Assembly: GCA_024397875.1 (NCBI GenBank)
Contig: CP073344.1
Location: 3,835,001-3,899,000 of the forward strand
From: Amphritea atlantica
GTDB taxonomy: Bacteria > Pseudomonadota > Gammaproteobacteria > Pseudomonadales > Balneatricaceae
DNA: 64,000 nt
Reading direction: 5' to 3'
A program made the translations under genes and the position numbers. The notes beneath the pieces were generated by a model. The model was not told the origin of the DNA. It searched no databases and saw nothing but the letters and a program-made list of their open reading frames with translations. Each line of letters starts with the position of its first letter. Position 1 is the first letter of the stretch. Shown here piece by piece: positions 1 to 64,000 of this stretch.

Positions 1-85
1 GTGCCAGGTTGGCAGAACGAAACAGGTCGGCTCCGATAAAGATAGGGTAGGAACGATCACCAAGATCGACATTCAGGGTTTGCAT
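1..85 (-). CDS. aroB: 3-dehydroquinate synthase, N-terminal fragment cut by the window edge
   Basis: Read on the minus strand from an ATG at 85, the 28 visible codons begin MQTLNVDLGDRSYPIFIGA, the typical N-terminus of AroB, which converts DAHP to 3-dehydroquinate in the cytoplasmic shikimate pathway. The rest lies outside the window. It follows aroK on the same strand with 13 bp between stop and start, the usual aroK-aroB arrangement. Only the first strand of the Rossmann-like domain is visible, so the call rests on N-terminal similarity and gene order. Confidence 0.9.
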   Translation of the reverse strand, partial: MQTLNVDLGDRSYPIFIGADLFRSANLA

Positions 86-98
86 GGCGGGCTTTTCT

Positions 99-617
99 CT
101 ATTTAACTATTTGCTGTGCGCGAAGCTCCGCCATTATATCAGTAACTACCGCTTTGGGGTTACGGCGTTCAGTGTCGATGACAACATCCGCCACCTGCAG
201 GTAAAGGGGGTGCCGCTGTTCCATCAGTTGATTGAGTACAGTCTCGGGATCAGGGGTTTGCAGTAAAGGCCGGTTTTTATCCCGGGCGGTTCTCTCCAGC
301 TGCTGCGCTACCGAAGCCTGCAGATAAACTACTGTGCCGCGCCCCTGCAGGTTTGAACGATTATCCTGACGCAATACTGCGCCACCACCGGTGGCCAGCA
401 CCAGATTATCCTCAGCACTCAACAGATCGATAACATGAGCTTCCCGGTCCCGGAACCCGTCTTCACCTTCCACATCAAAAATCCAGGGAATATCGGCTCC
501 GGCACGCTCCTCTATTACTTTATCGGAGTCCACAAATCTTAGTTTCAGCTCGTGAGAAAGAAGACGCCCTATGGTGCTTTTTCCAGCTCCCATAGGGCCA
601 ATTAGAAATATATTCAA
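99..617 (-). CDS. aroK: Shikimate kinase
   Basis: Phosphorylates shikimate with ATP, the fifth step of the shikimate pathway, in the cytoplasm. The P-loop GPMGAGKST lies at the very N-terminus, followed by the shikimate-binding stretch around [12 protein letters not shown] and the GGGAV motif. The frame is open back to a GTG at 650, but the family normally begins 2-3 residues before [17 protein letters not shown] at 617 gives exactly that, with AAGG about 8 nt upstream (overlapping the pilQ stop), so 172 residues is preferred. It sits directly after pilQ and before aroB on one strand and is probably co-transcribed with them. Confidence 0.93.
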
Positions 618-627
618 TACAACAACC

Positions 628-2739
628 TTACTGAGCCGACAGAGACTCACGTACCAGTTTAGGCGTGATAAAAATCAACAACTCTGTCTTCGTATTTGAC
701 TTCGACTTATTCCGAAACAGCGCTCCAAGCACGGGTATATCACCCAGCAGCGGGGTCTTGTTCACAACTTCAAAAGTCTCATTCTCAAACACCCCACCGA
801 GCACGATGGTCTGTCCATCGGGCACCACAACCGAGGTCTCCAGGGCATTCTTGATAATACTGATATCGCCATTATCCAACTGTTCACCAATCGAATCCTT
901 ATGAATCACAAGATCCATTGCGATGCGATCGCCAGGATTGATTCGCGGAGTAACTTCCAGTGACAGTACCACATCTTTAAACTCGACATTCACTTCGCCA
1001 TCTTCAACAGTCTGATACGGGATCTCTTTACCAGACTCGATCATGGCAGCTTTACCGTTGGTGGTCATGATTTTCGGTTGAGAAATCACCTCTATCTTGC
1101 CATCAGTCTCCAGCGCAGAAAGCTCAAGCTGCAACAAAGCACTATTGGATGCTAAACCAATCGCAACCGATGCTGGTGAGGTCACCCCGGCACCAAGATC
1201 AACCATCAAACCACTGGGTACTGTTCCCGGGGATGACACACCAGCGATATCACTACCAATGGAGATTGCATTACCCGATGAGTCTGTATCACCGTATCCC
1301 AGCCCCCACTTAACCCCCAGGTCTTGCGATACAGTGCTATTGGCCGTTACCAGGCGCGCTTCAATCAACACCTGAGCAACCTCGGTATCGAAGCGACGCA
1401 GGGTTGCACGAATCTCTTCGATTCGCTTGGCTGTTTCTCGCACCATCAGCACATTGGTTTCATCATCGGCAAGCAGAAACCCCCGCTCAGATACCAGTTT
1501 AGCCTCATTGAGACGAGAAACCATATCAGTGGCCTTTCTGAAATCGACCTGGATAAACTCAGTTCGCAGGGGCGCCAGTTCTTCTATAGACTTACTGCTC
1601 TCCAATTCAACCCGTTCACGCTCTTTAATCTCCTCGGCGGTACCGATCAACAGCACATTACCCATTTCGCGCTTATCGAGCTTATTGGTGGTCAGGATAA
1701 GATCCAGCGCCTGATCCCAGGGAACATTCTTCAAACGCAGGGTGATATTACCGCCGACATTATCGCTGACAACCAGGTTCATCTCGGCCACTTCGGCAAG
1801 GATTTGCAGCACAGAACGCACTTCTACGTTCTGGAAATCCAGATCGATCCGCTCACCCTGATACGGAAAGCGTTCCTGCTCAATTTTATCCAGCTCGGCC
1901 TGAGTCACCGGCTTAAGATCGACGACCAGCTGATTGTTTGTCTGATAAACCATATAGTCGTATGGCTCAGGCGATGGCTTGATCAGAATTGATACATTCT
2001 CACCGGAGGCCATTGAATCGATAAACATGACCGGAGTCGCAAAGTCCTGAACATCAATGCGGTTCTGCATACTGGCAGAAAGATCCACACCCAGAAGATT
2101 AACAACGACATTATTACCCTCTTCTATAACATCGACACCGGCACGATCATCTGACAGAGAAACCACAACCCTTCCAGCGCCCTCAGGCGTCCGCTCGAAA
2201 TCGACCCCTTCTATCCGGGTTTTATCGGATACGACTGGCTTGGCGGTGGAGTCTGCGGCCACACTTTTACTGACTTTAACAACCTCCTGCTTAGCCATTC
2301 CCTGATCACCAACCGTCAGGAACAGGCTATTACCATCGGTACGGGTTTCAAAAGCCGAGGCCTCGAACAGATCTACGACGACCCTCAGCCGACCCGCGAC
2401 CTGAGCAAAGTTAATCTTATCGACATTACCGTTTTCTACACTCAGTAAGCGGGTATCCTGGGTATTTTCAACCCCCCACATATCCAGAACCAGCCGGGCA
2501 GGACTGTTGGTCATATAGGCCTTAGGCAGCGCGGGAGGAACATCAAAATCAAAGCGAACCTCAAGCTTATTGTCAGGAAGCGCAACAAAAGAGGATGCCA
2601 TTAGTTTCGCATCCGCTGCTAATACATTAAAAGCCAGCATCCACAACCCGATGACCATTCCCGCCATCTTAGCGAGCGCGGAGTACGTCAGCTTACCCGC
2701 CTGAATATTCTTATTCACAGTATTCACCATCATCGTCAT
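628..2739 (-). CDS. pilQ: Type IV pilus secretin PilQ
   Basis: Outer-membrane secretin that forms the multimeric pore through which the type IV pilus passes. About 703 residues. A signal peptide with a hydrophobic core ([20 protein letters not shown]) is followed by two AMIN-type peptidoglycan-binding domains (about residues 45-160 and 170-280), an STN/N0 domain (about 295-365, [19 protein letters not shown]), an N1-type domain and the C-terminal secretin domain (about 460-700, including [15 protein letters not shown] and [15 protein letters not shown]). The ATG at 2739 shares its A with the pilP stop (TGATG), indicating translational coupling; a TTG one codon earlier is also possible. Last gene of pilMNOPQ. 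Confidence 0.97.
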
Positions 2740-3287
2740 CAATCCATCACCACACTACGGGGACGTCGCATCCAACCACCCCGGCCGTTTGTAACAATCT
2801 CAATAAGCTCAACATTATCACTGTTAACAGCAACCACTTTGCCGTAATCCAGCCCCATATAATCACCAATGGATATCTGGTGCACTTCACCCTTGGTATC
2901 CCTGATCAGCGCCCAGCGAGAACCATCCGCACTCATTTTGATACTGCCAACCATCGAAAGATTATCCAGTGAAAAAGTTTCCATATAGGTCTTCTCACGA
3001 TCGACATCAGGCTTTATTCCGCTATCCCCCTGTGTAACGACACCATCCCCGGCATCCAGTGCAGCTATAGACACTAACGGCTTAAAGGGACTGCGCATAC
3101 TCGCCCCCTCATAGACAAAGCTATGATAGGGCTTAAATTCAGGCAGAGGCTCCACCTTAACACTCTTTTTCTGTTTCTCCTGCGCAACAAAACTACGCAG
3201 ATCACTGACATCCTCAATCCAGACACAACCGCCCAGAAGAAAGGGGACAAAAATAAGAAAACGCAAACGTTTACTGGGTATCATCAT
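2739..3287 (-). CDS. pilP: Type IV pilus inner-membrane lipoprotein PilP
   Basis: Periplasmic lipoprotein that links the PilNO inner-membrane complex to the PilQ secretin. The N-terminus has a positively charged start, a hydrophobic stretch and a lipobox (LLGGC), so it is expected to be lipidated on that Cys. The C-terminal half is the compact beta-domain typical of PilP (WALIRDTKGEVHQISIGDYMG). The ATGATG pair at 3287/3284 overlaps the end of pilO and puts the lipobox at a normal distance. An in-frame start at 3305 would add an unlikely leader. Fourth gene of pilMNOPQ, overlapping both neighbours. Confidence 0.94.
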   Translation of the reverse strand: MMIPSKRLRFLIFVPFLLGGCVWIEDVSDLRSFVAQEKQKKSVKVEPLPEFKPYHSFVYEGASMRSPFKPLVSIAALDAGDGVVTQGDSGIKPDVDREKTYMETFSLDNLSMVGSIKMSADGSRWALIRDTKGEVHQISIGDYMGLDYGKVVAVNSDNVELIEIVTNGRGGWMRRPRSVVMD

Positions 3288-3873
3288 AGCGATAAGTCTT
3301 TGCACTGATTGTCATATTCAGCTGATTTCCAGCCGGTTTTATAGCGTAGTCATGCAGCGTCACAATGCGTGGAATTGCCGCGACACCGCTGACGAACTGA
3401 CCCATCTGGTGATATGTTCCGCTCACCTGTATATTGATCGGAAGCTCAATAAAAATCTCATTCTTTCGCTCAGCACCGAGCGCTATTGACTGAATATCAA
3501 GACCACTGGAATGGCCTATTTCGGTAATATCCTCCAACAACCCAGGCACCTCTTTCTCTGTGGGCAGCTGTTTAAGCAACTCAGCAAAGCGCCCCTGAAC
3601 ATCCTTCATCTGTTCGCGAAGCTGGTCCAGACTAGCGACCTGCGTCATCTTCACCGAAACCTGCTGTTTGAGACCGCTTTCCTGACGCACTTCCCGATCA
3701 AGACTTTTCTCTTTATCGGTAATATAAAAATATACACCGGCGCCAACGACCAGCGAAAAAACCAGTAAGTAAGCGATTACCTTAATGCCAACTGGCCAGT
3801 TACCCGCCATGCTAATGTCAAGATTATCGGCATCAAACCCTTTAAAGCTGTTTTTTAATGCATCCATTGCCAT
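3271..3873 (-). CDS. pilO: Type IV pilus assembly protein PilO
   Basis: Bitopic inner-membrane protein that heterodimerises with PilN to form the alignment complex of the type IV pilus. 200 residues. One transmembrane helix at about 29-50 (VIAYLLVFSLVVGAGVYFYI) is followed by a coiled-coil segment (about 55-105, with TQVASLDQLREQMKDVQGRF) and a ferredoxin-like periplasmic domain. The stop overlaps pilP and the start lies 1 nt after the pilN stop, consistent with one operon. Confidence 0.95.
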   Translation of the reverse strand: MAMDALKNSFKGFDADNLDISMAGNWPVGIKVIAYLLVFSLVVGAGVYFYITDKEKSLDREVRQESGLKQQVSVKMTQVASLDQLREQMKDVQGRFAELLKQLPTEKEVPGLLEDITEIGHSSGLDIQSIALGAERKNEIFIELPINIQVSGTYHQMGQFVSGVAAIPRIVTLHDYAIKPAGNQLNMTISAKTYRYDDTQ

Positions 3874-3874
3874 A

Positions 3875-4423
3875 TCAGTTCACCTCTTCCAGGGAGGGCT
3901 TTAACACCGGAACGGTGAGATTGAATCTCTTCATCTTGCCATCATTCGCCACTTTATGGAGGTTAGGTTCACCAAACCAGACACTGGCATAAATATGTCG
4001 CATCAGGCTCGACACATCGTCACTTTTATCAGCACGCCCGTCCAGGCTTATGACATTGCCTTTTCGGCTCAGCGACTGATAGTACAAGCCATCAGGCAGT
4101 ACCCGGACCATCTCATCGAAGCTCCGAACTATCAGGGGACGCGTTCCCTGCAGCTCCTGGATAGCATTCAGACGAGCAATCAGCCGGGCTCGCTGCTCTT
4201 TCAACTGTTTAATATCTGCCAACTGCTTATCCAGCTGCGCAATTTCACTGCGTAAAAAGCTATTGCGCGTTTTTTGCCGATCCGTTTGCATATCGATATA
4301 GAAACCGATCAGAAATACTACAACGGCGGCAATAAATGCAGCAGCAACCAGATTCACAAGGAACTGTTTTTGCCTCTCGGCAGACTGTTCTTCGCGCCAG
4401 GCCCTTAAATTTATCTTTGCCAT
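3875..4423 (-). CDS. pilN: Type IV pilus assembly protein PilN
   Basis: Partner of PilO in the inner-membrane alignment complex. 182 residues. The short cytoplasmic tail contains INLRAWREEQ, the conserved INLLPWR-type motif that binds in the groove of PilM. A single transmembrane helix (about 24-46) and a coiled coil of Gln, Lys and Leu (about 55-95) precede the periplasmic ferredoxin-like domain. It starts 5 nt after the pilM stop. Confidence 0.95.
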   Translation of the reverse strand: MAKINLRAWREEQSAERQKQFLVNLVAAAFIAAVVVFLIGFYIDMQTDRQKTRNSFLRSEIAQLDKQLADIKQLKEQRARLIARLNAIQELQGTRPLIVRSFDEMVRVLPDGLYYQSLSRKGNVISLDGRADKSDDVSSLMRHIYASVWFGEPNLHKVANDGKMKRFNLTVPVLKPSLEEVN

Positions 4424-4428
4424 AGTCG

Positions 4429-5490
4429 CTACCCTTCAAAGCTTCGTAACGCAAGACCGCAGGCTTTTACCAGGGTCGGAGCATCCTGACGCAGCCGGTC
4501 TGCATTTATTTTCGAGTCAAAATCCAGACCTGCAAACGGATTAGCGACTTCAACCGGTACACCGACCTCAGCCTGCATCTGCTCCGCCAACCCCTCTATC
4601 GCCGCAGTCCCCCCCAGAATATAGAGTTTACTCAGTTCATTATGCGGTCCGGATGAGTAGAAAAACTGCAGTGAACGGGAAACCTGTTGTGAAACTGTGC
4701 TCCGGAAAGGCAACACCACACTCTGTTTGAGGTCTTCAGAAAGCTCTCCGCTGCGCAAAAGGTGCTCCACCTCGCCAGCCTCCAGCCCTGACTGCTGGTG
4801 AATCACATTACTCAGGTCATTCCCACCAAACGCCTGTTCCCGGTCATAAACGATCTTGCCGTTTTTGAACACGTTCAGGGTGAGGGTTGATGCGCCGATA
4901 TCAACCAGTCCGATAAGCTGATCGGCTGCGTTCCCAGGTTGATCAAGCAAACTGACGACACGCTCTGTGGCAAAACGATCGACATCGACCACTTCACACT
5001 TCAGACCACTGCTGTTGATCGCATCCTCACGCATCTCAACATCATCGCGACGACAGGCAACCAGCAGGATATCATTCAGTTGCGGACTGTTTTCAGAAGG
5101 CCCCAGCACTTCAAAGTCCAGAGCGATTTCGTTCAGGGGGTAGGGTATAAAACGATCCGCTTCAAGCTTAACCTGCTCTTCAAGTTCAAAGTCAGTGAAC
5201 GCATTACTCAACTGGAGCGTCTTAGCAATTACAGCGGAGGAAGGCACCGCGGCAACGCAGGTAGTAAGCCCGCCGCCGCAAATCTTCAACCCTTTCTCGA
5301 CAGCTTCAGATACCTGACTGATATCCTGAATACTGCTCTCTATAACGGCAGTTGAGGGCAAAGGCACAATAGCGTACGAGTCAAGACGTAGTCCCTTCCC
5401 GCGCTTTGATAGTGCCACCATTTTTATTGAAGATGAGCCGATATCTATGCCGACCCATCCTTTTTCCTGTTTGCTAAGAAAGCTAAGCAC
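4429..5490 (-). CDS. pilM: Type IV pilus actin-like ATPase PilM
   Basis: Cytoplasmic actin-fold protein that binds ATP and the PilN tail, coupling the alignment complex to the pilus motors. 353 residues. It shows the phosphate-1 motif VGIDIGSSSIKMVAL, the phosphate-2 motif LVDIGASTLTLNVF and the adenosine motif LYILGGTAAIEGLAEQM. Translation begins at a GTG preceded by AAGGA about 8 nt upstream. It is the first gene of pilMNOPQ and diverges from ponA, so the promoters for both must lie in the 153-bp gap at 5491-5643. Confidence 0.95.
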   Translation of the reverse strand: MLSFLSKQEKGWVGIDIGSSSIKMVALSKRGKGLRLDSYAIVPLPSTAVIESSIQDISQVSEAVEKGLKICGGGLTTCVAAVPSSAVIAKTLQLSNAFTDFELEEQVKLEADRFIPYPLNEIALDFEVLGPSENSPQLNDILLVACRRDDVEMREDAINSSGLKCEVVDVDRFATERVVSLLDQPGNAADQLIGLVDIGASTLTLNVFKNGKIVYDREQAFGGNDLSNVIHQQSGLEAGEVEHLLRSGELSEDLKQSVVLPFRSTVSQQVSRSLQFFYSSGPHNELSKLYILGGTAAIEGLAEQMQAEVGVPVEVANPFAGLDFDSKINADRLRQDAPTLVKACGLALRSFEG

Positions 5491-5643
5491 AGTAAATTAT
5501 CCTTAAAAAATCCCGCATAAACCGAGCGTAATTGACTCTAGCGCGGTTTCATCAAAAATTAAACCACTGTTTCACTAGTGGCTGACACTTTCTTACAGAT
5601 ATAATAACTCGGCAACAAAAAACTTAACTTTAAACAACTTAAC

Positions 5644-8166
5644 ATGAAACTATTGACATCGTTACTCAAAATCAGCGTTAAACTCACCATACTGGGCTGT
5701 GTTATCGGAAGCCTGGCATTGGCTACGGCGTATTTTTACTATGCGCCCAAGCTACCCGATGTCGAAACACTGCGAGACGTCCAACTCCAGACCCCGCTCA
5801 GAATCTATTCTGAGGATAACAAACTGGTCTCTGAGTTTGGTGAAAAACGCCGCACCCCCATCAGCTTTAATCAGATTCCTCAAAATTACATCAATGCCCT
5901 GCTGGCGGCGGAAGACCGCAATTTCTTCGATCATATTGGCATCGATATCAAGGGACTGTTCCGGGCGGTATTCCAGCTGGCCAGCACCGGCCAGATTCAA
6001 AGCGGCGGCAGCACCATTACAATGCAGGTCGCGAAAAACTATTTTCTGACCAGAGAACGCTCCTTTGTCCGCAAATTCAATGAGATTCTCCTCTCACTGC
6101 GCATTGAGCAGGAACTGACCAAAGAGGAAATTTTCGAGTTATATATCAATAAGATCTATCTGGGTCACCGTTCCTATGGCATTCAGGCAGCCGCCAACAT
6201 TTACTACGGCAAGGATATCGATCAACTTAGCCTGGCTCAGGTCGCCATGATTGCAGGCCTTCCCAAAGCGCCTTCAGCATACAATCCAATCACCAACCCC
6301 AGTCGCGCACTGGAACGCCGTAATTGGATTCTGAAGCGGATGCACAGCCTCAGCTTTATCAATGATGAAGATTATGAAACCGCTAAGAACGAACCCGTTA
6401 GCGCAGAGTATCACGGCACCCAGATTGAACTATACGCTCCCTATGTCGCTGAAATGGTTCGCAATGAGCTATATCAATATTTTAACGACAGCTTATACAC
6501 CAACGGTTTCAGAGTTTACACAACCCTTAACAGCACTATGCAGGCCGCAGCCAACCAGGCCGTTGAGGATGGCCTGATCGCCTATACCGAAAGGCACGGC
6601 TATTTCGGCCCGGAAAAGCCCGCAGCAACCACATCACTCACGGAAGAAAACATTACCGCCACTCTGGAGCAGCAACGCACTTACGGTTCACTCCAGCCGG
6701 CACTGGTAATCAGCACTGACGAGCAACAGGCGCAGCTCTACATCAAAGATCACGGACCCGCCACTCTGACATGGGAAAATATGCAGTGGGCGCGACAATA
6801 TAAAGGACCTAACCGTCGGGGCAGCAAACCCACCCAGGCTGCTGATATTTTCTCTCCCGGCGATCTGATACGGGTCAGAGAGCTCAGCGAGAACAGCTGG
6901 CGCCTGTCCCAGATCCCCCGTGTCGAAGGCGCACTGAGCGCCCTGTCCCCCCAAAATGGCGCCATCAGAGCCCTGGTCGGCGGCTTTAACTTCAACCACA
7001 ACAAGTTCAACCGGGCAACTCAGGCAAAACGCCAGCCGGGATCAAACCTCAAACCCTTCATTTATGCCTCAGCGCTGGAGCAGGGCTATACACCGGCAAC
7101 CCTGATTAACGATGCCCCGGTGGTTTTCCATGACAACAATCTGGAGTCCAACTGGAGACCACAAAACTACAGCAAAAAGTTCTATGGCCCCACCCGCCTG
7201 CGGGAGGCGCTTTACAAATCCCGAAATCTGGTTTCCATTCGCATCCTCCGCTCAATCGGAATCGACACGGCCACTGAGTTCCTGACCCGGTTCGGCTTTG
7301 ATAAAGACCGTCTGCCTCATAACCTGTCCTTATCTCTGGGCAGCGCAGACATGACACCACTGGAACTGGTTACAGGCTATGCCGGACTGGCCAATCAGGG
7401 TTTTAAAGTCAGCCCTTACTTTATTGCCCGGATTGAAGACTCTGACGGCAATATTCTCTATCAGGCCCAACCTGTTACAGTATGTCCTGAGTGCACGTAC
7501 ATCGCTGACAAATCCGCCCCACCGCGGGACTTTAAACAGATACCACTGCAAACAGAGATCACTGGCAACGCAATCACCCCCACTCAGGCCGAGACCCAAA
7601 ACAGCACTCAACCTGCCAGCGAACAGTTACCGACAGAAAGTCCGCAAACCGGGCAGCAGGTAACAACCTTCCCGGTAGCAGAGCGAATTATGCAACCCCA
7701 GACAGCCTATATGATCTACAACATCATGCAGGATGTTATCGCCCGGGGCACCGGCCGGCGAGCCCTGGTACTGCAACGCTCAGACCTGGCGGGCAAAACC
7801 GGCACAACCAACGATCAGAAAGATGCATGGTTCTCAGGCTTCAACAAAGATATTGTGGCGACCGCATGGATCGGCTTTGATCAGCCATCAACCCTTGGCA
7901 GAAGCGAGTTCGGAGGCACCGCAGCTTTACCCGTCTGGATTGAGTTCATGGAAGCCGCACTAACCAACAGCCCTGACCAGCCTATCGCCCAGCCCGATGG
8001 ACTGGTAAGCATCAGAATCGACCCGAAAACCGGACTACTCGCTTACCCGGGACAGGAAGACGCTATTTTCGAGATATTCCCTGAAGCAAGCATACCCACT
8101 GAAGCTGCCCACAATCCAGCGCTGACTAATACAACAGGGACAACCCAAACAGAGGAAATTTTCTGA
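5644..8166 (+). CDS. mrcA: Penicillin-binding protein 1A, bifunctional glycosyltransferase/transpeptidase
   Basis: Class A PBP (ponA/mrcA) that polymerises and cross-links peptidoglycan in the periplasm. 840 residues. An N-terminal membrane anchor (about 8-30) precedes a family 51 glycosyltransferase domain with catalytic Glu at about 90 (AAEDRNFFDH) and the GGSTITMQVAKN motif. An OB-like insert lies at about 320-430. The transpeptidase domain has S467-N-L-K470, S526-R-N and K718-T-G. A low-complexity Thr/Gln/Pro insert (about 640-680) lies between the SxN and KTG motifs. A perfect -10 hexamer (TATAAT, 5600-5605) is present upstream, but no good -35 was found. The divergent pil operon matches the order in Pseudomonas. 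Confidence 0.96.
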   Translation: MKLLTSLLKISVKLTILGCVIGSLALATAYFYYAPKLPDVETLRDVQLQTPLRIYSEDNKLVSEFGEKRRTPISFNQIPQNYINALLAAEDRNFFDHIGIDIKGLFRAVFQLASTGQIQSGGSTITMQVAKNYFLTRERSFVRKFNEILLSLRIEQELTKEEIFELYINKIYLGHRSYGIQAAANIYYGKDIDQLSLAQVAMIAGLPKAPSAYNPITNPSRALERRNWILKRMHSLSFINDEDYETAKNEPVSAEYHGTQIELYAPYVAEMVRNELYQYFNDSLYTNGFRVYTTLNSTMQAAANQAVEDGLIAYTERHGYFGPEKPAATTSLTEENITATLEQQRTYGSLQPALVISTDEQQAQLYIKDHGPATLTWENMQWARQYKGPNRRGSKPTQAADIFSPGDLIRVRELSENSWRLSQIPRVEGALSALSPQNGAIRALVGGFNFNHNKFNRATQAKRQPGSNLKPFIYASALEQGYTPATLINDAPVVFHDNNLESNWRPQNYSKKFYGPTRLREALYKSRNLVSIRILRSIGIDTATEFLTRFGFDKDRLPHNLSLSLGSADMTPLELVTGYAGLANQGFKVSPYFIARIEDSDGNILYQAQPVTVCPECTYIADKSAPPRDFKQIPLQTEITGNAITPTQAETQNSTQPASEQLPTESPQTGQQVTTFPVAERIMQPQTAYMIYNIMQDVIARGTGRRALVLQRSDLAGKTGTTNDQKDAWFSGFNKDIVATAWIGFDQPSTLGRSEFGGTAALPVWIEFMEAALTNSPDQPIAQPDGLVSIRIDPKTGLLAYPGQEDAIFEIFPEASIPTEAAHNPALTNTTGTTQTEEIF

Positions 8167-8252
8167 GGGATCATACAAGAATTTCGTCTCAGCCTGACAG
8201 ACTGCATTATTAAGAATCGCGAGTCGAGTGAGACACCAAAACCCTCAGATAC

Positions 8253-8281
8253 AAAAAAACCCGGCAATGCCGGGTTTTTTT
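8253..8281. terminator. Bidirectional Rho-independent terminator between mrcA and the malic enzyme gene
   Basis: CCCGGC-AAT-GCCGGG stem with a run of seven A before it and seven T after it. The genes converge here, so the hairpin can end transcription from both sides. Confidence 0.93.
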
Positions 8282-8296
8282 CAGTAACGACTTAAC

Positions 8297-9568
8297 TTAG
8301 CGGTTAAGCAGAGCATCAACAGTTGTCAGCGGGTAATGCGCAGGCAACGGCAGACGAGCAACACCTGAATCGATCGCAGCCTGAGCCACGGCCTGAGACA
8401 CAACGCCCAGCAGACGAGAGTCTGTCGGCTTAGGAATAATATACTGAGGACCAAATTCCAGAGAGCTCAGCTCGTAAGCATCCAGCACATCCTGAGGAAT
8501 AGGCTCTTTGGCCAGATCTGCCAAAGCGCGTACCGCAGCGGCTTTCATCTCTTCATTAATTGCAGAGGCTCGAACATCCAGCGCTCCACGGAAGATGAAA
8601 GGGAAACCCAGCACGTTATTAACCTGGTTAGGGTAATCAGAACGACCCGTTGCCATGATGACATCATCACGAACAGAGTGAGCCAGCTCAGGCTTAATTT
8701 CAGGATCAGGGTTAGCACAGGCAAACACGACAGGCGTCGGCGCCATCTTAGCCAGCTGCTCTCCACTCAGCAGGTTTGGCCCTGACAGGCCAACAAACAC
8801 ATCGGCGCCCTCAATAGCATCATCCAGCGTACGCTTATCAGTCTCAGAGGCAAATGCAGCCTTCTCAGGGGTCAGATTTTCACGACCTGAATGAATAACA
8901 CCGGTACGGTCAATCATAAAGATATTTTCGACCTTAGCACCCATATTCACCAGCAGTTTCATACAAGCATGCGCCGCAGCACCCGCGCCAAGGCAGACAA
9001 CCTGAGCTTCTTCCAGCTTCTTACCGGCAATTTCCAGAGCATTAATCATACCGGCAGCGGTAACAATAGCAGTACCGTGCTGATCATCATGGAAAACAGG
9101 AATATTACAACGCTCGATCAAAGCACGCTCAACCTCGAAGCATTCCGGCGCTTTAATATCTTCCAGATTGATACCGCCAAAGGTATCAGCAATACGGGCA
9201 ACGGTATCGATCAGAGCCTGAGGACTTTCAGAGTCAACCTCGATATCGACAGAATCAATTCCGGCGAACCGCTTAAACAACAGCGCTTTACCTTCCATAA
9301 CAGGCTTGGACGCCAAAGGCCCCAGATCGCCAAGACCCAGAATAGCAGTACCATTCGTAATAACAGCTACCAGATTACCTTTAGCGGTGTAGCGATAAGC
9401 GTTATCAGGGTTTTCTGCTATGGCACGTACAGGCTCAGCAACACCTGGGCTGTAAGCCAGCGCCAGGTCGCGGGCAGACTCAGCAGAAGTAGTCAGCTCA
9501 ACACTGATCTTACCCGGGCGAGGGAACTCGTGATAATCGAGTGCAGCTTGTTTCATATCTTCAGACAT
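8297..9568 (-). CDS. Malic enzyme, short form
   Basis: Oxidative decarboxylation of malate to pyruvate with NAD(P). 423 residues, cytoplasmic. Visible landmarks are [12 protein letters not shown] near the N-terminus, the metal/substrate segment [26 protein letters not shown], and the Rossmann nucleotide site [13 protein letters not shown]. It lacks the C-terminal phosphotransacetylase-like domain of the about 760-residue MaeB proteins, and so resembles the short enzyme found at the same position in Pseudomonas. NAD versus NADP preference cannot be decided here. It is single, with its own promoter and a shared terminator. Confidence 0.93.
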
Positions 9569-9608
9569 GGTCGCGGTTCCAACTTAGTTATAAAAATTCG
9601 GAGATCGA

Positions 9609-9637
9609 ATCATATAGAAAAGATCCTTTGTGCTCAA
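9609..9637 (-). promoter_or_regulatory. sigma70-type promoter of the malic enzyme gene
   Basis: On the minus strand TTGAGC, a 17-nt spacer and TATGAT. The start site expected near 9602 would leave a leader of roughly 34 nt before the ATG at 9568. Confidence 0.7.
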
Positions 9638-9801
9638 CTGCCAAAACAGCCCATATCTCTGAAATTTTCTCGATATTTAGTGTATTTTCTACTACTTTTG
9701 CCGGAGTACGCAGAATTTACAAAAGAATTACCCAGCAAAATCAGGGGATCTGCCCAGTTATGCTAAAGTTTTATATAAATCAGTCTGAATTCACCAGAAA
9801 C

Positions 9802-9831
9802 AAAAAAGGCACCCCAAAGGGTGCCTTTTTT
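9802..9831. terminator. Rho-independent terminator of rpmE
   Basis: GGCACCC-CAAA-GGGTGCC stem flanked by six A and six T. It lies 17 nt past the rpmE stop on the minus strand and is symmetrical enough to work in both directions. Confidence 0.92.
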
Positions 9832-9847
9832 CATAATACGGAATCGT

Positions 9848-10063
9848 TTACTTCTTAAGACCACGTCCGCCGAAACGCTTGTTGAAGCGATCAACACGAC
9901 CACCAGTAGTCGCATCTTTCTGCTTACCGGTATAGAACGGGTGGCATTGACTGCATACGTCGATATGGATGTCTTTACAAACAGTCGAATGCGTCTTTAC
10001 AACGTTTCCACAAGAGCAGCTAGCGCTGATCTCGGAGTATTCTGGATGGATATCTTTTTTCAT
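9848..10063 (-). CDS. rpmE: 50S ribosomal protein L31, zinc-binding form
   Basis: 71 residues from [12 protein letters not shown]. Cys16, Cys18, Cys37 and Cys40 form the zinc site of the C+ type of L31, the form made in zinc-replete cells; the C-terminus is basic ([13 protein letters not shown]). The frame is open further upstream, but family length and the MKKDIHP start fix the ATG at 10063. It diverges from priA, as in many gammaproteobacteria. Confidence 0.97.
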
Positions 10064-10152
10064 CTGAAACCTCAGTTGTTTTGTATGCCGCCACCCGATC
10101 TCTTGCCGGGCACCGCATGCAGGCAATTAAGCCTATAGGATTAAGGCCGGAC

Positions 10153-10181
10153 ATTATACGCGCAGTTTTCAGCCCCAGCAA
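10153..10181 (-). promoter_or_regulatory. sigma70-type promoter of rpmE
   Basis: Minus-strand TTGCTG, 17-nt spacer, perfect TATAAT. Predicted leader is about 80 nt, which leaves room for leader-level control of this ribosomal protein. Confidence 0.7.
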
Positions 10182-10273
10182 GCCTTTCACAACACTAAAA
10201 CAACCACTGGTTAACAGCGAAAACAAAAAGACATACACTGTGGCATCTGTTCCTGATGTGGATCTCCTCTTTA

Positions 10274-12475
10274 ATGCCTTACCTGCAACTAGCCATACCC
10301 TCTCCTCTGCGCCGTCTGTTCGATTACCGACCGCCGCAAGGATGCTCACCTGAGTCGCTCAGACCCGGCGTGCGGGTAAAGGTACCGTTTGGCCGCAGAG
10401 AGGTCACCGGCGTGCTGATCAGAGTAACCGAGCATACGGAAGTTCCCCCGGATAAACTCAAGGCAGCAATCGCTGTGCTCGACGAAACACCGCCAATGCC
10501 GGAGTCAATATTAAAACTGGCGCGCTGGGCAGGAAACTACTATCAACACCCTCTGGGAGACGCCCTGAGTCAGGCTCTGCCGGTGCTGCTTCGCAAAGGC
10601 GATCCCTGTGAATATGCCCACCAGCACCTGTGGCGGGCAACTGCGGATGCCGACATCTCCCAACTCGGTAAAACTGCCGCCCGACAACGGGAGCTGTTGC
10701 TACTACTGCTGGAGCACCCCAACGGCATCAGCGAGGATGCGATACGCGCAGAAGGCGGACAAACTACGCTGTTGAAAAAACTGACCGATAAAGCACTTGC
10801 GGAGTCCTTTATACATAAACCGGATCACGGTCACCACGACAATCAGCCACTCCATGAAGCGCCGCTGACGCTGAACGCGGAACAGCAACAGGCAGTTCAC
10901 GCCATCATTACGGCGGATGGCTTCAAAACCTTTCTGCTACAGGGCGTGACCGGATCAGGTAAAACCGAAGTCTACCTGCAGGCGATAGAGCACTTTATCC
11001 GCCAGGGGAAGCAGGCACTGATACTGGTACCAGAGATTGGTCTGACACCTCAGACAGTAGCCCGTTTTAAGGCCCGCTTTAATCTGCCGGTCGTGGTTCT
11101 GCACTCAAACCTGACGGACCGCCAGCGGCTCGATGCCTGGCTGCAGGCCCGGGAAGGTGTTGCCCGGATAATCATCGGCACCCGTTCTGCGATCTTCACG
11201 CCATTGAAATTCCCCGGGGTGATATTTATCGACGAAGAGCATGACACCTCATTCAAGCAGCAGGATGGGTTTCGTTATAACGCACGCGATCTGGCGGTGA
11301 TGCGCGGCAATTTTGAGCAGATTCCGGTCGTACTGGGCACAGCCACCCCGGCCATTGAAAGCCTCTATAATGCTCAACAGGGGCGTTATCAGTGGTTAAA
11401 ATTAAATCAGCGAGCGGGCAACGCTCTACCGCCAAAATTTGAACTGCTGGATATTCGCCAGTTGCCCCTGCAGGACGGATTATCAGCCCCCCTTGTCCAA
11501 CAGATAAAGGACCACCTGAAACAGGGCACCCAGGTGCTTATATTCCTTAACCGCAGAGGCTTTGCCCCGACCCTGATGTGTCACGATTGCGGCTGGCTGG
11601 CCGACTGCAATCGCTGCGATGCGCATATGACCCTGCACCGCAAACCCTTTCACCTGCACTGCCACCACTGCGACAGCCAGCGCCCGGTCCCGACCACCTG
11701 CAACAGCTGTGGCAGCACAGAACTAAAACCCGTGGGCGCGGGCACCGAACGCACCGAAGAAGCCCTGCAAAAGCTGTTCCCTGGTTTTCCAGTGATCCGG
11801 GTCGACAGAGACACCACTCAACGTAAAAACGCCATGCAACAGATCATGGATCGGGTCCATCAGGGGCTTCCCTGCATTCTGATTGGCACTCAGATGCTGG
11901 CAAAGGGGCACCATTTCCCCAAAGTCACGCTGGTCGCCATTCTGAATGCCGACAGCGGCCTGTTCAGTGCTGATTTCAGAGGCATGGAGCGCACCGCTCA
12001 GCTTATTTTACAAGTCGCCGGGCGGGCGGGCAGAGCCGACCATCCTGGAAAAGTCGTGATGCAGACCCACCACGCCGATCATCCTACGATCACCAGTCTG
12101 GTCACCGAAGGCTACCAGGCCTTTGCGCAACAGGAACTCAGTCAACGAATCGCCGCTCATTTACCGCCATCGATGCACTGCGCAATGTTCAGAGCGGAGG
12201 CCCGCCACCCGGGGATGGCCGAACGCGCCCTCCGCAAACTCAGAGACCTGCTCGAACCTGACATTCTCCAGCCTCAGGGCATTCAATGGCTTGGTCCACT
12301 GCCCTCACCGATGGAAAAACGCGCCGGCCTTTTCCGAGCCCAACTAGTGCTGCAAAGCCGCGATCGCAAAGCCCTGCATCAACAGCTGCAAAACATTATC
12401 CGGGAAGCAGAAGGCGATCCGGAGGCACGCAAAGTTCGCTGGTCTGTGGATGTTGATCCAGTGGATATGCTTTAG
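10274..12475 (+). CDS. priA: Primosomal replication restart helicase PriA
   Basis: 3'-5' DNA helicase that reloads the replisome at stalled forks. 733 residues. The N-terminal 3'-DNA-binding domain (about 1-100) begins PYLQLAIPSPLRRLFDYRPP. The helicase core has Walker A GVTGSGKTEVY and Walker B DEEH, followed by a zinc module with eight Cys in CxxC pairs (around CHDCGWLADCNRCD and CNSCGS) inserted in the second helicase lobe. The start at 10274 (MPYLQL) fits the family N-terminus better than an ATG six codons upstream. A short hairpin at about 12484-12500 follows the stop but lacks a T-run. Confidence 0.96.
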   Translation: MPYLQLAIPSPLRRLFDYRPPQGCSPESLRPGVRVKVPFGRREVTGVLIRVTEHTEVPPDKLKAAIAVLDETPPMPESILKLARWAGNYYQHPLGDALSQALPVLLRKGDPCEYAHQHLWRATADADISQLGKTAARQRELLLLLLEHPNGISEDAIRAEGGQTTLLKKLTDKALAESFIHKPDHGHHDNQPLHEAPLTLNAEQQQAVHAIITADGFKTFLLQGVTGSGKTEVYLQAIEHFIRQGKQALILVPEIGLTPQTVARFKARFNLPVVVLHSNLTDRQRLDAWLQAREGVARIIIGTRSAIFTPLKFPGVIFIDEEHDTSFKQQDGFRYNARDLAVMRGNFEQIPVVLGTATPAIESLYNAQQGRYQWLKLNQRAGNALPPKFELLDIRQLPLQDGLSAPLVQQIKDHLKQGTQVLIFLNRRGFAPTLMCHDCGWLADCNRCDAHMTLHRKPFHLHCHHCDSQRPVPTTCNSCGSTELKPVGAGTERTEEALQKLFPGFPVIRVDRDTTQRKNAMQQIMDRVHQGLPCILIGTQMLAKGHHFPKVTLVAILNADSGLFSADFRGMERTAQLILQVAGRAGRADHPGKVVMQTHHADHPTITSLVTEGYQAFAQQELSQRIAAHLPPSMHCAMFRAEARHPGMAERALRKLRDLLEPDILQPQGIQWLGPLPSPMEKRAGLFRAQLVLQSRDRKALHQQLQNIIREAEGDPEARKVRWSVDVDPVDML

Positions 12476-12652
12476 CCACAAATAACCCCCTTCAGGGGTT
12501 AACAAAACGCGGACGAAAAGGGATAATACGCGGTCTTTTTTACAGACAACCGCGCAGCTGGCTTAGTTTTTATGAGTATTTTTTTATATTTCTAACCGAT
12601 AACGCTGCGTCGTTGCATCTGGCTCCTGAATTTAACCCGGTATCTTTTGAGC

Positions 12653-14338
12653 ATGAAACAACATATTGCGGACCTGATTAGTACTGCCCTGACCTCGCTG
12701 ATGGACGAAGGCACCCTGCCCGCCGACACTCAGCCCACAATCATGGTAGAGAACACCCGCGACAAGTCTCATGGGGACTTTGCATCCAACATCGCTCTGA
12801 CGCTGGCTAAGGCTGCCAAATGCAACCCGCGGGAGCTGTCACAAAAGATCTGTGCCGCACTGCCAGCCTCCGATAATGTCGAAAAAACCGAGATTGCCGG
12901 CCCCGGGTTCATTAACTTCTTTGTCAGCGATGCCTCAACCGGCAACCTGATCAAAACCATTCTGCAACACAAGAACACCTACGGTCGCAACAACGATGGC
13001 GCGGGAAAAAAGGTTCAGATTGAGTTTGTTTCAGCCAACCCGACCGGCCCCCTGCATATCGGTCACGGTCGTGGCGCTGCGGTAGGCGACTGCCTCAGTC
13101 GCCTGATGGAAGCAACGGGCTGGGAAGTGACCCGCGAGTTCTATTACAACGACGCCGGCCAACAGATCAATAACCTGGCGCTCTCGGTTCAGGCCCGCTG
13201 CAAAGGCCTGACACCGGAAGATCCAAGCTGGCCGGAAGATGGTTACCGTGGCGGTTATATTACCGATCTGGCCGAAAGTTTTATGCGCGGCGATACCGTG
13301 ACCTCTGAAGACCAGAGCTTCACCGGTACTAAAGATGCGGATGACCTTGAAGCGATTCGCCATTTTGCGGTGGCATATCTGCGCCATGAACAGGATCTTG
13401 ACCTGAAAGCCTTTGGCGTCGACTTCGATGTCTATTTTCTGGAGTCGTCTCTCTATACCGAAGGCAAGGTAGAGGAAACCGTACAGACACTGATTAAAAA
13501 TGGTTACACCTACGAAGAGGGTGGCGCCCTGTGGCTGCGCACCACCGATTTTGGTGATGACAAAGATCGCGTAATGCGCAAAACCGATGGCGGTTATACC
13601 TACTTCGTGCCCGACGTTGCCTACCATATGAATAAATGGCAGCGCGGCTTCGACACCGTCATCAACGAACAGGGCGCCGATCACCACAGCACCATCACCC
13701 GTGTCCGCGCGGGCCTGCAGGCACTCGATGCCGGCATTCCCAAAGGCTGGCCAGATTATGTACTGCACCAGATGGCAACGGTTATGCGTGGCGGCGAAGA
13801 GGTAAAAATATCCAAACGAGCTGGCAGCTACCTGACTCTGCGCGACCTGATCGACGAGGTCGGCCGCGATGCCACCCGTTTCTTCCTGGCGGCACGTAAA
13901 TCAGACAGCCATCTGAATTTTGATATCGATCTGGCGCGTTCCGAGTCAGCCGATAACCCGGTTTACTATATTCAGTATGCCCATGCGCGGGTTTGCTCAA
14001 TCTTCCGCAAACTGGCAGAAAACAACCAGCAGTGGGATGAGACAACCGGACAGGACGCTCTCGGACGTCTGGATCTCGAGTCAGAGAAACGCCTGACCAT
14101 CAAGCTGGGACGTTATCCGGAAGTGGTAAAGCGGGCAGCCGATGTGCGCGAGCCTCACCTGATCGCGACCTATCTCTATGAACTGGCCAGCGATTTCCAT
14201 ACCTATTACAACTCAGAGAAAACTCTGGTTGAAGACACCGATCTGCGCAACGCCCGCCTGACCCTTGCGGTTGCAGTCAGACACGTGCTGGCAAACGGGC
14301 TGGACCTGCTGGGTGTCAATGCTCCCGACCTGATGTAA
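12653..14338 (+). CDS. argS: Arginyl-tRNA synthetase
   Basis: Class I aminoacyl-tRNA synthetase, 561 residues, cytoplasmic. The N-terminal Add1 tRNA-recognition domain is followed by the ATP-site HIGH motif in [16 protein letters not shown], the KMSK-equivalent [12 protein letters not shown] and a C-terminal anticodon-binding DALR domain. The ATG at 12653 is preferred over a TTG two codons earlier. The SPOR-domain gene begins 14 nt downstream, so the two are probably co-transcribed. Confidence 0.97.
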
Positions 14339-14351
14339 GAAGGCTAAACCG

Positions 14352-15041
14352 ATGGCGCGCAAAGATTACGCAAAGAAACGCAACAGCGGCACGGCAGCAA
14401 GCCGGGCGACGCGAAGCAATTCGAGGGCGAAAAGCGCGCCGGCAAAACAACCGTTTCCGCTGATACGTTCGGTTATCAGCCTGACGGTGTTAATCGGCTT
14501 CGGCTTTCTCCTGTGGCAGCTAACTTCGGTCAGGCCCGATAACAGCGATACCTCACAACCAGCAGCGACCAAAACCGCCAAAACCACTAAAGAGAGTACG
14601 GCAAAGGCCTCCAAACCGACGGCTAAAACCGCACCTGAAACAAAGCCCGCAGCATCAAAAGCAACCCAGCCGACAGCTGAACCGGCAATACCGGTCGAGG
14701 AACAGTCTGAACGGTTTGATTTCTATCAGATCCTGCCTGAAAGCGAAGTTGATACTGCCAATGTCGAACCCTATAAATCGACACCTAAAGATGCAAAATC
14801 AGCGCATACTTATATCATTCAGGCCGGTTCTTTCAAGAATCATACCGATGCGGAGCAGCTGCGGGCACGCCTTATTCTGGAAGGCCTGCCCAATGTCAAA
14901 ACTCATCGGGTGACTAATAGCAATGGCAGCATCTGGTATCAGGTACTGTCCGGCCCATTCGACAACCGTTCAATGCTGAGTAAAGCCGAAGACCGTCTCG
15001 TCAGGATGAGAATTCAGCCATTAGTACGACAGATCGACTAA
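14352..15041 (+). CDS. ftsN: SPOR-domain cell division protein, FtsN-like
   Basis: 229-residue bitopic protein: a basic cytoplasmic N-terminus (MARKDYAKKRN), one transmembrane helix at about 38-56, a low-complexity Lys/Ala/Pro/Thr linker (about 60-120) and a C-terminal SPOR domain (about 150-229, with YIIQAGSFKNHTDAEQLRARL). SPOR domains bind denuded glycan strands at the septum. Position between argS and hslVU matches the ftsN-type gene of Pseudomonas and the ftsN-hslVU order of E. coli. The linker is short compared with E. coli FtsN, and the activating E-domain motif cannot be confirmed by eye. Confidence 0.85.
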   Translation: MARKDYAKKRNSGTAASRATRSNSRAKSAPAKQPFPLIRSVISLTVLIGFGFLLWQLTSVRPDNSDTSQPAATKTAKTTKESTAKASKPTAKTAPETKPAASKATQPTAEPAIPVEEQSERFDFYQILPESEVDTANVEPYKSTPKDAKSAHTYIIQAGSFKNHTDAEQLRARLILEGLPNVKTHRVTNSNGSIWYQVLSGPFDNRSMLSKAEDRLVRMRIQPLVRQID

Positions 15042-15068
15042 ATCCCTGCGTCATCGGATATTCATAAC

Positions 15069-15096
15069 CTTGAAATAACGCTCTGCGCTCCCATAT
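15069..15096 (+). promoter_or_regulatory. sigma32 (heat-shock) promoter of hslVU
   Basis: A perfect CTTGAAA -35 box (15069-15075), a 13-nt spacer and TCCCATAT (15089-15096, 7 of 8 matches to the CCCCATNT -10 box). hslVU is a classical sigma32 operon. Start predicted near 15103. Confidence 0.85.
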
Positions 15097-15122
15097 CTAT
15101 ACTCATTGAGAATTGAGTATAG
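15097..15122 (+). promoter_or_regulatory. Inverted repeat at the hslVU transcription start
   Basis: Nine-base perfect arms CTATACTCA and TGAGTATAG separated by 8 nt. It begins immediately after the -10 box and spans the expected start, so it could be an operator or, if transcription starts slightly upstream, a 5' mRNA stem-loop. Confidence 0.6.
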
Positions 15123-15142
15123 CTATTCGGGAAAACGCACCC

Positions 15143-15676
15143 ATGACCACAATTGTTTCTGTACGTCGCGACGACCAGGTCGTTGTCGGCGGTGACGGCC
15201 AGGTTTCACTTGGCAACACCGTAATGAAAGGCACCGCCCGCAAAGTCCGCCGCCTGCCAAAGCACGATGTTATCACCGGCTTTGCCGGCAGCACCGCTGA
15301 CGCGATCACCCTGCTGGATCTGTTTGAGCAGCAACTGGAGAAACATCAGGGCAATATATTCAATGCCGTGGTTAGCCTGGCGCGGGAGTGGCGCGGTGAC
15401 CGGGTGCTGCGAAAGCTGGAAGCACTGATGCTGGTTGCCAACAAAGATAAAACCTACCTTATTTCCGGTAGTGGCGACATCATTGAACCCGAAGATGGAG
15501 TCATCGCCATCGGCTCCGGTGGTAACTATGCCCTGGCCGCAGCCCGGGCACTGGTCGCCAATACCGATCTTCCGGCCCGCGAAGTTGTTGAAAAGAGTCT
15601 GCTGATCGCTGCCGACATCTGTGTCTTTACCAACGCCAACCTGACCATTGAGCAGCTGCAGTCCACCGCAGCCTGA
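15143..15676 (+). CDS. hslV: ATP-dependent protease proteolytic subunit HslV (ClpQ)
   Basis: N-terminal-nucleophile threonine peptidase forming the double hexameric ring of the HslVU protease. After removal of Met, Thr2 ([11 protein letters not shown]) is the catalytic residue, which fixes the start at the ATG at 15143 (177 residues). The GDGQ and GSGG motifs are present. It lies 30 nt before hslU in a two-gene heat-shock operon. Confidence 0.97.
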
Positions 15677-15706
15677 GCCTCCGAGAACAGCCAGAGAGAA
15701 CTACTG

Positions 15707-17041
15707 ATGTCCAATATGACACCCCGCGAAATTGTTTCCGAACTCGACCGGCACATCGTCGGTCAGGCCGATGCTAAACGTTCTGTAGCGATCGCTTTGC
15801 GAAACCGCTGGCGCCGCATGCAGCTGGAGCCTGAGCTGCGCGCCGAAGTATCACCGAAGAATATCCTCATGATCGGCCCCACCGGTGTCGGTAAAACTGA
15901 GATCGCCCGGCGCCTGGCAAAACTGGCTAACGCGCCCTTTATTAAGATTGAAGCCACCAAGTTTACCGAGGTCGGTTATGTAGGCCGCGATGTAGAAACG
16001 ATTATCCGCGACCTGATGGATATGGCGATCAAAATGCTGCGTGAGCAGGCGATGGATAAAGTCAAATTCCGGGCCGAGGATTCCGCAGAAGAACGCATTC
16101 TTGACGCTCTGTTACCTCCCGTCCGCCCGACCAGTGTAGATGAGCAGCCAACCGGGCATAAGCCTGACAGCGCCACCCGACAACTGCTGCGTAAACAGCT
16201 ACGCGAGGGTAAACTGGACGATAAAGAGATCGATATCGACCTGAGTCAGACGCCGGTCGGTGTCGAGATCATGGCTCCCCCAGGCATGGAGGAGATGACC
16301 AGCCAGCTGCAGAGCATGTTCTCGAACCTGGGCAACAGCAAAACCAAGAGCAAGCGAATGAAGGTTAAAGATGCTCTGAAACAGGTGATCGACGAAGAAG
16401 CCGCCAAGATGGTGAACGATGATGACCTGAAGCAGATGGCAATCGATGCGGTTGAGCAGAACGGTATCGTCTTCCTCGACGAGATCGATAAGGTGTGCAA
16501 ACGCGAAGGCACCGGGGCGGATGTCTCCCGGGAAGGGGTACAACGGGATCTGCTGCCACTGATCGAAGGCAGCACCGTGTCCACTAAGTACGGCATGATC
16601 AAAACAGACCATATTCTGTTTATTGCATCCGGCGCGTTCCATCTGTCCAAGCCATCCGACCTGATTCCCGAACTACAGGGTCGTTTGCCAATCCGGGTTG
16701 AGCTGAAAGCACTGACGCCGGATGATTTCCGCCGCATCCTGACCGAGCCGAATGCCTCACTGACAGAGCAGTATCGGGCGTTACTGGCAACTGAGGGTGT
16801 CACCGTTGAGTATACTCAGGATGGTATCGACCGGATTGCAGAACTGGCGTACCAGGTGAATGAAAAAACTGAGAACATCGGTGCCCGTCGCCTGCATACC
16901 ATGATGGAACGACTGCTGGAAGAGATCTCCTTCACGGCGGCCGACAACGCAGGTCAGAGCATCAATGTCGACCGTGCTTATGTTGATCAGTATCTGGCAG
17001 AGCTGAGCCAGGATGAAGACCTGAGCCACTATATACTGTAG
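15707..17041 (+). CDS. hslU: ATP-dependent protease ATPase subunit HslU (ClpY)
   Basis: AAA+ unfoldase that feeds substrates into HslV. 444 residues. Walker [17 protein letters not shown], pore motif GYVG (in [10 protein letters not shown]), the I-domain (about 110-240), Walker [10 protein letters not shown], sensor R and the C-terminal tail ending EDLSHYIL, which inserts into HslV. All motifs are intact. Confidence 0.98.
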
Positions 17042-17064
17042 ACCCAACCCTTTAATCCCAGTCA

Positions 17065-17086
17065 GACGGAGCCACAAGGCTCCGTC
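17065..17086. terminator. Hairpin after hslU, without a T-run
   Basis: Nine-base arms GACGGAGCC and GGCTCCGTC around ACAA. It lies between hslU and the DUF971 gene and abuts that gene's CGGAGG ribosome binding site. There is no T-tract, so it is more likely an mRNA stabiliser or partial terminator than a strong stop. Confidence 0.55.
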
Positions 17087-17099
17087 ACCGGAGGCTGTT

Positions 17100-17477
17100 A
17101 TGGCTGCACCACTTCCCATAGATATCAGATTGCACATCAAGTCCAGAACCCTTGAACTGGAATACAGTGATCAGGAACGCTTTGAACTGACCGCGGAATT
17201 TTTGCGGGTTCACTCACCATCCGCCGAGGTTCGTGGCCATGGCAGAGGTAACGGTGTGCTGCAGACGGGCAAGCAACTGGTCGGCATAAAAGGGCTTGAG
17301 CCTGCGGGTAACTATGCACTCAAAATCATCTTTGATGATGGCCATGACAGCGGCCTGTACACCTGGGACTATCTCTACGACCTGTGCCAGCATCACGATA
17401 GCTACTGGAACCGTTATCTCGCAGCCCTGGCAGAAGCCGGCGCCACCCGGCACGGCAATATGATCGCCAAAGGCTAA
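17100..17477 (+). CDS. DUF971 (gamma-butyrobetaine hydroxylase N-terminal-like) protein
   Basis: 125 residues matching the small GBBH-like N-terminal domain family, with LELEYSDQERFELTAEFLRVHSPSAEVRGHG and the C-terminal YTWDYLYDLCQ. Stand-alone members are common next to hslVU or ubiE in gammaproteobacteria. Related small proteins are linked to iron-sulphur or cofactor handling, but no defined role can be assigned. Strong CGGAGG ribosome binding site 8 nt upstream of the ATG. Confidence 0.85.
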   Translation: MAAPLPIDIRLHIKSRTLELEYSDQERFELTAEFLRVHSPSAEVRGHGRGNGVLQTGKQLVGIKGLEPAGNYALKIIFDDGHDSGLYTWDYLYDLCQHHDSYWNRYLAALAEAGATRHGNMIAKG

Positions 17478-17618
17478 ACACTGCAACCCTTACACATCAT
17501 GGGTCGCAGAATCCGGCTTTTTATTTATCCAGATCAGTTGATGACGGAAGAATAAAGACAATTGCCTGTGGCAAAGGTAGAATGCGGCAACGCGAATTAT
17601 GCAGATTACAGGTTTTCT

Positions 17619-18380
17619 ATGACTGACCAGAAAGAATCTCAGGACAAGACCCACTTCGGCTTCGAACAGGTCAAAGTCGATGAAAAGCAGGCAAAAGTTG
17701 CCGACGTTTTTCACTCGGTTGCCAGCAAGTATGACATCATGAACGACCTGATGTCCGGGGGTATCCACCGCATCTGGAAACGCCTGACTATCGAACAGAG
17801 CGGTGTCCGTCGTGGCCATAAGGTACTGGATATTGCCGGCGGCACCGGCGATCTGACGATGCGTTTCTCCCGACTGGTAGGTTCTGAGGGCAAAGTTGTT
17901 CTGGCGGATATCAATGATTCCATGCTCAGGGTTGGTCGTGACCGGCTGATGGATCGCGGTATCACCGGCAACGTCGAATTTGTTCAGGCCAACGCTGAAG
18001 CACTGCCATTTCCTGACAACACCTTCGACTGCATCACCATCGCTTTTGGCCTGCGCAATGTCACCTTTAAAGAGAAAGCGCTGGCATCGATGGCGCGGGT
18101 ACTCAAGCCCGGCGGTAAAGTGATGGTGCTGGAGTTTTCCAAGACAGAAAACCCGCTACTGACCAAAGCCTACGATATCTACTCCTTCAATCTGCTGCCT
18201 AAAATCGGCAAACTGATCGCTGGCGACGAGGATAGCTACCGCTATCTGGCCGAGTCTATCCGTATGCACCCGGATCAGGAAACCCTGAAAAGGATGATGG
18301 AAGAAGCGGGTCTGACCCAGTGTAAGTACCAGAATATGACCGGCGGCGTTGTCGCCCTGCATACCGGGATCAAACCCTGA
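17619..18380 (+). CDS. ubiE: Ubiquinone/menaquinone C-methyltransferase UbiE
   Basis: SAM-dependent C-methyltransferase of quinone biosynthesis. 253 residues from [21 protein letters not shown] motif I is [12 protein letters not shown], with the family signatures [18 protein letters not shown] and the C-terminal [12 protein letters not shown]. An open upstream extension is ignored because the family starts shortly before THFGF. The next gene, ubiJ, starts 6 nt after the stop. Confidence 0.97.
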
Positions 18381-18386
18381 CCCGCC

Positions 18387-19010
18387 ATGACTATCGAGAC
18401 GATCAACGCAACATTGCTGACCCTCGCAGAAAGTACGATTAACCGGTTACTGCTTGCCAGTCCGGAAACCGTTGACCGGCTCGGCCAGCTGGACGGCAAA
18501 GTCATTGCTATTCAGCTGACCTCCCCGGCCATTTCTCTGTCGCTGCAACCCAGCGCTTCAGGCCTGCAGATAGACCAGATAGCGCGTGACGATGCAGACG
18601 TCACACTGACTGGGACAGCCGCAGACTTTTTCCAGCTGTTAAGCGCCACAGACAACAGCCAGGCGATGTTTGGCAAAACCATTAAGCTCTCGGGCGACAG
18701 TGCTCTGGCAACGCGCTTTAGTCAGGTGATGATTGATGCAGCACTGGACTGGGAGGGCATTCTGGCGCAAACGGTGGGCGACCTGCCTGCCCATGAGCTG
18801 GCCCGACTGCTGAAATGGAAAACCAGGTTTTATCTGCAGGCTGGCCACAGCCTGGTACAGAATCTGGAAGAGTATCTGAAAGAAGAGCTGCAGCTGCTGC
18901 CAAGCCAGCCGCAACTTAAGCGCTTTTACACTGAAGTGGATAGTCTGCGTCAGGAAACCGAACGGGCAGAGGCGCGGATTGAACGGCTGCGTCGGCAACT
19001 CAAAAGCTAA
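18387..19010 (+). CDS. ubiJ: Ubiquinone biosynthesis accessory factor UbiJ (SCP2 domain)
   Basis: 207 residues. An N-terminal SCP2 sterol-carrier-like domain (about 15-115) is expected to bind the isoprenoid intermediate in the Ubi metabolon. The C-terminal tail (about 165-205) is a Glu/Arg-rich coiled coil (YTEVDSLRQETERAEARIERL). It is coupled to ubiE. The usual third gene, ubiB, is absent: the next gene is convergent hemJ. Confidence 0.93.
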   Translation: MTIETINATLLTLAESTINRLLLASPETVDRLGQLDGKVIAIQLTSPAISLSLQPSASGLQIDQIARDDADVTLTGTAADFFQLLSATDNSQAMFGKTIKLSGDSALATRFSQVMIDAALDWEGILAQTVGDLPAHELARLLKWKTRFYLQAGHSLVQNLEEYLKEELQLLPSQPQLKRFYTEVDSLRQETERAEARIERLRRQLKS

Positions 19011-19102
19011 CGCTTCAGTCAGGTCCTCATAAAAAACACCCAACCGACACGCACCCTGCTGTTAATGCCCCTTCCATAAAGAAAGCCCATAAAGCAAGCC
19101 CG

Positions 19103-19516
19103 TTAAAATGGTTTTACCACCACCAACACCAGAATCGGTATAAAGATCAGCAGCGGCAACTCATTGAATAAACGGAAGTAACGCCCGCTGTTATCCAGCG
19201 TACCGGCTCGCAGTTTTCTAAGATAGACGAAACACCAGACGTGGTAACCGATCAGCAAGCCAACAAATAGCAGTTTGGCATGTAACCAGGCACCTGAGAT
19301 ACCGAAGCCCATCCACAGCCATAACCCGAAGCCCAGCGTAAACAGCGCCATAATTGACATAAAACCGAACAGCTTACCGGCCATAATCTCCAGCCGGGCA
19401 ACCTCCTGTCCCGCTTCACGGCCCTCAACATAGTGCACAAAAATACGCGGCAGATAGAAGATACCCGCCATCCAACTGGTCATTGCCAAAATATGAAACA
19501 CCTTAACCCACAACAT
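19103..19516 (-). CDS. hemJ: Protoporphyrinogen IX oxidase HemJ-type membrane protein
   Basis: 137 residues with four predicted transmembrane helices and the HemJ signature WVKVFHILAMTSWMAGIFYLPRIFVHY, whose His and Arg residues are conserved in the family. HemJ oxidises protoporphyrinogen IX in haem synthesis in bacteria lacking HemG or HemY. It starts 17 nt after the end of the downstream hydrolase gene on the minus strand and converges with ubiJ. Confidence 0.88.
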   Translation of the reverse strand: MLWVKVFHILAMTSWMAGIFYLPRIFVHYVEGREAGQEVARLEIMAGKLFGFMSIMALFTLGFGLWLWMGFGISGAWLHAKLLFVGLLIGYHVWCFVYLRKLRAGTLDNSGRYFRLFNELPLLIFIPILVLVVVKPF

Positions 19517-19533
19517 CGTTACACTCCGTGTGC

Positions 19534-20196
19534 TCAGACAGCCTGAGTCTCTATTCGCAGCTGATCACCTAATTCGACTAACAGCTTGTCGCCAGGATTA
19601 ACCGCACCGACTCCCGCAGGGGTTCCGGTAAGCACCACATCGCCCGGTAACAGGGTAAAATAATGGCTCATATAGGCGATCAGGGGGTAAACCTTGTTCA
19701 GCATATGGCTACTGTTGCCATTTTGGCGAATCTGGCCGTTCACCGTCAGACGAATCTGCTGATCCTGCAGATCACCCACCGCGACCGGTTCCAGAAAGGC
19801 CGACAGCGGGCAAGAACCATCGAACCCTTTAGATTTCTCCCAGGGATGCTGCTGTTGTTTCAGCTTGCTCTGCAGATCACGCAGCGTCAGGTCGAGGGCG
19901 ATACCCACCCCGACAATCGCTTCGCTAACCTCGGCATGGGTAGCATTTTTAAGTGTCCGGCCAATCAGGATCGCCATCTCTGTCTCAAAATGAACCGAAC
20001 CAAAATCCACCGGTACCTCAAACGATTCAGCCAGTGGCACAATAGCGGTTGAGGGCTTGATGAACAGCATCGGCGTCGTCGGAACCGGGTTATTCAGTTC
20101 CGCAGCATGGTCGGCATAGTTACGTCCGACGCAAACAACCTTACCCACGGGAAAGTTAGCTTCAGTTCCGTCTACATACTGATGTTTATACTGCAT
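19534..20196 (-). CDS. Fumarylacetoacetate hydrolase-family acylpyruvate hydrolase (YcgM-like)
   Basis: 220 residues, very similar along its length to E. coli YcgM and eukaryotic FAHD1 (KVVCVGRNYADH, LFIKPSTAI, GSVHFETEMAILIG, ALDLTLRDLQ, GDVVLTGTPAGVG). The metal-binding Glu pair lies in HFETE and the C-terminal GTP-GVG loop is intact. The likely reaction is hydrolysis of acylpyruvates or decarboxylation of oxaloacetate; the true substrate is not evident from context. Confidence 0.88.
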   Translation of the reverse strand: MQYKHQYVDGTEANFPVGKVVCVGRNYADHAAELNNPVPTTPMLFIKPSTAIVPLAESFEVPVDFGSVHFETEMAILIGRTLKNATHAEVSEAIVGVGIALDLTLRDLQSKLKQQQHPWEKSKGFDGSCPLSAFLEPVAVGDLQDQQIRLTVNGQIRQNGNSSHMLNKVYPLIAYMSHYFTLLPGDVVLTGTPAGVGAVNPGDKLLVELGDQLRIETQAV

Positions 20197-20271
20197 GATA
20201 ATGCTCCATACCGGTTGAGCGCCTGCAACGGGGCCTGCAAAGCGGCTTACAGACCCGGTTATGTTCTTCGT

Positions 20272-21468
20272 TTAATGGGCTCTGATCATACCCCTGGCGT
20301 TCAGCGAGCTCAATGCCAGCGTCAGACTCAGAGTCACCAGCAGAACCATCACCGAGCCCAGCACAACGCCCTCCCAGCCCAGCCACTGCCAGAAGGGATC
20401 AAGATAAAAACCGCCACAACTGGCCCCCAGATAATAGAACACCAGGTAGAGAGAGGATGCGCTGGCCCGGGCATGGGTCGCCTGATGGCTGACCCAGCTA
20501 CTGGCGCTGGAGTGGGCGAAGAAGAAACCGAAACTGTTGATAAAAAAGCCCGTCACAATCAGCGGCAAGGCGCTGCTCAGGGTTAGCAGGCTACCCGCGA
20601 TAAGGATCACGATGCCCAGCTTAATACAGTTCAGCTGGCCAATTTGCTGAGCTATACGGCCCGACAATGTCGAGCCGACAGTCCCCGTCAGATAGGTCAG
20701 AAACAACAATCCAATCCAGACCGGACTCAGATGGTAGGGGGCATCAGACAAGACAAAGGTGATATAACTGTACTGATTGATAAAAATAAAGAAATTCAGC
20801 CCACCCACCAGATACACCAGCAACAATAACGGGTTTGTCAGATGATCCCGTAAGCGGGACCCCATCGCCGACAGATTAAGGACTTGCGGTGAGAACTGCC
20901 GGGATGCTGGCAACAGCCACCAGAACAGCAGCAGACAAACACAGCTGACCAGCCCCATCACCAGAAACAGATCCGCCCAGCCGAGCCAGTCGCCGATAAA
21001 ACCGCCAATCAGACGACCTGATATCCCGCCCAGAGAGTTGCCGCTGATATAGAGCCCGACCGCCAGCAACAGCGCCTTACGGGAATATTCATCCCCCATA
21101 TAAGCGATCGCAATAGCCGGCAGCCCGCCCAGGAATACGCCTTGCAGACCCCGCAGCAGCACCAGTGCCGTAAAGCTCTCCGCCCGGGACAGCAGCAGTG
21201 TACAGAGACACACACCGGCCATACTCACCAGCATCAGCGAGCGGCGCCCGACCGCGTCTGACAGCGGGCCATAAAAGAGCAATGAAAGCCCCAGCGTCAA
21301 AGTGGTCACGGTAAAAGACCAGCTCACTTCCAGCGTCGTGAGTGAAAACTCCTGCTGTAACTGAGGCAGTATTGGCTGAGTGACATAGACATTGGCAAAA
21401 ATCATAAACGAGCCGATGCACAGAGCAAGGGTTGCCCGCCAGAACTGTTTGCTACCCGATTCGATCAT
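20272..21468 (-). CDS. MFS exporter, YnfM-like
   Basis: 398 residues, about 12 transmembrane helices. The MFS motif A loop between helices 2 and 3 is GPLSDAVGRRSLML. Signatures such as LYISGNSLGGISGRLIGGFIGD and ASSWVSHQATHARASASSLY match the E. coli YnfM (arabinose/unknown drug efflux) subfamily closely. The substrate is unknown. It diverges from a LysR gene that probably controls it. Confidence 0.87.
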   Translation of the reverse strand: MIESGSKQFWRATLALCIGSFMIFANVYVTQPILPQLQQEFSLTTLEVSWSFTVTTLTLGLSLLFYGPLSDAVGRRSLMLVSMAGVCLCTLLLSRAESFTALVLLRGLQGVFLGGLPAIAIAYMGDEYSRKALLLAVGLYISGNSLGGISGRLIGGFIGDWLGWADLFLVMGLVSCVCLLLFWWLLPASRQFSPQVLNLSAMGSRLRDHLTNPLLLLVYLVGGLNFFIFINQYSYITFVLSDAPYHLSPVWIGLLFLTYLTGTVGSTLSGRIAQQIGQLNCIKLGIVILIAGSLLTLSSALPLIVTGFFINSFGFFFAHSSASSWVSHQATHARASASSLYLVFYYLGASCGGFYLDPFWQWLGWEGVVLGSVMVLLVTLSLTLALSSLNARGMIRAH

Positions 21469-21536
21469 TACAGCGCTCTCCGATTAGATGCTGTAAGCGT
21501 ATCAGCCAACCAAAAATCACAGAAATATATAAAAAT

Positions 21537-21566
21537 GATGATATTAATAAATTATTGTGATGATAT
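21537..21566. promoter_or_regulatory. Candidate LysR-type operator between the MFS and LysR genes
   Basis: Two direct GATGATAT repeats (21537-21544 and 21559-21566) spaced 22 bp, two helical turns, with the palindrome AATAAATTATT centred between them in an AT-rich divergent promoter region. Confidence 0.4.
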
Positions 21567-21634
21567 GTCAGACAATAGGTTGCTCACTGAGCGTAATCGA
21601 CACTTTTCAGACAGATCAGATAACAGGTAAACCA

Positions 21635-22534
21635 ATGGATATCCGTTCTCTACGTTGCTTCCAGATGGTTGCCCGGGAAGCCAATTTCACCCGGGCAGCG
21701 GAACAGCTCCACCTGGCGCAGCCCGCTGTCAGCATGTCGGTTAAGCGGCTGGAAAATGAGTTAGGGCTGACCCTGTTCCATCGCAATGAGCGCCGCATCA
21801 CCCTGACGGATGAGGGGGAGCGGCTGCTGCTGCATGCCGACAAGATTCTTCAGGCCGTTGCCGATGCTGAGCTGGAAATGCAGGAACTGACCGGTCTGAC
21901 CCGCGGCCAGGTCCGGGTGGGTATTCCCAGTATGCTGGGGTCCTACTATCTGCCCGAACTGTTAATGGGGTTTCGCCACAGCTTTCCGGCACTGCAGCTA
22001 TCGGTCGTCGAAGGGGGCACTACGCATATCCGCCGGCTGATCGAAAAGGGGGATCTGGATATCGGAATTGTCGTCGATGGCGGTGAAACGGATGAACTTG
22101 AACGGGTTCACCTGATGCAGGTGGAAACCCTCGTCTGTGTCAGTCCGGACCATCCGTTCGCGCGCAAAACCAGTGTCAGCTACCAGGCGTTTCTGGATGA
22201 AGAGCTGGTATTGTTTAAAGAGGGGTTTTTCCACCGGCAGGTCACCGAACAACTGGCCAAAGACTATCACGTGACCCCGAAGATATCCTTTGAGACCAAC
22301 CTGATTCCGCTGATTCAATCGGTCGTCCGGCACGGGTTTGGCATCTCAGCCCTGCTCAAACCGGCCATCGATGATGCCCGCGACCTGATCGGGATCCCTT
22401 TTGACGAGCCGCTACTGTTTAATCTGAGCATCGCCTGGCGTCGGCAGAGTTACCTTTCCCGGGCCAACAAGGCCTTTGTCGACTATCTGCTTGAACACTC
22501 AGCGGCAACGCCTCCAAATGCGTCAAACAGGTGA
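21635..22534 (+). CDS. LysR-family transcriptional regulator
   Basis: 299 residues from [25 protein letters not shown]. The N-terminal winged helix-turn-helix lies at about 1-60 ([22 protein letters not shown]) and the effector-binding periplasmic-protein-like domain at about 90-295. The ATG at 21635 matches the family; an upstream open extension is not conserved. Divergent from the MFS exporter, which it probably regulates in response to an unknown ligand. Confidence 0.93.
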
Positions 22535-22559
22535 CAATTTCGGCAAAGCTATCTACTAT
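22531..22559 (+). promoter_or_regulatory. Candidate promoter of ppnP
   Basis: GTGACA, 17-nt spacer, TACTAT, placed about 30 nt upstream of the ppnP start. The -35 hexamer overlaps the last codons of the LysR gene. Confidence 0.5.
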
Positions 22560-22589
22560 AGCGCTCCCATTTATAGGAGTAATAATACC

Positions 22590-22871
22590 ATGCTGACCGT
22601 AAACGAATACTTTGATGGTGCGGTAAAATCTATCGGCTTTGAAAATGCGGAAGGCAAAGTAACTTCCGGTGTTATGGCCGCTGGAGAATATGAATTCGGC
22701 ACCTCTGAAAACGAACTGATGAAAGTTGTCAGTGGTGAACTGGTTGTCAAATTGCCCGGCAGTGACGAGTGGCAGGCGTTCCCAACCGGCACGGAGTTCC
22801 GGGTTGCAGCCAATCAGACATTCCAGCTGCAGGTTGCTCAGCCGACGGCATACATCTGTATCTATAGCTGA
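22590..22871 (+). CDS. ppnP: Pyrimidine/purine nucleoside phosphorylase PpnP (DUF1255)
   Basis: 93 residues, a single-domain cupin ([49 protein letters not shown]). E. coli PpnP (YaiE) catalyses phosphorolysis of several nucleosides. The ATG at 22590 follows an AGGAG site with a slightly long spacing. It is followed by a large hairpin rather than a conventional terminator. Confidence 0.93.
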
Positions 22872-22895
22872 TTCAGCACTTTAGCCGCCCAAAAC

Positions 22896-22941
22896 ATGAA
22901 TCCAAATCACTCATTGTTTTCAATAGTTGATTTGGATTCAT
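22896..22941. repeat. Long inverted repeat between ppnP and serA
   Basis: Perfect 14-bp arms ATGAATCCAAATCA (22896-22909) and TGATTTGGATTCAT (22928-22941). Inside is a further ATTG-TTTT-CAAT stem, giving a nested 46-nt hairpin. No T-run follows it. It may end or protect the ppnP transcript, or be an operator of serA. Confidence 0.75.
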
Positions 22942-23092
22942 CTTCAAGTGAATAAAAATCCACCAAATCCCCCTATTGGGGCCACCCCTTTTCCCCTGAC
23001 ACTGTGTTAACATAGCGCCCTTTCTTTTACCGGCTAATCCGGCGATGCCTGCCACACACGGGACATTTCCACATTAAAAAGAGATCCATACC

Positions 23093-24325
23093 ATGAGCCA
23101 AAATACCTCTCTGGAAAAAAGCAAGATCAAGATTCTGCTGCTGGAGGGCGTGCACCAGTCTGCACTGGATACCCTGAATGCGCACGGTTACACCAACATC
23201 GAATACCACACCGGCTCACTGCCAGAAGAAGAACTGCTTGAGCGCGTCAAAGACGTTCACTTTATCGGCCTTCGCTCCCGTACCCAGCTGACCGAAGAGG
23301 TTTTTGAAGCGGCGGACAAGCTGATTGCGGTAGGCTGTTTCTGTATCGGTACCAACCAGGTGAACCTCACTGCGGCGACCATGCGCGGTGTTGCGGTATT
23401 CAACGCGCCCTACTCCAACACCCGTTCCGTTGCTGAGCTGGTGATAGCCGAAGCGATTCTCCTGCTACGTGGCGTAGCCGAAAAAAATGCCAAGGCGCAT
23501 CGGGGAGAATGGCAGAAATCGGCCAAAAGCTCTTACGAAATTCGTGGCAAGAAGCTGGGGATCGTGGGTTACGGCAGCATCGGCTCACAGCTGAGCGTTA
23601 TTGCTGAGTCCCTGGGTATGAATGTTTTCTTCTATGACACCATCACCAAACTGCCACTGGGTAACGCCACTCAACTGGGTTCACTGAAAGAGTTGCTGAA
23701 CACCTGTGATATTGTCTCGCTGCATGTGCCTGAAACACCTGCCACCAAAGATATGATGGGAGCGGCTCAGTTCGCTGAGATGAAGCAGGACTCGATCTTC
23801 CTTAACGCCGCCCGCGGCACCGTCGTGGTCATCGATGAGCTGTGCAAAGCACTGGCTGAAAAACGCCTGCTGGGGGCTGCGATTGATGTGTTCCCGGTTG
23901 AGCCGCGCTCCAATAATGATGAGTTTATCTCGCCACTGCGCGAATTCGACAATGTAATCCTGACACCTCACGTTGGCGGATCAACGCTGGAAGCGCAGGA
24001 AAACATTGGCTACGAAGTCGCCGAAAAACTGATCAAGTACAGTGATAACGGCTCCTCAATTTCCTCCGTTAACTTTCCTGAAGTGGCTCTGCCAGAGCAT
24101 CCGGACGTTCACCGTCTGCTGCATGTTCACGAAAACGTCCCTGGCGTGATGAGCTCCATCAACAGCGTCTTTTCTGAGAACAACATCAACATCTCCGGCC
24201 AGTATCTGCAGACCAATGAGAACGTAGGTTATGTGGTTATCGATGTCGATGCTGATACATCCGAGGTTGCACTGGAAAAACTGAAACAGGTTAAGGGCAC
24301 GATTCGCTGCCGTCGACTGTTCTGA
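23093..24325 (+). CDS. serA: D-3-phosphoglycerate dehydrogenase
   Basis: First enzyme of serine biosynthesis, oxidising 3-phosphoglycerate with NAD. 410 residues. NAD-binding GIVGYGSIGSQLSVIAE, catalytic Arg (ARGTVV), Glu and His (TPHVGGST) are present, and a C-terminal ACT domain (about 335-410, HENVPGVMSSINSVF) provides serine feedback control. Closely resembles the E. coli enzyme. Single gene with its own terminator. Confidence 0.98.
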   Translation: MSQNTSLEKSKIKILLLEGVHQSALDTLNAHGYTNIEYHTGSLPEEELLERVKDVHFIGLRSRTQLTEEVFEAADKLIAVGCFCIGTNQVNLTAATMRGVAVFNAPYSNTRSVAELVIAEAILLLRGVAEKNAKAHRGEWQKSAKSSYEIRGKKLGIVGYGSIGSQLSVIAESLGMNVFFYDTITKLPLGNATQLGSLKELLNTCDIVSLHVPETPATKDMMGAAQFAEMKQDSIFLNAARGTVVVIDELCKALAEKRLLGAAIDVFPVEPRSNNDEFISPLREFDNVILTPHVGGSTLEAQENIGYEVAEKLIKYSDNGSSISSVNFPEVALPEHPDVHRLLHVHENVPGVMSSINSVFSENNINISGQYLQTNENVGYVVIDVDADTSEVALEKLKQVKGTIRCRRLF

Positions 24326-24341
24326 TACAGAAAGTGTTATG

Positions 24342-24375
24342 AAAAAGGCGGTTTCCTTCGGGAGCTGCCTTTTTT
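24342..24375 (+). terminator. Rho-independent terminator of serA
   Basis: AAAAAGGC paired with GCCTTTTT, an upper stem ending in CC-TTCG-GG and a following T-run. The TTCG loop adds stability. Confidence 0.9.
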
Positions 24376-24416
24376 ATTGCTCGATTTTATTGTCAGGTTT
24401 TATTACGCGGACGGGT

Positions 24417-25370
24417 TCAGTTCGACGGATTAATCTTCTGCTCAATCAGATTAAACACCTGCAACCGTATGCTCGCCTCCTCATTGACCAGGTGGTGCCG
24501 GGCTTTCTGTAACAGTTTAATTTCAAGGCCCGGATAGAGTCGTCCGATCACCCCGAGGTTGTGCCGCCACTCCACCGTGTCATCGTCAACCCCCTGAATA
24601 CACAGCGGCTGAGTCGGTAAACTGCCGGATTGTTCCACCTCAGCAATCCAGCGCAACATCGCACCGATCCAGCGCACCGGAATCCGTTGATGCTGTAACG
24701 GATCCTGATAGCGCACAAAATCCAGAAAACTCTGATCCCCTGAACTGGGGCCATACGTTCTGGGCACCGAACGCAGCAGAAACCTCAGCCAGCGATACTT
24801 ACTGGCGATCTCTTGCCAGCCACAAGGACGCACCAGGGGAGCCAGAAACAACTGATGCTGAACTGGCCAGTCGCGATAGCCAAACTGTAGTTGCTGCTCC
24901 ATCAATATTGCCGCGCCAGTACTCTGTCCCAGCATGGCCCAGGGCGCCTTTAAGCGGTCCTGACGACTGTTAAGCAGCTCGGTCAGCTGTCTGGCATAGG
25001 TGGTGAAACAGTCAATCGAGAGGGGCTGCCCCTGAGACAACCCATGCCCCGGCAGGTCAAAGATCAGTACATCCCAACCGATCTCCAGCAGATATGAGAT
25101 CAGATGACCGTACAGCCCGCTGTGATCAAAATAGCCATGCAGAACCACCACGGTTCCCCGGCTTTCATCCCGGCAACAGTAATGCTGAACAAACAGGGTA
25201 CACCCCAGAACCGTTTGCCGGGTGGCAAAAAGCTTATGCCCGGCATGAAGAATAGGGTTTAACTGATAACAGTTAAGATACTCCTCCAGCATCTCGCTAC
25301 CACTCACACCATCCTCATGGTTATATACCGGAAGCGTGTCGCGTAAGCATTTGGCATCTAACATCTGCAT
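24417..25370 (-). CDS. Alpha/beta hydrolase, lysophospholipase-like
   Basis: 317 residues. The oxyanion/HG motif VVLHGYFDHSGLY, nucleophile elbow GQSTG (Ser), acid in GVDDDTVEW and catalytic His in KARHHLVNE form a complete triad of the serine hydrolase type. Overall layout resembles PldB-like lysophospholipases or monoglyceride lipases, but the substrate is unknown. The ATG at 25370 has AAGGAA 9 nt upstream and is preferred to an ATG 14 codons earlier. Divergent from the channel gene. Confidence 0.8.
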   Translation of the reverse strand: MQMLDAKCLRDTLPVYNHEDGVSGSEMLEEYLNCYQLNPILHAGHKLFATRQTVLGCTLFVQHYCCRDESRGTVVVLHGYFDHSGLYGHLISYLLEIGWDVLIFDLPGHGLSQGQPLSIDCFTTYARQLTELLNSRQDRLKAPWAMLGQSTGAAILMEQQLQFGYRDWPVQHQLFLAPLVRPCGWQEIASKYRWLRFLLRSVPRTYGPSSGDQSFLDFVRYQDPLQHQRIPVRWIGAMLRWIAEVEQSGSLPTQPLCIQGVDDDTVEWRHNLGVIGRLYPGLEIKLLQKARHHLVNEEASIRLQVFNLIEQKINPSN

Positions 25371-25460
25371 AATTACGGATTCCTTAAGTGCGCCGTCCAG
25401 TCTGATCATCAAAAAGCGCGACCCTGTCTTATAATTTAGGCCAGATTTACAACTTATTCC

Positions 25461-25488
25461 TTGTACCGGGTCAATTGGCGTATATAGT
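25461..25488 (+). promoter_or_regulatory. Candidate promoter of the MscS-superfamily channel gene
   Basis: TTGTAC, 16-nt spacer, TATAGT, ending 27 nt before the start codon. The only good match in the divergent 145-bp region. Confidence 0.5.
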
Positions 25489-25515
25489 AAACCCCATCAC
25501 CTCAAGGCACGATCT

Positions 25516-28500
25516 ATGCGATTGCTATTTGTTTTCATTATTCTTTTCAGCCTGCAAGGCTTGGCTGCAACACCCGATCTCACTGCCGATCTCACTGCCG
25601 ATCTGACGCGCCTTGAGGAGCAGCTGCAACAGTTTGAAAACGATCAGGAAAATCCCACCAGAGAAGCCTATCAGCAAGCCATAAACCACCTTCAGGAGCT
25701 CATCAGTCAGCGTCAGCAGGCGCGGAAACTGCGGCTTGAAATTGAAGCCCAGCCGCAACAACTCGACCTGGCCCGCAGCCATGCGCCGCAACCCGATTCA
25801 GACCTGCCACAAACCTTTCCCGCGGAAAGAGAGCTACAACCCCTGCTGGTGAAGGCTAAGGCACGCCTGATCGATCTGGAACAGTATCGGGATGAACTGC
25901 AACGTACCATCCGCGACAGTAATAAGCTATTGCTCAGCAAGCGGGAAGAACTGGCCGCCCTGCAACAACAACTCAACAACCTGACACAGCCCGCCACCGC
26001 TACTGCACCAACCCCCGAACGGCAAAAAGCCCGGGAGCAAGCCCGCCAGTATCAGCAAATGGCGATTGAGTCCGCTATTGAGGTCACCGAACTTGAGATT
26101 CTCGCCCTGCCCGGCCGGACAGAACTGGCCTCGCTGAATCTGCAAAACCTGCAAACGCAGATTCAAAACCACCAGGACTGGATCAACAAAGCCGAAGAAC
26201 ATCTGCAACAACAGGACCGTATGTCCGCAGAAGAAACCCTCAGTCAGTTCGAATCCGCCGCGACGGACACCAACCCGGTGCTGCAGCAAACCCTCAGCCG
26301 CAACTATGAAACCGCCGATATCATCCGCCAGGAACTCGCTGAAGCAGAACAAACCGCACAGCGGCGCAAGCAACTGGAACAACAGTTGCAGATTATTCAG
26401 CAGACATACCAGGCGATACAGTTACAACTGGAACTGGGTATCGGCTATACCGGTTCAGAGATTAGAAAACATATTCAGCAACTGCCAAAACCCCTGAAAT
26501 CAGACAATACCAGGAACCGGCTTAAAGAGTTGCGTCTGAGCCAGCTGACCCTGAGCCAGCCGCCATCACCGGCGAAAACCACAGCTCTGACAGAACCGCA
26601 GAAAACAAAACTGAGTCAACTGAATCAGAGCCTGACTGAGCTGATCTCCGAGCAGCGCTCGCTGCAACAGAAGCTGATCAGTGAACTGTCACAGTTATTG
26701 CTGGTTCAGGAACAATTTAACGCCCAGGTTGCCGATAGCCGGACACTGTTTAATAAACACCTGCTCTGGCTACCCAGCACCGAGCCGGTATCCGCCAGAT
26801 GGCCGGCGCAGATTATGAGCGGCGTGATCGTTCTGAACCAAGAGTTACCTGCTCTGCTCAGACCTTACTCAACGATGCTGGCCGACATAATAGCAATCCC
26901 ATTCTGGCTGTTTCTGATCGCCCTGCCGCTGGCGCTATTCTGCCAGCGATACCTGAGGAAGCGCCAGCCCCGCTGGCGTAAGCAGATCGGCAATGTCAGT
27001 CAGGACCACATCAGCCACACCCTCCGGCCACTGTTGTATTGCCCGTTAGTCGCGCTGCCAATCCCCCTGTTTCTCTATCTGCTGGGCCGACAACTGGATG
27101 GCGATGAAACATCGGTCAGAAATCTGCTCTATGTTATTGCCTCGATCAGCTGGATCTACCTGACGGTGATGCAATGGCTGCAACAACCAGACGGCTTACT
27201 GCAGGGACAGTTCAGTCTGCCGGAACATGCCACCGCAACGCTGCGAAAACGGCTGCGCTGGTTATTCTGGATCAACTCGCCACTGATCGCCTTGCTGTTT
27301 CTGCTAGACCTGAGTACCAATGAAACCATTATTGCCGGCCCGACCCGCTTAATCCTGCTGGCCATTACTATCGGTTTTACGCTGTTCTGGATCAGTCTGT
27401 GGCGCGCCGCCCCGCGACAGCAGAAAGCGGCTGATGACGATCATTCGTGGGGCAATATCAATATCTGGATCGGCGCTATCATCGCCTTTAATGTCGCGAT
27501 GGCCGGGCTGATTCTGTGGGGCTACATGCTCTCTGCCAGTATCCTGATCGGGCTGATGTTCCTGTTGATCTGTATCGGCATTCTGGCCTATCTGATCTTC
27601 CATCTGGGGCGTCGATGGCTGCTGATAGAGGAACGTAAACTGCAGTTTACCCAAACCCTGGCGCGCCGGGCCGAGATTCTTTCCGCCCGCGAGGAGCATA
27701 AAGAGACACCACCACCCCTGAATGAAAACTTTATCGATCTGCAAACCATTTCAGAGCAGGGCAATATGCTGCTGAAAACGGTCACTGCCCTGACCTTTCT
27801 CACGCTGGCATGGTTCACCCTCGGCTGGACACTCCCGGCTCTGGAAGTGCTCGATTCGGTGACACTCTGGAGCACCGGCAGCAGCGAAAACGGGGTCCTC
27901 AATTACATCACGCTCAAACAGATTATTTTTGCGCTGGCCGCCCTGAGTGTGACGTTTATCGCCGCACGCAACCTCCCCGGGCTTTTAGAGTTGCTGGTAC
28001 TGAACTATCTGCCACTGCCCCCCGGCACCAGCTTTGCGGTCTCTACCCTGCTGAAGTACAGCCTCTATATCATCGGTCTGATCAGTTTTCTTAACTTTCT
28101 CGGACTGGAGTGGGGCAAGCTGCAGTGGCTGGTTGCGGCTCTGGGCGTCGGTCTGGGTTTCGGGTTACAGGAGATCGTCGCTAACTTTGTCTCCGGCCTG
28201 ATTATCCTGTTTGAAAAACCGGTGCGTATCGGCGATACCGTCACCATTGGCGGCGTCACCGGCACTGTCAACCGGATCCATATCCGGGCGACCACTATCA
28301 CCGACTGGGACCGCAAGGAGGTGATCATCCCCAATAAAACCTTCATCACGGACCAGTTGATCAACTGGTCACTGACCGACGCAATCACCCGCATCGTGAT
28401 CCCCGTCGGGGTCGCTTATGGATCCGATACCGAGCTGGTGACAAAACTATTGCTGCAGGTGGCCGAGGAAAATGAAAATGTCCTGACAGAGCCATCGCCT

Positions 28501-28719
28501 CAGGCCTTTTTCCTGGCATTCGGAAACAGTACACTGGACTTTGAACTACGCGCTCATATCAGCGCGATGGATAAACGCAACCAGGCACTGCATGAACTTC
28601 ACGGCGCGATTGACCGGCTGTTCCGGGCGCACAATATCGAGATCGCATTCCCGCAGATGGACCTGCATCTGCGCAGCAATGACAGCGATGAGCGTTCCGA
28701 CAAAAATGATAAAGAATAA
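25516..28719 (+). CDS. Large MscS-superfamily mechanosensitive channel (MscK/MscM type)
   Basis: 1067 residues, the size of MscK and YjeP. A signal peptide (about 1-20) leads to a long periplasmic coiled-coil domain rich in Gln, Leu and Glu (about 25-430). Roughly eleven transmembrane helices follow (about 440-900), then the pore helix and beta-domain (GLGFGLQEIVANFVSGLIILFEKPVRIGDTVTIGG) and C-terminal vestibule domain. It protects against hypo-osmotic shock by releasing solutes. The mature N-terminus contains an in-frame 12-bp tandem repeat encoding TADLTADL (about 25577-25605). The exact paralogue (MscK, MscM or other) cannot be fixed. Confidence 0.9.
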   Translation: MRLLFVFIILFSLQGLAATPDLTADLTADLTRLEEQLQQFENDQENPTREAYQQAINHLQELISQRQQARKLRLEIEAQPQQLDLARSHAPQPDSDLPQTFPAERELQPLLVKAKARLIDLEQYRDELQRTIRDSNKLLLSKREELAALQQQLNNLTQPATATAPTPERQKAREQARQYQQMAIESAIEVTELEILALPGRTELASLNLQNLQTQIQNHQDWINKAEEHLQQQDRMSAEETLSQFESAATDTNPVLQQTLSRNYETADIIRQELAEAEQTAQRRKQLEQQLQIIQQTYQAIQLQLELGIGYTGSEIRKHIQQLPKPLKSDNTRNRLKELRLSQLTLSQPPSPAKTTALTEPQKTKLSQLNQSLTELISEQRSLQQKLISELSQLLLVQEQFNAQVADSRTLFNKHLLWLPSTEPVSARWPAQIMSGVIVLNQELPALLRPYSTMLADIIAIPFWLFLIALPLALFCQRYLRKRQPRWRKQIGNVSQDHISHTLRPLLYCPLVALPIPLFLYLLGRQLDGDETSVRNLLYVIASISWIYLTVMQWLQQPDGLLQGQFSLPEHATATLRKRLRWLFWINSPLIALLFLLDLSTNETIIAGPTRLILLAITIGFTLFWISLWRAAPRQQKAADDDHSWGNINIWIGAIIAFNVAMAGLILWGYMLSASILIGLMFLLICIGILAYLIFHLGRRWLLIEERKLQFTQTLARRAEILSAREEHKETPPPLNENFIDLQTISEQGNMLLKTVTALTFLTLAWFTLGWTLPALEVLDSVTLWSTGSSENGVLNYITLKQIIFALAALSVTFIAARNLPGLLELLVLNYLPLPPGTSFAVSTLLKYSLYIIGLISFLNFLGLEWGKLQWLVAALGVGLGFGLQEIVANFVSGLIILFEKPVRIGDTVTIGGVTGTVNRIHIRATTITDWDRKEVIIPNKTFITDQLINWSLTDAITRIVIPVGVAYGSDTELVTKLLLQVAEENENVLTEPSPQAFFLAFGNSTLDFELRAHISAMDKRNQALHELHGAIDRLFRAHNIEIAFPQMDLHLRSNDSDERSDKNDKE

Positions 28720-28752
28720 GCACGTTTTTACAGGGATGAGAGGAATTAAGGC

Positions 28753-29166
28753 ATGAGTGAACACCTGAACCGAAAACTACTGCATCAGTGCCAGATCGCG
28801 GTGCGCTGGGGGGATATGGATGCCTACGGACATGTCAATAACGCCCTCTATATGCGCTATCTGGAAGAAGCCCGGGTTCAGTTTCTGGCGGATATCGGCG
28901 CCGCGATGAGCGGCAACGGCACCGATCCGGTGATTATCAATGTTGGCTGCACCTTCCTGAGGCCGGTCAGTTATCCCGCCACGATGATAATAAAAAGCTA
29001 TGTCGGAGAGATCGGCCGTAGCAGCTTCATGGTCTGGTATGAACTGAGCACCACCGATAATCCCGATCAGCTTTGCAGTGAGGGTTATTCAAAAGTGGTC
29101 TGGATGGATCATCAGACGGGTCGCTCCGTGCCCCTGCCAGAGACGATTCGTACCGCTATCTCATAA
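28753..29166 (+). CDS. Acyl-CoA thioesterase, YbgC/FadM hotdog type
   Basis: 137 residues with the 4HBT signature VRWGDMDAYGHVNNALYMRYLEEAR; the Asp after GDM is the catalytic residue in this family. Single hotdog domain acting on acyl-CoA or acyl-ACP thioesters. It starts 33 nt after the channel gene and is followed 25 nt later by a DUF4870 gene, so the three probably form an operon. Confidence 0.88.
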   Translation: MSEHLNRKLLHQCQIAVRWGDMDAYGHVNNALYMRYLEEARVQFLADIGAAMSGNGTDPVIINVGCTFLRPVSYPATMIIKSYVGEIGRSSFMVWYELSTTDNPDQLCSEGYSKVVWMDHQTGRSVPLPETIRTAIS

Positions 29167-29191
29167 AACCGTAACAAGGAGCTAAACGCGA

Positions 29192-29542
29192 ATGAGTGAA
29201 GTAATTGAAGTGCAAAAGAGTAATGGCAGCAATGCCAAAGTTGTCTACATCCTCTATCTGGTCAGCCTGATTGTAGGTGTCACCGGTATCGTCGGACTGA
29301 TCATGGCCTATGTGTATAAAGCCGATGCCCCCGACTGGCTGAAAACCCACTACCAGTGGCAGATCCGGACCTTCTGGCTGGGCCTGCTCTACACCGTTAT
29401 CGGTCTGATCACCACCATGCTTCTGATCGGCTATCTGATCCTGTTGTTCAATCTGATCTGGTTTATCATCCGCTGCGTCAAGGGTCTCAGCGCTCTGGAG
29501 AAACAGCGTCCCTTGCCTGAACCCACCAGCTGGCTGTTCTGA
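29192..29542 (+). CDS. DUF4870-type small membrane protein
   Basis: 116 residues with three predicted transmembrane helices (about 17-40, 56-75, 78-96) and the DUF4870-like pattern DAPDWLKTHYQWQIRTFWLG. No known biochemical role. Last gene of the probable channel-thioesterase operon and directly followed by a strong terminator. Confidence 0.8.
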   Translation: MSEVIEVQKSNGSNAKVVYILYLVSLIVGVTGIVGLIMAYVYKADAPDWLKTHYQWQIRTFWLGLLYTVIGLITTMLLIGYLILLFNLIWFIIRCVKGLSALEKQRPLPEPTSWLF

Positions 29543-29566
29543 GCGTTACAACACAACGTTTTCACT

Positions 29567-29594
29567 CAAAGAGCTGCCCTCCGGCAGCTTTTTT
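29567..29594 (+). terminator. Rho-independent terminator after the DUF4870 gene
   Basis: AGCTGCC-CTCC-GGCAGCT stem followed by six T, 30 nt past the stop. Confidence 0.9.
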
Positions 29595-29853
29595 GTGTCT
29601 GCCAATCACCCGCGGCAATGCCTTTCAGCCACATTCCACAATGTGAAATGAATACCTGCCTCAAACAGGGTATAAGCTTCATACTTTAGCATTGCTCAGG
29701 GGCGACAGCGTTTGTAAAGTGCGATATTGTTGCAACGCACAAGCCACAATAGCTGCAGCGCTGATAGGAGCCACGGCTATTGCGGCATACAAAAAAGACC
29801 TGGTCCGGTTGCCTCGCGCCGGATACGGGACGATTACAATGAGGCAGTAAATT
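29595..29853 (+). promoter_or_regulatory. Upstream region of glcB with a small inverted repeat
   Basis: No gene. A 16-bp inverted repeat, CACATT-CCAC-AATGTG (29630-29645), is the most symmetrical element and could bind a regulator of malate synthase. No riboswitch fold and no confident promoter were recognised. Confidence 0.35.
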
Positions 29854-32031
29854 ATGAGTCAACGGATACAAACGGGCGGCCTGCAGGTTGCTGAAGCTCT
29901 CTACAACTTTGTTACCCAGCAGGTACTTCCGGGCACCGGCGTGACCGAAGAGCAGTTCTGGTCAGGTCTGGACGCTATCGTGCATGATCTAGCGCCGAAA
30001 AACCGCACGTTGCTGGCAAAGCGTGATGCTATTCAGGAACAGATCGATAGCTGGCATCGCCAAAACCGTGCTGACGGCTTTGATTTTGCCGCGTATAAAT
30101 CATTCCTTCAGGAGATCGGATATCTGCTCCCCGAAGGTGAAGACTTCTCTGCCACTACCAGCAATGTTGATCCGGAAATGGCCACCATGGCGGGTCCGCA
30201 GCTGGTTGTACCGGTGATGAACGCCCGTTTCGCACTGAATGCCGCCAATGCCCGCTGGGGCAGCCTGTATGATGCCCTGTATGGCACCGATGCGATCGCT
30301 ACAACCGATGGCGCGGAGATTACCGCAGGCTACAACCCGGTGCGTGGCGCTAAGGTTATCGAATTCGCCCGCAATGTGCTCAACGAAGCTGCCCCGCTGG
30401 CGGATGCCTGCCATAAAGACTCCGTCCGCTACAGCATTACTGATGGCAAACTGACTGTCACGCTGACCAACGGCAGCGAAACCGGCCTGCAGGATCCGTC
30501 GCAGCTGATCGGCTATAACGGCGATGCAGAATCACCCAACTCAATCCTGCTGAAACATAACGGCCTGCATCTGGACGTTAAAGTCGACCGCAGCAGCCAG
30601 ATCGGTTCAACCGATGCCGCCGGTATCAGCGACATTATCGTTGAAGCGGCGCTGACAGCGATTATGGACTGCGAAGATTCAGTCGCGGCGGTGGATGCTG
30701 AAGATAAAGTCATCGCCTATAAAAACTGGCTCGGGCTGATGAAGGGCGACCTGACTGAAGAGGTGAGCAAAGGCGGCAAAACCTTCACCCGCCGCATGAA
30801 CCCTGACCGTAAATATACCGGTGTCGATGGCGCTGAAGTAAGCCTCAAGGGCCGCAGCCTGATGTTTGTCCGCAACGTGGGTCACCTGATGACCAACAAT
30901 GCCATTCTGGACAAAGAGGGGAATGAGATCCCTGAGGGTATCCTCGACGGCATGATCACCAGCCTGATCTCAATCCACGATGTCAAAGGTAACGGTCAGT
31001 TCAGCAACACCACCACCGGCTCTATGTATATCGTTAAACCGAAGATGCACGGACCGGAAGAGGTAGCCTTCGCTAACGAACTGTTCGGCCGTATCGAAGA
31101 CGCTCTGGGGCTGGAACGCTTCACCCTGAAAATGGGCATCATGGATGAAGAACGCCGTACCACCGTCAACCTGAAAGAGTGTATCCGCGCCGCCAAAGAG
31201 CGGGTGGTGTTTATCAACACCGGCTTCCTTGATCGCACCGGCGACGAGATCCACACCTCCATGGAAGCGGGCCCGATGATTCGCAAGGGCGAAATGAAAG
31301 CCGCTGCCTGGATCGGCGCTTACGAAGACTGGAACGTTGATAACGGTCTGGCCTGTGGCCTGCAGGGCCGCGCCCAGATCGGTAAGGGTATGTGGGCGAT
31401 CCCGGATCAGATGGCCAACATGCTCGACGCCAAGATCGGTCATCCGCTATCCGGTGCCAATACCGCCTGGGTACCCTCGCCAACGGCTGCCGCACTGCAC
31501 GCACTGCACTATCATAAGGTGGATGTATTCGCCCGTCAGGATGAGCTGAAGAGCCGTCCTCGCGCGAATCTGGACGACATTCTGACCGTTCCGGTTGCCA
31601 CTGATCCAAACTGGTCTGCCGAAGAGATTCAGAACGAGCTGGACAACAATGCCCAGGGTATCCTGGGTTACGTGGTTCGCTGGGTCGATCAGGGCGTGGG
31701 CTGTTCTAAAGTGCCTGACATCAATAATGTCGGCCTGATGGAAGACCGTGCAACCCTGCGGATCTCCAGCCAGCATATCGCTAACTGGCTGCACCACGGT
31801 ATCTGCTCTGAAGCGCAAGTGATGGAAACAATGCAGCGGATGGCTGCGGTGGTTGACCAGCAGAATGCTGGCGATCCCCTGTACCGTCCGATGGCGCCCG
31901 ACTTCGACGACAGTGTCGCCTTCCAGGCAGCTCTGGAACTGGTGATTCAGGGACGCGTTCAGCCAAACGGCTATACCGAACCGGTTCTGCATCGCCGCCG
32001 CCTTGAAGCCAAGGCTAAATTTGCCAGTTAA
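29854..32031 (+). CDS. glcB: Malate synthase G
   Basis: Condenses glyoxylate with acetyl-CoA to malate. 725 residues, the length of the G isoform. The TIM-barrel core contains [18 protein letters not shown] and [18 protein letters not shown], with the Mg-binding Glu/Asp and the catalytic Asp near the C-terminus in the MADPDFDD-like segment ([17 protein letters not shown]). It serves growth on acetate, glycolate or fatty acids. No isocitrate lyase or glycolate oxidase gene is next to it. Its terminator is split by an insertion sequence. Confidence 0.97.
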
Positions 32032-32043
32032 GCTTTAAGCCTT

Positions 32044-32068
32044 AAAAAAACCGCGCCCGGCGCGGTTT
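32044..32068. terminator. glcB terminator hairpin, T-run interrupted by an IS
   Basis: AAACCGCG-CCCGG-CGCGGTTT stem with seven A on its left. The T-tract stops after three T where the IS begins, and a TTTTTG run reappears just after the IS right end (about 33387). Joining the flanks would restore a normal bidirectional terminator for glcB and the convergent PfpI gene. Confidence 0.75.
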
Positions 32069-32071
32069 AAT

Positions 32072-32140
32072 GAGATGGTTCCCCTCGCTTTTAACCAGCT
32101 ATGCTGGAAAGGCGACGAAACCAACAAGGAGAACCATCTC
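32072..32140 (+). promoter_or_regulatory. Leader hairpin of the IS transposase gene
   Basis: GAGATGGTTC (32072-32081) is the exact complement of GAACCATCTC (32131-32140), which lies directly in front of the start codon. A nested CCAGC-TAT-GCTGG hairpin lies between them. In a read-through transcript this fold would pair the bases between the AAGGAG site and the ATG and could limit translation. Confidence 0.6.
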
Positions 32141-33157
32141 ATGTCTATCAAAGTCCTTGGAATCGATTTAGGCAAGTCTTCTTTTCATTTAATTGGTCGT
32201 GATTCTCACGATAAGCAAGTCTGCAAAAAGAAACTCTCTCGTCATCAGCTCATTACTTTTATAGCACAACTACCGCCATGCATTATTGCGTTTGAAGCAT
32301 GCGGTGGCGCGCACTGGTTAGGCCGTCTCTGCATGAGTTATGGTCACGACGTCCGATTAATCCCGCCTCAATATGTTAAACCTTTTGTTAAAGGTAATAA
32401 AAACGACTTCATTGATGCGCAAGCGATTACTGAGGCGGCAGGTCGTCCGGATATGCGGTTTGTCGCAGTGAAGTCAGTTGACGCACAAAGTCAGGTAGTC
32501 GTACATCGAGTACGTGAAGGCTTCGTAGCGGAGCGCACAGCTTGTATGTCACGTATTGGCGCGCTGTTATTGGAATTCGGTTTATCCCTTCCACGTGGTC
32601 ACTCAGCGATGAAAAAGCTGTTTTCATGGCTAAGCACACAAAAAGTTACACTATGCCCAGCCATCATAGGTGAGCTTCAAGTGATGCATGATCACTACCG
32701 CTACTTAAATGAGCAAATAGCCGAACAAGATATAAAAATCGTTAGGCAGGTTAAGCAAAGCAGTCGTTGCCAGCTACTAAAAACCGTTCCTGGTATTGGT
32801 GATATGACTGCAAGCCAATTAGCAGCAGAAGTGGGCAATGCTCATCAGTTTAAAAGCGGTCGAGAAATGGCTGCTTGGTTAGGGTTGGTGCCGCGGCAAT
32901 ATTCGACAGGAGGGAGGTCGAAGTTATTAGGTATTAGTAAGCGTGGAAATAAACGCCTTAGATGCTTATTAGTGCACGGAGCCAGAGCGATCCTATCACG
33001 ATTGGATAACTATCGGGGGCCGATGTATGACTGGCTAAGAAAGCTGAGAGCAAGTAAATCATTTAATACGGTCTGTATTGCTCTGGCAAACAAGCTGTCA
33101 CGAATAGCGTATGCTGTTTTAAGCAAGAATGAGCCTTACCAGTCACAGCAGGTTTAA
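32141..33157 (+). CDS. IS110-family (IS1111 group) DEDD transposase
   Basis: 338 residues, full length. The N-terminal RuvC-like domain has Asp9 (GIDLGKSS), Glu52 (FEACGGAHW), Asp89 and Asp92 (NDFIDAQ). The C-terminal Transposase_20 domain (about 210-300) contains TVPGIGDMTASQLAAEVG and the serine-bearing YSTGGRSKLLGISKRGNKRLR, where the nucleophilic Ser of this family sits. The ATG at 32141 is preceded by AAGGAG. Enzymes of this family use an element-encoded guide RNA. Confidence 0.95.
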   Translation: MSIKVLGIDLGKSSFHLIGRDSHDKQVCKKKLSRHQLITFIAQLPPCIIAFEACGGAHWLGRLCMSYGHDVRLIPPQYVKPFVKGNKNDFIDAQAITEAAGRPDMRFVAVKSVDAQSQVVVHRVREGFVAERTACMSRIGALLLEFGLSLPRGHSAMKKLFSWLSTQKVTLCPAIIGELQVMHDHYRYLNEQIAEQDIKIVRQVKQSSRCQLLKTVPGIGDMTASQLAAEVGNAHQFKSGREMAAWLGLVPRQYSTGGRSKLLGISKRGNKRLRCLLVHGARAILSRLDNYRGPMYDWLRKLRASKSFNTVCIALANKLSRIAYAVLSKNEPYQSQQV

Positions 33158-33370
33158 TCAGGTTTGCAATAACAGAGCGTGATGATGAAAAGGGTTGACC
33201 GTCCGGGTAGTAAACCTGTCACAAAAAACAGCTGTTATAAGCTGTCGGTTTTTTAAGGGCTATCTGGCGCGGATGCTCATCGTGGAGCAGGAATGAAACA
33301 TTCCTAATTAAAGACTCCGAATACATTAGCGCAAAACCACCTCATGATCACAAATCTGTGTTGCAATCAT
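33158..33370 (+). ncRNA. Non-coding right end of the IS, candidate guide (bridge/seek) RNA region
   Basis: 213 nt between the transposase stop and the right inverted repeat with no gene. IS1111-group elements are known to encode their guide RNA downstream of the transposase. Several foldable stretches are visible, including CCTCATGAT (33340-33348) pairing with ATCATGAGG (33366-33374). The RNA boundaries and guide loops cannot be fixed by eye. Confidence 0.45.
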
Positions 33371-33395
33371 GAGGGGAACCATACATTTTTGTGCC

Positions 33396-34013
33396 TCAAG
33401 CAGGGCCCTGCTGAGCGCTCAGATAGGGAGCAACATTCGCCATCATCCGCTCGACGTAGCTGTCTTTCTCGCCCACCGGCGCAACATAATGCATCGTCTC
33501 CTGTGCCACCGTGACGCCTTCTAGTCGGGCCAGTACCCAGCAGGCCAGATACTGCGATGCCAGACAACCACCGGCACTGGCGACATTATCCCGGGCGAAA
33601 AAGGCCTGATTCAGAACCTCAACACCGGCTTCCCGCACCCAGGGTGCCGTGGTCAAATCGGTGCAGGCGGGCACACCATTGAGCAGTCCCAACTGCGCCA
33701 GCAACAATGCACCGGAGCACTGCGCACCGATTAACTGCCGCTGCGGGTCTAACTGAAGCTGCGACATAATGGTGTCATCGGCCACCACCGCACGGGTTTT
33801 CATACCGCTGCCAATCAGTACGACATCGGCATTGTTCGCCTCGCTAAGCGGGATATGGCGCTCTAAGACCAGCCCATTCATCGACTCGACCCGCGCCGTG
33901 GGACTGGCGATGGATACCCGCCAGTCCGATCGTTTTACCCGATTCAGAAGCCCCAGAGCGATCAGGGAATCCAGCTCATTGAAGCCATCAAAGGTCAGAA
34001 TAGCAATATGCAT
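33396..34013 (-). CDS. DJ-1/PfpI-family protein
   Basis: 205 residues, a single flavodoxin-like domain. Cys99 in GAQCSGALLLAQ sits in the nucleophile elbow and Glu13 (FDGFNELD) is the usual partner. Members act as glyoxalases, amidases or isonitrile hydratases, and no activity can be assigned. It diverges from a MocR-type regulator with likely operators between, so it is probably the target gene. Its 3' side originally faced the glcB terminator. Confidence 0.85.
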   Translation of the reverse strand: MHIAILTFDGFNELDSLIALGLLNRVKRSDWRVSIASPTARVESMNGLVLERHIPLSEANNADVVLIGSGMKTRAVVADDTIMSQLQLDPQRQLIGAQCSGALLLAQLGLLNGVPACTDLTTAPWVREAGVEVLNQAFFARDNVASAGGCLASQYLACWVLARLEGVTVAQETMHYVAPVGEKDSYVERMMANVAPYLSAQQGPA

Positions 34014-34091
34014 CGTGCCACCTTATGCAATCATAAAATCTTAAAAAATAACTGCACCCATGGCTGAGAAGACACCCATCAGGTCAGTTGC

Positions 34092-34140
34092 TTAGTCCCA
34101 TTGTATGGACTAAATTCATGACAATAAAAAAATTGTCATG
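34092..34140. promoter_or_regulatory. Two palindromes in the divergent PfpI/MocR promoter region
   Basis: TTAGTCC-N8-GGACTAA (34092-34113) and CATGACAAT-A6-ATTGTCATG (34117-34140), both perfect and 3 bp apart. A 6-bp A-tract lies in the second. Probable binding sites for the adjacent regulator. Confidence 0.6.
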
Positions 34141-34153
34141 GATACATCTGAAG

Positions 34154-35488
34154 ATGCCCCGCGCACGTTATAAACATCTGGTGGATAAGTTTGCCCACGA
34201 AATTCGTTCAGGCACCCTGCCTCCGGGAACTCAGTTGCCGACACACCGGCAGCTCGCGATGCGGGAAGGACTGGCGCTGGTCACCGCAACCCGGGTGTAT
34301 GCAGAGCTGGAACGGATGGGGCTGGTCAGCGGCGAAACCGGCCGCGGAACCTTTGTCAGAGAAACCGCTGTGCCGCTGGGCCACGGTATCGATCAGCCCC
34401 CGGCGACAGAGGGGATGATCGATCTCAACTTCAACTCTCCTTCCCTGCCGGGTCAGACTGAGATGCTGCGCAAAGCCCTGCGACAGATAGCAGTATCCGG
34501 CGATCTTGAAGCTCTGCTGCATTATCAGCCTCATGGGGGACGCAAGCATGAACGATCCGTGATTGCCCGCCACCTAGAAGCCCGGGGGCTGAGCGTCGAT
34601 GCCGACAATGTACTGATCGTCAGCGGGGCGCAGCAGGGTCTGGCGGCCTCGGTGATGTCGCTGCTCAATCCAGGAGATGTGGTTGCCGTGGATGCGCTGA
34701 CCTATTCCGGCTTCAAAGCACTGGCAGAGGTACATCGACTGGAACTGGTGCCGGTTGCCATTCAGGATGAGGGTCCCGACCTGCAGGCACTGGAACAACT
34801 GTGCCGCACCCGACGGATTAAAGCGGTTTACACCATGCCCACACTACACAACCCGCTGGGATGGGTTATGGATGCAGGACAGCGGCAGCAGCTGGTCGCA
34901 ATCGCCCGTCGGCACAACCTGCTGATCATTGAAGATGCAGCCTATGCCTTTCTGGCCGAAAATCCCCCGCCCCCCTTAATCACCCTGGCCCCCGAACTGA
35001 CGGTCTATGTGTCCGGACTGTCCAAAAGTGTTGCCACCGGCTTGCGCATCGGTTTTATCGTTGCACCCGATCGCTGGGTGCCACTGATCGAGCGCACCAT
35101 CCGCGCTACCACCTGGAACACGCCGGGCCTGATGACCGCCATCGCCTGTGGCTGGATTGAGGATGGCACCGTAGCCCGCCTGGAAACGGAGAAACGCAGG
35201 GATGCCCGGGCCCGTCAGACGATAGCCAGAGAGGTACTCGCCGGACTGGATTACGTCGCTCACCCGGCATCCTACTTTCTCTGGCTGCGCCTTCCCGAGG
35301 AGGCCCGGGCCGATCAGGTTGTCATGACACTGATCAAAGCCAATATCTCGGTGTCCACCGCCGAACCTTTCTGCATCGCTGGGCATACCCCGCACGCCAT
35401 CCGGCTGGCACTGGGATCGGTCGATCTGAACACCCTGCAAGCCGCCTTAACCCAGGTCCGCGAGGTGGTCGGGCACTATCTGTATTAA
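34154..35488 (+). CDS. MocR-type GntR/aminotransferase transcriptional regulator
   Basis: 444 residues from MPRARYKHLVDKF. The N-terminal GntR winged helix-turn-helix (about 1-70, GTQLPTHRQLAMREGLALVTATRVYAE) is fused to a fold type I aminotransferase domain, with PLP Lys at about 291 (SGLSKSVATG). MocR proteins bind PLP and usually control a divergent gene, here the PfpI protein. Starts at 34118 (ATG) and 34088 (TTG) are also open, but both would place codons inside the palindromes, so the ATG at 34154 is preferred with moderate certainty. Confidence 0.88.
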   Translation: MPRARYKHLVDKFAHEIRSGTLPPGTQLPTHRQLAMREGLALVTATRVYAELERMGLVSGETGRGTFVRETAVPLGHGIDQPPATEGMIDLNFNSPSLPGQTEMLRKALRQIAVSGDLEALLHYQPHGGRKHERSVIARHLEARGLSVDADNVLIVSGAQQGLAASVMSLLNPGDVVAVDALTYSGFKALAEVHRLELVPVAIQDEGPDLQALEQLCRTRRIKAVYTMPTLHNPLGWVMDAGQRQQLVAIARRHNLLIIEDAAYAFLAENPPPPLITLAPELTVYVSGLSKSVATGLRIGFIVAPDRWVPLIERTIRATTWNTPGLMTAIACGWIEDGTVARLETEKRRDARARQTIAREVLAGLDYVAHPASYFLWLRLPEEARADQVVMTLIKANISVSTAEPFCIAGHTPHAIRLALGSVDLNTLQAALTQVREVVGHYLY

Positions 35489-35533
35489 CGCTTTTCCGTT
35501 GGCCTCCGCGGGGCGAAAGATTACACTGGCACT

Positions 35534-36364
35534 ATGACACAAGCACTGATCGACTTTATCCACAGCCACCCCCGGCTGTTTATCCTCACCGGCGCCGGCT
35601 GCAGCACCGCATCCGGCATTCCCGATTACCGGGATCATAATGGCCAGTGGAAACGCCAGCCGCCGGTGCAACATCGCGACTTTATCACCCGCCTCGCCAC
35701 CCGCCAGCGTTTCTGGGCCCGCAGCCTGATCGGCTGGCCGCTGATGGCCAATGCCCGGCCCAACGACGTGCATACAAGCCTGCAGCGATTAGAAGAGAAA
35801 GGCTATTGCCAGCAACTGGTGACTCAGAATGTCGACCGGCTACATCAGCTGGCCGGTCAGCAACGGGTGATCGATCTCCATGGCCGCTCAGATCAGGTGA
35901 TCTGCATGGATTGCCATGCGCTGCATGCGCGCAACAGCATTCATCAACAGATGGCCGATGAAAATCCCGCTTTCGCTCACTACACGGCCACGGCGGCGCC
36001 GGACGGTGATGCCGATCTGGAGGGCATCGACTTCAGCCGCTTCAGGGTGACAGACTGTCCCGCCTGTGGCGGCATGCTGAAGCCAAATGTGGTTTTCTTC
36101 GGCGATAATGTCCCCAAAGAGCGGGTCTTCAGCGCCCTGGACAGTCTCCGGCAAGCGGATGCGCTGCTGGTGGTCGGCTCCTCACTGATGGTGTACTCCG
36201 GTTTCCGCTTCTGCAAACAGGCAGCACAACTGAATATCCCTATTGCGGCGATTACCCGCGGCAAAACCCGGGCCGATGAACTCCTCAGCCTGAAACTGGA
36301 TGGCGATATCAGCGCCTTTCTGCAGCCCGGCGCTCGCGCACTGCCCCCTTTAACCGCTGAGTAA
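35534..36364 (+). CDS. Sir2-family NAD-dependent protein deacylase
   Basis: 276 residues. GAGCSTASGIPDYRDHNG binds NAD, TQNVDRLHQLAG and His116 (DLHGR) form the catalytic site, and Cys124/Cys127 with Cys175/Cys178 bind zinc. The features resemble class II sirtuins (SIRT4-like) rather than E. coli CobB. The long loop between the Cys pairs is unusual in length. It follows the MocR gene by 45 nt on the same strand. Confidence 0.9.
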   Translation: MTQALIDFIHSHPRLFILTGAGCSTASGIPDYRDHNGQWKRQPPVQHRDFITRLATRQRFWARSLIGWPLMANARPNDVHTSLQRLEEKGYCQQLVTQNVDRLHQLAGQQRVIDLHGRSDQVICMDCHALHARNSIHQQMADENPAFAHYTATAAPDGDADLEGIDFSRFRVTDCPACGGMLKPNVVFFGDNVPKERVFSALDSLRQADALLVVGSSLMVYSGFRFCKQAAQLNIPIAAITRGKTRADELLSLKLDGDISAFLQPGARALPPLTAE

Positions 36365-36453
36365 AGCTCACCGGCCACGATCACTTCAGGGCAGCGATAA
36401 ACATCCATATAAGGTATACTGAGCGCCAATTAAATTCTTATCCCGAGTACACT

Positions 36454-37836
36454 GTGTCTGATACCTCTTTCGCCTCCCTGAACCTTCCTCCCGCTATGCT
36501 CAGCAACCTCGCTGACCTTGGCTACAACGAGATGACGCCGATCCAGGCGGGCAGCCTGCCCCATGCCCTGGATGGCAAAGACCTGATCGCCAAGGCCAAA
36601 ACCGGCAGCGGTAAAACCGCCGCCTTTGCCATCGGTTTGCTGCTGCAAATAAATCAGCGGGATTTCGGTACTCAGGCACTGGTGCTCTGCCCCACCCGTG
36701 AACTCAGCACCCAGGTTGCCAATGAGATCCGCCGTCTGGCGCGGTTTAAAGACAATATAAAACTGGTGATTCTCTGTGGCGGCCAGTCCGTCGGGCCGCA
36801 GATCGGCTCACTGGAACACGGTGCCCACATCGTAGTGGGGACTCCCGGCCGGATTCAGGACCTGATCCGCAAAGGCAAACTGAATCTGTCCCGCTGCAGC
36901 ACCGTGGTACTCGATGAGGCGGACCGGATGCTGGATATGGGCTTTTACGAGCAGATCGAAGGCGTCATCAGCAATACCCCGAAACAGCGTCAGACACTGC
37001 TGTTTTCTGCCACCTACCCGGAGGGCATCAAAAAGCTCAGCGCCGATCTGCAGGTTGATCCTGTCGAGGTCACCGTAGAAGCGGTGCACAGCACCGGACA
37101 GATCGAACAGTCCTTCTACGCCCTGGAGCAGACCAAAAAACCGGACGCGCTGGCACGCATACTCAGCCATTTCAGCCCGGAATCCACGGTGATCTTCTGC
37201 AACACTAAAGATCAGTGCCGCGAGGTGTCAGACTACCTGCGTAACCTGGGCTATTTTGCCGCCGCCCTGCACGGGGATCTGGAACAGCGCGACCGTGATC
37301 AGGTGCTGGTGCAGTTTGCCAACCGCAGCAACACCATCCTGATCGCCACCGATGTCGCCGCCCGCGGCCTGGATATCAGCGATCTGTCGATGGTCATTAA
37401 TTACGACCTGCCCCGTGATCCGGAAATCTACGTCCACCGTATCGGTCGTACCGGCCGCGCGGGCAAAGAGGGCACCGCGATCAGTCTCTACCGCGATTCT
37501 GAAGCCTATAAACTGGAAACCATCAGCGAATACCTGTCGCAGACCCTGCAGACCCATTCCCTCAGCAGCCTGAAAAAAACCAGCTCGGGTGAACCGGTTA
37601 AACCGGTAATGCGAACTCTCTGCATCGCCGGTGGTCGAAAGGATAAGATACGTCCCGGCGACATCCTCGGCGCTCTGACCGGTGAAGCCGGTATTGACGG
37701 CAGCGCCGTGGGCAAAATAGACATCTATGACTATGCGGCCTATGTGGCGGTAAAGCGGGAAGAAGCCCGTAAAGCCCACAGCCGCTTAGTCGACGGCAAG
37801 ATCAAAGGCCGTCGCTTTAAAGTCAGAATGTTGTAA
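36454..37836 (+). CDS. dbpA: ATP-dependent RNA helicase DbpA
   Basis: DEAD-box helicase that acts in 50S ribosome assembly. 460 residues. Q motif, Walker [20 protein letters not shown] in [14 protein letters not shown] and [10 protein letters not shown] are all present. The C-terminal DbpA RNA-binding domain (about 385-460, [23 protein letters not shown]) recognises hairpin 92 of 23S rRNA. Translation starts at GTG. Confidence 0.96.
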
Positions 37837-37870
37837 AAAAGTTTTACTGTGTGAGCAAAGGTATTTTAAT

Positions 37871-38149
37871 ATGGCTGTAGCATCGGCCCGGCATATTCTG
37901 GTAAAGACCAAGGCTGAAGCCGAAAAGCTGAAGCAACAACTGGAGAAAGGGGAGGACTTTGGCCGTCTGGCAAAACGACACTCTCTGTGTAACTCTGCCA
38001 AACGGGGTGGTGATCTCGGCGAATTCCGGCCCGGCACCATGGTAAAAGCGTTCGACGACGTGGTTTTCCGCAAGAAAGTACTGGAGATCCACGGACCGGT
38101 GAAAACGAAGTTTGGTTTTCATCTTATTCAGACCCTCTATCGCACCTAG
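37871..38149 (+). CDS. ppiC: Peptidyl-prolyl cis-trans isomerase C (parvulin)
   Basis: 92 residues, a lone parvulin domain ([50 protein letters not shown]). No signal peptide, so cytoplasmic as for E. coli PpiC. It starts 34 nt after dbpA. Confidence 0.95.
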
Positions 38150-38194
38150 GCCCAGTGCCGCGATAAAAGTCGCCAACTTAAGGAGGTGGTTCCT

Positions 38195-38380
38195 ATGAAA
38201 CCGGCCAAGAAACAACACCCCAAGTTTATTGAAGCGATGCAGAAACTCTCTGCCATGAATGAAGATGAACGCCTCTCCGACGAGAACAAAGAACTGTTTG
38301 ATCAGGCCATCGCCTACGCGCCGCTGGAAGCGCAGCCGGCGTTGATGGCTATTCAGCGGAAATATGAGGAGCTTCATTAG
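38195..38380 (+). CDS. Small conserved-looking protein of unknown function
   Basis: 61 residues from MKPAKKQHPKFIEAMQKL. A near-perfect AAGGAGG lies 8 nt before the ATG at 38195. Predicted mainly helical and acidic after a basic N-terminus; no motif recognised. It follows ppiC by 45 nt and is followed by a CTAG hairpin module and a terminator, so it is the last gene of the dbpA-ppiC group. Confidence 0.75.
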   Translation: MKPAKKQHPKFIEAMQKLSAMNEDERLSDENKELFDQAIAYAPLEAQPALMAIQRKYEELH

Positions 38381-38382
38381 GG

Positions 38383-38441
38383 GCTAAGAAGTGGCTAGAC
38401 GTCGCTTCGCGACTTGCTAGTGGTTAGTTGCTAGAAAAAGC
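38383..38441 (+). repeat. CTAG mini-hairpin module R1
   Basis: CTAGAC, the palindrome GTCGCTTCGCGAC (38401-38413), TTGCTAG, then CTAGAAAAAGC (38431-38441). It lies between the stop of the small gene and its terminator. Same family as modules at 40539, 42269, 43269, 49520 and 50877. Confidence 0.85.
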
Positions 38442-38458
38442 TTAAAGATCAAAAGATT

Positions 38459-38487
38459 AAAGAGAGCCGGGAGGCTCTCTTTTTTTG
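38459..38487 (+). terminator. Rho-independent terminator after module R1
   Basis: AGAGAGCC-GGGA-GGCTCTCT with flanking A and a T-run to 38486. Confidence 0.92.
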
Positions 38488-38607
38488 AGGCCGCCGCTGG
38501 TGAATCAAGGTTCATTTCAGGCTTTAACTCAAAGAAATAACACGTTTCTATTAATCTATCTCCCTTAATAACTAAATTCGAACACATCGAAGAATTCTAA
38601 GAGCTTT

Positions 38608-39927
38608 TCAATCTTCATCGGAATCATCGTGCCTTAAACTATCATCATCTTTATTAAACACATCATCTTGTTCGTTACCTTTAGATCTTTTTCGGAATTG
38701 ATTCAAAACCCTAAAATCGGGGTCAATCCTATTCATATCAATTATACTCTGTAGTTCTTTATAGTGCTTTACATCACGCTTTCTAGATTTTATCCTGCGC
38801 ATTAAATCTTCATAATCTCTAGTGGGTCTTTCTGAAAAATCAATCGACTCTAATAACTCTTTATGTCGCATAGAGTTATTAAGCGACTCCAAAATCTCTT
38901 TATGACGCCCAGCGCTTATATTAGACAAATTAGATCTTTCAATAATTTCTTTCAACTTCTCATTATCGATTACTCTTCTTTCTCTAATATGATTAACACT
39001 AGCATCCTCAATAGAACTTTCTTTTACTTCTATTGACAGGTTTGTCTTACCATCTTCCATAAAGGCTGATGTGCTATACATATGAAAACAATCGATATTT
39101 GACTCTCTATATATTTCTGCTTGTAACTCAGCTAAAGGGCCTATTATTTTTTTACCATTTGAATTTAATCTATACCACCAATCTTCTTTAGAGTCGTCCG
39201 TTATAAAAACAACTATTTTAATATTCTCTTCACTTGATTTATGCAAAATCTGCTTCCAAAGGATCAAGTCACCATACTGTCTTTCATAGTTTAATCCATC
39301 AAAAAAGAAGTGTGTTTCATCTCCGCTCTCTGATTTCCCAGCATCCTTATATCCAGGAGGTATTTTTTTAGCGTACCTTTCTGATCCCTCTTTAAATAAC
39401 TCGTCCAACCAGTTCTGATCTTCTGGTTTATTCCCAATTCTATTCTCGAAGCAAGAATTTATTTGATCCCTTATTTTGTCATGGGATCTAACACAAGGCT
39501 GCTCGCTATTCCAATGCGCTACAGATTTTTTGTAGTTTGAAATACTTCTATATATTTCTTTCTCTAACTTCTCCGTATTTTCAAATAGTTTAGGAAATCT
39601 TCTTTTTAGAGCCAAACGTTCAAAATCACCGTTAAAAACATTTTGTATTTTTTCTAAATTACTTTCTATATCATTAAAAACTGACTTTTCATTTTTAATA
39701 ACCTCTAAACGACGCCGTTGATACTCCAACCCTACTTGATATGGAATCCATACTTTGCCTTCTAGCGCCCGAAGTATCTTAAAAAAGTCATCTCTAGTTT
39801 GTTCTGCATACCCATATAGATTTAGAAGCACATTAGCATCAAACACAAATATGACCTGCTCATCTTTCCAAGCTTTCTTTAGTGTATCGATATCAAGATT
39901 GTAAAAAGCTTTAAACTGGTTCTTCAT
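38608..39927 (-). CDS. PIN-like domain protein (DUF4935/PIN_8), putative ribonuclease
   Basis: 439 residues. The N-terminal PIN-like fold has acidic residues at Asp30 (VFDANVLLNLYGY), Glu68 (GLEYQRRR), Asp220 (YGDLILWKQ) and Asp244/Asp249 (ITDDSKEDWW), the pattern expected for a metal-dependent nuclease. The C-terminal third is highly charged with repeated HKELLES-type segments and an Asp-rich tail. The gene is strikingly AT-rich compared with every neighbour and uses many AT-ending codons, a sign of transfer. No antitoxin-like partner is adjacent. Related proteins occur in phage-defence contexts, but a role here is only inferred. Confidence 0.75.
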   Translation of the reverse strand: MKNQFKAFYNLDIDTLKKAWKDEQVIFVFDANVLLNLYGYAEQTRDDFFKILRALEGKVWIPYQVGLEYQRRRLEVIKNEKSVFNDIESNLEKIQNVFNGDFERLALKRRFPKLFENTEKLEKEIYRSISNYKKSVAHWNSEQPCVRSHDKIRDQINSCFENRIGNKPEDQNWLDELFKEGSERYAKKIPPGYKDAGKSESGDETHFFFDGLNYERQYGDLILWKQILHKSSEENIKIVVFITDDSKEDWWYRLNSNGKKIIGPLAELQAEIYRESNIDCFHMYSTSAFMEDGKTNLSIEVKESSIEDASVNHIRERRVIDNEKLKEIIERSNLSNISAGRHKEILESLNNSMRHKELLESIDFSERPTRDYEDLMRRIKSRKRDVKHYKELQSIIDMNRIDPDFRVLNQFRKRSKGNEQDDVFNKDDDSLRHDDSDED

Positions 39928-40538
39928 TTTCAGCCCTCTTAGCAGTTATCTAACGACAAATGGGGTCAGACTTAAATCATTCTAACTTCACTTATTTCAT
40001 ATCTTTAAGAAAAGAGAAAAGCTAAAAGGCAGCTACTGCATTCTCGTCCACTGAAAATGAGCGGGCTCATTGATCAGTTTGTATAGCGGGGCTATACATT
40101 TCCATTCCTTGAGTGTGCCTTAAACCGGAAGGCCATTCAATTAATCTGATCAACAGTATGGCACGGACCTCTTCCCCTCTGTGCAGCCGAGCATTGCAGG
40201 TTTCAAATGAATAAGGGCGAGGACTGTCTGAGGGCGAGTTTATAGTCGCAACTGACTACCCTTCGGGCCAGCTGAAGCTGTTCAGGCTTCGCCTGTCGCA
40301 GCCCCATTTGAAACCGAAACGCGTAGGGAAGTCGGCGAAGCCGACCAAACAGTGGGCACGGTTTTAGATTGTTAAGACTTTTGGGCGCCCAAAAGGCTTG
40401 ACCCGCTCAGCGAGAGCGGAACAAGAAGCAAAGAATTACTGCGGTAATAAAGTAGACCTCCTGATTAAAGGGTTCAAAAACCATTTTGATCAAGCGCTTC
40501 CAACAATAAAAGAGCACCAATAGCCCTCCTCTTTTTGC
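39928..40538. other. Gene-free, hairpin-rich region upstream of the PIN gene
   Basis: No gene. From left: a GGGGTCAGACTTAAAT motif of the kind often seen beside REP-type elements; TGAGCGGGCTCA; TATAGCGGGGCTATA (40082-40096) inside an outer TTGATCAG/CTGATCAA pair (40070, 40146); a 10-bp pair GGTTTCAAAT (40199-40208) and ATTTGAAACC (40306-40315) enclosing CCCTTCGGG, CAGCTGAAGCTG and CAGGCTTCGCCTG; then GTCGGCGAAGCCGAC (40331-40345) and the 16-bp palindrome TTTTGGGCGCCCAAAA (40379-40394). A weak terminator for the oxidoreductase gene lies at about 40510-40537. Confidence 0.6.
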
Positions 40539-40633
40539 TTTTACGCTTTTTCTAACGACTAGCGAGTCGCGAAGCGACGGTCTAGCAAGGGCGAAGCCCG
40601 TCTAGCGAGCAACGCGCTCTTCGTTGCGTTCTA
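40539..40633 (-). repeat. CTAG mini-hairpin module R2
   Basis: Begins 9 nt after the stop of the oxidoreductase gene. It contains GTCGCGAAGCGAC (40566-40578), GGGCGAAGCCC (40589-40599) and a GCAACG/CGTTGC stem (40609-40627), separated by TCTAGC or TCTAAC linkers, and ends with CTTTTTCTAACGACTAG next to a weak terminator. Confidence 0.85.
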
Positions 40634-40642
40634 ACAGCCGAT

Positions 40643-41986
40643 CTAAACATTAGGACCAATTTCGAGCTGGCTGCCATCACTAAACCGAGAAAACCGAAAG
40701 CGCGACAAATCATGCTGACTCTCTTGTTTATTGACGATCTGAGCGATGATTCTGCCGAAGGCGGGGCCGATACCAAAGCCGTGGCCGCTCATGCCGGTGG
40801 CGACGATGAGGCCTTCTAAATCGGGGACTCTGTCGACGATGGGTACGATATCGGGCATCGCATCGATCATGCCCGCCCAGGCATCCAGTATGGGGGGGAT
40901 GCCAATCTGTGGAAATCTTTGCGCGAAGCGTTGTTGCATCACCTTGACCTTACCTTTGGCGGGGGCGGGATCGAGGAAGCGGGTGAGTTCGAACGGGGTG
41001 ATCTCATCGGCGCTCCAGTGACGTTGCACTCGCCAGGCATCCGGTGAGTGGGCGATTTCGTTTATCCAGGGCCTGATCTCGTGGTAGTTCTGCAGTCCCG
41101 TTTTTAACCATTTTGGCAGTAAGCGGAACGAATCCGGGCCAATTAAGTGATCATGTGAATCGGTGAGTGCGATAGTATAGCCACCATCGCTACGTCGGCG
41201 CACCGCCAGTTTTTTATCGGCAAAGCTGGTTGTGGTAATGCTTTTCAGCGGCGCGGTTCGGGCAACGGAGGCGCGCACCGATAACTGCGGAATATTGATA
41301 CCGTGACGGCGCAGAAACAGGGATGACCAGACGCCCCCGGCGACGACAACCTGTGATGTTCTGATGCGGCCGGCCTCAGTGATAACCCCGGTAATCTGGC
41401 CCGCTTCGATATCCAGTGTACGTACGGCACAGTTTTCCCGGATAAAAACCCCTTCGCTGTGGGCTAATTCAGCCACAGCAGGCACGGCTTGCCATGGCTC
41501 TGCGCGGGCATCACTGGCGGTATAGGTCGCGCCGACCCAGATGTTTTTTGCCCGAGGGTCAAGTTGAATATGTTGCTCAAGCTGAGCGCTGGACAGTGCC
41601 ACGGTATCGACGCCATGGGCTGCGGCAATACTCAGCCACTCTTCCCGTTGCGCCTGCGCCGCTTCAGTTTGCGACAGATACATCACCCCGACCCGCTTAA
41701 ACCCGGTGCGGCCGTTGACCTCTTTATCCATCGCCTCCCATAGCCGGGAGGCTTCCATCATAATCGGCAGTTCTGCGGCATCACGCCCATGCTGTCTGAT
41801 CCAGCCCCAGTTGCGTGACGACTGCTCACCGGCAATACGACCTTTTTCGATCACCATCACGCTAAGCCCCGAGCGCACGATATTCAGGGCAGAAAAAATA
41901 CCGATAACTCCGCCACCAATCACCACCACATCAACTTCATCAGGTAGCGGGTCATTAAACGCAACAGGCGTGTTCAGGGTGATCAT
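40643..41986 (-). CDS. FAD-dependent amine/amino-acid oxidoreductase (DadA/DAO family)
   Basis: 447 residues. The N-terminal Rossmann FAD motif VVVIGGGVIGIFSALNIVRSG is followed by SSRNWGWIRQHGRD, and a C-terminal FAD-binding stretch GLIVATGMSGHGFGIGPAFG completes the DAO fold. Likely oxidises a D-amino acid, sarcosine-like or other amine substrate; specificity is not evident. It is a single gene followed by module R2 and preceded by an intergenic inverted repeat. Base composition is near that of the core genome. Confidence 0.85.
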   Translation of the reverse strand: MITLNTPVAFNDPLPDEVDVVVIGGGVIGIFSALNIVRSGLSVMVIEKGRIAGEQSSRNWGWIRQHGRDAAELPIMMEASRLWEAMDKEVNGRTGFKRVGVMYLSQTEAAQAQREEWLSIAAAHGVDTVALSSAQLEQHIQLDPRAKNIWVGATYTASDARAEPWQAVPAVAELAHSEGVFIRENCAVRTLDIEAGQITGVITEAGRIRTSQVVVAGGVWSSLFLRRHGINIPQLSVRASVARTAPLKSITTTSFADKKLAVRRRSDGGYTIALTDSHDHLIGPDSFRLLPKWLKTGLQNYHEIRPWINEIAHSPDAWRVQRHWSADEITPFELTRFLDPAPAKGKVKVMQQRFAQRFPQIGIPPILDAWAGMIDAMPDIVPIVDRVPDLEGLIVATGMSGHGFGIGPAFGRIIAQIVNKQESQHDLSRFRFSRFSDGSQLEIGPNV

Positions 41987-42268
41987 AATGAGAGCCTTAA
42001 GATTAGCGTAGCGTTATAAATAAGATCCAAATGATCGAACCTGCACTTGATGGCAACGGTCCTTTGGCGTGATAGTGCCGCGGAGAGACCTTTAAAATCA
42101 ATGAAGTAAGCGTCATTGATTTAAATACCCATTCACCTGAGTGTGCCTGAAACAAAAACCCGGTTCAATTACTCAAAAAGAGGTAGATCGCCGCGAGGCC
42201 CCCAGAGGCTATGCTAACGCGCCTCCAACAAAAAAAGAGAGCCTACAGCCCCCTTCTTCTTATTTTTC
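41987..42268. other. Gene-free region upstream of the oxidoreductase gene
   Basis: Holds the perfect 10-bp inverted repeat AAATCAATGA (42095-42104) and TCATTGATTT (42113-42122), and a segment (42130-42171, CATTC..CTGAGTGTGCCT.AAAC..TTCAATTA) that recurs in degenerate form at 40103-40143. A terminator-like A-rich/T-rich stretch and a GAGGC..CCAGAGG..ATGCT tail, also seen at about 43205-43235, adjoin module R3. Confidence 0.5.
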
Positions 42269-42394
42269 TTTTACGCTTTTTCTAGCCACTAGCAAGCGGC
42301 GAAGCCGCGTCTAGCCAGTCGCGTAGCGACGATCTGGCGAGCAACGTGCTCTTCGTTGCGGTCTAAAAACGCAATGCGTTTTTTCGTTGCGGTC
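42269..42394 (-). repeat. CTAG mini-hairpin module R3
   Basis: Starts at the stop of the NYN gene. Contains AAAAACGC-AAT-GCGTTTTT (42365-42383), GCAACG/CGTTGC (42341-42359), GTCGCGTAGCGAC (42318-42330) and GCGGCGAAGCCGC (42296-42308), joined by TCTAG/TCTGG linkers, and ends with ACGCTTTTTCTAG. Confidence 0.85.
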
Positions 42395-43111
42395 TTAGGC
42401 TTTTTTACCCTTCCGGGCGTCGCGTACCAGAAAAGACCGCCCCTGGCCGCGTTTGAGTTCGAACAGATCGACCTCTTTAAACAGGCTGCTGAGGTTTTTA
42501 TAGCCGTAGTTGCGGCAATCGAATGAGGTCCTGTTGGAGATATTCGCACCCACCGGGCCCAGCGCGGCCCAGCCGTCTTCATCTTCGGTGGCTTCAATCG
42601 CCTGACGCAACAGGTTGATCAGTTTGGTATCGGATTTGATATTTTTTGGCTTAGCGCTGCTGGCACTTTCGACGGCTTCCGGCTGATCCAGAAAGAGGAA
42701 TTTTGAGCACGCATTCACAAAGGGCGATGGCGTCTTCCGTTCACCAAACCCCAGCACCATTTTGCCTTCGGCTAATGCCCGGGTGACCATGGGGGTAAAA
42801 TCACAGTCGGATGAGATAAAGCACATCACATCGATATCTTTGGTGTACATGACATCCATCGCGTCGATCACCAGCGCGATGTCGGAGGCGTTTTTCCCTT
42901 TGGTGAGGTCATACTGCTGAACCGGCTGAATAGCGTACTCGTGCAGCAGCTCTTCCCAGGATTTCAGTGAGGGCGATTTCCAGTTGCCATAAGCTTTGCG
43001 AATCGTCACCACGCCGTACTTGGCCACTTCGCTCAGCACATCCACGAACTTGCTGGCCGGCGCGTTATCCGCATCAATAAACAGGGCTATCTTTTGCTTT
43101 ATTTCGCTCAT
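42395..43111 (-). CDS. NYN-domain protein with C-terminal OST-HTH/LOTUS domain
   Basis: 238 residues. The NYN (PIN-like) nuclease domain (about 1-145) carries acidic residues Asp13 and Asp15 (FIDADNAP), Asp77 (NASDIALVIDAMD) and Asp102/Asp104 (SSDCDFTPMV). An OST-HTH domain (about 160-232, LLRQAIEATEDEDGWAALGPVG) probably binds RNA. Similar LabA/DUF88 proteins are common in proteobacteria, are predicted RNases and lack a clear role. Single gene, followed by module R3. Confidence 0.88.
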   Translation of the reverse strand: MSEIKQKIALFIDADNAPASKFVDVLSEVAKYGVVTIRKAYGNWKSPSLKSWEELLHEYAIQPVQQYDLTKGKNASDIALVIDAMDVMYTKDIDVMCFISSDCDFTPMVTRALAEGKMVLGFGERKTPSPFVNACSKFLFLDQPEAVESASSAKPKNIKSDTKLINLLRQAIEATEDEDGWAALGPVGANISNRTSFDCRNYGYKNLSSLFKEVDLFELKRGQGRSFLVRDARKGKKA

Positions 43112-43237
43112 GTTAAAACCGCATCTCTGAATAGACTTAACAACTTATCCCCGCACCGGTAAAGCTGTCAAAGTATTACTGATAAAAGTGAGCAGATTAC
43201 CGTGAGGCGTCCAGAGGGGCATGCTGGCGGCCCCTAC

Positions 43238-43266
43238 AAAAAAGAGAACCAACAGTTCTCTTTTTT
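43238..43266 (-). terminator. Rho-independent terminator of the ubiD-reductase genes
   Basis: Perfect 12-base arms AAAAAAGAGAAC and GTTCTCTTTTTT around CAACA. It lies beyond module R4. Confidence 0.92.
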
Positions 43267-43268
43267 AG

Positions 43269-43394
43269 TTTTACGCTCTTTCTAGCCACTAGCAAGGGCG
43301 AAGCCCGTCTAGCCAGTCGCGAAGCGACGTCTAGCAACGGCTTTGAACGCGCAGCGACAATCTAACGAGCAACGCGCTCTTCGTTGCGTTCTAA
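43269..43394 (-). repeat. CTAG mini-hairpin module R4
   Basis: Between the reductase stop and its terminator: GCAACG/CGTTGC (43369-43387), a degenerate GCAACGGCTTTGAACGC unit, GTCGCGAAGCGAC (43316-43328) and GGGCGAAGCCC (43296-43306), separated by TCTAGC/TCTAAC and ending ACGCTCTTTCTAG. Confidence 0.85.
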
Positions 43395-43400
43395 AGACGC

Positions 43401-44435
43401 CTACTGCCTCGGAGCATAGGCAAAAACGTCGGAATGTATCTGAACCTCTTTAAGCCCCTTCTCTTCACAAGCGTCAAGCAGCGCGTATACCATCGCCGGT
43501 GAACCGCTGGTGAAGATCTGTGCGTTATCGAAGTTATCGAAGTCAGCCACCACGGCAGCCGGTAACAATGCAGTACGGCCGCCCCAGCCAGGGCTGTTGC
43601 CGGGTTCGCTGACCACCAGATGGACATGCACATTGGTGTGTTCATGGGCCCATTGCAGTGGTAGTTTTTCCAGGTAGAAATCCGCTTCGACCCGGGCACC
43701 CCAGTAGATATGGATCGGGTTCTTAACCTGATTCGCCAGCAGGTGCTCGGCTATCGATTTGATCTGGGCAAAGCCGGTGCTGGCCGCCGCCAGGATAATC
43801 GTGGTATCGGGTTTCAGCGACGAAGCTTCCAGATAACACTCGCCTTTGGGCAGTTCAATCTCGACACTGGGGTTATTCTGCAGATGATCCATTATGGCAA
43901 CCGACAGTTCACCTTCCGGCATCCGGCGGATATGCAGTTCGATATCGCTGCTGAAGTCCGGTGCACTACCGATTGAGAAAGCGGCGCGGCGCTGATCCGG
44001 TAACAGCATCTCCAGATACTGTCCGGCATGAAACTCGATGGCATGACGGCCGGTAACCGGCAGATGCAAACGCACCCGGTAAACATCATGGCTTAGCTGC
44101 TCAACGGCGGCGATATCACAAACCAGTTTTTTCACTCGTAACTCTCCAGGGCGTAACAGCCCATCAATTCTGACCCTGATATCACTACACGGCACAGCGG
44201 TACAGGCAAATATCTGTGCGGGGTTGTCGCCTTCACCTAACTGCAGTTCCAGCTCTGGATATCGTTGCTTAATGCTGCCCTGCAACAGGGTCACTTTACA
44301 AATTTGACAGACGCCGTTGCGACAACTGAAACGCATGGTATAACCGGCGTTTTGCAGCGTATCGAACACCGGTTTCCCGGGGTCAGCCTCTATAACATAT
44401 TGATCGTTAACCGTTATATGATAACGCTCAGTCAC
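43401..44435 (-). CDS. 2Fe-2S ferredoxin-NAD(P)H reductase-type flavoprotein
   Basis: 344 residues. The N-terminal plant-type ferredoxin domain has Cys38, Cys43, Cys46 and Cys78 as cluster ligands (FSCRNGVCQICK, FACTAVPC). An FAD domain (about 100-200, with RRAAFSIGSAP) and an NAD(P) domain follow. This is the architecture often named CDP-6-deoxy-delta-3,4-glucoseen reductase. It lies immediately after ubiD (1-nt gap), like fre in E. coli, and may supply reduced flavin or electrons to a partner; the true partner is unknown. Confidence 0.87.
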   Translation of the reverse strand: MTERYHITVNDQYVIEADPGKPVFDTLQNAGYTMRFSCRNGVCQICKVTLLQGSIKQRYPELELQLGEGDNPAQIFACTAVPCSDIRVRIDGLLRPGELRVKKLVCDIAAVEQLSHDVYRVRLHLPVTGRHAIEFHAGQYLEMLLPDQRRAAFSIGSAPDFSSDIELHIRRMPEGELSVAIMDHLQNNPSVEIELPKGECYLEASSLKPDTTIILAAASTGFAQIKSIAEHLLANQVKNPIHIYWGARVEADFYLEKLPLQWAHEHTNVHVHLVVSEPGNSPGWGGRTALLPAAVVADFDNFDNAQIFTSGSPAMVYALLDACEEKGLKEVQIHSDVFAYAPRQ

Positions 44436-44436
44436 C

Positions 44437-45909
44437 CTAAATACCTAACTGATCCCAGATCTCATCAACCCGCTGCTTAACTTCCGGGGTCATCACGATC
44501 GGTTCACCCCATTCACGGGTCGTCTCTCCGGGCCACTTGTTGGTGGCATCCATCCCCATCTTCGAGCCCAGTCCGGAGACCGGGGAGGCGAAATCAAGAT
44601 AGTCGATCGGGGTGTTATCGATCATGGTGGTATCGCGGATCGGGTCCATGCGCGTGGTAATCGCCCAGATCACATCGTTCCAGTCCCGGGCATTGATATC
44701 ATCATCACAGACAATGACGAACTTGGTGTACATAAACTGCCGCAGGAAAGACCAGACACCCAGCATCACCCGCTTGGCGTGGCCCGGGTACTGCTTCTTC
44801 ATCGTCACCACTGCCATACGGTAAGAACAGCCCTCGGGTGGCAGATAGAAATCGGTAATCTCCGGGAACTGCTTCTGCAGAATCGGCACAAACACTTCGT
44901 TCAGGGCGACACCCAGTACCGCCGGTTCATCCGGGGGACGTCCGGTATAGGTACTGTGATAGATCGGATCGGGCCGGTGGGTAATACGCTCTACGGTGAA
45001 CACCGGAAAGCTGTCGACTTCGTTGTAATAGCCGGTATGGTCACCAAACGGCCCTTCATCGGCCATCTCGTCGGGATCGATATAGCCTTCGAGGATAAAC
45101 TCGGCGGTGGCGGGCACCTGCAGGTCGTTACCGATACACTGAGTCACTTCGGTTTTACCGCCGCGTAACAGCCCGGCAAAGGCGTATTCTGACAGGGTAT
45201 CCGGCACTGGGGTCACTGCCCCCAGAATAGTGGCCGGATCGGCACCCAGCGCCACCGCTACGGGAAAGTTCTCGCCCGGATGCTGTTCTTTCCATTCGCG
45301 GAAATCCAGTGCGCCCCCCCGATGCGACAGCCAGCGCATAATCAGCTTGTTTTTACCGATGACCTGCTGGCGGTAGATGCCCAGGTTCTGACGCTCTTTA
45401 TACGGTCCTTTGGTAACCACCAGCGGCCAGGTCACCAGCGGGCCGGCGTCACCGGGCCAGCAGCGCTGTACCGGAATCTTGCCCAGATCGACATCATCGC
45501 CCTCAATGACATGGGTCTGACAGATCGCATTACGGACCTTTTTGGGGCCCATATTCAGTACCTGCTTAAAGATCGGCAGCTTCTCCCAGGCGTCTTTCAT
45601 CCCTTTCGGCGGCTCGGGTTCTTTCAGCATCGCCAGCAGCTTACCCACTTCACGCAGACTGGCGACATCCTCCTGCCCCATCCCCAGCGCAACACGCCTC
45701 GGGGTACCAAACAGGTTTGCCAGCACCGGATAATCATAGCCTTTGGGATTTTCAAACAGCAGCGCCGGACCACCGGCCCGCAGCGTCCGGTCACAGATCT
45801 CGGTCATCTCCAGATCAGGATCGACTTCGACGGTGATACGCACCAGTTCACCTTGTTTTTCAAGGCTGTGGATAAAGTCTCGCAGGTCTTTGTATTTCAG
45901 GTTCGACAT
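44437..45909 (-). CDS. ubiD: 4-hydroxy-3-polyprenylbenzoate decarboxylase UbiD
   Basis: Prenyl-FMN-dependent decarboxylase of ubiquinone synthesis. 490 residues, nearly co-linear with E. coli UbiD. Characteristic segments include [36 protein letters not shown] (catalytic Glu/Asp region) and the hexamer-type C-terminus. The ATG at 45909 is preferred over a TTG four codons earlier. The start lies only 13 nt after the rho terminator. Confidence 0.97.
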
Positions 45910-45922
45910 AGTATTCAGCAAT

Positions 45923-45954
45923 AAAAAAGGGCAAGCGCTAAGCTTACCCTTTCA
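45923..45954 (-). terminator. Rho-independent terminator of rho, next to the ubiD start
   Basis: Minus-strand AAAGGGTAAGC pairs with GCTTGCCCTTT (one G-T pair) and is followed by six T. It ends 13 nt before the ubiD ATG. Confidence 0.85.
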
Positions 45955-45969
45955 GAACAGAGATATGAA

Positions 45970-47229
45970 TCAGGAACGACGCATGGAGAGGAAGAATTCT
46001 TCGTTGGTCTTGAAGTCCTTAAGCTTATCAAGGACAAACTCGATGGCGGCTGAATCTTCCATCGGATCCAGCAACTTACGCAGAATCCACATCCGCTGCA
46101 GCTCTTCTTCAGTGGTCAGCAGGTCTTCACGACGGGTACCGGAGCGACGGATATTGAAGGCAGGATAAATCCGCTTCTCCGCCACTTTACGGTCCAGATG
46201 CACCTCGGAGTTACCGGTACCCTTGAACTCTTCAAAGATAACCTCATCCATTTTTGAACCGGTATCAACCAGTGCGGTGGCGATGATGGTCAGGCTGCCA
46301 CCCTCTTCGATATTCCGGGCGGCACCAAAGAAACGCTTAGGACGTTCCAGTGCGTGGGCATCCACACCACCGGTGAGTACTTTACCGGATGACGGGATCA
46401 CGGTGTTGTAGGCACGGGCCAGACGGGTAATGGAATCAAGCAGGATAACCACATCCTGTTTGTGCTCGGTCAGGCGCTTGGCCTTTTCCAGCACCATCTC
46501 CGCAACCTGCACGTGACGTGACGGCGGCTCATCGAAGGTAGACGCAACCACTTCACCGCGAACGGTACGCTGCATCTCGGTTACTTCCTCCGGACGCTCA
46601 TCGATCAGCAGTACGATCAGATGGACTTCCGGATTATTACGTTTAATTGAGTTGGCAATATTCTGCAGCATCAGGGTCTTACCGGCCTTCGGCGGAGACA
46701 CCAGCAATGCCCGCTGGCCTTTACCCATCGGACACACCAGATCGATCACCCGGGCTGTCAGATCTTCTGTACTGCCGTTACCCAGCTCCATCTTCAACCG
46801 CTCCTGGGCAAACAATGGAGTCAGGTTTTCAAACAGAATCTTGTTCTTGGCATTTTCCGGCTTATCAAAGTTGATCTGATCAACTTTCAACAGGGCAAAA
46901 TAACGCTCACTGTCTTTCGGCGGACGGATTTTACCGGAAATAGTATCACCGGTACGCAGGTTAAAACGCCGGATCTGGCTCGGAGATACATAAATATCAT
47001 CAGGACCTGCCAGGTATGAACCTTCCGCCGATCGCAGAAAGCCAAAACCATCCTGCAGGATTTCCAACACGCCATCGCCGTAAATATCTTCACCACTCTT
47101 AGCATGACGCTTGAGAATCGCAAAAATAACATCTTGTTTACGGGAACGGCCCAGGTTATCTAGTCCCATCTCTTTTGCTATTTCTAGCAGTTCAGGAACG
47201 CTTTTCTTTTTAAGTTCGGTAAGATTCAT
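45970..47229 (-). CDS. rho: Transcription termination factor Rho
   Basis: Hexameric RNA-dependent ATPase/translocase. 419 residues. N-terminal helix bundle, OSG/cold-shock RNA-binding domain (about 50-125, [11 protein letters not shown]), Walker [12 protein letters not shown], Walker [17 protein letters not shown]-loop and R-loop ([20 protein letters not shown]). Preceded by a long leader and its own promoter; trxA is upstream on the same strand. Confidence 0.98.
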
Positions 47230-47289
47230 AGGTTTTTGTGTAGTGTTGGAAGACAGGAATATGCCTTGAGCGGAATAGTAAAACTATTC

Positions 47290-47396
47290 AGATCAGATTG
47301 AATTGATAAAGTGAAATCAGAGTTCTAAACCAGAGTAATAATCCAGAGTTCTGGAAGAAAAGAGTTCTGGAAGAGAATCCGGTGTTTGGAGATGAC
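47290..47396 (-). promoter_or_regulatory. Pyrimidine-rich repeated leader of rho
   Basis: The minus-strand transcript contains two copies of CTTCCAGAACTCT and a partial third (TTAGAACTCTG) in an unstructured, C/U-rich stretch. Rho is known to autoregulate by terminating in its own leader at such rut-like sequences, so this is a plausible autoregulatory site. Confidence 0.45.
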
Positions 47397-47425
47397 ACTA
47401 TAATGCGTTGGTTAAAAAGAGTCCA
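47397..47425 (-). promoter_or_regulatory. Promoter of rho
   Basis: Minus-strand TGGACT, 17-nt spacer, TATAGT. Predicts a leader of about 160 nt. Confidence 0.6.
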
Positions 47426-47431
47426 GTAAAT

Positions 47432-47464
47432 CAGGGAGCAAACCGTGATCCCGGTCACTCCCTG
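47432..47464 (-). terminator. Hairpin after trxA
   Basis: CAGGGAG/CTCCCTG arms with an inner ACCG/CGGT stem, 36 nt past the trxA stop. The following T-run is poor (ATTTACTGG), so termination may be incomplete, with read-through into rho. Confidence 0.55.
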
Positions 47465-47499
47465 CGTATTTACCGACTAATGTCGTAAATTAATGCGCC

Positions 47500-47826
47500 T
47501 TAAATGCTGTCTTCAATGAAAGCAGCCAGCTGAGACTTTGACAGAGCGCCGACTTTAGTTGCTTCTACATTGCCATCTTTAAACAGCATCAGCGTCGGAA
47601 TACCACGAATACCGAATTTGGGCGGCGTTTCATTGTTTTCATCGATATTCAGCTTACAGACTTTCAGCTTGCCATCGTAATCTTTGGCGATCTCTTCGAG
47701 AACCGGGGCAATCATCTTGCATGGACCGCACCACTCAGCCCAGTAATCAACCAGTACCGGACCATCCGCTTTCAATACATCATCTTCAAAAGAAGCATCG
47801 GTCACGTTAACAATATTTTCACTCAT
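47500..47826 (-). CDS. trxA: Thioredoxin 1
   Basis: 108 residues with the WCGPCK active site (Cys33, Cys36), Asp26 equivalent in VDYWAEW and cis-Pro in GIPTLMLF. General cytoplasmic disulfide reductant. Position between ppx (divergent) and rho is the standard Pseudomonas order. Confidence 0.98.
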
Positions 47827-47870
47827 AAAAAGCCTCTGCAGTGAGATTCACTAAATATTAATAGTTACCG

Positions 47871-47900
47871 ATCATACCACTGTCATCAAACGATTGTGAA
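47871..47900 (-). promoter_or_regulatory. Promoter of trxA
   Basis: Minus-strand TTCACA, 18-nt spacer, TATGAT; five of six matches in each hexamer. Leader of about 38 nt. Confidence 0.7.
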
Positions 47901-48004
47901 TATGCAGGGAATACCACAGGCATCAATATCCGGGTTGTTTGCGCTCTAATCAGCAACATATATCTGTTAAGATGGTTTCATTGTCCTTTTTGAAGCGTAC
48001 GCAC

Positions 48005-49519
48005 ATGAATCAGGAAACAACCACCGGCTCAGGCGGGTACTCGCTGCTGGCTGCAATCGACCTTGGCTCTAACAGCTTTCATATCGTCGTCGCAAAACTC
48101 GTTCAGGGCGAGTTACAGCCAATCGATCTTTTATCAGAAAAAGTTCAGCTCGCCGCGGGCCTCGATGAAAACCGTATGCTGACGCCCGAAGCAATTCAAC
48201 GGGGTCTGGAGTGTATGGAGCGTTTTGCTCAGCGGGTCAGGGATATTCCCGAGCAGCAGATCAGAATCGTGGGCACCAATGCGCTGCGGGAAGCGGTCAA
48301 CAGCGACGATTTTATTCTCGAAGCAGAAAAGATCATGGGCTGTTCAATCGAGGTCATCGCCGGTATTGAAGAGGCCCGCCTGATCTATCTCGGGGTATCA
48401 CATACCCTTGCCGGTGATAATGGCCGCCGGCTGGTCATCGATATTGGCGGCGGCAGCACTGAATTTATTATTGGCGAACGCTTTGAACCACTGGAGCTGG
48501 AAAGCCTTGAGATGGGCTGTGTCAGTTTCAACAACCGCTACTTTCCCGATGGTGTCATCACAGAGAAAAACTTTCAGCTGGCCGTTTTCGGTGCCCTGCG
48601 CGAATTACTGTCTATCAAACGCACCTATCGACAGCTGGGCTGGGAGGACTGTGTTGGCGCGTCCGGAACCATTAAAGCGGTTCGTAACGCCTGTATCACC
48701 CTCGGATACGCGACCGACAAAGTCAGCGCCTCAGCACTGCAGCAGCTGAAAGCTAAAATTCTGAGTTACAACCATGTCGATGAGATCGAAATCGATGGCT
48801 TAAAAGAGGACCGCCGCGCGGTGTTCCCCGCCGGTATCGCTATCCTCTCTGCAGCCTTTGAATCGCTGGGTATAAAAGAGATCCGTTTTTCAGAAGGCGC
48901 GCTGAGAGAAGGGCTGCTGTACGATATGGCCGGCCGCCTGCGCCACGAAGATGTTCGTGAACGCAGCATCAATGCGATGATGCAACGCTATCGTGTCGAT
49001 CAGGAACAGGCGATGCGGATAGAACAGACCGCCCTGATCGCCCTGACTCAGGTCAGAGAAAGCTGGCATCTGGATAATAATGAATATCACAATATGCTCA
49101 GTTGGGCAGCCCGCTGCTGCGAAACCGGCCTGACAATCGCCCACAGCCAGTACCATAAACACAGTGCTTATCTGGTGCTGAACTCGGATCTGCCAGGATT
49201 CACCAAGCGCCAACAGGTTAAGCTGGCCGCCATTGTACAGGGGCACCGCCGCAAGTTTCCAACGTCGACTTTTGACCAGTTACTGCCCCGGGAGGCGAAG
49301 CACTATAGTCGTCTGACCATTCTTCTGAGACTGGCCTTTGTCCTCAACCGCAGCCGCAGCAGAGAGCGCCTGCCAGCCTTCCATCTGAGCGCAGAAGACA
49401 ATCAACTGACGCTTGAATTTCCCGACAACTGGCTCAGCCATCAGCCACTCACTCAGGCGGACCTGGAGCAGGAAGCGGGCTATCTCGCGAATGCGGGGTA
49501 TGCACTGGCGTTTAAGTAG
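48005..49519 (+). CDS. ppx: Exopolyphosphatase (Ppx/GppA family)
   Basis: Removes terminal phosphate from polyphosphate. 504 residues from MNQETTTGSGG. The actin-like ATPase fold shows AAIDLGSNSFHIVVA (phosphate-1), VIDIGGGSTEFIIGE (phosphate-2) and a C-terminal HD-like helical domain (about 315-500). No ppk gene is next to it in this window. The start was chosen just before the conserved core; upstream in-frame codons are not typical. The stop is immediately followed by hairpin module R5. Confidence 0.93.
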   Translation: MNQETTTGSGGYSLLAAIDLGSNSFHIVVAKLVQGELQPIDLLSEKVQLAAGLDENRMLTPEAIQRGLECMERFAQRVRDIPEQQIRIVGTNALREAVNSDDFILEAEKIMGCSIEVIAGIEEARLIYLGVSHTLAGDNGRRLVIDIGGGSTEFIIGERFEPLELESLEMGCVSFNNRYFPDGVITEKNFQLAVFGALRELLSIKRTYRQLGWEDCVGASGTIKAVRNACITLGYATDKVSASALQQLKAKILSYNHVDEIEIDGLKEDRRAVFPAGIAILSAAFESLGIKEIRFSEGALREGLLYDMAGRLRHEDVRERSINAMMQRYRVDQEQAMRIEQTALIALTQVRESWHLDNNEYHNMLSWAARCCETGLTIAHSQYHKHSAYLVLNSDLPGFTKRQQVKLAAIVQGHRRKFPTSTFDQLLPREAKHYSRLTILLRLAFVLNRSRSRERLPAFHLSAEDNQLTLEFPDNWLSHQPLTQADLEQEAGYLANAGYALAFK

Positions 49520-49630
49520 CCAGACTTCGCTAACGGCGCAAGTAGCTAGACTTTGCTAACGGCGCGAGTAGCTAGACGTCACAAAGAGCGTGACTTGCTA
49601 GAACGGCGCTACGCGCCTGCTAGTTGCTAG
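49520..49630 (+). repeat. CTAG mini-hairpin module R5, downstream of ppx
   Basis: Two near copies of TAG(C)CAGACT(T/T)CGCTAACGGCGC-type units (49518-49570), then CTAGAC-GTCAC/GTGAC (49578-49594)-TTGCTAG, then CTAGAAC-GGCGCTACGCGCC (49605-49617)-TGCTAG. It runs directly into the 126-bp tandem array. Confidence 0.8.
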
Positions 49631-50880
49631 GAAGAGCAGTTACGGAGTGGTGCAAGGCTTTTGTTTTTTGAACTTACGCTTTTAAAGCCATCGCTTACGA
49701 AGTGCAAAGCAAGCTTTCACTGCATAAGAAATTAAGAATGCTTTTTCTAGCTGTAGGAAGAGCAGCTACGGAGTGATTCGGAGATTTTGTTTTCTGAACT
49801 TACGCTTTTAAAGCAATCACTTACGAAGTACAAAGCAAGCCCTCACTGCACAAGACATTAAGAACGCTTTTTCTAGCGGTAGGAAGAGCAGCTACGGAGT
49901 GGTTCGGGGCTTTTGTTTTCTGAACTTGCGCCTTTGAAAAAATCACTTACAAAGTGCAAAGCAAGCCCTCACTGCTCAAGACATTAAGAACACTTATTCT
50001 AGCTGCAGGAAGAGCGGTTAGGGAGTGGTGCGGGGCTTTTGTTTTCTGAACTTCCGATTTTGAAGCAATCACTTACGAAGTACAAAGCAAGCCCTCACTG
50101 CTCAAGACATTAAGAACGCTTTTTCTAGCTGTAGGAAGAGCGGTTAGGGAGTGGTTCGGGGCTTTTTTTTAACTTACGCTTTTAAAGCAATAGCTTACGA
50201 AGCATAAGACAATCCCACACTTCGCAAGAAGTTAAGAACGCTTTTTCTAGCTGTAGGAAGAGCAGTTACGGAGTGGTGCGAGGCTTTTGTTTTTTGAACT
50301 TACGCTTTTGAAAAAATCACTTACGAAGTACAAAGCAAGCCCTCACTGCACAAGATATTAAGAACGCTTTTTCTAGCTGTAGGAAGAGCGGTTACTGAGC
50401 GATTCGGGGCTTTTGTTTTCTGAACTTGCGCCTTTGAAGCAATCACTTACAAAGTGCAAAGCAAGCCCGCACCGCACAAGAAGTTAAGAACGCTTCTTCT
50501 AGCTGTAGGAAGAGCGGTTACGGAGTGGTTCGGGGCCTTTGTTTTCTGAACTTCCGCTTTTGAAGCAATCACTTACAAAGTGCAAAGCAAACCCTCACTG
50601 CACAAGAAGTTAAGAACGCTTTTTCTAGCGGTAGGAAGAGCAGTTACGGAGTGGTGCGAGGCTTTTGTTTTTTGAACTTACGCTTTTAAAGCAATAGCTT
50701 ACGAAGCATAAGACAATCCCACACTTCGCAAGAAGTTAAGAACGCTTTTTCTAGCAGTAGGAAGAGCAGTTACGGAGTGGTGCGAGGCTTTTGTTTTTTG
50801 AACTTACGCTTTTAAAGCAATAGCTTACGAAGCATAAGACAATCCCACACTTCGCAAGAAGTTAAGAACGCTTTTTCTAG
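49627..50880. repeat. Tandem array of ten about 126-bp units
   Basis: Each unit starts with CTAG, at 49627, 49747, 49873, 49999, 50125, 50247, 50373, 50499, 50625 and 50751, with a last CTAG at 50877. Unit lengths are 120, 126, 126, 126, 122, 126, 126, 126, 126 and 126 bp. Common core: GTAGGAAGAGC, GGAGTGG, CTTTTGTTTT, TTACGAAG, TTAAGAACGCTTTTTCTAG. Two subtypes differ in the second half; units 5, 9 and 10 carry AGACAATCCCACACTTCGC, the others GCAAGCCCTCACTGC-like sequence. Units 9 and 10 differ at one base. Although 126 is divisible by three, no long reading frame exists on either strand, so it is non-coding. No spacers are present, so it is not a CRISPR. Confidence 0.93.
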
Positions 50881-50926
50881 CCACTAGCAAGCGGCGAAGC
50901 CGCGTCTAGCCACTAGCGACTGCTCT
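50877..50926 (-). repeat. CTAG mini-hairpin module R6, downstream of pckA
   Basis: CTAGCCACTAGCAA, GCGGCGAAGCCGC (50891-50903), GTCTAGCCACTAG. Here the module lies after the pckA terminator, between it and the tandem array. Confidence 0.85.
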
Positions 50927-50956
50927 AAAAAAAAGGCTCCCGAGGGAGCCTTTTTT
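50927..50956. terminator. Bidirectional terminator of pckA
   Basis: GGCTCC-CGAG-GGAGCC with eight A before and six T after; 14 nt past the pckA stop. Confidence 0.93.
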
Positions 50957-50970
50957 CATTCAATCAGCGC

Positions 50971-52518
50971 TTAAGCTTGCGGGCCTGCAGCGATGATTGA
51001 TTCAGCAACACCTTCAAACTTGGTGAAGTTAGAGGTGAACTGACCGATCAGGTCTTTTGCTGTGGCGTCGTATGCACCTTTGTCTGCCCAGGTATCACGA
51101 GGATTCAGCAGAGCAGAGTCAACACCCGGTACAGCGGTCGGTACAGTCAGGTTGATACCATCCAGATGCTGCGTCTGAACATCGATCAGTGCGCCGTTCT
51201 GGATCGCTGCAATAATGCCGCGGGTTGTCGGAATATTGAAGCGGGAACCAGTACCGTAAGCACCACCCGTCCAGCCGGTATTTACCAGATATACCTGGCT
51301 GCCAAACTCTTCAATACGCTTGATTAGCAGGTCAGCATATTCGCTGGCCGGGCGCGGGAAGAACGGAGCACCGAAACAGGTAGAGAAGGTCGACTTAATG
51401 CCGCCACCAGAACCCATCTCAGTTGAACCAACCAATGCGGTATAACCCGACAGGAAGTGATACGCAGCCGCTTCTTTGGACAGAATAGATACCGGAGGAA
51501 GAACACCGGTCAGGTCGCAAGTCAGGAAGACAATCGCCTTAGGCTCGCCGCCCTTGTTCTCTTCAGTACGTTTTTCAACGTGCTCCAGAGGGTATGCACA
51601 ACGGCCATTTTCAGTCAGTGAGGTGTCACTGTAATCGGCAGTACGATTTTCGTCCAGGGTCACGTTCTCAACAATCGCGCCGAAACGGATAGCATCCCAG
51701 ATAATCGGTTCGTTCTTCTGGCTCAGGTCGATAGTTTTCGCATAGCAACCACCTTCCAGGTTGAAAACAACACCTTTACCCCAGCCATGCTCGTCATCAC
51801 CGATCAGGTAACGCTCGGGATCTGCGGACAGGGTGGTCTTACCGGTACCAGACAGACCGAAGAACAGTGTGGTATCGCCATCTTCTCCGACGTTTGCAGA
51901 GCAGTGCATCGGCAGCACATCTTTTTCAGGCAGCAGGAAGTTCTGCACAGAGAACATCGCTTTCTTCATTTCACCCGCATAACGCATACCGGCCAGCAGT
52001 ACTTTACGCTTGGCAAAGTTGATAATCACACAGCCATCGCTGTTAGTGCCGTCACGCTCAGGGTCACATTCGAAGCTGGCAGCATTAATAATCTGCCACT
52101 CTTCTTTAGACTTGGGATTAAACTCTTCCGGGCGGATAAACAGGTTCTGACCGAACAGATTCTGCCATGCAGTTTCAGTGGTCATCACAACCGGCAGGTA
52201 ATGATTAGTATCAGAGCCTACGTGGACATTGGATACGAAATGCTCCCGGGCGGCCAGGTATTCCTCAACGCGAGCCCACAGGGCATCAAACTTATCTGCA
52301 TCAAATGGACGGTTGATAGGACCCCAATGAATCTCATCGGATGTACTGGCTTCCTCAACGATAAAACGATCCATCGGAGAACGACCTGTACGCTTGCCAG
52401 TTTTAACAACCAGCGCACCTGTGTCAGCGAGAGTGCCTTCGCCACGCTGAATGGCTTTTTCAACTAGCTGAGCCGGGCTCAAATTTACGTGTACAGTGTT
52501 CACGGTTTCTTTGCTCAT
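50971..52518 (-). CDS. pckA: Phosphoenolpyruvate carboxykinase (ATP)
   Basis: Gluconeogenic conversion of oxaloacetate and ATP to PEP, CO2 and ADP. 515 residues. Kinase-1a P-loop [11 protein letters not shown], kinase-2 LIGDDEHGW, and [14 protein letters not shown] near the N-terminus bind nucleotide, metal and substrate. The ATG at 52518 ([13 protein letters not shown]) is preceded by AAGGGAA. The neighbours hslO, hslR and yrfG match the enterobacterial order. Confidence 0.97.
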
Positions 52519-52530
52519 TGCTTGATTCCC

Positions 52531-52545
52531 TTGGCGTCTAGCCAA
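52531..52545 (-). promoter_or_regulatory. Small hairpin at the pckA ribosome binding site
   Basis: TTGGC-TAGAC-GCCAA on the transcript, preceded by a run of seven T. The 3' arm overlaps the first bases of the AAGGGA site, and the loop region contains CTAG as in the hairpin modules. Confidence 0.4.
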
Positions 52546-52638
52546 AAAAAGTAATTTACCTGATAAAGCTGCCTGACCCCTGTTCTTGTGAATTCCTGCC
52601 GGAAAACCAACGGGGCCGTTATTATAAGGAGGCGTATT

Positions 52639-52749
52639 ATGTCAAAAAAGCCTGCAAAACACCATCGACCCGGAGATTTCTTGGCTGCAAAAGAAAACCT
52701 TCCTGAGACGAAAAAACAACAGGCACTAAAACTGACATTAAAACAGTAA
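52639..52749 (+). CDS. 36-residue basic small protein
   Basis: ATG at 52639 to TAA at 52749, encoding [20 protein letters not shown] and a Lys/Gln-rich C-terminus ([10 protein letters not shown]). AAGGAGG lies 7 nt upstream of the start, an ideal ribosome binding site, which is the main support. No domain recognised. It is divergent from pckA and convergent with hslO; its stop is 18 nt from the hslO stop. Confidence 0.6.
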
Positions 52750-52767
52750 CTTATAAATCGGAGTTGA

Positions 52768-53640
52768 TTAATGAAGCTGATCAGACCCTTCGATATTGGC
52801 GCTGTCCGAGAACATCATAGCAATATCGGCCAGATCAAAACGATACACTTCATTGCAGAACTGACAACTGACATCGATACTGCCCTCTTCCCGGACGATC
52901 TCCTCTAACTCTTCCTGTGTCATCGAGCGCAGCGCATCGGCGGTGCGCTTACGAGAGCAGTCACATTTAAACTGTAGCGAGTCAGGATCGTACAGACGAC
53001 AGTTTTCCTCATGGAACAACCGGTGAATTATCGTCTCGTTGTCCAGCTGCAGAAGCTCTGCATCGGTGAGGGTGGCTCCGAGACAGCTGAAGTGTTCCCA
53101 GTCCGCCATAGAATCGCCTTTGGCAGGCATAACCTGAAGCAGAAAACCAGCGGCACGCTGTTCATCTGCGGCCAGATGTATCTGAGTCGGCAGCTGTTCT
53201 GACAGGCTGAAATAGGCTTCCAGACAATCACTCAGCCGCTTGCCTTCCAGTGGTACCACGCCCTGATAACGCTTACCCTGGTCCGGCTCGATGGTGATCA
53301 CCAGCTGGCCGCCCTGTAGCAGTTCGCAAAACCCGGCCTGCTCAGGCAGCTCACCGTCAAACCGGGCGATGGCACGCAGGTCCCGCTGATGATTACACTC
53401 AGCCATCAGCACCTTTACCTGATTATTACTCTGGGCCTGCAGTAACAGCCGTCCATCAAATTTAAGCGTGGCGCTGAGAAGGCTCACAGCCGCCATCATC
53501 TCACCCAGCAGAATATTAATCAGTGCAGGGTAGTTATGCTTGGCGATTGCCTGTTGATAACTCTGTTCAAGTCCGGCCAGTACACTGCGGATGTCCGCCT
53601 CGTCAAAAATAACCCGTTGAAGCTGATCAGAACTGCTCAT
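52768..53640 (-). CDS. hslO: Redox-regulated chaperone Hsp33
   Basis: 290 residues. Holdase activated by oxidation. The C-terminal zinc switch uses Cys226 and Cys228 (KCDCSRKRT) and Cys259 and Cys262 (CQFCNEVYRF). The N-terminal domain matches the family throughout. Lies between hslR and pckA on the same strand. Confidence 0.96.
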   Translation of the reverse strand: MSSSDQLQRVIFDEADIRSVLAGLEQSYQQAIAKHNYPALINILLGEMMAAVSLLSATLKFDGRLLLQAQSNNQVKVLMAECNHQRDLRAIARFDGELPEQAGFCELLQGGQLVITIEPDQGKRYQGVVPLEGKRLSDCLEAYFSLSEQLPTQIHLAADEQRAAGFLLQVMPAKGDSMADWEHFSCLGATLTDAELLQLDNETIIHRLFHEENCRLYDPDSLQFKCDCSRKRTADALRSMTQEELEEIVREEGSIDVSCQFCNEVYRFDLADIAMMFSDSANIEGSDQLH

Positions 53641-53731
53641 GATGTTGTTCGAAACCCATATCTATATCTATATCATTGCCAGAAAAAAGCAGCCCGGCGA
53701 AAGGCCGTATATTACCATAGCTGCGGCAAAT

Positions 53732-54142
53732 CTAGCGATCCTTAAACTGTATAATCTTACGTCGCTGCTTCTTATTTGGCCGGTGATCCGGAGCCACATT
53801 GCCCCGCATAATTTTGCGCACGGCGGCACCCTCTTCGCGGCTCTTGATGCTCTCTTCCGTTTCCTGATACAGCAGCCGGGCTTCAGGAGCGCCCCGGCGC
53901 TGATCCGAGATCGCCATAACAATAACGGTTTTTTCATCAAATCCCTGACGAATCACCAGCTTTGCGCCAACCTCTACATTGCGGCTGCATTTGGCCCGCT
54001 GGCCCTGATAATGCACCTTGCCACCCTCTATCGCCTCTTTTGCGGCACCCCGGGTTTTAAAGAACCGTGCTGCCCAGAGCCACTTGTCCAGCCGGACATG
54101 CGGATCCGGATTATTCTGCTTATTATGGGTCTGTTTATTCAT
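53732..54142 (-). CDS. hslR: Ribosome-associated heat-shock protein Hsp15
   Basis: 136 residues. An S4 RNA-binding domain (about 15-75, VRLDKWLWAARFFKTRGAAKEAI) and a basic C-terminus (RPNKKQRRKIIQFKDR). Binds stalled 50S subunits carrying nascent chains. Starts directly after the yrfG stop with no gap. Confidence 0.95.
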   Translation of the reverse strand: MNKQTHNKQNNPDPHVRLDKWLWAARFFKTRGAAKEAIEGGKVHYQGQRAKCSRNVEVGAKLVIRQGFDEKTVIVMAISDQRRGAPEARLLYQETEESIKSREEGAAVRKIMRGNVAPDHRPNKKQRRKIIQFKDR

Positions 54143-54793
54143 CTATTTTTTCATCAACTCATTAAAATGCCCGATTGCATTAAAATCAGTAATCTCACGC
54201 CCGGGCTGCTGACTATCCGGCTGTATTATACTTAACAGATAGGCTATTCCGTATTCCCGGGCAGACGCCAGAACCGACAGACTGTCATCCACCAGCAGGG
54301 TCCGGGCCGGATCAAAGGGCTCATCCTCCTGCAACCGGTGCCAGAAAGCCTGCTGTTCCTTAGGTATCTGATAATCATGGGAGCAGATAATCCTGTCAAC
54401 TAAGGTGTCCAGTCCGGTCTGCTCCAGCTTCAGCGACAAACTATCCTGATGGGCGTTGGTTACAATCACCCGCCGAACATCCTGTTCCTTAAGGTGTTCA
54501 AGAAAGTCATGTACATGGGGCCGGAACGCAATTCGCTCACTGATCTCCCGTTTCAGCGCTTTAATATCGACATTCAGCTCCTCTGACCAGTAATCAAGAC
54601 AGTACCAGTTCAGCGTTCCCTGCTCCTGCATAATGCGCTTATGCAACCAGGTCTGTGCTTCGTCATGGTCAATACTGTGGAGCTCAGCATAGCGAACCGG
54701 AAGATGCTCGAGCCAGAAATAGGTATCAAAGTGCAGATCAAGCAGGGTGCCATCCATATCAAGCAGCACCGTATCAATATTCGTCCAGTCCAT
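54143..54793 (-). CDS. yrfG: HAD-family nucleotidase, YrfG-like (GMP/IMP 5'-nucleotidase)
   Basis: 216 residues. HAD motif I DMDGTLLDL (Asp12, Asp14), motif II VTNAH, motif III Lys (IPKEQQ) and motif IV LLVDDS are complete. Gene order with hslR and hslO matches E. coli yrfG, so a purine nucleotidase role is likely. Confidence 0.9.
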   Translation of the reverse strand: MDWTNIDTVLLDMDGTLLDLHFDTYFWLEHLPVRYAELHSIDHDEAQTWLHKRIMQEQGTLNWYCLDYWSEELNVDIKALKREISERIAFRPHVHDFLEHLKEQDVRRVIVTNAHQDSLSLKLEQTGLDTLVDRIICSHDYQIPKEQQAFWHRLQEDEPFDPARTLLVDDSLSVLASAREYGIAYLLSIIQPDSQQPGREITDFNAIGHFNELMKK

Positions 54794-54861
54794 ATAAAAA
54801 GTCAGAGTCGCAGGTTAGTATTACGTCAGATTTAACACTGATTGACGAGGAACAATTCAGT

Positions 54862-55407
54862 ATGCCTGTAAAACCGGATATTTTGAAGGTAACCGCCACA
54901 GCTAAAAGCCGGCTGTTTCAGGTGGAAGAGATAGAGCTACGATTTTCTAATGGGGTTGAGCGAACCTACGAGCGGCTGGCCAACCGTGGTCGCGGCGCCG
55001 TGATGATCGCGGCAATTGATGCTGAACAGAACGTACTGCTGATTAAAGAATACGCCGTTGGACTGGAAGATTATCTGCTGACTCTGCCAAAAGGACTGAT
55101 TGATCCCGGTGAAGATGCCCTGCAGGCGGCTAACCGCGAACTCAAAGAGGAAGCAGGCTTTGGTGCTGAACAGCTGCGGGTGATTAAGCAGATGACATCG
55201 GCCCCCAACTATATGGGCCACAAGATCACCGTGGTCATGGCCGAGGGACTATTTGCCTGCCGCCTGCCGGGGGATGAACCGGAACAGATGGAGGTCATTC
55301 GCTGGCCCCTGAACAAACTGGATGAACTGTTCAGCCGGGATGATTTTTCCGAAGGCAGGGCAATTGCTGCACTCTATATGGTACGACAGCAACTGCACTC
55401 CGAATAA
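54862..55407 (+). CDS. nudE: ADP compounds hydrolase NudE
   Basis: 181 residues from MPVKPDILKV. The Nudix box is GLIDPGEDALQAANRELKEEAGFG. E. coli NudE hydrolyses ADP-ribose, NADH and Ap3A. Starts upstream in the same frame would overlap the divergent yrfG gene and are not conserved. GAGGAA lies about 9 nt before the ATG. Confidence 0.94.
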   Translation: MPVKPDILKVTATAKSRLFQVEEIELRFSNGVERTYERLANRGRGAVMIAAIDAEQNVLLIKEYAVGLEDYLLTLPKGLIDPGEDALQAANRELKEEAGFGAEQLRVIKQMTSAPNYMGHKITVVMAEGLFACRLPGDEPEQMEVIRWPLNKLDELFSRDDFSEGRAIAALYMVRQQLHSE

Positions 55408-55478
55408 AAGTCTAGATAAGGCGCCTGTCCGGAAGCCCCTTAACTGCAACCGGTAAGAGGCAATATACGCACCAGAGC

Positions 55479-55760
55479 TTAAGGTGCTTTACACTCCCTT
55501 GAGCCAACCCGGACAATGCCTTCGACTTTCTGTCTCATCACCGGATCGCTGATGGTGCCCTGCATAATCTTTTCAACCTCATTATCACTGAAATGCTTAT
55601 GCACATAGTTCGACAAACAGCTGCACTGTTCCTCTGTTGCCGTGCCCCCTGCCATGCAGCCCTGCTTAAAAGGCTCCCAGGTTTTCGATGTCAGATACTG
55701 AGTTTTTACGGTAAATACCACCAGCAGTACCGCCGCAATCCAGAGAAACACTTTACCCAT
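55479..55760 (-). CDS. Small periplasmic or membrane-anchored cysteine-containing protein, unknown
   Basis: 93 residues. An uncleaved anchor or signal peptide (about 4-19, VFLWIAAVLLVVFTV) is followed by Cys35, Cys46, Cys48 and Cys89, consistent with periplasmic disulfides. The segment ATEEQCSCLSNYVHKHFSDNEVEKIM resembles small helical proteins found in marine gammaproteobacteria. No function assigned. Convergent with nudE. Confidence 0.7.
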   Translation of the reverse strand: MGKVFLWIAAVLLVVFTVKTQYLTSKTWEPFKQGCMAGGTATEEQCSCLSNYVHKHFSDNEVEKIMQGTISDPVMRQKVEGIVRVGSRECKAP

Positions 55761-55963
55761 AACCCGTTATCGCCTGTGTAGTCGTATTGATTGTCATCTG
55801 TTCAAAGATGATCCGATTCTAACAGTTCCGTAACATCTGTCAGCTAACTTTAGTCTGATAGAGACTGTTAAACAGTGAATTTCCCCTATATTCACAGGGA
55901 TTTACAGGCGATGAAAAGCGCAAATAAGGGTGCTATGATTCAGCACCAACGGGTCAACAACGC

Positions 55964-55992
55964 TTGAATTATTCCAATAAAGACCCTATATA
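55964..55992 (+). promoter_or_regulatory. Candidate promoter of sodB
   Basis: TTGAAT, 17-nt spacer, TATATA. A GGTGCT/AGCACC inverted repeat (55929-55947) lies just upstream and could be an operator. The rest of the 298-bp gap at 55761-56058 shows nothing else supportable. Confidence 0.5.
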
Positions 55993-56058
55993 AAGATCCT
56001 GGTTTATATAACAATTTCACAATCTATGCTGAACCTGACACTATAAAGGTAATTAATT

Positions 56059-56643
56059 ATGAGCTTCGAACTACCAGCACTGCCATTCGCCAAAGATGCA
56101 CTGGAACCTCACATCTCCGCAGAAACTCTGGACTTCCACCACGGCAAACACCACAACACCTATGTTGTAAAGCTGAACGGCCTGGTACCAGGAACTGAAT
56201 ACGAAGGAAAATCTCTGGAAGAGATTATCATGTCAGCACCAGCAGGCGGCGTATTCAATAACGCAGCCCAGATCTGGAACCACACGTTTTACTGGAACTG
56301 CCTGTCTCCAAATGGCGGCGGCGAACCAACCGGTGCAGTTGCTGACGCGATCAACGCTAAATGGGGCTCTTTTGCGGCATTCCAGGAAGAGCTGAACGAC
56401 AAAGCGGTGAACAACTTCGGTTCAAGCTGGACCTGGCTGGTTAAAAACGCAGACGGTTCTCTGGAAATCGTTAACACCAGCAACGCCGGCACGCCAATGA
56501 CCAATGGTCAGACTGCCCTGCTGACCGTTGATCTGTGGGAACACGCTTACTACATCGACTACCGCAACGTTCGTCCAGACTACCTGAAAGGTTTCTGGGC
56601 ACTGGTAAACTGGGACTTCGTTAACCAGAACCTGGCGGCATAA
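56059..56643 (+). CDS. sodB: Superoxide dismutase, iron type
   Basis: 194 residues, cytoplasmic. Metal ligands are His27, His75, Asp158 and His162 (DLWEHAYYIDY). The second-sphere Gln in NNAAQIWNHTFYW is at the position typical of FeSOD rather than MnSOD. Own promoter and strong terminator. Confidence 0.97.
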   Translation: MSFELPALPFAKDALEPHISAETLDFHHGKHHNTYVVKLNGLVPGTEYEGKSLEEIIMSAPAGGVFNNAAQIWNHTFYWNCLSPNGGGEPTGAVADAINAKWGSFAAFQEELNDKAVNNFGSSWTWLVKNADGSLEIVNTSNAGTPMTNGQTALLTVDLWEHAYYIDYRNVRPDYLKGFWALVNWDFVNQNLAA

Positions 56644-56689
56644 CAGCAACAGTGACCCAGTCACCTCAGGGTGACGGTAACCTCTGATA

Positions 56690-56720
56690 AAAAACTCCGG
56701 TAAAGACCGGAGTTTTTTTT
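56690..56720 (+). terminator. Rho-independent terminator of sodB
   Basis: AAAACTCCGG-TAAAGA-CCGGAGTTTT followed by further T. Confidence 0.93.
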
Positions 56721-56786
56721 GCTGCTACGTTTTAACCGATCTCAGGTTTCACCAACCGCCCCCTCAAACCCGGTGTTCAACAGCGT

Positions 56787-59681
56787 TTATAGTTTAAGCT
56801 GAGAATTCCAGATCCGTATTACCGCGTCCCGACAGTCCTCCAGCTCACTTGCACTCACCGGGCCGGTACGGTTCTGCAGCACCTGTCGGTGGCCAACCGA
56901 ACGATACTTTTTATAGGCCTCCCTGAGCGTCTCTGCATCATCCGCAGACATCACCCCGGTGTGCTCCATCGCGTCCAGAATCCTGATGTTATCGGTAAAC
57001 TCGATCAGCTCTGGGTACTGGTGCGAATACGCCAGCGCACTGAACTGTACAATAAACTCGATATCGACAATCCCCCCACGATCCTGCTTCAGGTTAAACA
57101 ATTCACCCGCTTCTTTTTCCGATGTCCCAAGGTGTTCGCGCATTTTCTCCCGCATCTTCACCACCTCTTCAGCGAGCGCGCCATGCTCCCTCGGCTGCAT
57201 CAGAATATCGGCCCGTACCGCTTCAAACCGTTGTCGGAGGGATTCAGATCCCGTAATCACCCGCGCCCGGACCAGCGCCTGATGCTCCCATGTCCAGGCC
57301 TCTTTCTCCTGATATTCGGAAAACGCTTTCAGCGAGCTGACCAGCAAACCGGAATTGCCTGATGGCCTTAAGCGCATATCAACTTCATAGAGGTGGCCAC
57401 CGGTGGTAAAGGTATTGAGGATATGAATAATTTTCTGGCCCAGACGGGTAAAGAATACAGAGTTGGCAATCGGTTTGTTGCCCTGGGTATATAAGCTGGC
57501 ATCGGCATCGTGGACAAACACCAGATCCAGGTCAGAGCCATAGGAAAGTTCAATCCCCCCCATTTTGCCATAGCCCACGATAATAAAGTCAGGGTCGCAG
57601 GGAACGCCCGGCGCTTTCAATGGCACACCATGTTTTTCAGACAGCTGGCGCCAGGCAATCTCAAGCACCACCTCCAGAATCACTTCTGCCAGCCAGGTAA
57701 GATAGTCACTGACCTTCATCAGTGGCAGTACACCGGTAATATCGGAAGCGGCAACGATCAGTGCATGAGCGCTTTTGAAATAGCGCAGAGTGTCCATCAG
57801 CTGCTCTTCATCCTCTTCCGGAATACGCAGCAATTGCTGACGCAGATCCGATTGCAGCGCCTCTTTCGAGGGCGGGGAATAGAGGCTGCGCTGATCGATC
57901 AGTTCATCCAGCAGCACCGGCTGTTTCGCCAGGGTCTCACTAAACCAGGCACTGGCAGAACATAAGCGCACCAGCTGTTTCATCGCACCGGGATTTTCTG
58001 CCAGCAAGACCAGATAGGAGGAGCGCCGGATAACCGCCTGAATCAGCAAGAACACCCTCTCAAGGGTCTCAGCGGAGTTCTCTGTGGCGGCGACCTCGTC
58101 CATCAGTTTCGGCAGTACTGCCTGCAAGCGCTCATATCCGACAGCCTGCATCACCTGGACGGAGCGACTCGACTTCAGGTGACTGAACGCTTTCCACGCC
58201 TGCTGTGGATCATCCAGCCCGTGCCGGGCAAAAAAAGCCTCCCCCTCGGTATCATCCAGTTCGCTATTCCAGAGTTGCAGCCAGTCACTGGTCTGGTCTG
58301 TGGCGGCCGGTGCGGCCTCCGTTGGCGCAATGACATCGGCGAAATGCCCGGTGACACGGTCACGCTGACGATCCAGCTCTGCGATAAAGCTGTCCCAGCT
58401 ATCAAATCCCATGCTGTAGGCGATACGCGCCTGACCAACCGGATCGGTTGGCAACTCCTGAGTTTGTCGGTCGGCAACCGCCTGAATCGCATGCTCTGCA
58501 TTGCGCAGAAAGGTATAGGCATCAACCAGCTCGGTGGCAGCCTGCTCCGGTATGCCAACGGTTTCCGGTAGCAGCGGCAAAATATTCAGTAACTCCCGCT
58601 GCTGTAACCGGGGATCCCGGCCGCCTCGTATCAGCTGGAACGCCTGGGCGACGAACTCCACCTCCCGAATACCACCGGAGCCTAGCTTTACGTTGCCGTG
58701 CAGACCTTTGCGCCGCACCTCTTTATTGATCATCTCCTTCATTGAACGCAGTGAATCAAACGCACTGAAGTCGATATATTTACGATACACAAAGGGCCTG
58801 AGCATCTCCAGCAGTTCGGCACCGGCCTGCTGATCGCCACCGACGACCCGCGCTTTAATCATCGCATAGCGCTCCCAGTCCCGCCCCTGGTTCTGGTAAT
58901 ACTCTTCCATCGCCGGGAAACTGCATACCAGCGGACCACTGGCGCCATAGGGCCGCAAACGCATATCGGTGCGGAACACGAATCCATCCGCAGTAATGCT
59001 GTCCAGTGCCTGTATCAGTTTCTGTCCCAGGCGACTGAAAAAGTCCTGATTGGCCAGCCCCCGGCCCCCTTGTGTCATGCCCTTTTCCGGGTAAGCAAAG
59101 ATCAGATCGATATCTGAGGACAGGTTCAGCTCATTGGCCCCCAGTTTTCCCATCCCCAATACCACCAGTTTCTGCGGCTGAGCGGGACGGTCTTCCGAGG
59201 GGACTGAATAGGGCGTTCCCCATTTAGCACAATGGTTACTATAGAGCCACGCCAGCGCCTGATCGATACAGGCATCTGCCAGCGCAGACAGATCGGCGGT
59301 GGTACCGCGCATATCGGTGGTACGGGTCAGATCACGCCAGATAATTCTGACCATTTCACGCTGACGGAATTTGCGCAACACGCTATGCAGCAACTCTTCG
59401 CTGTCCACCTGCGCCAGGCTTTGCTCCAGTCGCCGACGGTATTCGCTGGCAGGATAGTCAGTGTAAAGGTCTGCACCGGATAACAGATCATCAAGCAACC
59501 GGGGGTTTCGGCTCAACTGATCAGCGACATAATCACTACCGCTCAGGACCCGGATCAGATCATCATCAAAGCGATCGACGCTGTGGTCGAGGTTTTCGAG
59601 TGAAGCTGAACATTTTTCAAGGTTTAGTTTTGCACAGGGCTGAAGCAGAGGAGGCAATTTCTTGATTAACTGGCTGAGCAT
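56787..59681 (-). CDS. glnE: Bifunctional glutamine synthetase adenylyltransferase/adenylyl-removing enzyme
   Basis: 964 residues, the usual length. Two nucleotidyltransferase domains: the N-terminal deadenylylating one (GMGKLGANELNLSSDIDLIFAY) and the C-terminal adenylylating one (GYGKMGGIELSYGSDLDLVFVH), each followed by a helical bundle. It adjusts glutamine synthetase activity in response to PII. Single gene on the minus strand, converging with sodB. Confidence 0.97.
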   Translation of the reverse strand: MLSQLIKKLPPLLQPCAKLNLEKCSASLENLDHSVDRFDDDLIRVLSGSDYVADQLSRNPRLLDDLLSGADLYTDYPASEYRRRLEQSLAQVDSEELLHSVLRKFRQREMVRIIWRDLTRTTDMRGTTADLSALADACIDQALAWLYSNHCAKWGTPYSVPSEDRPAQPQKLVVLGMGKLGANELNLSSDIDLIFAYPEKGMTQGGRGLANQDFFSRLGQKLIQALDSITADGFVFRTDMRLRPYGASGPLVCSFPAMEEYYQNQGRDWERYAMIKARVVGGDQQAGAELLEMLRPFVYRKYIDFSAFDSLRSMKEMINKEVRRKGLHGNVKLGSGGIREVEFVAQAFQLIRGGRDPRLQQRELLNILPLLPETVGIPEQAATELVDAYTFLRNAEHAIQAVADRQTQELPTDPVGQARIAYSMGFDSWDSFIAELDRQRDRVTGHFADVIAPTEAAPAATDQTSDWLQLWNSELDDTEGEAFFARHGLDDPQQAWKAFSHLKSSRSVQVMQAVGYERLQAVLPKLMDEVAATENSAETLERVFLLIQAVIRRSSYLVLLAENPGAMKQLVRLCSASAWFSETLAKQPVLLDELIDQRSLYSPPSKEALQSDLRQQLLRIPEEDEEQLMDTLRYFKSAHALIVAASDITGVLPLMKVSDYLTWLAEVILEVVLEIAWRQLSEKHGVPLKAPGVPCDPDFIIVGYGKMGGIELSYGSDLDLVFVHDADASLYTQGNKPIANSVFFTRLGQKIIHILNTFTTGGHLYEVDMRLRPSGNSGLLVSSLKAFSEYQEKEAWTWEHQALVRARVITGSESLRQRFEAVRADILMQPREHGALAEEVVKMREKMREHLGTSEKEAGELFNLKQDRGGIVDIEFIVQFSALAYSHQYPELIEFTDNIRILDAMEHTGVMSADDAETLREAYKKYRSVGHRQVLQNRTGPVSASELEDCRDAVIRIWNSQLKL

Positions 59682-59965
59682 ATCCGAAGGTATCCTGATG
59701 ACCGATCTATTTTTTCAGCTTACCAAAAAGCAGTTTTTCGCACGACCGCTATCTAAGCAACCCGCCGTAACAAAAACTTCATATTCATTAAAAGGCAGCG
59801 AATAAAAACCAAAAATCAGCATGTTACAGACCAATAATAGCGACTTATTTATCTACGCTAAGATATTCAATGTCAGTTTAGTTACACTTATGTTTCATTT
59901 TGACTACAAATGCGCGGGCTGCCAACGTATACTCGCGCAAAATTTGCTCGAATACCGGTGATTTT

Positions 59966-60646
59966 ATGGTGACTAACAACCCGATTATGCAAATGTTTGC
60001 ACGATCTCCTTTTCAGCCAATGCAGGAACATATTGCAAAGGCTCACTCCTGTGCTATCCAGCTGATCCCCTTTTTTGATGCCGTTATGGCTGAAGACTGG
60101 GATAAGGCCGCCGAAATTCAACATAGCATAGCCGTGCTTGAAGGTGAGGCCGACACGATGAAAAAGGAGATTCGCATGAATCTCCCCAACAGTCTGTTTC
60201 TGCCAGTCCCCCGTACCGACCTCCTCGAACTCCTTCGCATGCAGGACAAGATCGCCAACAGGGCAAAAGATATTGCCGGTCTGATTCTTGGCCGGAAAAT
60301 GCTGATTCCCTTACAGATTCAACCGGCTATCGCAGAATATGTTCGCTCATCCCTGAAAACATCCGGTCAGGCGCTGATGGCACTGAATGAGCTTGATGAA
60401 CTGATTACCGCAGGCTTTCGTGGACATGAAGTCGATGTTGTCGAAAAGATGATTCACGACCTCGATGATCTGGAACACGATGCCGATGAGATGGAACGCG
60501 AAGTTCGCTCATCCCTGTTTGATGTAGAGAAAGAACTGCATCCTATCGATGCGATGTTCCTCTATCAGATTATCAGCTGGATCGGTGATCTCGCCGATAA
60601 AGCACAACAGGTAGGCAGTCGTTTGCAGTTGTTACTGGCAAAGTAA
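59966..60646 (+). CDS. DUF47/PhoU-like protein associated with the Pit transporter
   Basis: 226 residues from MVTNNPIMQMFARSPFQP, an all-helical PhoU-like fold (TIGR00153 type) with acidic metal-binding patches such as DLDDLEHDADEMEREV. It lies 47 nt upstream of pit, and such proteins are thought to regulate phosphate uptake by Pit. A TATACT -10-like box lies near 59927, without a well-spaced -35; the upstream gap to glnE shows nothing else. Confidence 0.9.
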   Translation: MVTNNPIMQMFARSPFQPMQEHIAKAHSCAIQLIPFFDAVMAEDWDKAAEIQHSIAVLEGEADTMKKEIRMNLPNSLFLPVPRTDLLELLRMQDKIANRAKDIAGLILGRKMLIPLQIQPAIAEYVRSSLKTSGQALMALNELDELITAGFRGHEVDVVEKMIHDLDDLEHDADEMEREVRSSLFDVEKELHPIDAMFLYQIISWIGDLADKAQQVGSRLQLLLAK

Positions 60647-60693
60647 GCCCTGCGAATAATCTTTCTCTGAATCTTAAAAATTAGGTAGTTATC

Positions 60694-61959
60694 ATGAGCA
60701 TCATTGCGGAATATGGCTCCATCCTGGTCATTATGGCATGTGTGTTTGGATTTTTTATGGCCTGGGGTGTGGGCGCAAACGATGTCGCTAATGCGATGGG
60801 AACCTCGGTAGGTTCCAAGGCATTAACCCTGAAACAGGCGATTCTGATCGCAATCATCTTTGAATTTGCTGGCGCATACCTTGCCGGTGGCGCGGTCACC
60901 GCGACCATTCGGAAAGGGATTATTGATCCGGCAATCCTCTCCGGAACACCGGAATTATTGGTTTACGGTATGTTGTCAGCACTGCTGGCAGCGGGTATCT
61001 GGCTACTGATCGCCACAGCCATGGGCTGGCCAGTCTCCACAACTCACTCGATCGTGGGTGCAATCGTCGGTTTTGCGGCCGTCGGCATCTCGGTGGATGC
61101 GGTGCACTGGGGCAAGGTCGGCAAGATTGTCGCCAGCTGGGTAGTCTCTCCCCTGACCGCAGGGGTGATCGCTTTCTTCCTCTACCGTACCGTCCAGATA
61201 CTGATCCTCGATACTAAACACCCGTTCAAGAACGCCAAGAAATATGTACCTATGTATATTTTCGTGGTCGGTTTTATGATCTCCATGGTGACCTTTACCA
61301 AGGGCCTCAAGCATATTGGCATGAATCCGGGATTTGGCAACAGCGCCATGATCTCAGTCGGGGTGGCTTTAATCACGATGGTCATCGGTATTCTGATGCT
61401 GCGGAAGATACATGCCCGGGCTGAAGATAATGTTGACTATCACTTTGCCAGTGTCGAGAAGGTGTTTGGTGTACTGATGATGTTCACCGCCTGCGCCATG
61501 GCATTCGCCCATGGTTCAAATGACGTTGCCAACGCGGTTGGCCCACTGGCAGCGGTTGTTGGCGTGGTAAACTCTGCTGGAGAAGTGGCGCAAAAATCCG
61601 TAATGCCGGTCTGGATTCTGCTGCTGGGCGGTAGTGGTATCGTTGCCGGTCTGGTCATGTATGGCCATAAAGTCATCGCCACCGTCGGTAACAATATTAC
61701 TGAGCTGACCCCCAGCCGTGGCTTTGCGGCAACCCTGGCTGCGGCCTCAACCGTAGTATTTGCCTCCGGTACCGGTCTGCCTATCTCCACCACTCATACT
61801 CTTGTAGGTGCGGTTCTGGGTGTCGGCATGGCCCGGGGGCTTTCGGCACTGAATCTGCAGGTGGTCGGTACCATATTCGTCTCCTGGCTGGTCACCCTGC
61901 CTGCCGGTGCTTTCCTGTCGATTGTGATCTTCTTTACCCTGAAAGGAATTTTCAGTTAA
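60694..61959 (+). CDS. pit: Low-affinity inorganic phosphate transporter PiT
   Basis: 421 residues, about 10-11 transmembrane helices. The duplicated PiT signature appears as GANDVANAMGTSVGSKAL near the N-terminus and GSNDVANAVGPLAAV in the second half, together with STTHSIVGA and STTHTLVGAVLG. Proton or sodium-coupled phosphate uptake across the inner membrane. Operon with the DUF47 gene. Confidence 0.95.
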   Translation: MSIIAEYGSILVIMACVFGFFMAWGVGANDVANAMGTSVGSKALTLKQAILIAIIFEFAGAYLAGGAVTATIRKGIIDPAILSGTPELLVYGMLSALLAAGIWLLIATAMGWPVSTTHSIVGAIVGFAAVGISVDAVHWGKVGKIVASWVVSPLTAGVIAFFLYRTVQILILDTKHPFKNAKKYVPMYIFVVGFMISMVTFTKGLKHIGMNPGFGNSAMISVGVALITMVIGILMLRKIHARAEDNVDYHFASVEKVFGVLMMFTACAMAFAHGSNDVANAVGPLAAVVGVVNSAGEVAQKSVMPVWILLLGGSGIVAGLVMYGHKVIATVGNNITELTPSRGFAATLAAASTVVFASGTGLPISTTHTLVGAVLGVGMARGLSALNLQVVGTIFVSWLVTLPAGAFLSIVIFFTLKGIFS

Positions 61960-61981
61960 CAGACAGCTGGATCAGATAAAT

Positions 61982-62012
61982 AAAGGCGATCATGAAATGA
62001 TCGCCTTTTTTA
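61982..62012 (+). terminator. Rho-independent terminator of pit
   Basis: Perfect 12-bp stem AAAGGCGATCAT-GAA-ATGATCGCCTTT followed by T. Confidence 0.93.
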
Positions 62013-62065
62013 TTTCTGTTGAAAGCGGCACAATATGGGATAACTAAATAGAGTCGGATACCGTT

Positions 62066-63223
62066 ATGCAATCCTCCACACCTGACCTGCTCACCATGCT
62101 CACAGAACTGATCGCCACCCCCTCGGTCAGCTGCACTGCAGCACATTGGGATCAGAGTAACCTGAGTGTTATTGGCAAGCTTGAAAGCTGGTTATCCGGT
62201 CTGGGATTCAAAACGGAGGTAATGGCGATACCGGGACACCCGGGTAAAGCCAACCTGATCGCCACACTGGGCAGCGGTCCAGGCGGACTGGTGCTGTCAG
62301 GTCATACCGATACCGTGCCATTTAATGCCGAACTCTGGAACAGCGATCCGTTTAAACTGACCGAGAAAGACGGTCGTTTCTATGGCCTGGGCACCTGTGA
62401 TATGAAAGGCTTCTTTGCTATTGCCATCGAAGCGGCCCGTAAGTTTATCGACAAACCGCTGCAACAACCGCTGATCATTCTGGCCACCGCCGATGAAGAG
62501 AGTTCAATGAGCGGTGCCCGGGCACTGGCGGAAGCGGGTCAACCAAAGGCACGCTATGCCGTCATTGGTGAACCGACCGGCATGCGGCCGATCTACATGC
62601 ATAAGGGCATTATGATGGAGCAGGTGCGGATCAAGGGCCGCTCTGGCCATTCCTCCGACCCGGCTCTGGGTGCCAGCGCGCTGGATGCGATGCATTCAGT
62701 GCTGGGCGAGCTCCTCAGCTTTCGTAAGGAGTTGCAGCGAGATTATCAGAACAGTGATTTCGCAGTATCGGTACCCACCCTCAATCTCGGTTGTATTCAT
62801 GGTGGCGATAACCCCAACCGTATCTGTGGCGCCTGCGAGCTGGAATACGACCTGCGTCCGCTACCAGGGATGTCCGCAGAGAACCTGCGCGAAGCAGTAA
62901 GCAAACGCTTACAACCGCTGCAGCATACATTTGGCGTAGAGATCATCACTGAGCCCCTGTTCCCGGGAATTCCGGCATTTCACAACGACAAACACTCGGA
63001 ACTGGTCAATACCGCAGAAAAGCTCACCGGCCATCAGGCCGAAGCCGTCGCCTTTGCCACCGAAGCCCCGTTTTTACAGGGGCTGGGGATGGATACCATT
63101 GTGATGGGGCCGGGCTCTATTGATCAGGCCCACCAGCCCGATGAATATTTGGCTTTTGATCAGATTAAGCCTACAGTAGCGGTACTGGAACAACTGATTG
63201 CAAGGTACTGTTTTTCATCGTGA
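62066..63223 (+). CDS. argE: Acetylornithine deacetylase
   Basis: M20 metallopeptidase-family enzyme that releases ornithine from N-acetylornithine. 385 residues. Zinc-site motifs are SGHTDTVPF, GTCDMKGFFA and ATADEESSMSGA (catalytic Glu), with the dimerisation domain at about 180-290. Co-linear with E. coli ArgE. The stop overlaps the argA start. Confidence 0.95.
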   Translation: MQSSTPDLLTMLTELIATPSVSCTAAHWDQSNLSVIGKLESWLSGLGFKTEVMAIPGHPGKANLIATLGSGPGGLVLSGHTDTVPFNAELWNSDPFKLTEKDGRFYGLGTCDMKGFFAIAIEAARKFIDKPLQQPLIILATADEESSMSGARALAEAGQPKARYAVIGEPTGMRPIYMHKGIMMEQVRIKGRSGHSSDPALGASALDAMHSVLGELLSFRKELQRDYQNSDFAVSVPTLNLGCIHGGDNPNRICGACELEYDLRPLPGMSAENLREAVSKRLQPLQHTFGVEIITEPLFPGIPAFHNDKHSELVNTAEKLTGHQAEAVAFATEAPFLQGLGMDTIVMGPGSIDQAHQPDEYLAFDQIKPTVAVLEQLIARYCFSS

Positions 63224-64000
63224 TTAATGATAGCAACCCATACGTAAACTGGTTTCGTCACAGCTCTCCCTATATCAATGCTCACCGGGGGAAAACCTTC
63301 GTCCTGATGCTGGGAGGAGAGGCGCTCGCCGATCCGAATTTTGCCAACATCATTCACGATATCGCTCTGCTGAACAGTCTTGGCGTCAAGCTGGTGCTGG
63401 TGCACGGCTCACGCCCCCAGATCGAAGCGAAACTTGAACAGCAGAATATTGAAGACTGGGTTCACCACCATCTGCGGGTTACCGATGCAGACACATTGCG
63501 CTGTGTGATCGAATCAGCCGCCAGCTTGCGGATCGAAATAGAAGCAAAACTCTCGATGGGACTGGCAAACTCCCCCATGCATGGGGCCAAAATCCGGGTC
63601 TGTAGTGGCAACTTCGTGACCGCAAGGCCTTTTGGCATCTACAACGGCGTGGACCTGTGCCATACCGGAGAGGTGCGCAGAATCGATCAGGAAGCGATCC
63701 GGCAACAGCTCAGCATGAACAATATCGTTCTGCTGTCGCATCTGGGATATTCGCCCACCGGGGAGGTCTTCAATCTCGCCGTTGAGGATGTCGCCACGCA
63801 GGTAGCGATCAGCCTCGATGCCGATAAACTGATCATGTTTGGCGAAGACGGCGGGGTTCGCGACAGTAGCGAAGCCCTGCGCTCTGAGCTGCTGGCCGAT
63901 ACGGCTGAGCGCCTGGTAAGTCAGTATATGGCAAAGCACAGCTCACCCGATCAGGTGCCATCGGAACTCTGCCGTCATCTGCAGGCAGCGGTGACCGCAT
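63220..64000 (+). CDS. argA: N-acetylglutamate synthase, cut by the window edge
   Basis: First 260 codons, starting at a GTG that overlaps the argE stop (GTGA). The sequence (FRHSSPYINAHRGKTFVLML, LVLVHGSRPQIEAKL, SMGLANSPMHGAKIRVCSGNF) matches the amino-acid-kinase-like N-terminal domain of ArgA that binds the arginine inhibitor. The catalytic GNAT domain lies beyond the edge. argE and argA together imply a linear arginine pathway in one operon. Confidence 0.95.
   Translation, partial: MINDSNPYVNWFRHSSPYINAHRGKTFVLMLGGEALADPNFANIIHDIALLNSLGVKLVLVHGSRPQIEAKLEQQNIEDWVHHHLRVTDADTLRCVIESAASLRIEIEAKLSMGLANSPMHGAKIRVCSGNFVTARPFGIYNGVDLCHTGEVRRIDQEAIRQQLSMNNIVLLSHLGYSPTGEVFNLAVEDVATQVAISLDADKLIMFGEDGGVRDSSEALRSELLADTAERLVSQYMAKHSSPDQVPSELCRHLQAAVTA

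Follow-up and report, generated by a model that had tools for sequence, protein, structure and literature searches.

Introduction

What are the tiny palindromes that follow several genes in this 64,000-nucleotide stretch of Amphritea DNA (the whole stretch analysed, hereafter the window)? A prediction made from the bases alone had described CTAG-bounded mini-hairpins at six loci, and all six carry them. The window modules belong to a repeat family of tiny CTAG-bounded DNA hairpins located just 3′ of genes. The family is REP-like and genus-specific, our searches having met it in no genus but Amphritea, a group of marine bacteria. It resembles REP repeats and differs from them in its own tag, its array form and the absence of a visible transposase. 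The kind of element is already known; the CTAG tag and the array form are new.

Architecture of the modules

The modules and their neighbours are arranged in the window as follows.

38186-38380: small ORF before module 1 (our own gene caller; no Pfam match), its TAG stop 14 nt before the first CTAG
38386..38441, + strand: module 1; lead, CTAG, hairpin GTCGC-TTC-GCGAC, CTAG-TGG-TTAG-TTG-CTAG, AAAAAGC
38461..38486, + strand: putative intrinsic terminator after module 1 (rule-based match in the sequence)
40545..40640, − strand: module 2; long-loop unit, GGGC unit, GTCGC unit, then AAAAAGC
40643-41986, − strand: FAD-dependent oxidoreductase gene (PF01266), module 2 at its 3′ side
42275..42394, − strand: module 3; long-loop unit, GTCGC (TAC loop) unit, GCGGC unit, then AAAAAGC
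42395-43111, − strand: NYN/OST-HTH gene (PF01936, PF12872), module 3 at its 3′ side
43275..43398, − strand: module 4; long-loop unit, decayed unit, GTCGC unit, GGGC unit, then AAAGAGC
43401-44435, − strand: ferredoxin/flavin reductase-like gene, module 4 at its 3′ side
47939-49519, + strand: Ppx/GppA phosphatase gene (PF02541); module 5 starts right after its TAG stop
49520..49637, + strand: module 5; 26-bp repeats, long-loop unit, GGCGC (TAC loop) unit, then GAAGAGC
49620..50881, no strand assigned: tandem array, 126-bp period, ~10 copies (TRF score 1717)
50870..50926, − strand: module 6; CTAG-TGG-CTAG, hairpin GCGGC-TTC-GCCGC, CTAG-TGG-CTAG, AAAAAGC; behind the pckA terminator
50927..50956, no strand assigned: putative intrinsic terminator separating module 6 from the pckA stop (rule-based match in the sequence)
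50971-52545, − strand: pckA (NF006823)

Read in the gene sense, a unit is CTAG-A(A)C-stem-TNC-stem-T(N)G-CTAG: a 4-nt tag, a spacer of 2-3 nt, a stem of ~5 bp with a 3-nt loop, a second spacer of 2-3 nt and a tag. Adjoining units have a tag in common and run head to tail. Strings of hairpins had been described at every locus; four loci hold two or more hairpins, and those at 38383 and 50877 hold one each. The expected three-base loop is seen, as TNC, in the short-loop units of the window, and a few units there and at orthologous sites have loops longer than 3 nt. Besides the CTAG and CTAA linkers described originally, TTAG, CCAG, CTCG and CTGG also occur as tags. The end word given as usual, CTAGAAAAAGCG, is found exactly at two of the six loci (42275 and 50870); the other four end in AAAAAGCT, TTAG-AAAAAGCG, AAAGAGCG and GAAGAGCA. 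Every copy of the tandem array has CTAG and the module end words and none has the mini-hairpin; in its A. atlantica counterpart the units are longer and every one contains a hairpin. CTAG is indeed rare, with 54 occurrences in the window against 247 expected from base composition and 67 from a Markov estimate, and 31 of the 54 are accounted for by the modules together with the tandem array next to them. No tag-bounded hairpin appeared when the window was shuffled once. We note that the periods of 22 and 7 both equal 1 mod 3; the units may close every reading frame.

A covariance model located at least 115 units in at least 93 clusters genome-wide; these numbers are lower bounds because 150 of the 2405 first-look candidates were scored. 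A strict unit pattern matched 14 times in the genome and its reversed form not once. Over 84,980 species the strict pattern matched only Amphritea records and one MAG, which is itself a member of the genus (G006). The view that the repeats belong to no named family holds for the window, where Rfam models gave no match at gathering thresholds, and for the parts of the literature consulted, which describe no family matching the modules.

Stem sequences were said to differ while the fold is kept. The inner stem pairs do covary, with compensatory changes; their score of 0.394 compares with 0.190 (sd 0.012) for shuffles, none of 500 scoring as high, and with at most 0.080 for slid controls (95 hits, 66 distinct rows, in an alignment fitted to the model). 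Two of the five covariation measures are near the shuffle range (both-side pair changes, 164/500; further pair types, 32/500). The outer tag-tag helix gained no covariation support, and about a tenth of its cells are unpaired. Units were also collected with a pattern that left the 3-nt loop free and required three Watson-Crick pairs, one or more CTAG, and spacers of the form A(N)C and T(N)G. Of the 138 distinct units so collected, 129 have a TNC loop and 136 a C-G closing pair, compared with 5 and 29 of 94 control hairpins in the window. The loop counts at loci found with the R1 model lean to TNC because the 26-nt units selected for building R1 had TNC loops; the window loci were found without it. 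Conservation falls on the closing pair and on the first and third loop positions, and the inner stem and loop position 2 vary. As the sense strand reads C-TNC-G, the strand complementary to the mRNA carries C-GNA-G. This agrees with the extra-stable DNA mini-hairpin loop proposed originally, such stability being ascribed to GNA loops in the part of PMC4686876 consulted. In G005 the same frame holds loops of the CAAG/TAAA type, so GNA is not universal.

Gene context

The predicted bias to gene 3′ ends is strong. Using a home-made gene caller without rRNA genes, 89 clusters were classified (4 were not): 44 lie in convergent gaps, 42 in co-directional gaps (30 sense, 12 antisense) and 3 in divergent gaps. 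In 36 of the 44 convergent clusters the nearer gene is the sense gene; six of the other eight come from a tandem array (368.7-370.0 kb on contig C1) that contributes seven dependent clusters. Few copies, a lack of 3′ bias or a match to a known family had been named as outcomes that would count against the original prediction; none of these was observed, the copy number and this bias both being substantial and no described family matching in Rfam or the literature consulted. The stop codon is a median of 15.5 nt from the first CTAG, TTAG or CCAG (60 genes), and by eye about 10 of these genes terminate within the module's own tag. At four rRNA operons modules follow the 5S gene in its sense, at a distance of 76-87 nt; these operons were seen in loci fetched for their modules, and the copies beside them are not independent. 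One cluster filed as convergent (C2:55232) actually precedes a 16S gene by ~0.5 kb, in antisense orientation.

These observations are what would be expected of an RNA element, in which strings of hairpins transcribed in the 3′ UTR would block 3′ exonucleases, assist termination or insulate a gene from its neighbour. If so, the orientation lock reflects transcript selection. Our rule finds a terminator after the module in 14 of the 60 genes, also in keeping with transcription of the module; it finds one between stop and module in five, both in one gene and none in 42. The rule under-calls terminators since T runs paired with A runs are missed (e.g. C1:586155, C2:185453). The five modules behind a terminator speak against an RNA element. 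At least two modules had originally been placed between a stop codon and a clear terminator; at 50877 the clear terminator separates the pckA stop from the module, which therefore follows it. The units are not themselves intrinsic terminators, being followed by TNG-tag and often by A-rich AAAAAGC, with the terminators separate. The stem mismatches (15 A-C, 11 G-T, 16 C-T, 1 C-C) lack a G-U excess, which counts against a purely RNA role. So does the strand of the GNA loop: the mRNA carries TNC, and GNA is found on its complement. Folding z scores of whole-module RNAs were -1.17, 0.35, -0.17 and -3.14, the last including a terminator; three of the four fold no better than shuffles, and we rejected the idea that whole-module folding proves an RNA element. 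Folding energy favours the GNA strand over the other by 0.6 (DNA) and 1.1 kcal/mol (RNA), gaps too small to decide. The 3′ UTR protection suggested originally is weakened as a purely RNA role, and we regard an RNA element as possible but doubtful.

Occurrence in Amphritea

The window sites are retained in the compared module-rich sister genomes, with turnover of units. Module 1 is also at the orthologous place in the compared A. atlantica; module 2 has orthologues in A. atlantica, G006 and G009, and module 3 in these three and in A. pacifica. In module-poor sisters the one site checked, at the NYN gene, is empty or a remnant: G010, G014 and G001 have no module there, their flanks being too diverged for exact insertion borders, and in G007 a module-like remnant, tagged CTCG/TTCG, is left. 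At one orthologous site we read a compensatory change that occurred in place.

By our own counts the CTCG share of the 3′-end word TNGCTMGAAAAAGC is 39/54 in G005, 3/16 in G000 and 6/37 in G016. The change of tag is therefore a shift in proportion, and full switching of tags between genomes was rejected, CTCG occurring in all three. Units tagged TCCG were found at five places, three of them with one mismatch, and in G008 only among 17 genomes.

Search for a transposase

A PF01797 search found one Y1/REP transposase gene in the genome (NF047646, 146 bits). Its 3.3-kb locus is populated by 21 GTRG hairpins and lacks CTAG altogether, and the CTAG units were accordingly rejected as its targets, contrary to the role offered originally. 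The arrangement of a REPtron, a RAYT gene flanked by its own repeats, is not that of the CTAG units. Among 26 Y1 loci in 17 genomes, none was seen with intact units on both flanks of the gene. R1 matched at one of these loci only, L011, with ~0.6 kb between the match and the ORF. Inspection by eye added a decayed unit at L012, ~0.1 kb behind the Y1 gene and pointing away from it, and a lone TTGCTAGAAAAAG word at L019 and L020, ~60 nt behind the gene (distance measured at L019). For the longer Y1 proteins examined (L011, L012, L013 and L022) module sequence was present only at L011 and, decayed, at L012. Across the genus no clear link between Y1 genes and modules emerged, the mismatch running both ways: G008 has units and no PF01797 match, and G007, G010 and G014 have a PF01797 match and no R1 match at E<=0.001.

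Interpretation

We favour, with a probability of about 0.5, the reading that the modules are CTAG-tagged REP-like elements acting as hairpins of single-stranded DNA, for which the search found no mobilising enzyme and which are kept where transcripts end. How the family may function and spread is inferred as follows. The selected form would be the single-stranded DNA hairpin of the mRNA-complementary strand, with its C-GNA-G loop. Units would spread as proposed for REPs, a Y1/HUH single-strand transposase recognising the hairpin in trans; the tag would be the guide word and its CT the cleavage site of the next unit. The mobilising enzyme may have been lost, may go unrecognised or may have been missed by the search. 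Copies would persist at the 3′ ends of transcription units because they do least harm there, where they may additionally act in the transcript.

The head-to-tail, gene-sense arrangement is not predicted by transposition alone. It could be accommodated by a class of REP-like element, in our judgement unlikely, in which the palindromic CTAG is guide and cleavage site for both neighbours, units insert head to tail into existing arrays through an unrecognised HUH type, insertion is transcription-coupled or transcript-selected at 3′ ends, which would give the orientation lock, and tags drift (CTAG, CTCG, TCCG) as guide words do.

Neutral growth by slippage, unequal exchange and gene conversion, with stems kept paired by template switching within the hairpin, would need neither enzyme nor function. 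The two tandem arrays (in the window and on C1), the long-loop unit type common to neighbouring window modules and the compensatory change in place are consistent with it. However, it offers units no route to new dispersed places, does not account for the sense orientation, and leaves unexplained why the inner stem and loop position 2 vary when the rest of the loop and the closing pair are conserved; we consider it quite unlikely. In E. coli, binding of BIMEs by gyrase or nucleoid proteins at convergent ends has been proposed. Putative binding sites for such proteins at convergent gene ends, where positive supercoils collect, are very unlikely here: the 44 of 89 clusters in convergent gaps and the DNA-level features described above suit them, but the inner stem is unconstrained in sequence, conservation being confined to tag, spacers, loop and end pairs, and the sense orientation is left unexplained.

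Gene-coupled orientation combined with a strand-specific GNA loop makes DNA-level and RNA-level explanations separable by experiment. An ordinary GTAG-REP/RAYT pair in the same genome serves as an internal control, and Amphritea species rich in or free of CTAG repeats are ready comparisons.

Comparison with known systems

In the broad sense the modules are REPs: short palindromic hairpins in many dispersed intergenic copies, with no unit wholly within a called gene and most of them lying 3′ of genes, where the gap is convergent or unidirectional. The parts consulted of Di Nocera et al. 2013 (PMC3733652) describe GTAG REPs, especially GTAG-1 and GTAG-2, that have much in common with the CTAG family. 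Both have a 4-nt tag followed by an unpaired dinucleotide before the stem, a 3-nt motif on the opposite side, short stems with loops of 2-3 nt, subfamilies with compensatory stem changes, and a position in convergent gaps or downstream of genes, where the tag often provides a TAG stop. The GTAG superfamily has GTAG/GTRG (rarely GYRG or GTMG) on one side, whereas the units here have CTAG (or CTCG, TCCG) on both. GTAG REPs are mostly inverted dimers; CTAG units form head-to-tail arrays tied to gene orientation, mostly in the gene sense, and no associated RAYT was found for them. The alternating orientation of BIMEs is likewise absent within modules.

REPMb, the group 3 REPtron repeat of Marinomonas sp. 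MWYL1, has, in the part of PMC8266576 consulted, a perfect 5-bp stem two bases from a tetranucleotide and a small loop, and is cleaved as a single strand at a CT (or CA) after the tag, near the hairpin, to which the CT of the CTAG units may be likened. It differs in its GTAG tag, its 4-nt TTTA loop and its clustering round its own tnpA. The CnGA-footed structures of class 3 TnpA (PMC6006769, in the part consulted) also combine a non-GTRG foot with many copies, and the CCAG-A and TCCG-A variants of the CTAG family read CnGA too; those structures flank their own class 3 gene.

CGTC REPs, as far as PMC3733652 was consulted, are also tagged palindromic repeats without a dedicated transposase. They have another tag, loops of 4-5 nt and a mainly alpha-proteobacterial distribution, and the GCGGC-, GCGAC- and GGCGC-stem units here have no CGTC at the corresponding place. 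The two groups raise the same question, how palindromic repeats without a dedicated transposase originate and spread, and the CTAG family extends the range of known REPs by one tag and one form of array.

Distribution and copy number

The window is G000:C1:3835001–3899000 of the own genome (4.55 Mb, two contigs). A covariance model of the CTAG-bounded unit (R1) recovered at least 115 units in this genome at E<=1, the count being a minimum since the scoring covered 150 of 2405 candidates, and 68 at E<=0.001. At E<=0.001 R1 also matched in the genus, with 10 of 17 genomes positive and 7 without a match. The family noticed in the window is a real, dispersed one.

Units matched by R1 at E<=0.001 in Amphritea genomes
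G000 (own genome): 68
G016: 76
G008: 9
G015: 56
G011: 44
G004: 20
G006: 50
G013: 11
G005: 2
G009: 83

The pattern CTAGACNNNGCTNCGCNNNTTGCTAG, scanned over 84,980 species with one genome per species, gave 44 stretches, all from records named Amphritea or from the MAG 'Oceanospirillales bacterium P03BWT1Cbin.2', which is taken to be the genus member G006. A looser unit pattern matched 9 of 57 genomes (own and relatives), all nine from the own genus, and the reversed control matched none. Across the order (194 genomes, 97 genera) R1 matched the own genome only, in a scan at E<=1e-4 with stricter filters and 39 candidates scored per genome shown. The CTAG units are a real, well-bounded, genus-specific REP-like family.

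Position at gene and transcript ends

With genes called by our own caller, the units form 93 clusters, none entirely within a called gene: 44 lie in convergent gaps, 30 are co-directional in sense and 12 in antisense, 3 are divergent and 4 unclassified, in agreement with the 3′ placement first noticed in the window. In 36 of the 44 convergent gaps the nearer gene shares the sense of the module; six of the eight exceptions come from a single tandem array. In the 60 genes whose stop is no farther than 130 nt from the first unit, stop and first CTAG, TTAG or CCAG are separated by a median of 15.5 nt, and by our reading the tag itself ends the gene in about ten.

A sense unit also lies 76–87 nt past the 5S gene at all four rRNA operons among the module loci examined, which indicates that placement follows transcript ends, a wider rule than stop codons. 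An antisense unit upstream of the 5′ end of the same four operons, however, counts against this rule.

Antisense units upstream of rRNA operons
C1:101671, antisense, about 0.5 kb before 16S
C1:3086251, antisense, about 0.5 kb before 16S
C2:55232, antisense, about 0.5 kb before 16S
C1:421859, antisense, fourth operon, for which 23S and 5S were the only matches

These units are seen at loci L080, L081, L096 and L071; at L080, L081 and L096 the unit faces the module of a neighbouring gene, with a terminator between.

The original prediction placed at least two of the window's modules between a stop codon and a clear terminator. Genome-wide, a terminator follows the module in 14 of the 60 genes and lies between stop and module in five (one gene has both); 42 showed none by our rule, which under-calls. 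At module-free gene ends a terminator was found within 250 nt in 19 of 128.

Unit structure and the selected form

Along the direction of the gene before it, a unit reads CTAG-A(A)C-stem-loop-stem-T(N)G-CTAG. Adjoining units have tags in common, and some are parted by TNG-CTAG spacers lacking a hairpin. Many modules start with a lead resembling AGAGCAGTNG or AAAGCAGTNG and many end in tag-AAAAAGC. Counts of the end word TNGCTMGAAAAAGC are 16 for the own genome, 37 for G016 and 29 for G006, against 0, 2 and 2 in the reversed controls. Of 138 distinct units from the loci collected, 129 have a TNC loop, 136 a C-G pair closing the loop and 133 an outer G-C pair; control hairpins from the window have TNC in 5 of 94 and C-G closure in 29 of 94. 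Stems are perfect in 103 units, with 16 different stem sequences. On the opposite strand this loop and closing pair read C-GNA-G. DNA mini-hairpins of the GCGAAGC type (GNA loop, G-C pairs) are described as unusually stable to heat and nucleases (PMC4686876), in line with the first reading.

Over 95 hits (66 distinct rows) the covariation score reached 0.394; column shuffles gave 0.190, and none of 500 scored as high. The share of cells that pair was 93.9%, compared with 83.2%. These figures lean upward because the alignment was fitted to the model. Sliding the partners gave at most 0.080. Two other measures lie near the shuffle range: 4 pairs changed on both sides (3.1 in shuffles; 164 of 500) and 14 further pair types (11.9 in shuffles; 32 of 500). 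Change sits almost wholly in the three inner stem pairs, the loop-closing pair being invariant and the outer pair nearly so. An outer helix between tags showed no covariation, with 89.4% of cells paired.

We consider it about an even chance (roughly 0.5) that the family is an element acting as a single-stranded DNA hairpin and kept where transcripts end. The main rival, a role of the RNA at the 3′ end, appears less likely. An RNA helix is expected to bear G-U better than A-C; the 43 mismatched stem pairs, read on the sense strand, comprise 16 C-T, 15 A-C, 11 G-T and 1 C-C. This lack of a G-U excess argues against sense RNA as the sole selected form.

Conservation and drift

In the module-rich sisters, modules stand at the orthologous window sites in every sister compared; the loci came from pattern or R1 matches and are not a random sample.

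Modules kept at orthologous sites
Small ORF ending at 38380: 1/1
FAD-dependent oxidoreductase gene: 3/3
NYN gene: 4/4
Reductase-like gene: 4/4
gppA-pckA gap: 2/2

Among genomes without R1 matches (NYN orthologues 68–93% identical), no module follows this gene in G010, G014 or G001, and G007 keeps a remnant tagged CTCG/TTCG. Stem types and unit number vary among species. In G005, nearly blank for R1, the frame is common: the tag is CTCG in 39 of its 54 end words (reversed control: 1), and the hairpins have CAAG- or TAAA-type loops. G008 carries TCCG-tagged units at five places. Across the genus the frame thus persists as tag and hairpin drift.

Between the gppA-like gene and pckA (49620–50881) lies a tandem array of about ten 126-bp copies, each with CTAG and module end words; in the A. 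atlantica compared the units are longer and each contains a mini-hairpin, and G009 has one copy. Modules are dense at L077/L078 (G000:C1:350–370 kb), around genes we take to be valS, holC and lptF/G-like, where a composite tandem array (roughly 210 bp) combines a CTAG module with a GTAG-type inverted REP pair. An AT-rich gene with a PIN_8 domain (PF18476; 38608–39927) adjoins module 1. It may be a local insertion, since different sequence follows the orthologous module in the A. atlantica compared.

Relation to REP-associated transposases

The suggestion that the units are target sites of a REP-type transposase was not supported for the resident enzyme. A PF01797 search of the own genome gave one match, a 148-aa protein at L009 (G000:C1:3025327–3028638) that reaches 146 bits against NF047646, the model for the REP-associated tyrosine transposase (RAYT). 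In the 3.3-kb locus of this gene there are 21 GTRG hairpins and 0 CTAG words (shuffled mean 0.8), which speaks against the CTAG modules as targets of the resident RAYT; the five hairpins displayed are GTAGGAGCCCCTTCCAGGGGC or one variant thereof. L009 is apparently an ordinary REPtron unrelated to the modules. It provides a positive internal control for a REP–transposase pair, a pattern absent from the CTAG family. One of the 26 Y1 transposase loci in the genus, L011, had R1 hits, which lie some 0.6 kb away from the ORF. Inspection by eye showed a decayed unit at L012, roughly 0.1 kb past the Y1 gene and where the facing gene ends, and a single TTGCTAGAAAAAG word at L019/L020. G005 has two strong PF01797 matches (L010 and L021; 135 and 132 bits), which by score are probably IS200/IS605-like.

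Comparison with known REPs

The original prediction knew of no named family of this build, and none was found in the open-access journal papers searched. No title on Amphritea and palindromes concerns such repeats, and CTAG is absent from the main text of PMC3733652 and PMC6006769, which give consensus sequences in figures. Closest in build are the GTAG-1/GTAG-2 REPs, 5-bp-stem REPs like those of Thauera, and the Marinomonas REPMb (PMC3733652, PMC8266576). In the GTAG-1/GTAG-2 REPs an unpaired dinucleotide follows the tag, and a 3-nt motif stands opposite; REPs lie downstream of genes, GTAG tags frequently providing stop codons, and CGTC REPs likewise lack a dedicated transposase (PMC3733652). 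The Stenotrophomonas TnpA still bound a single-stranded substrate whose GTAG had been replaced by CTAG, and cleaved it at a lower level (PMC8266576), so a CTAG tag is compatible with that chemistry. The Amphritea units differ from known REPs in the tag word and its occurrence on either side of the hairpin, the head-to-tail arrays with shared tags, the gene-sense orientation and the C-GNA-G rule.
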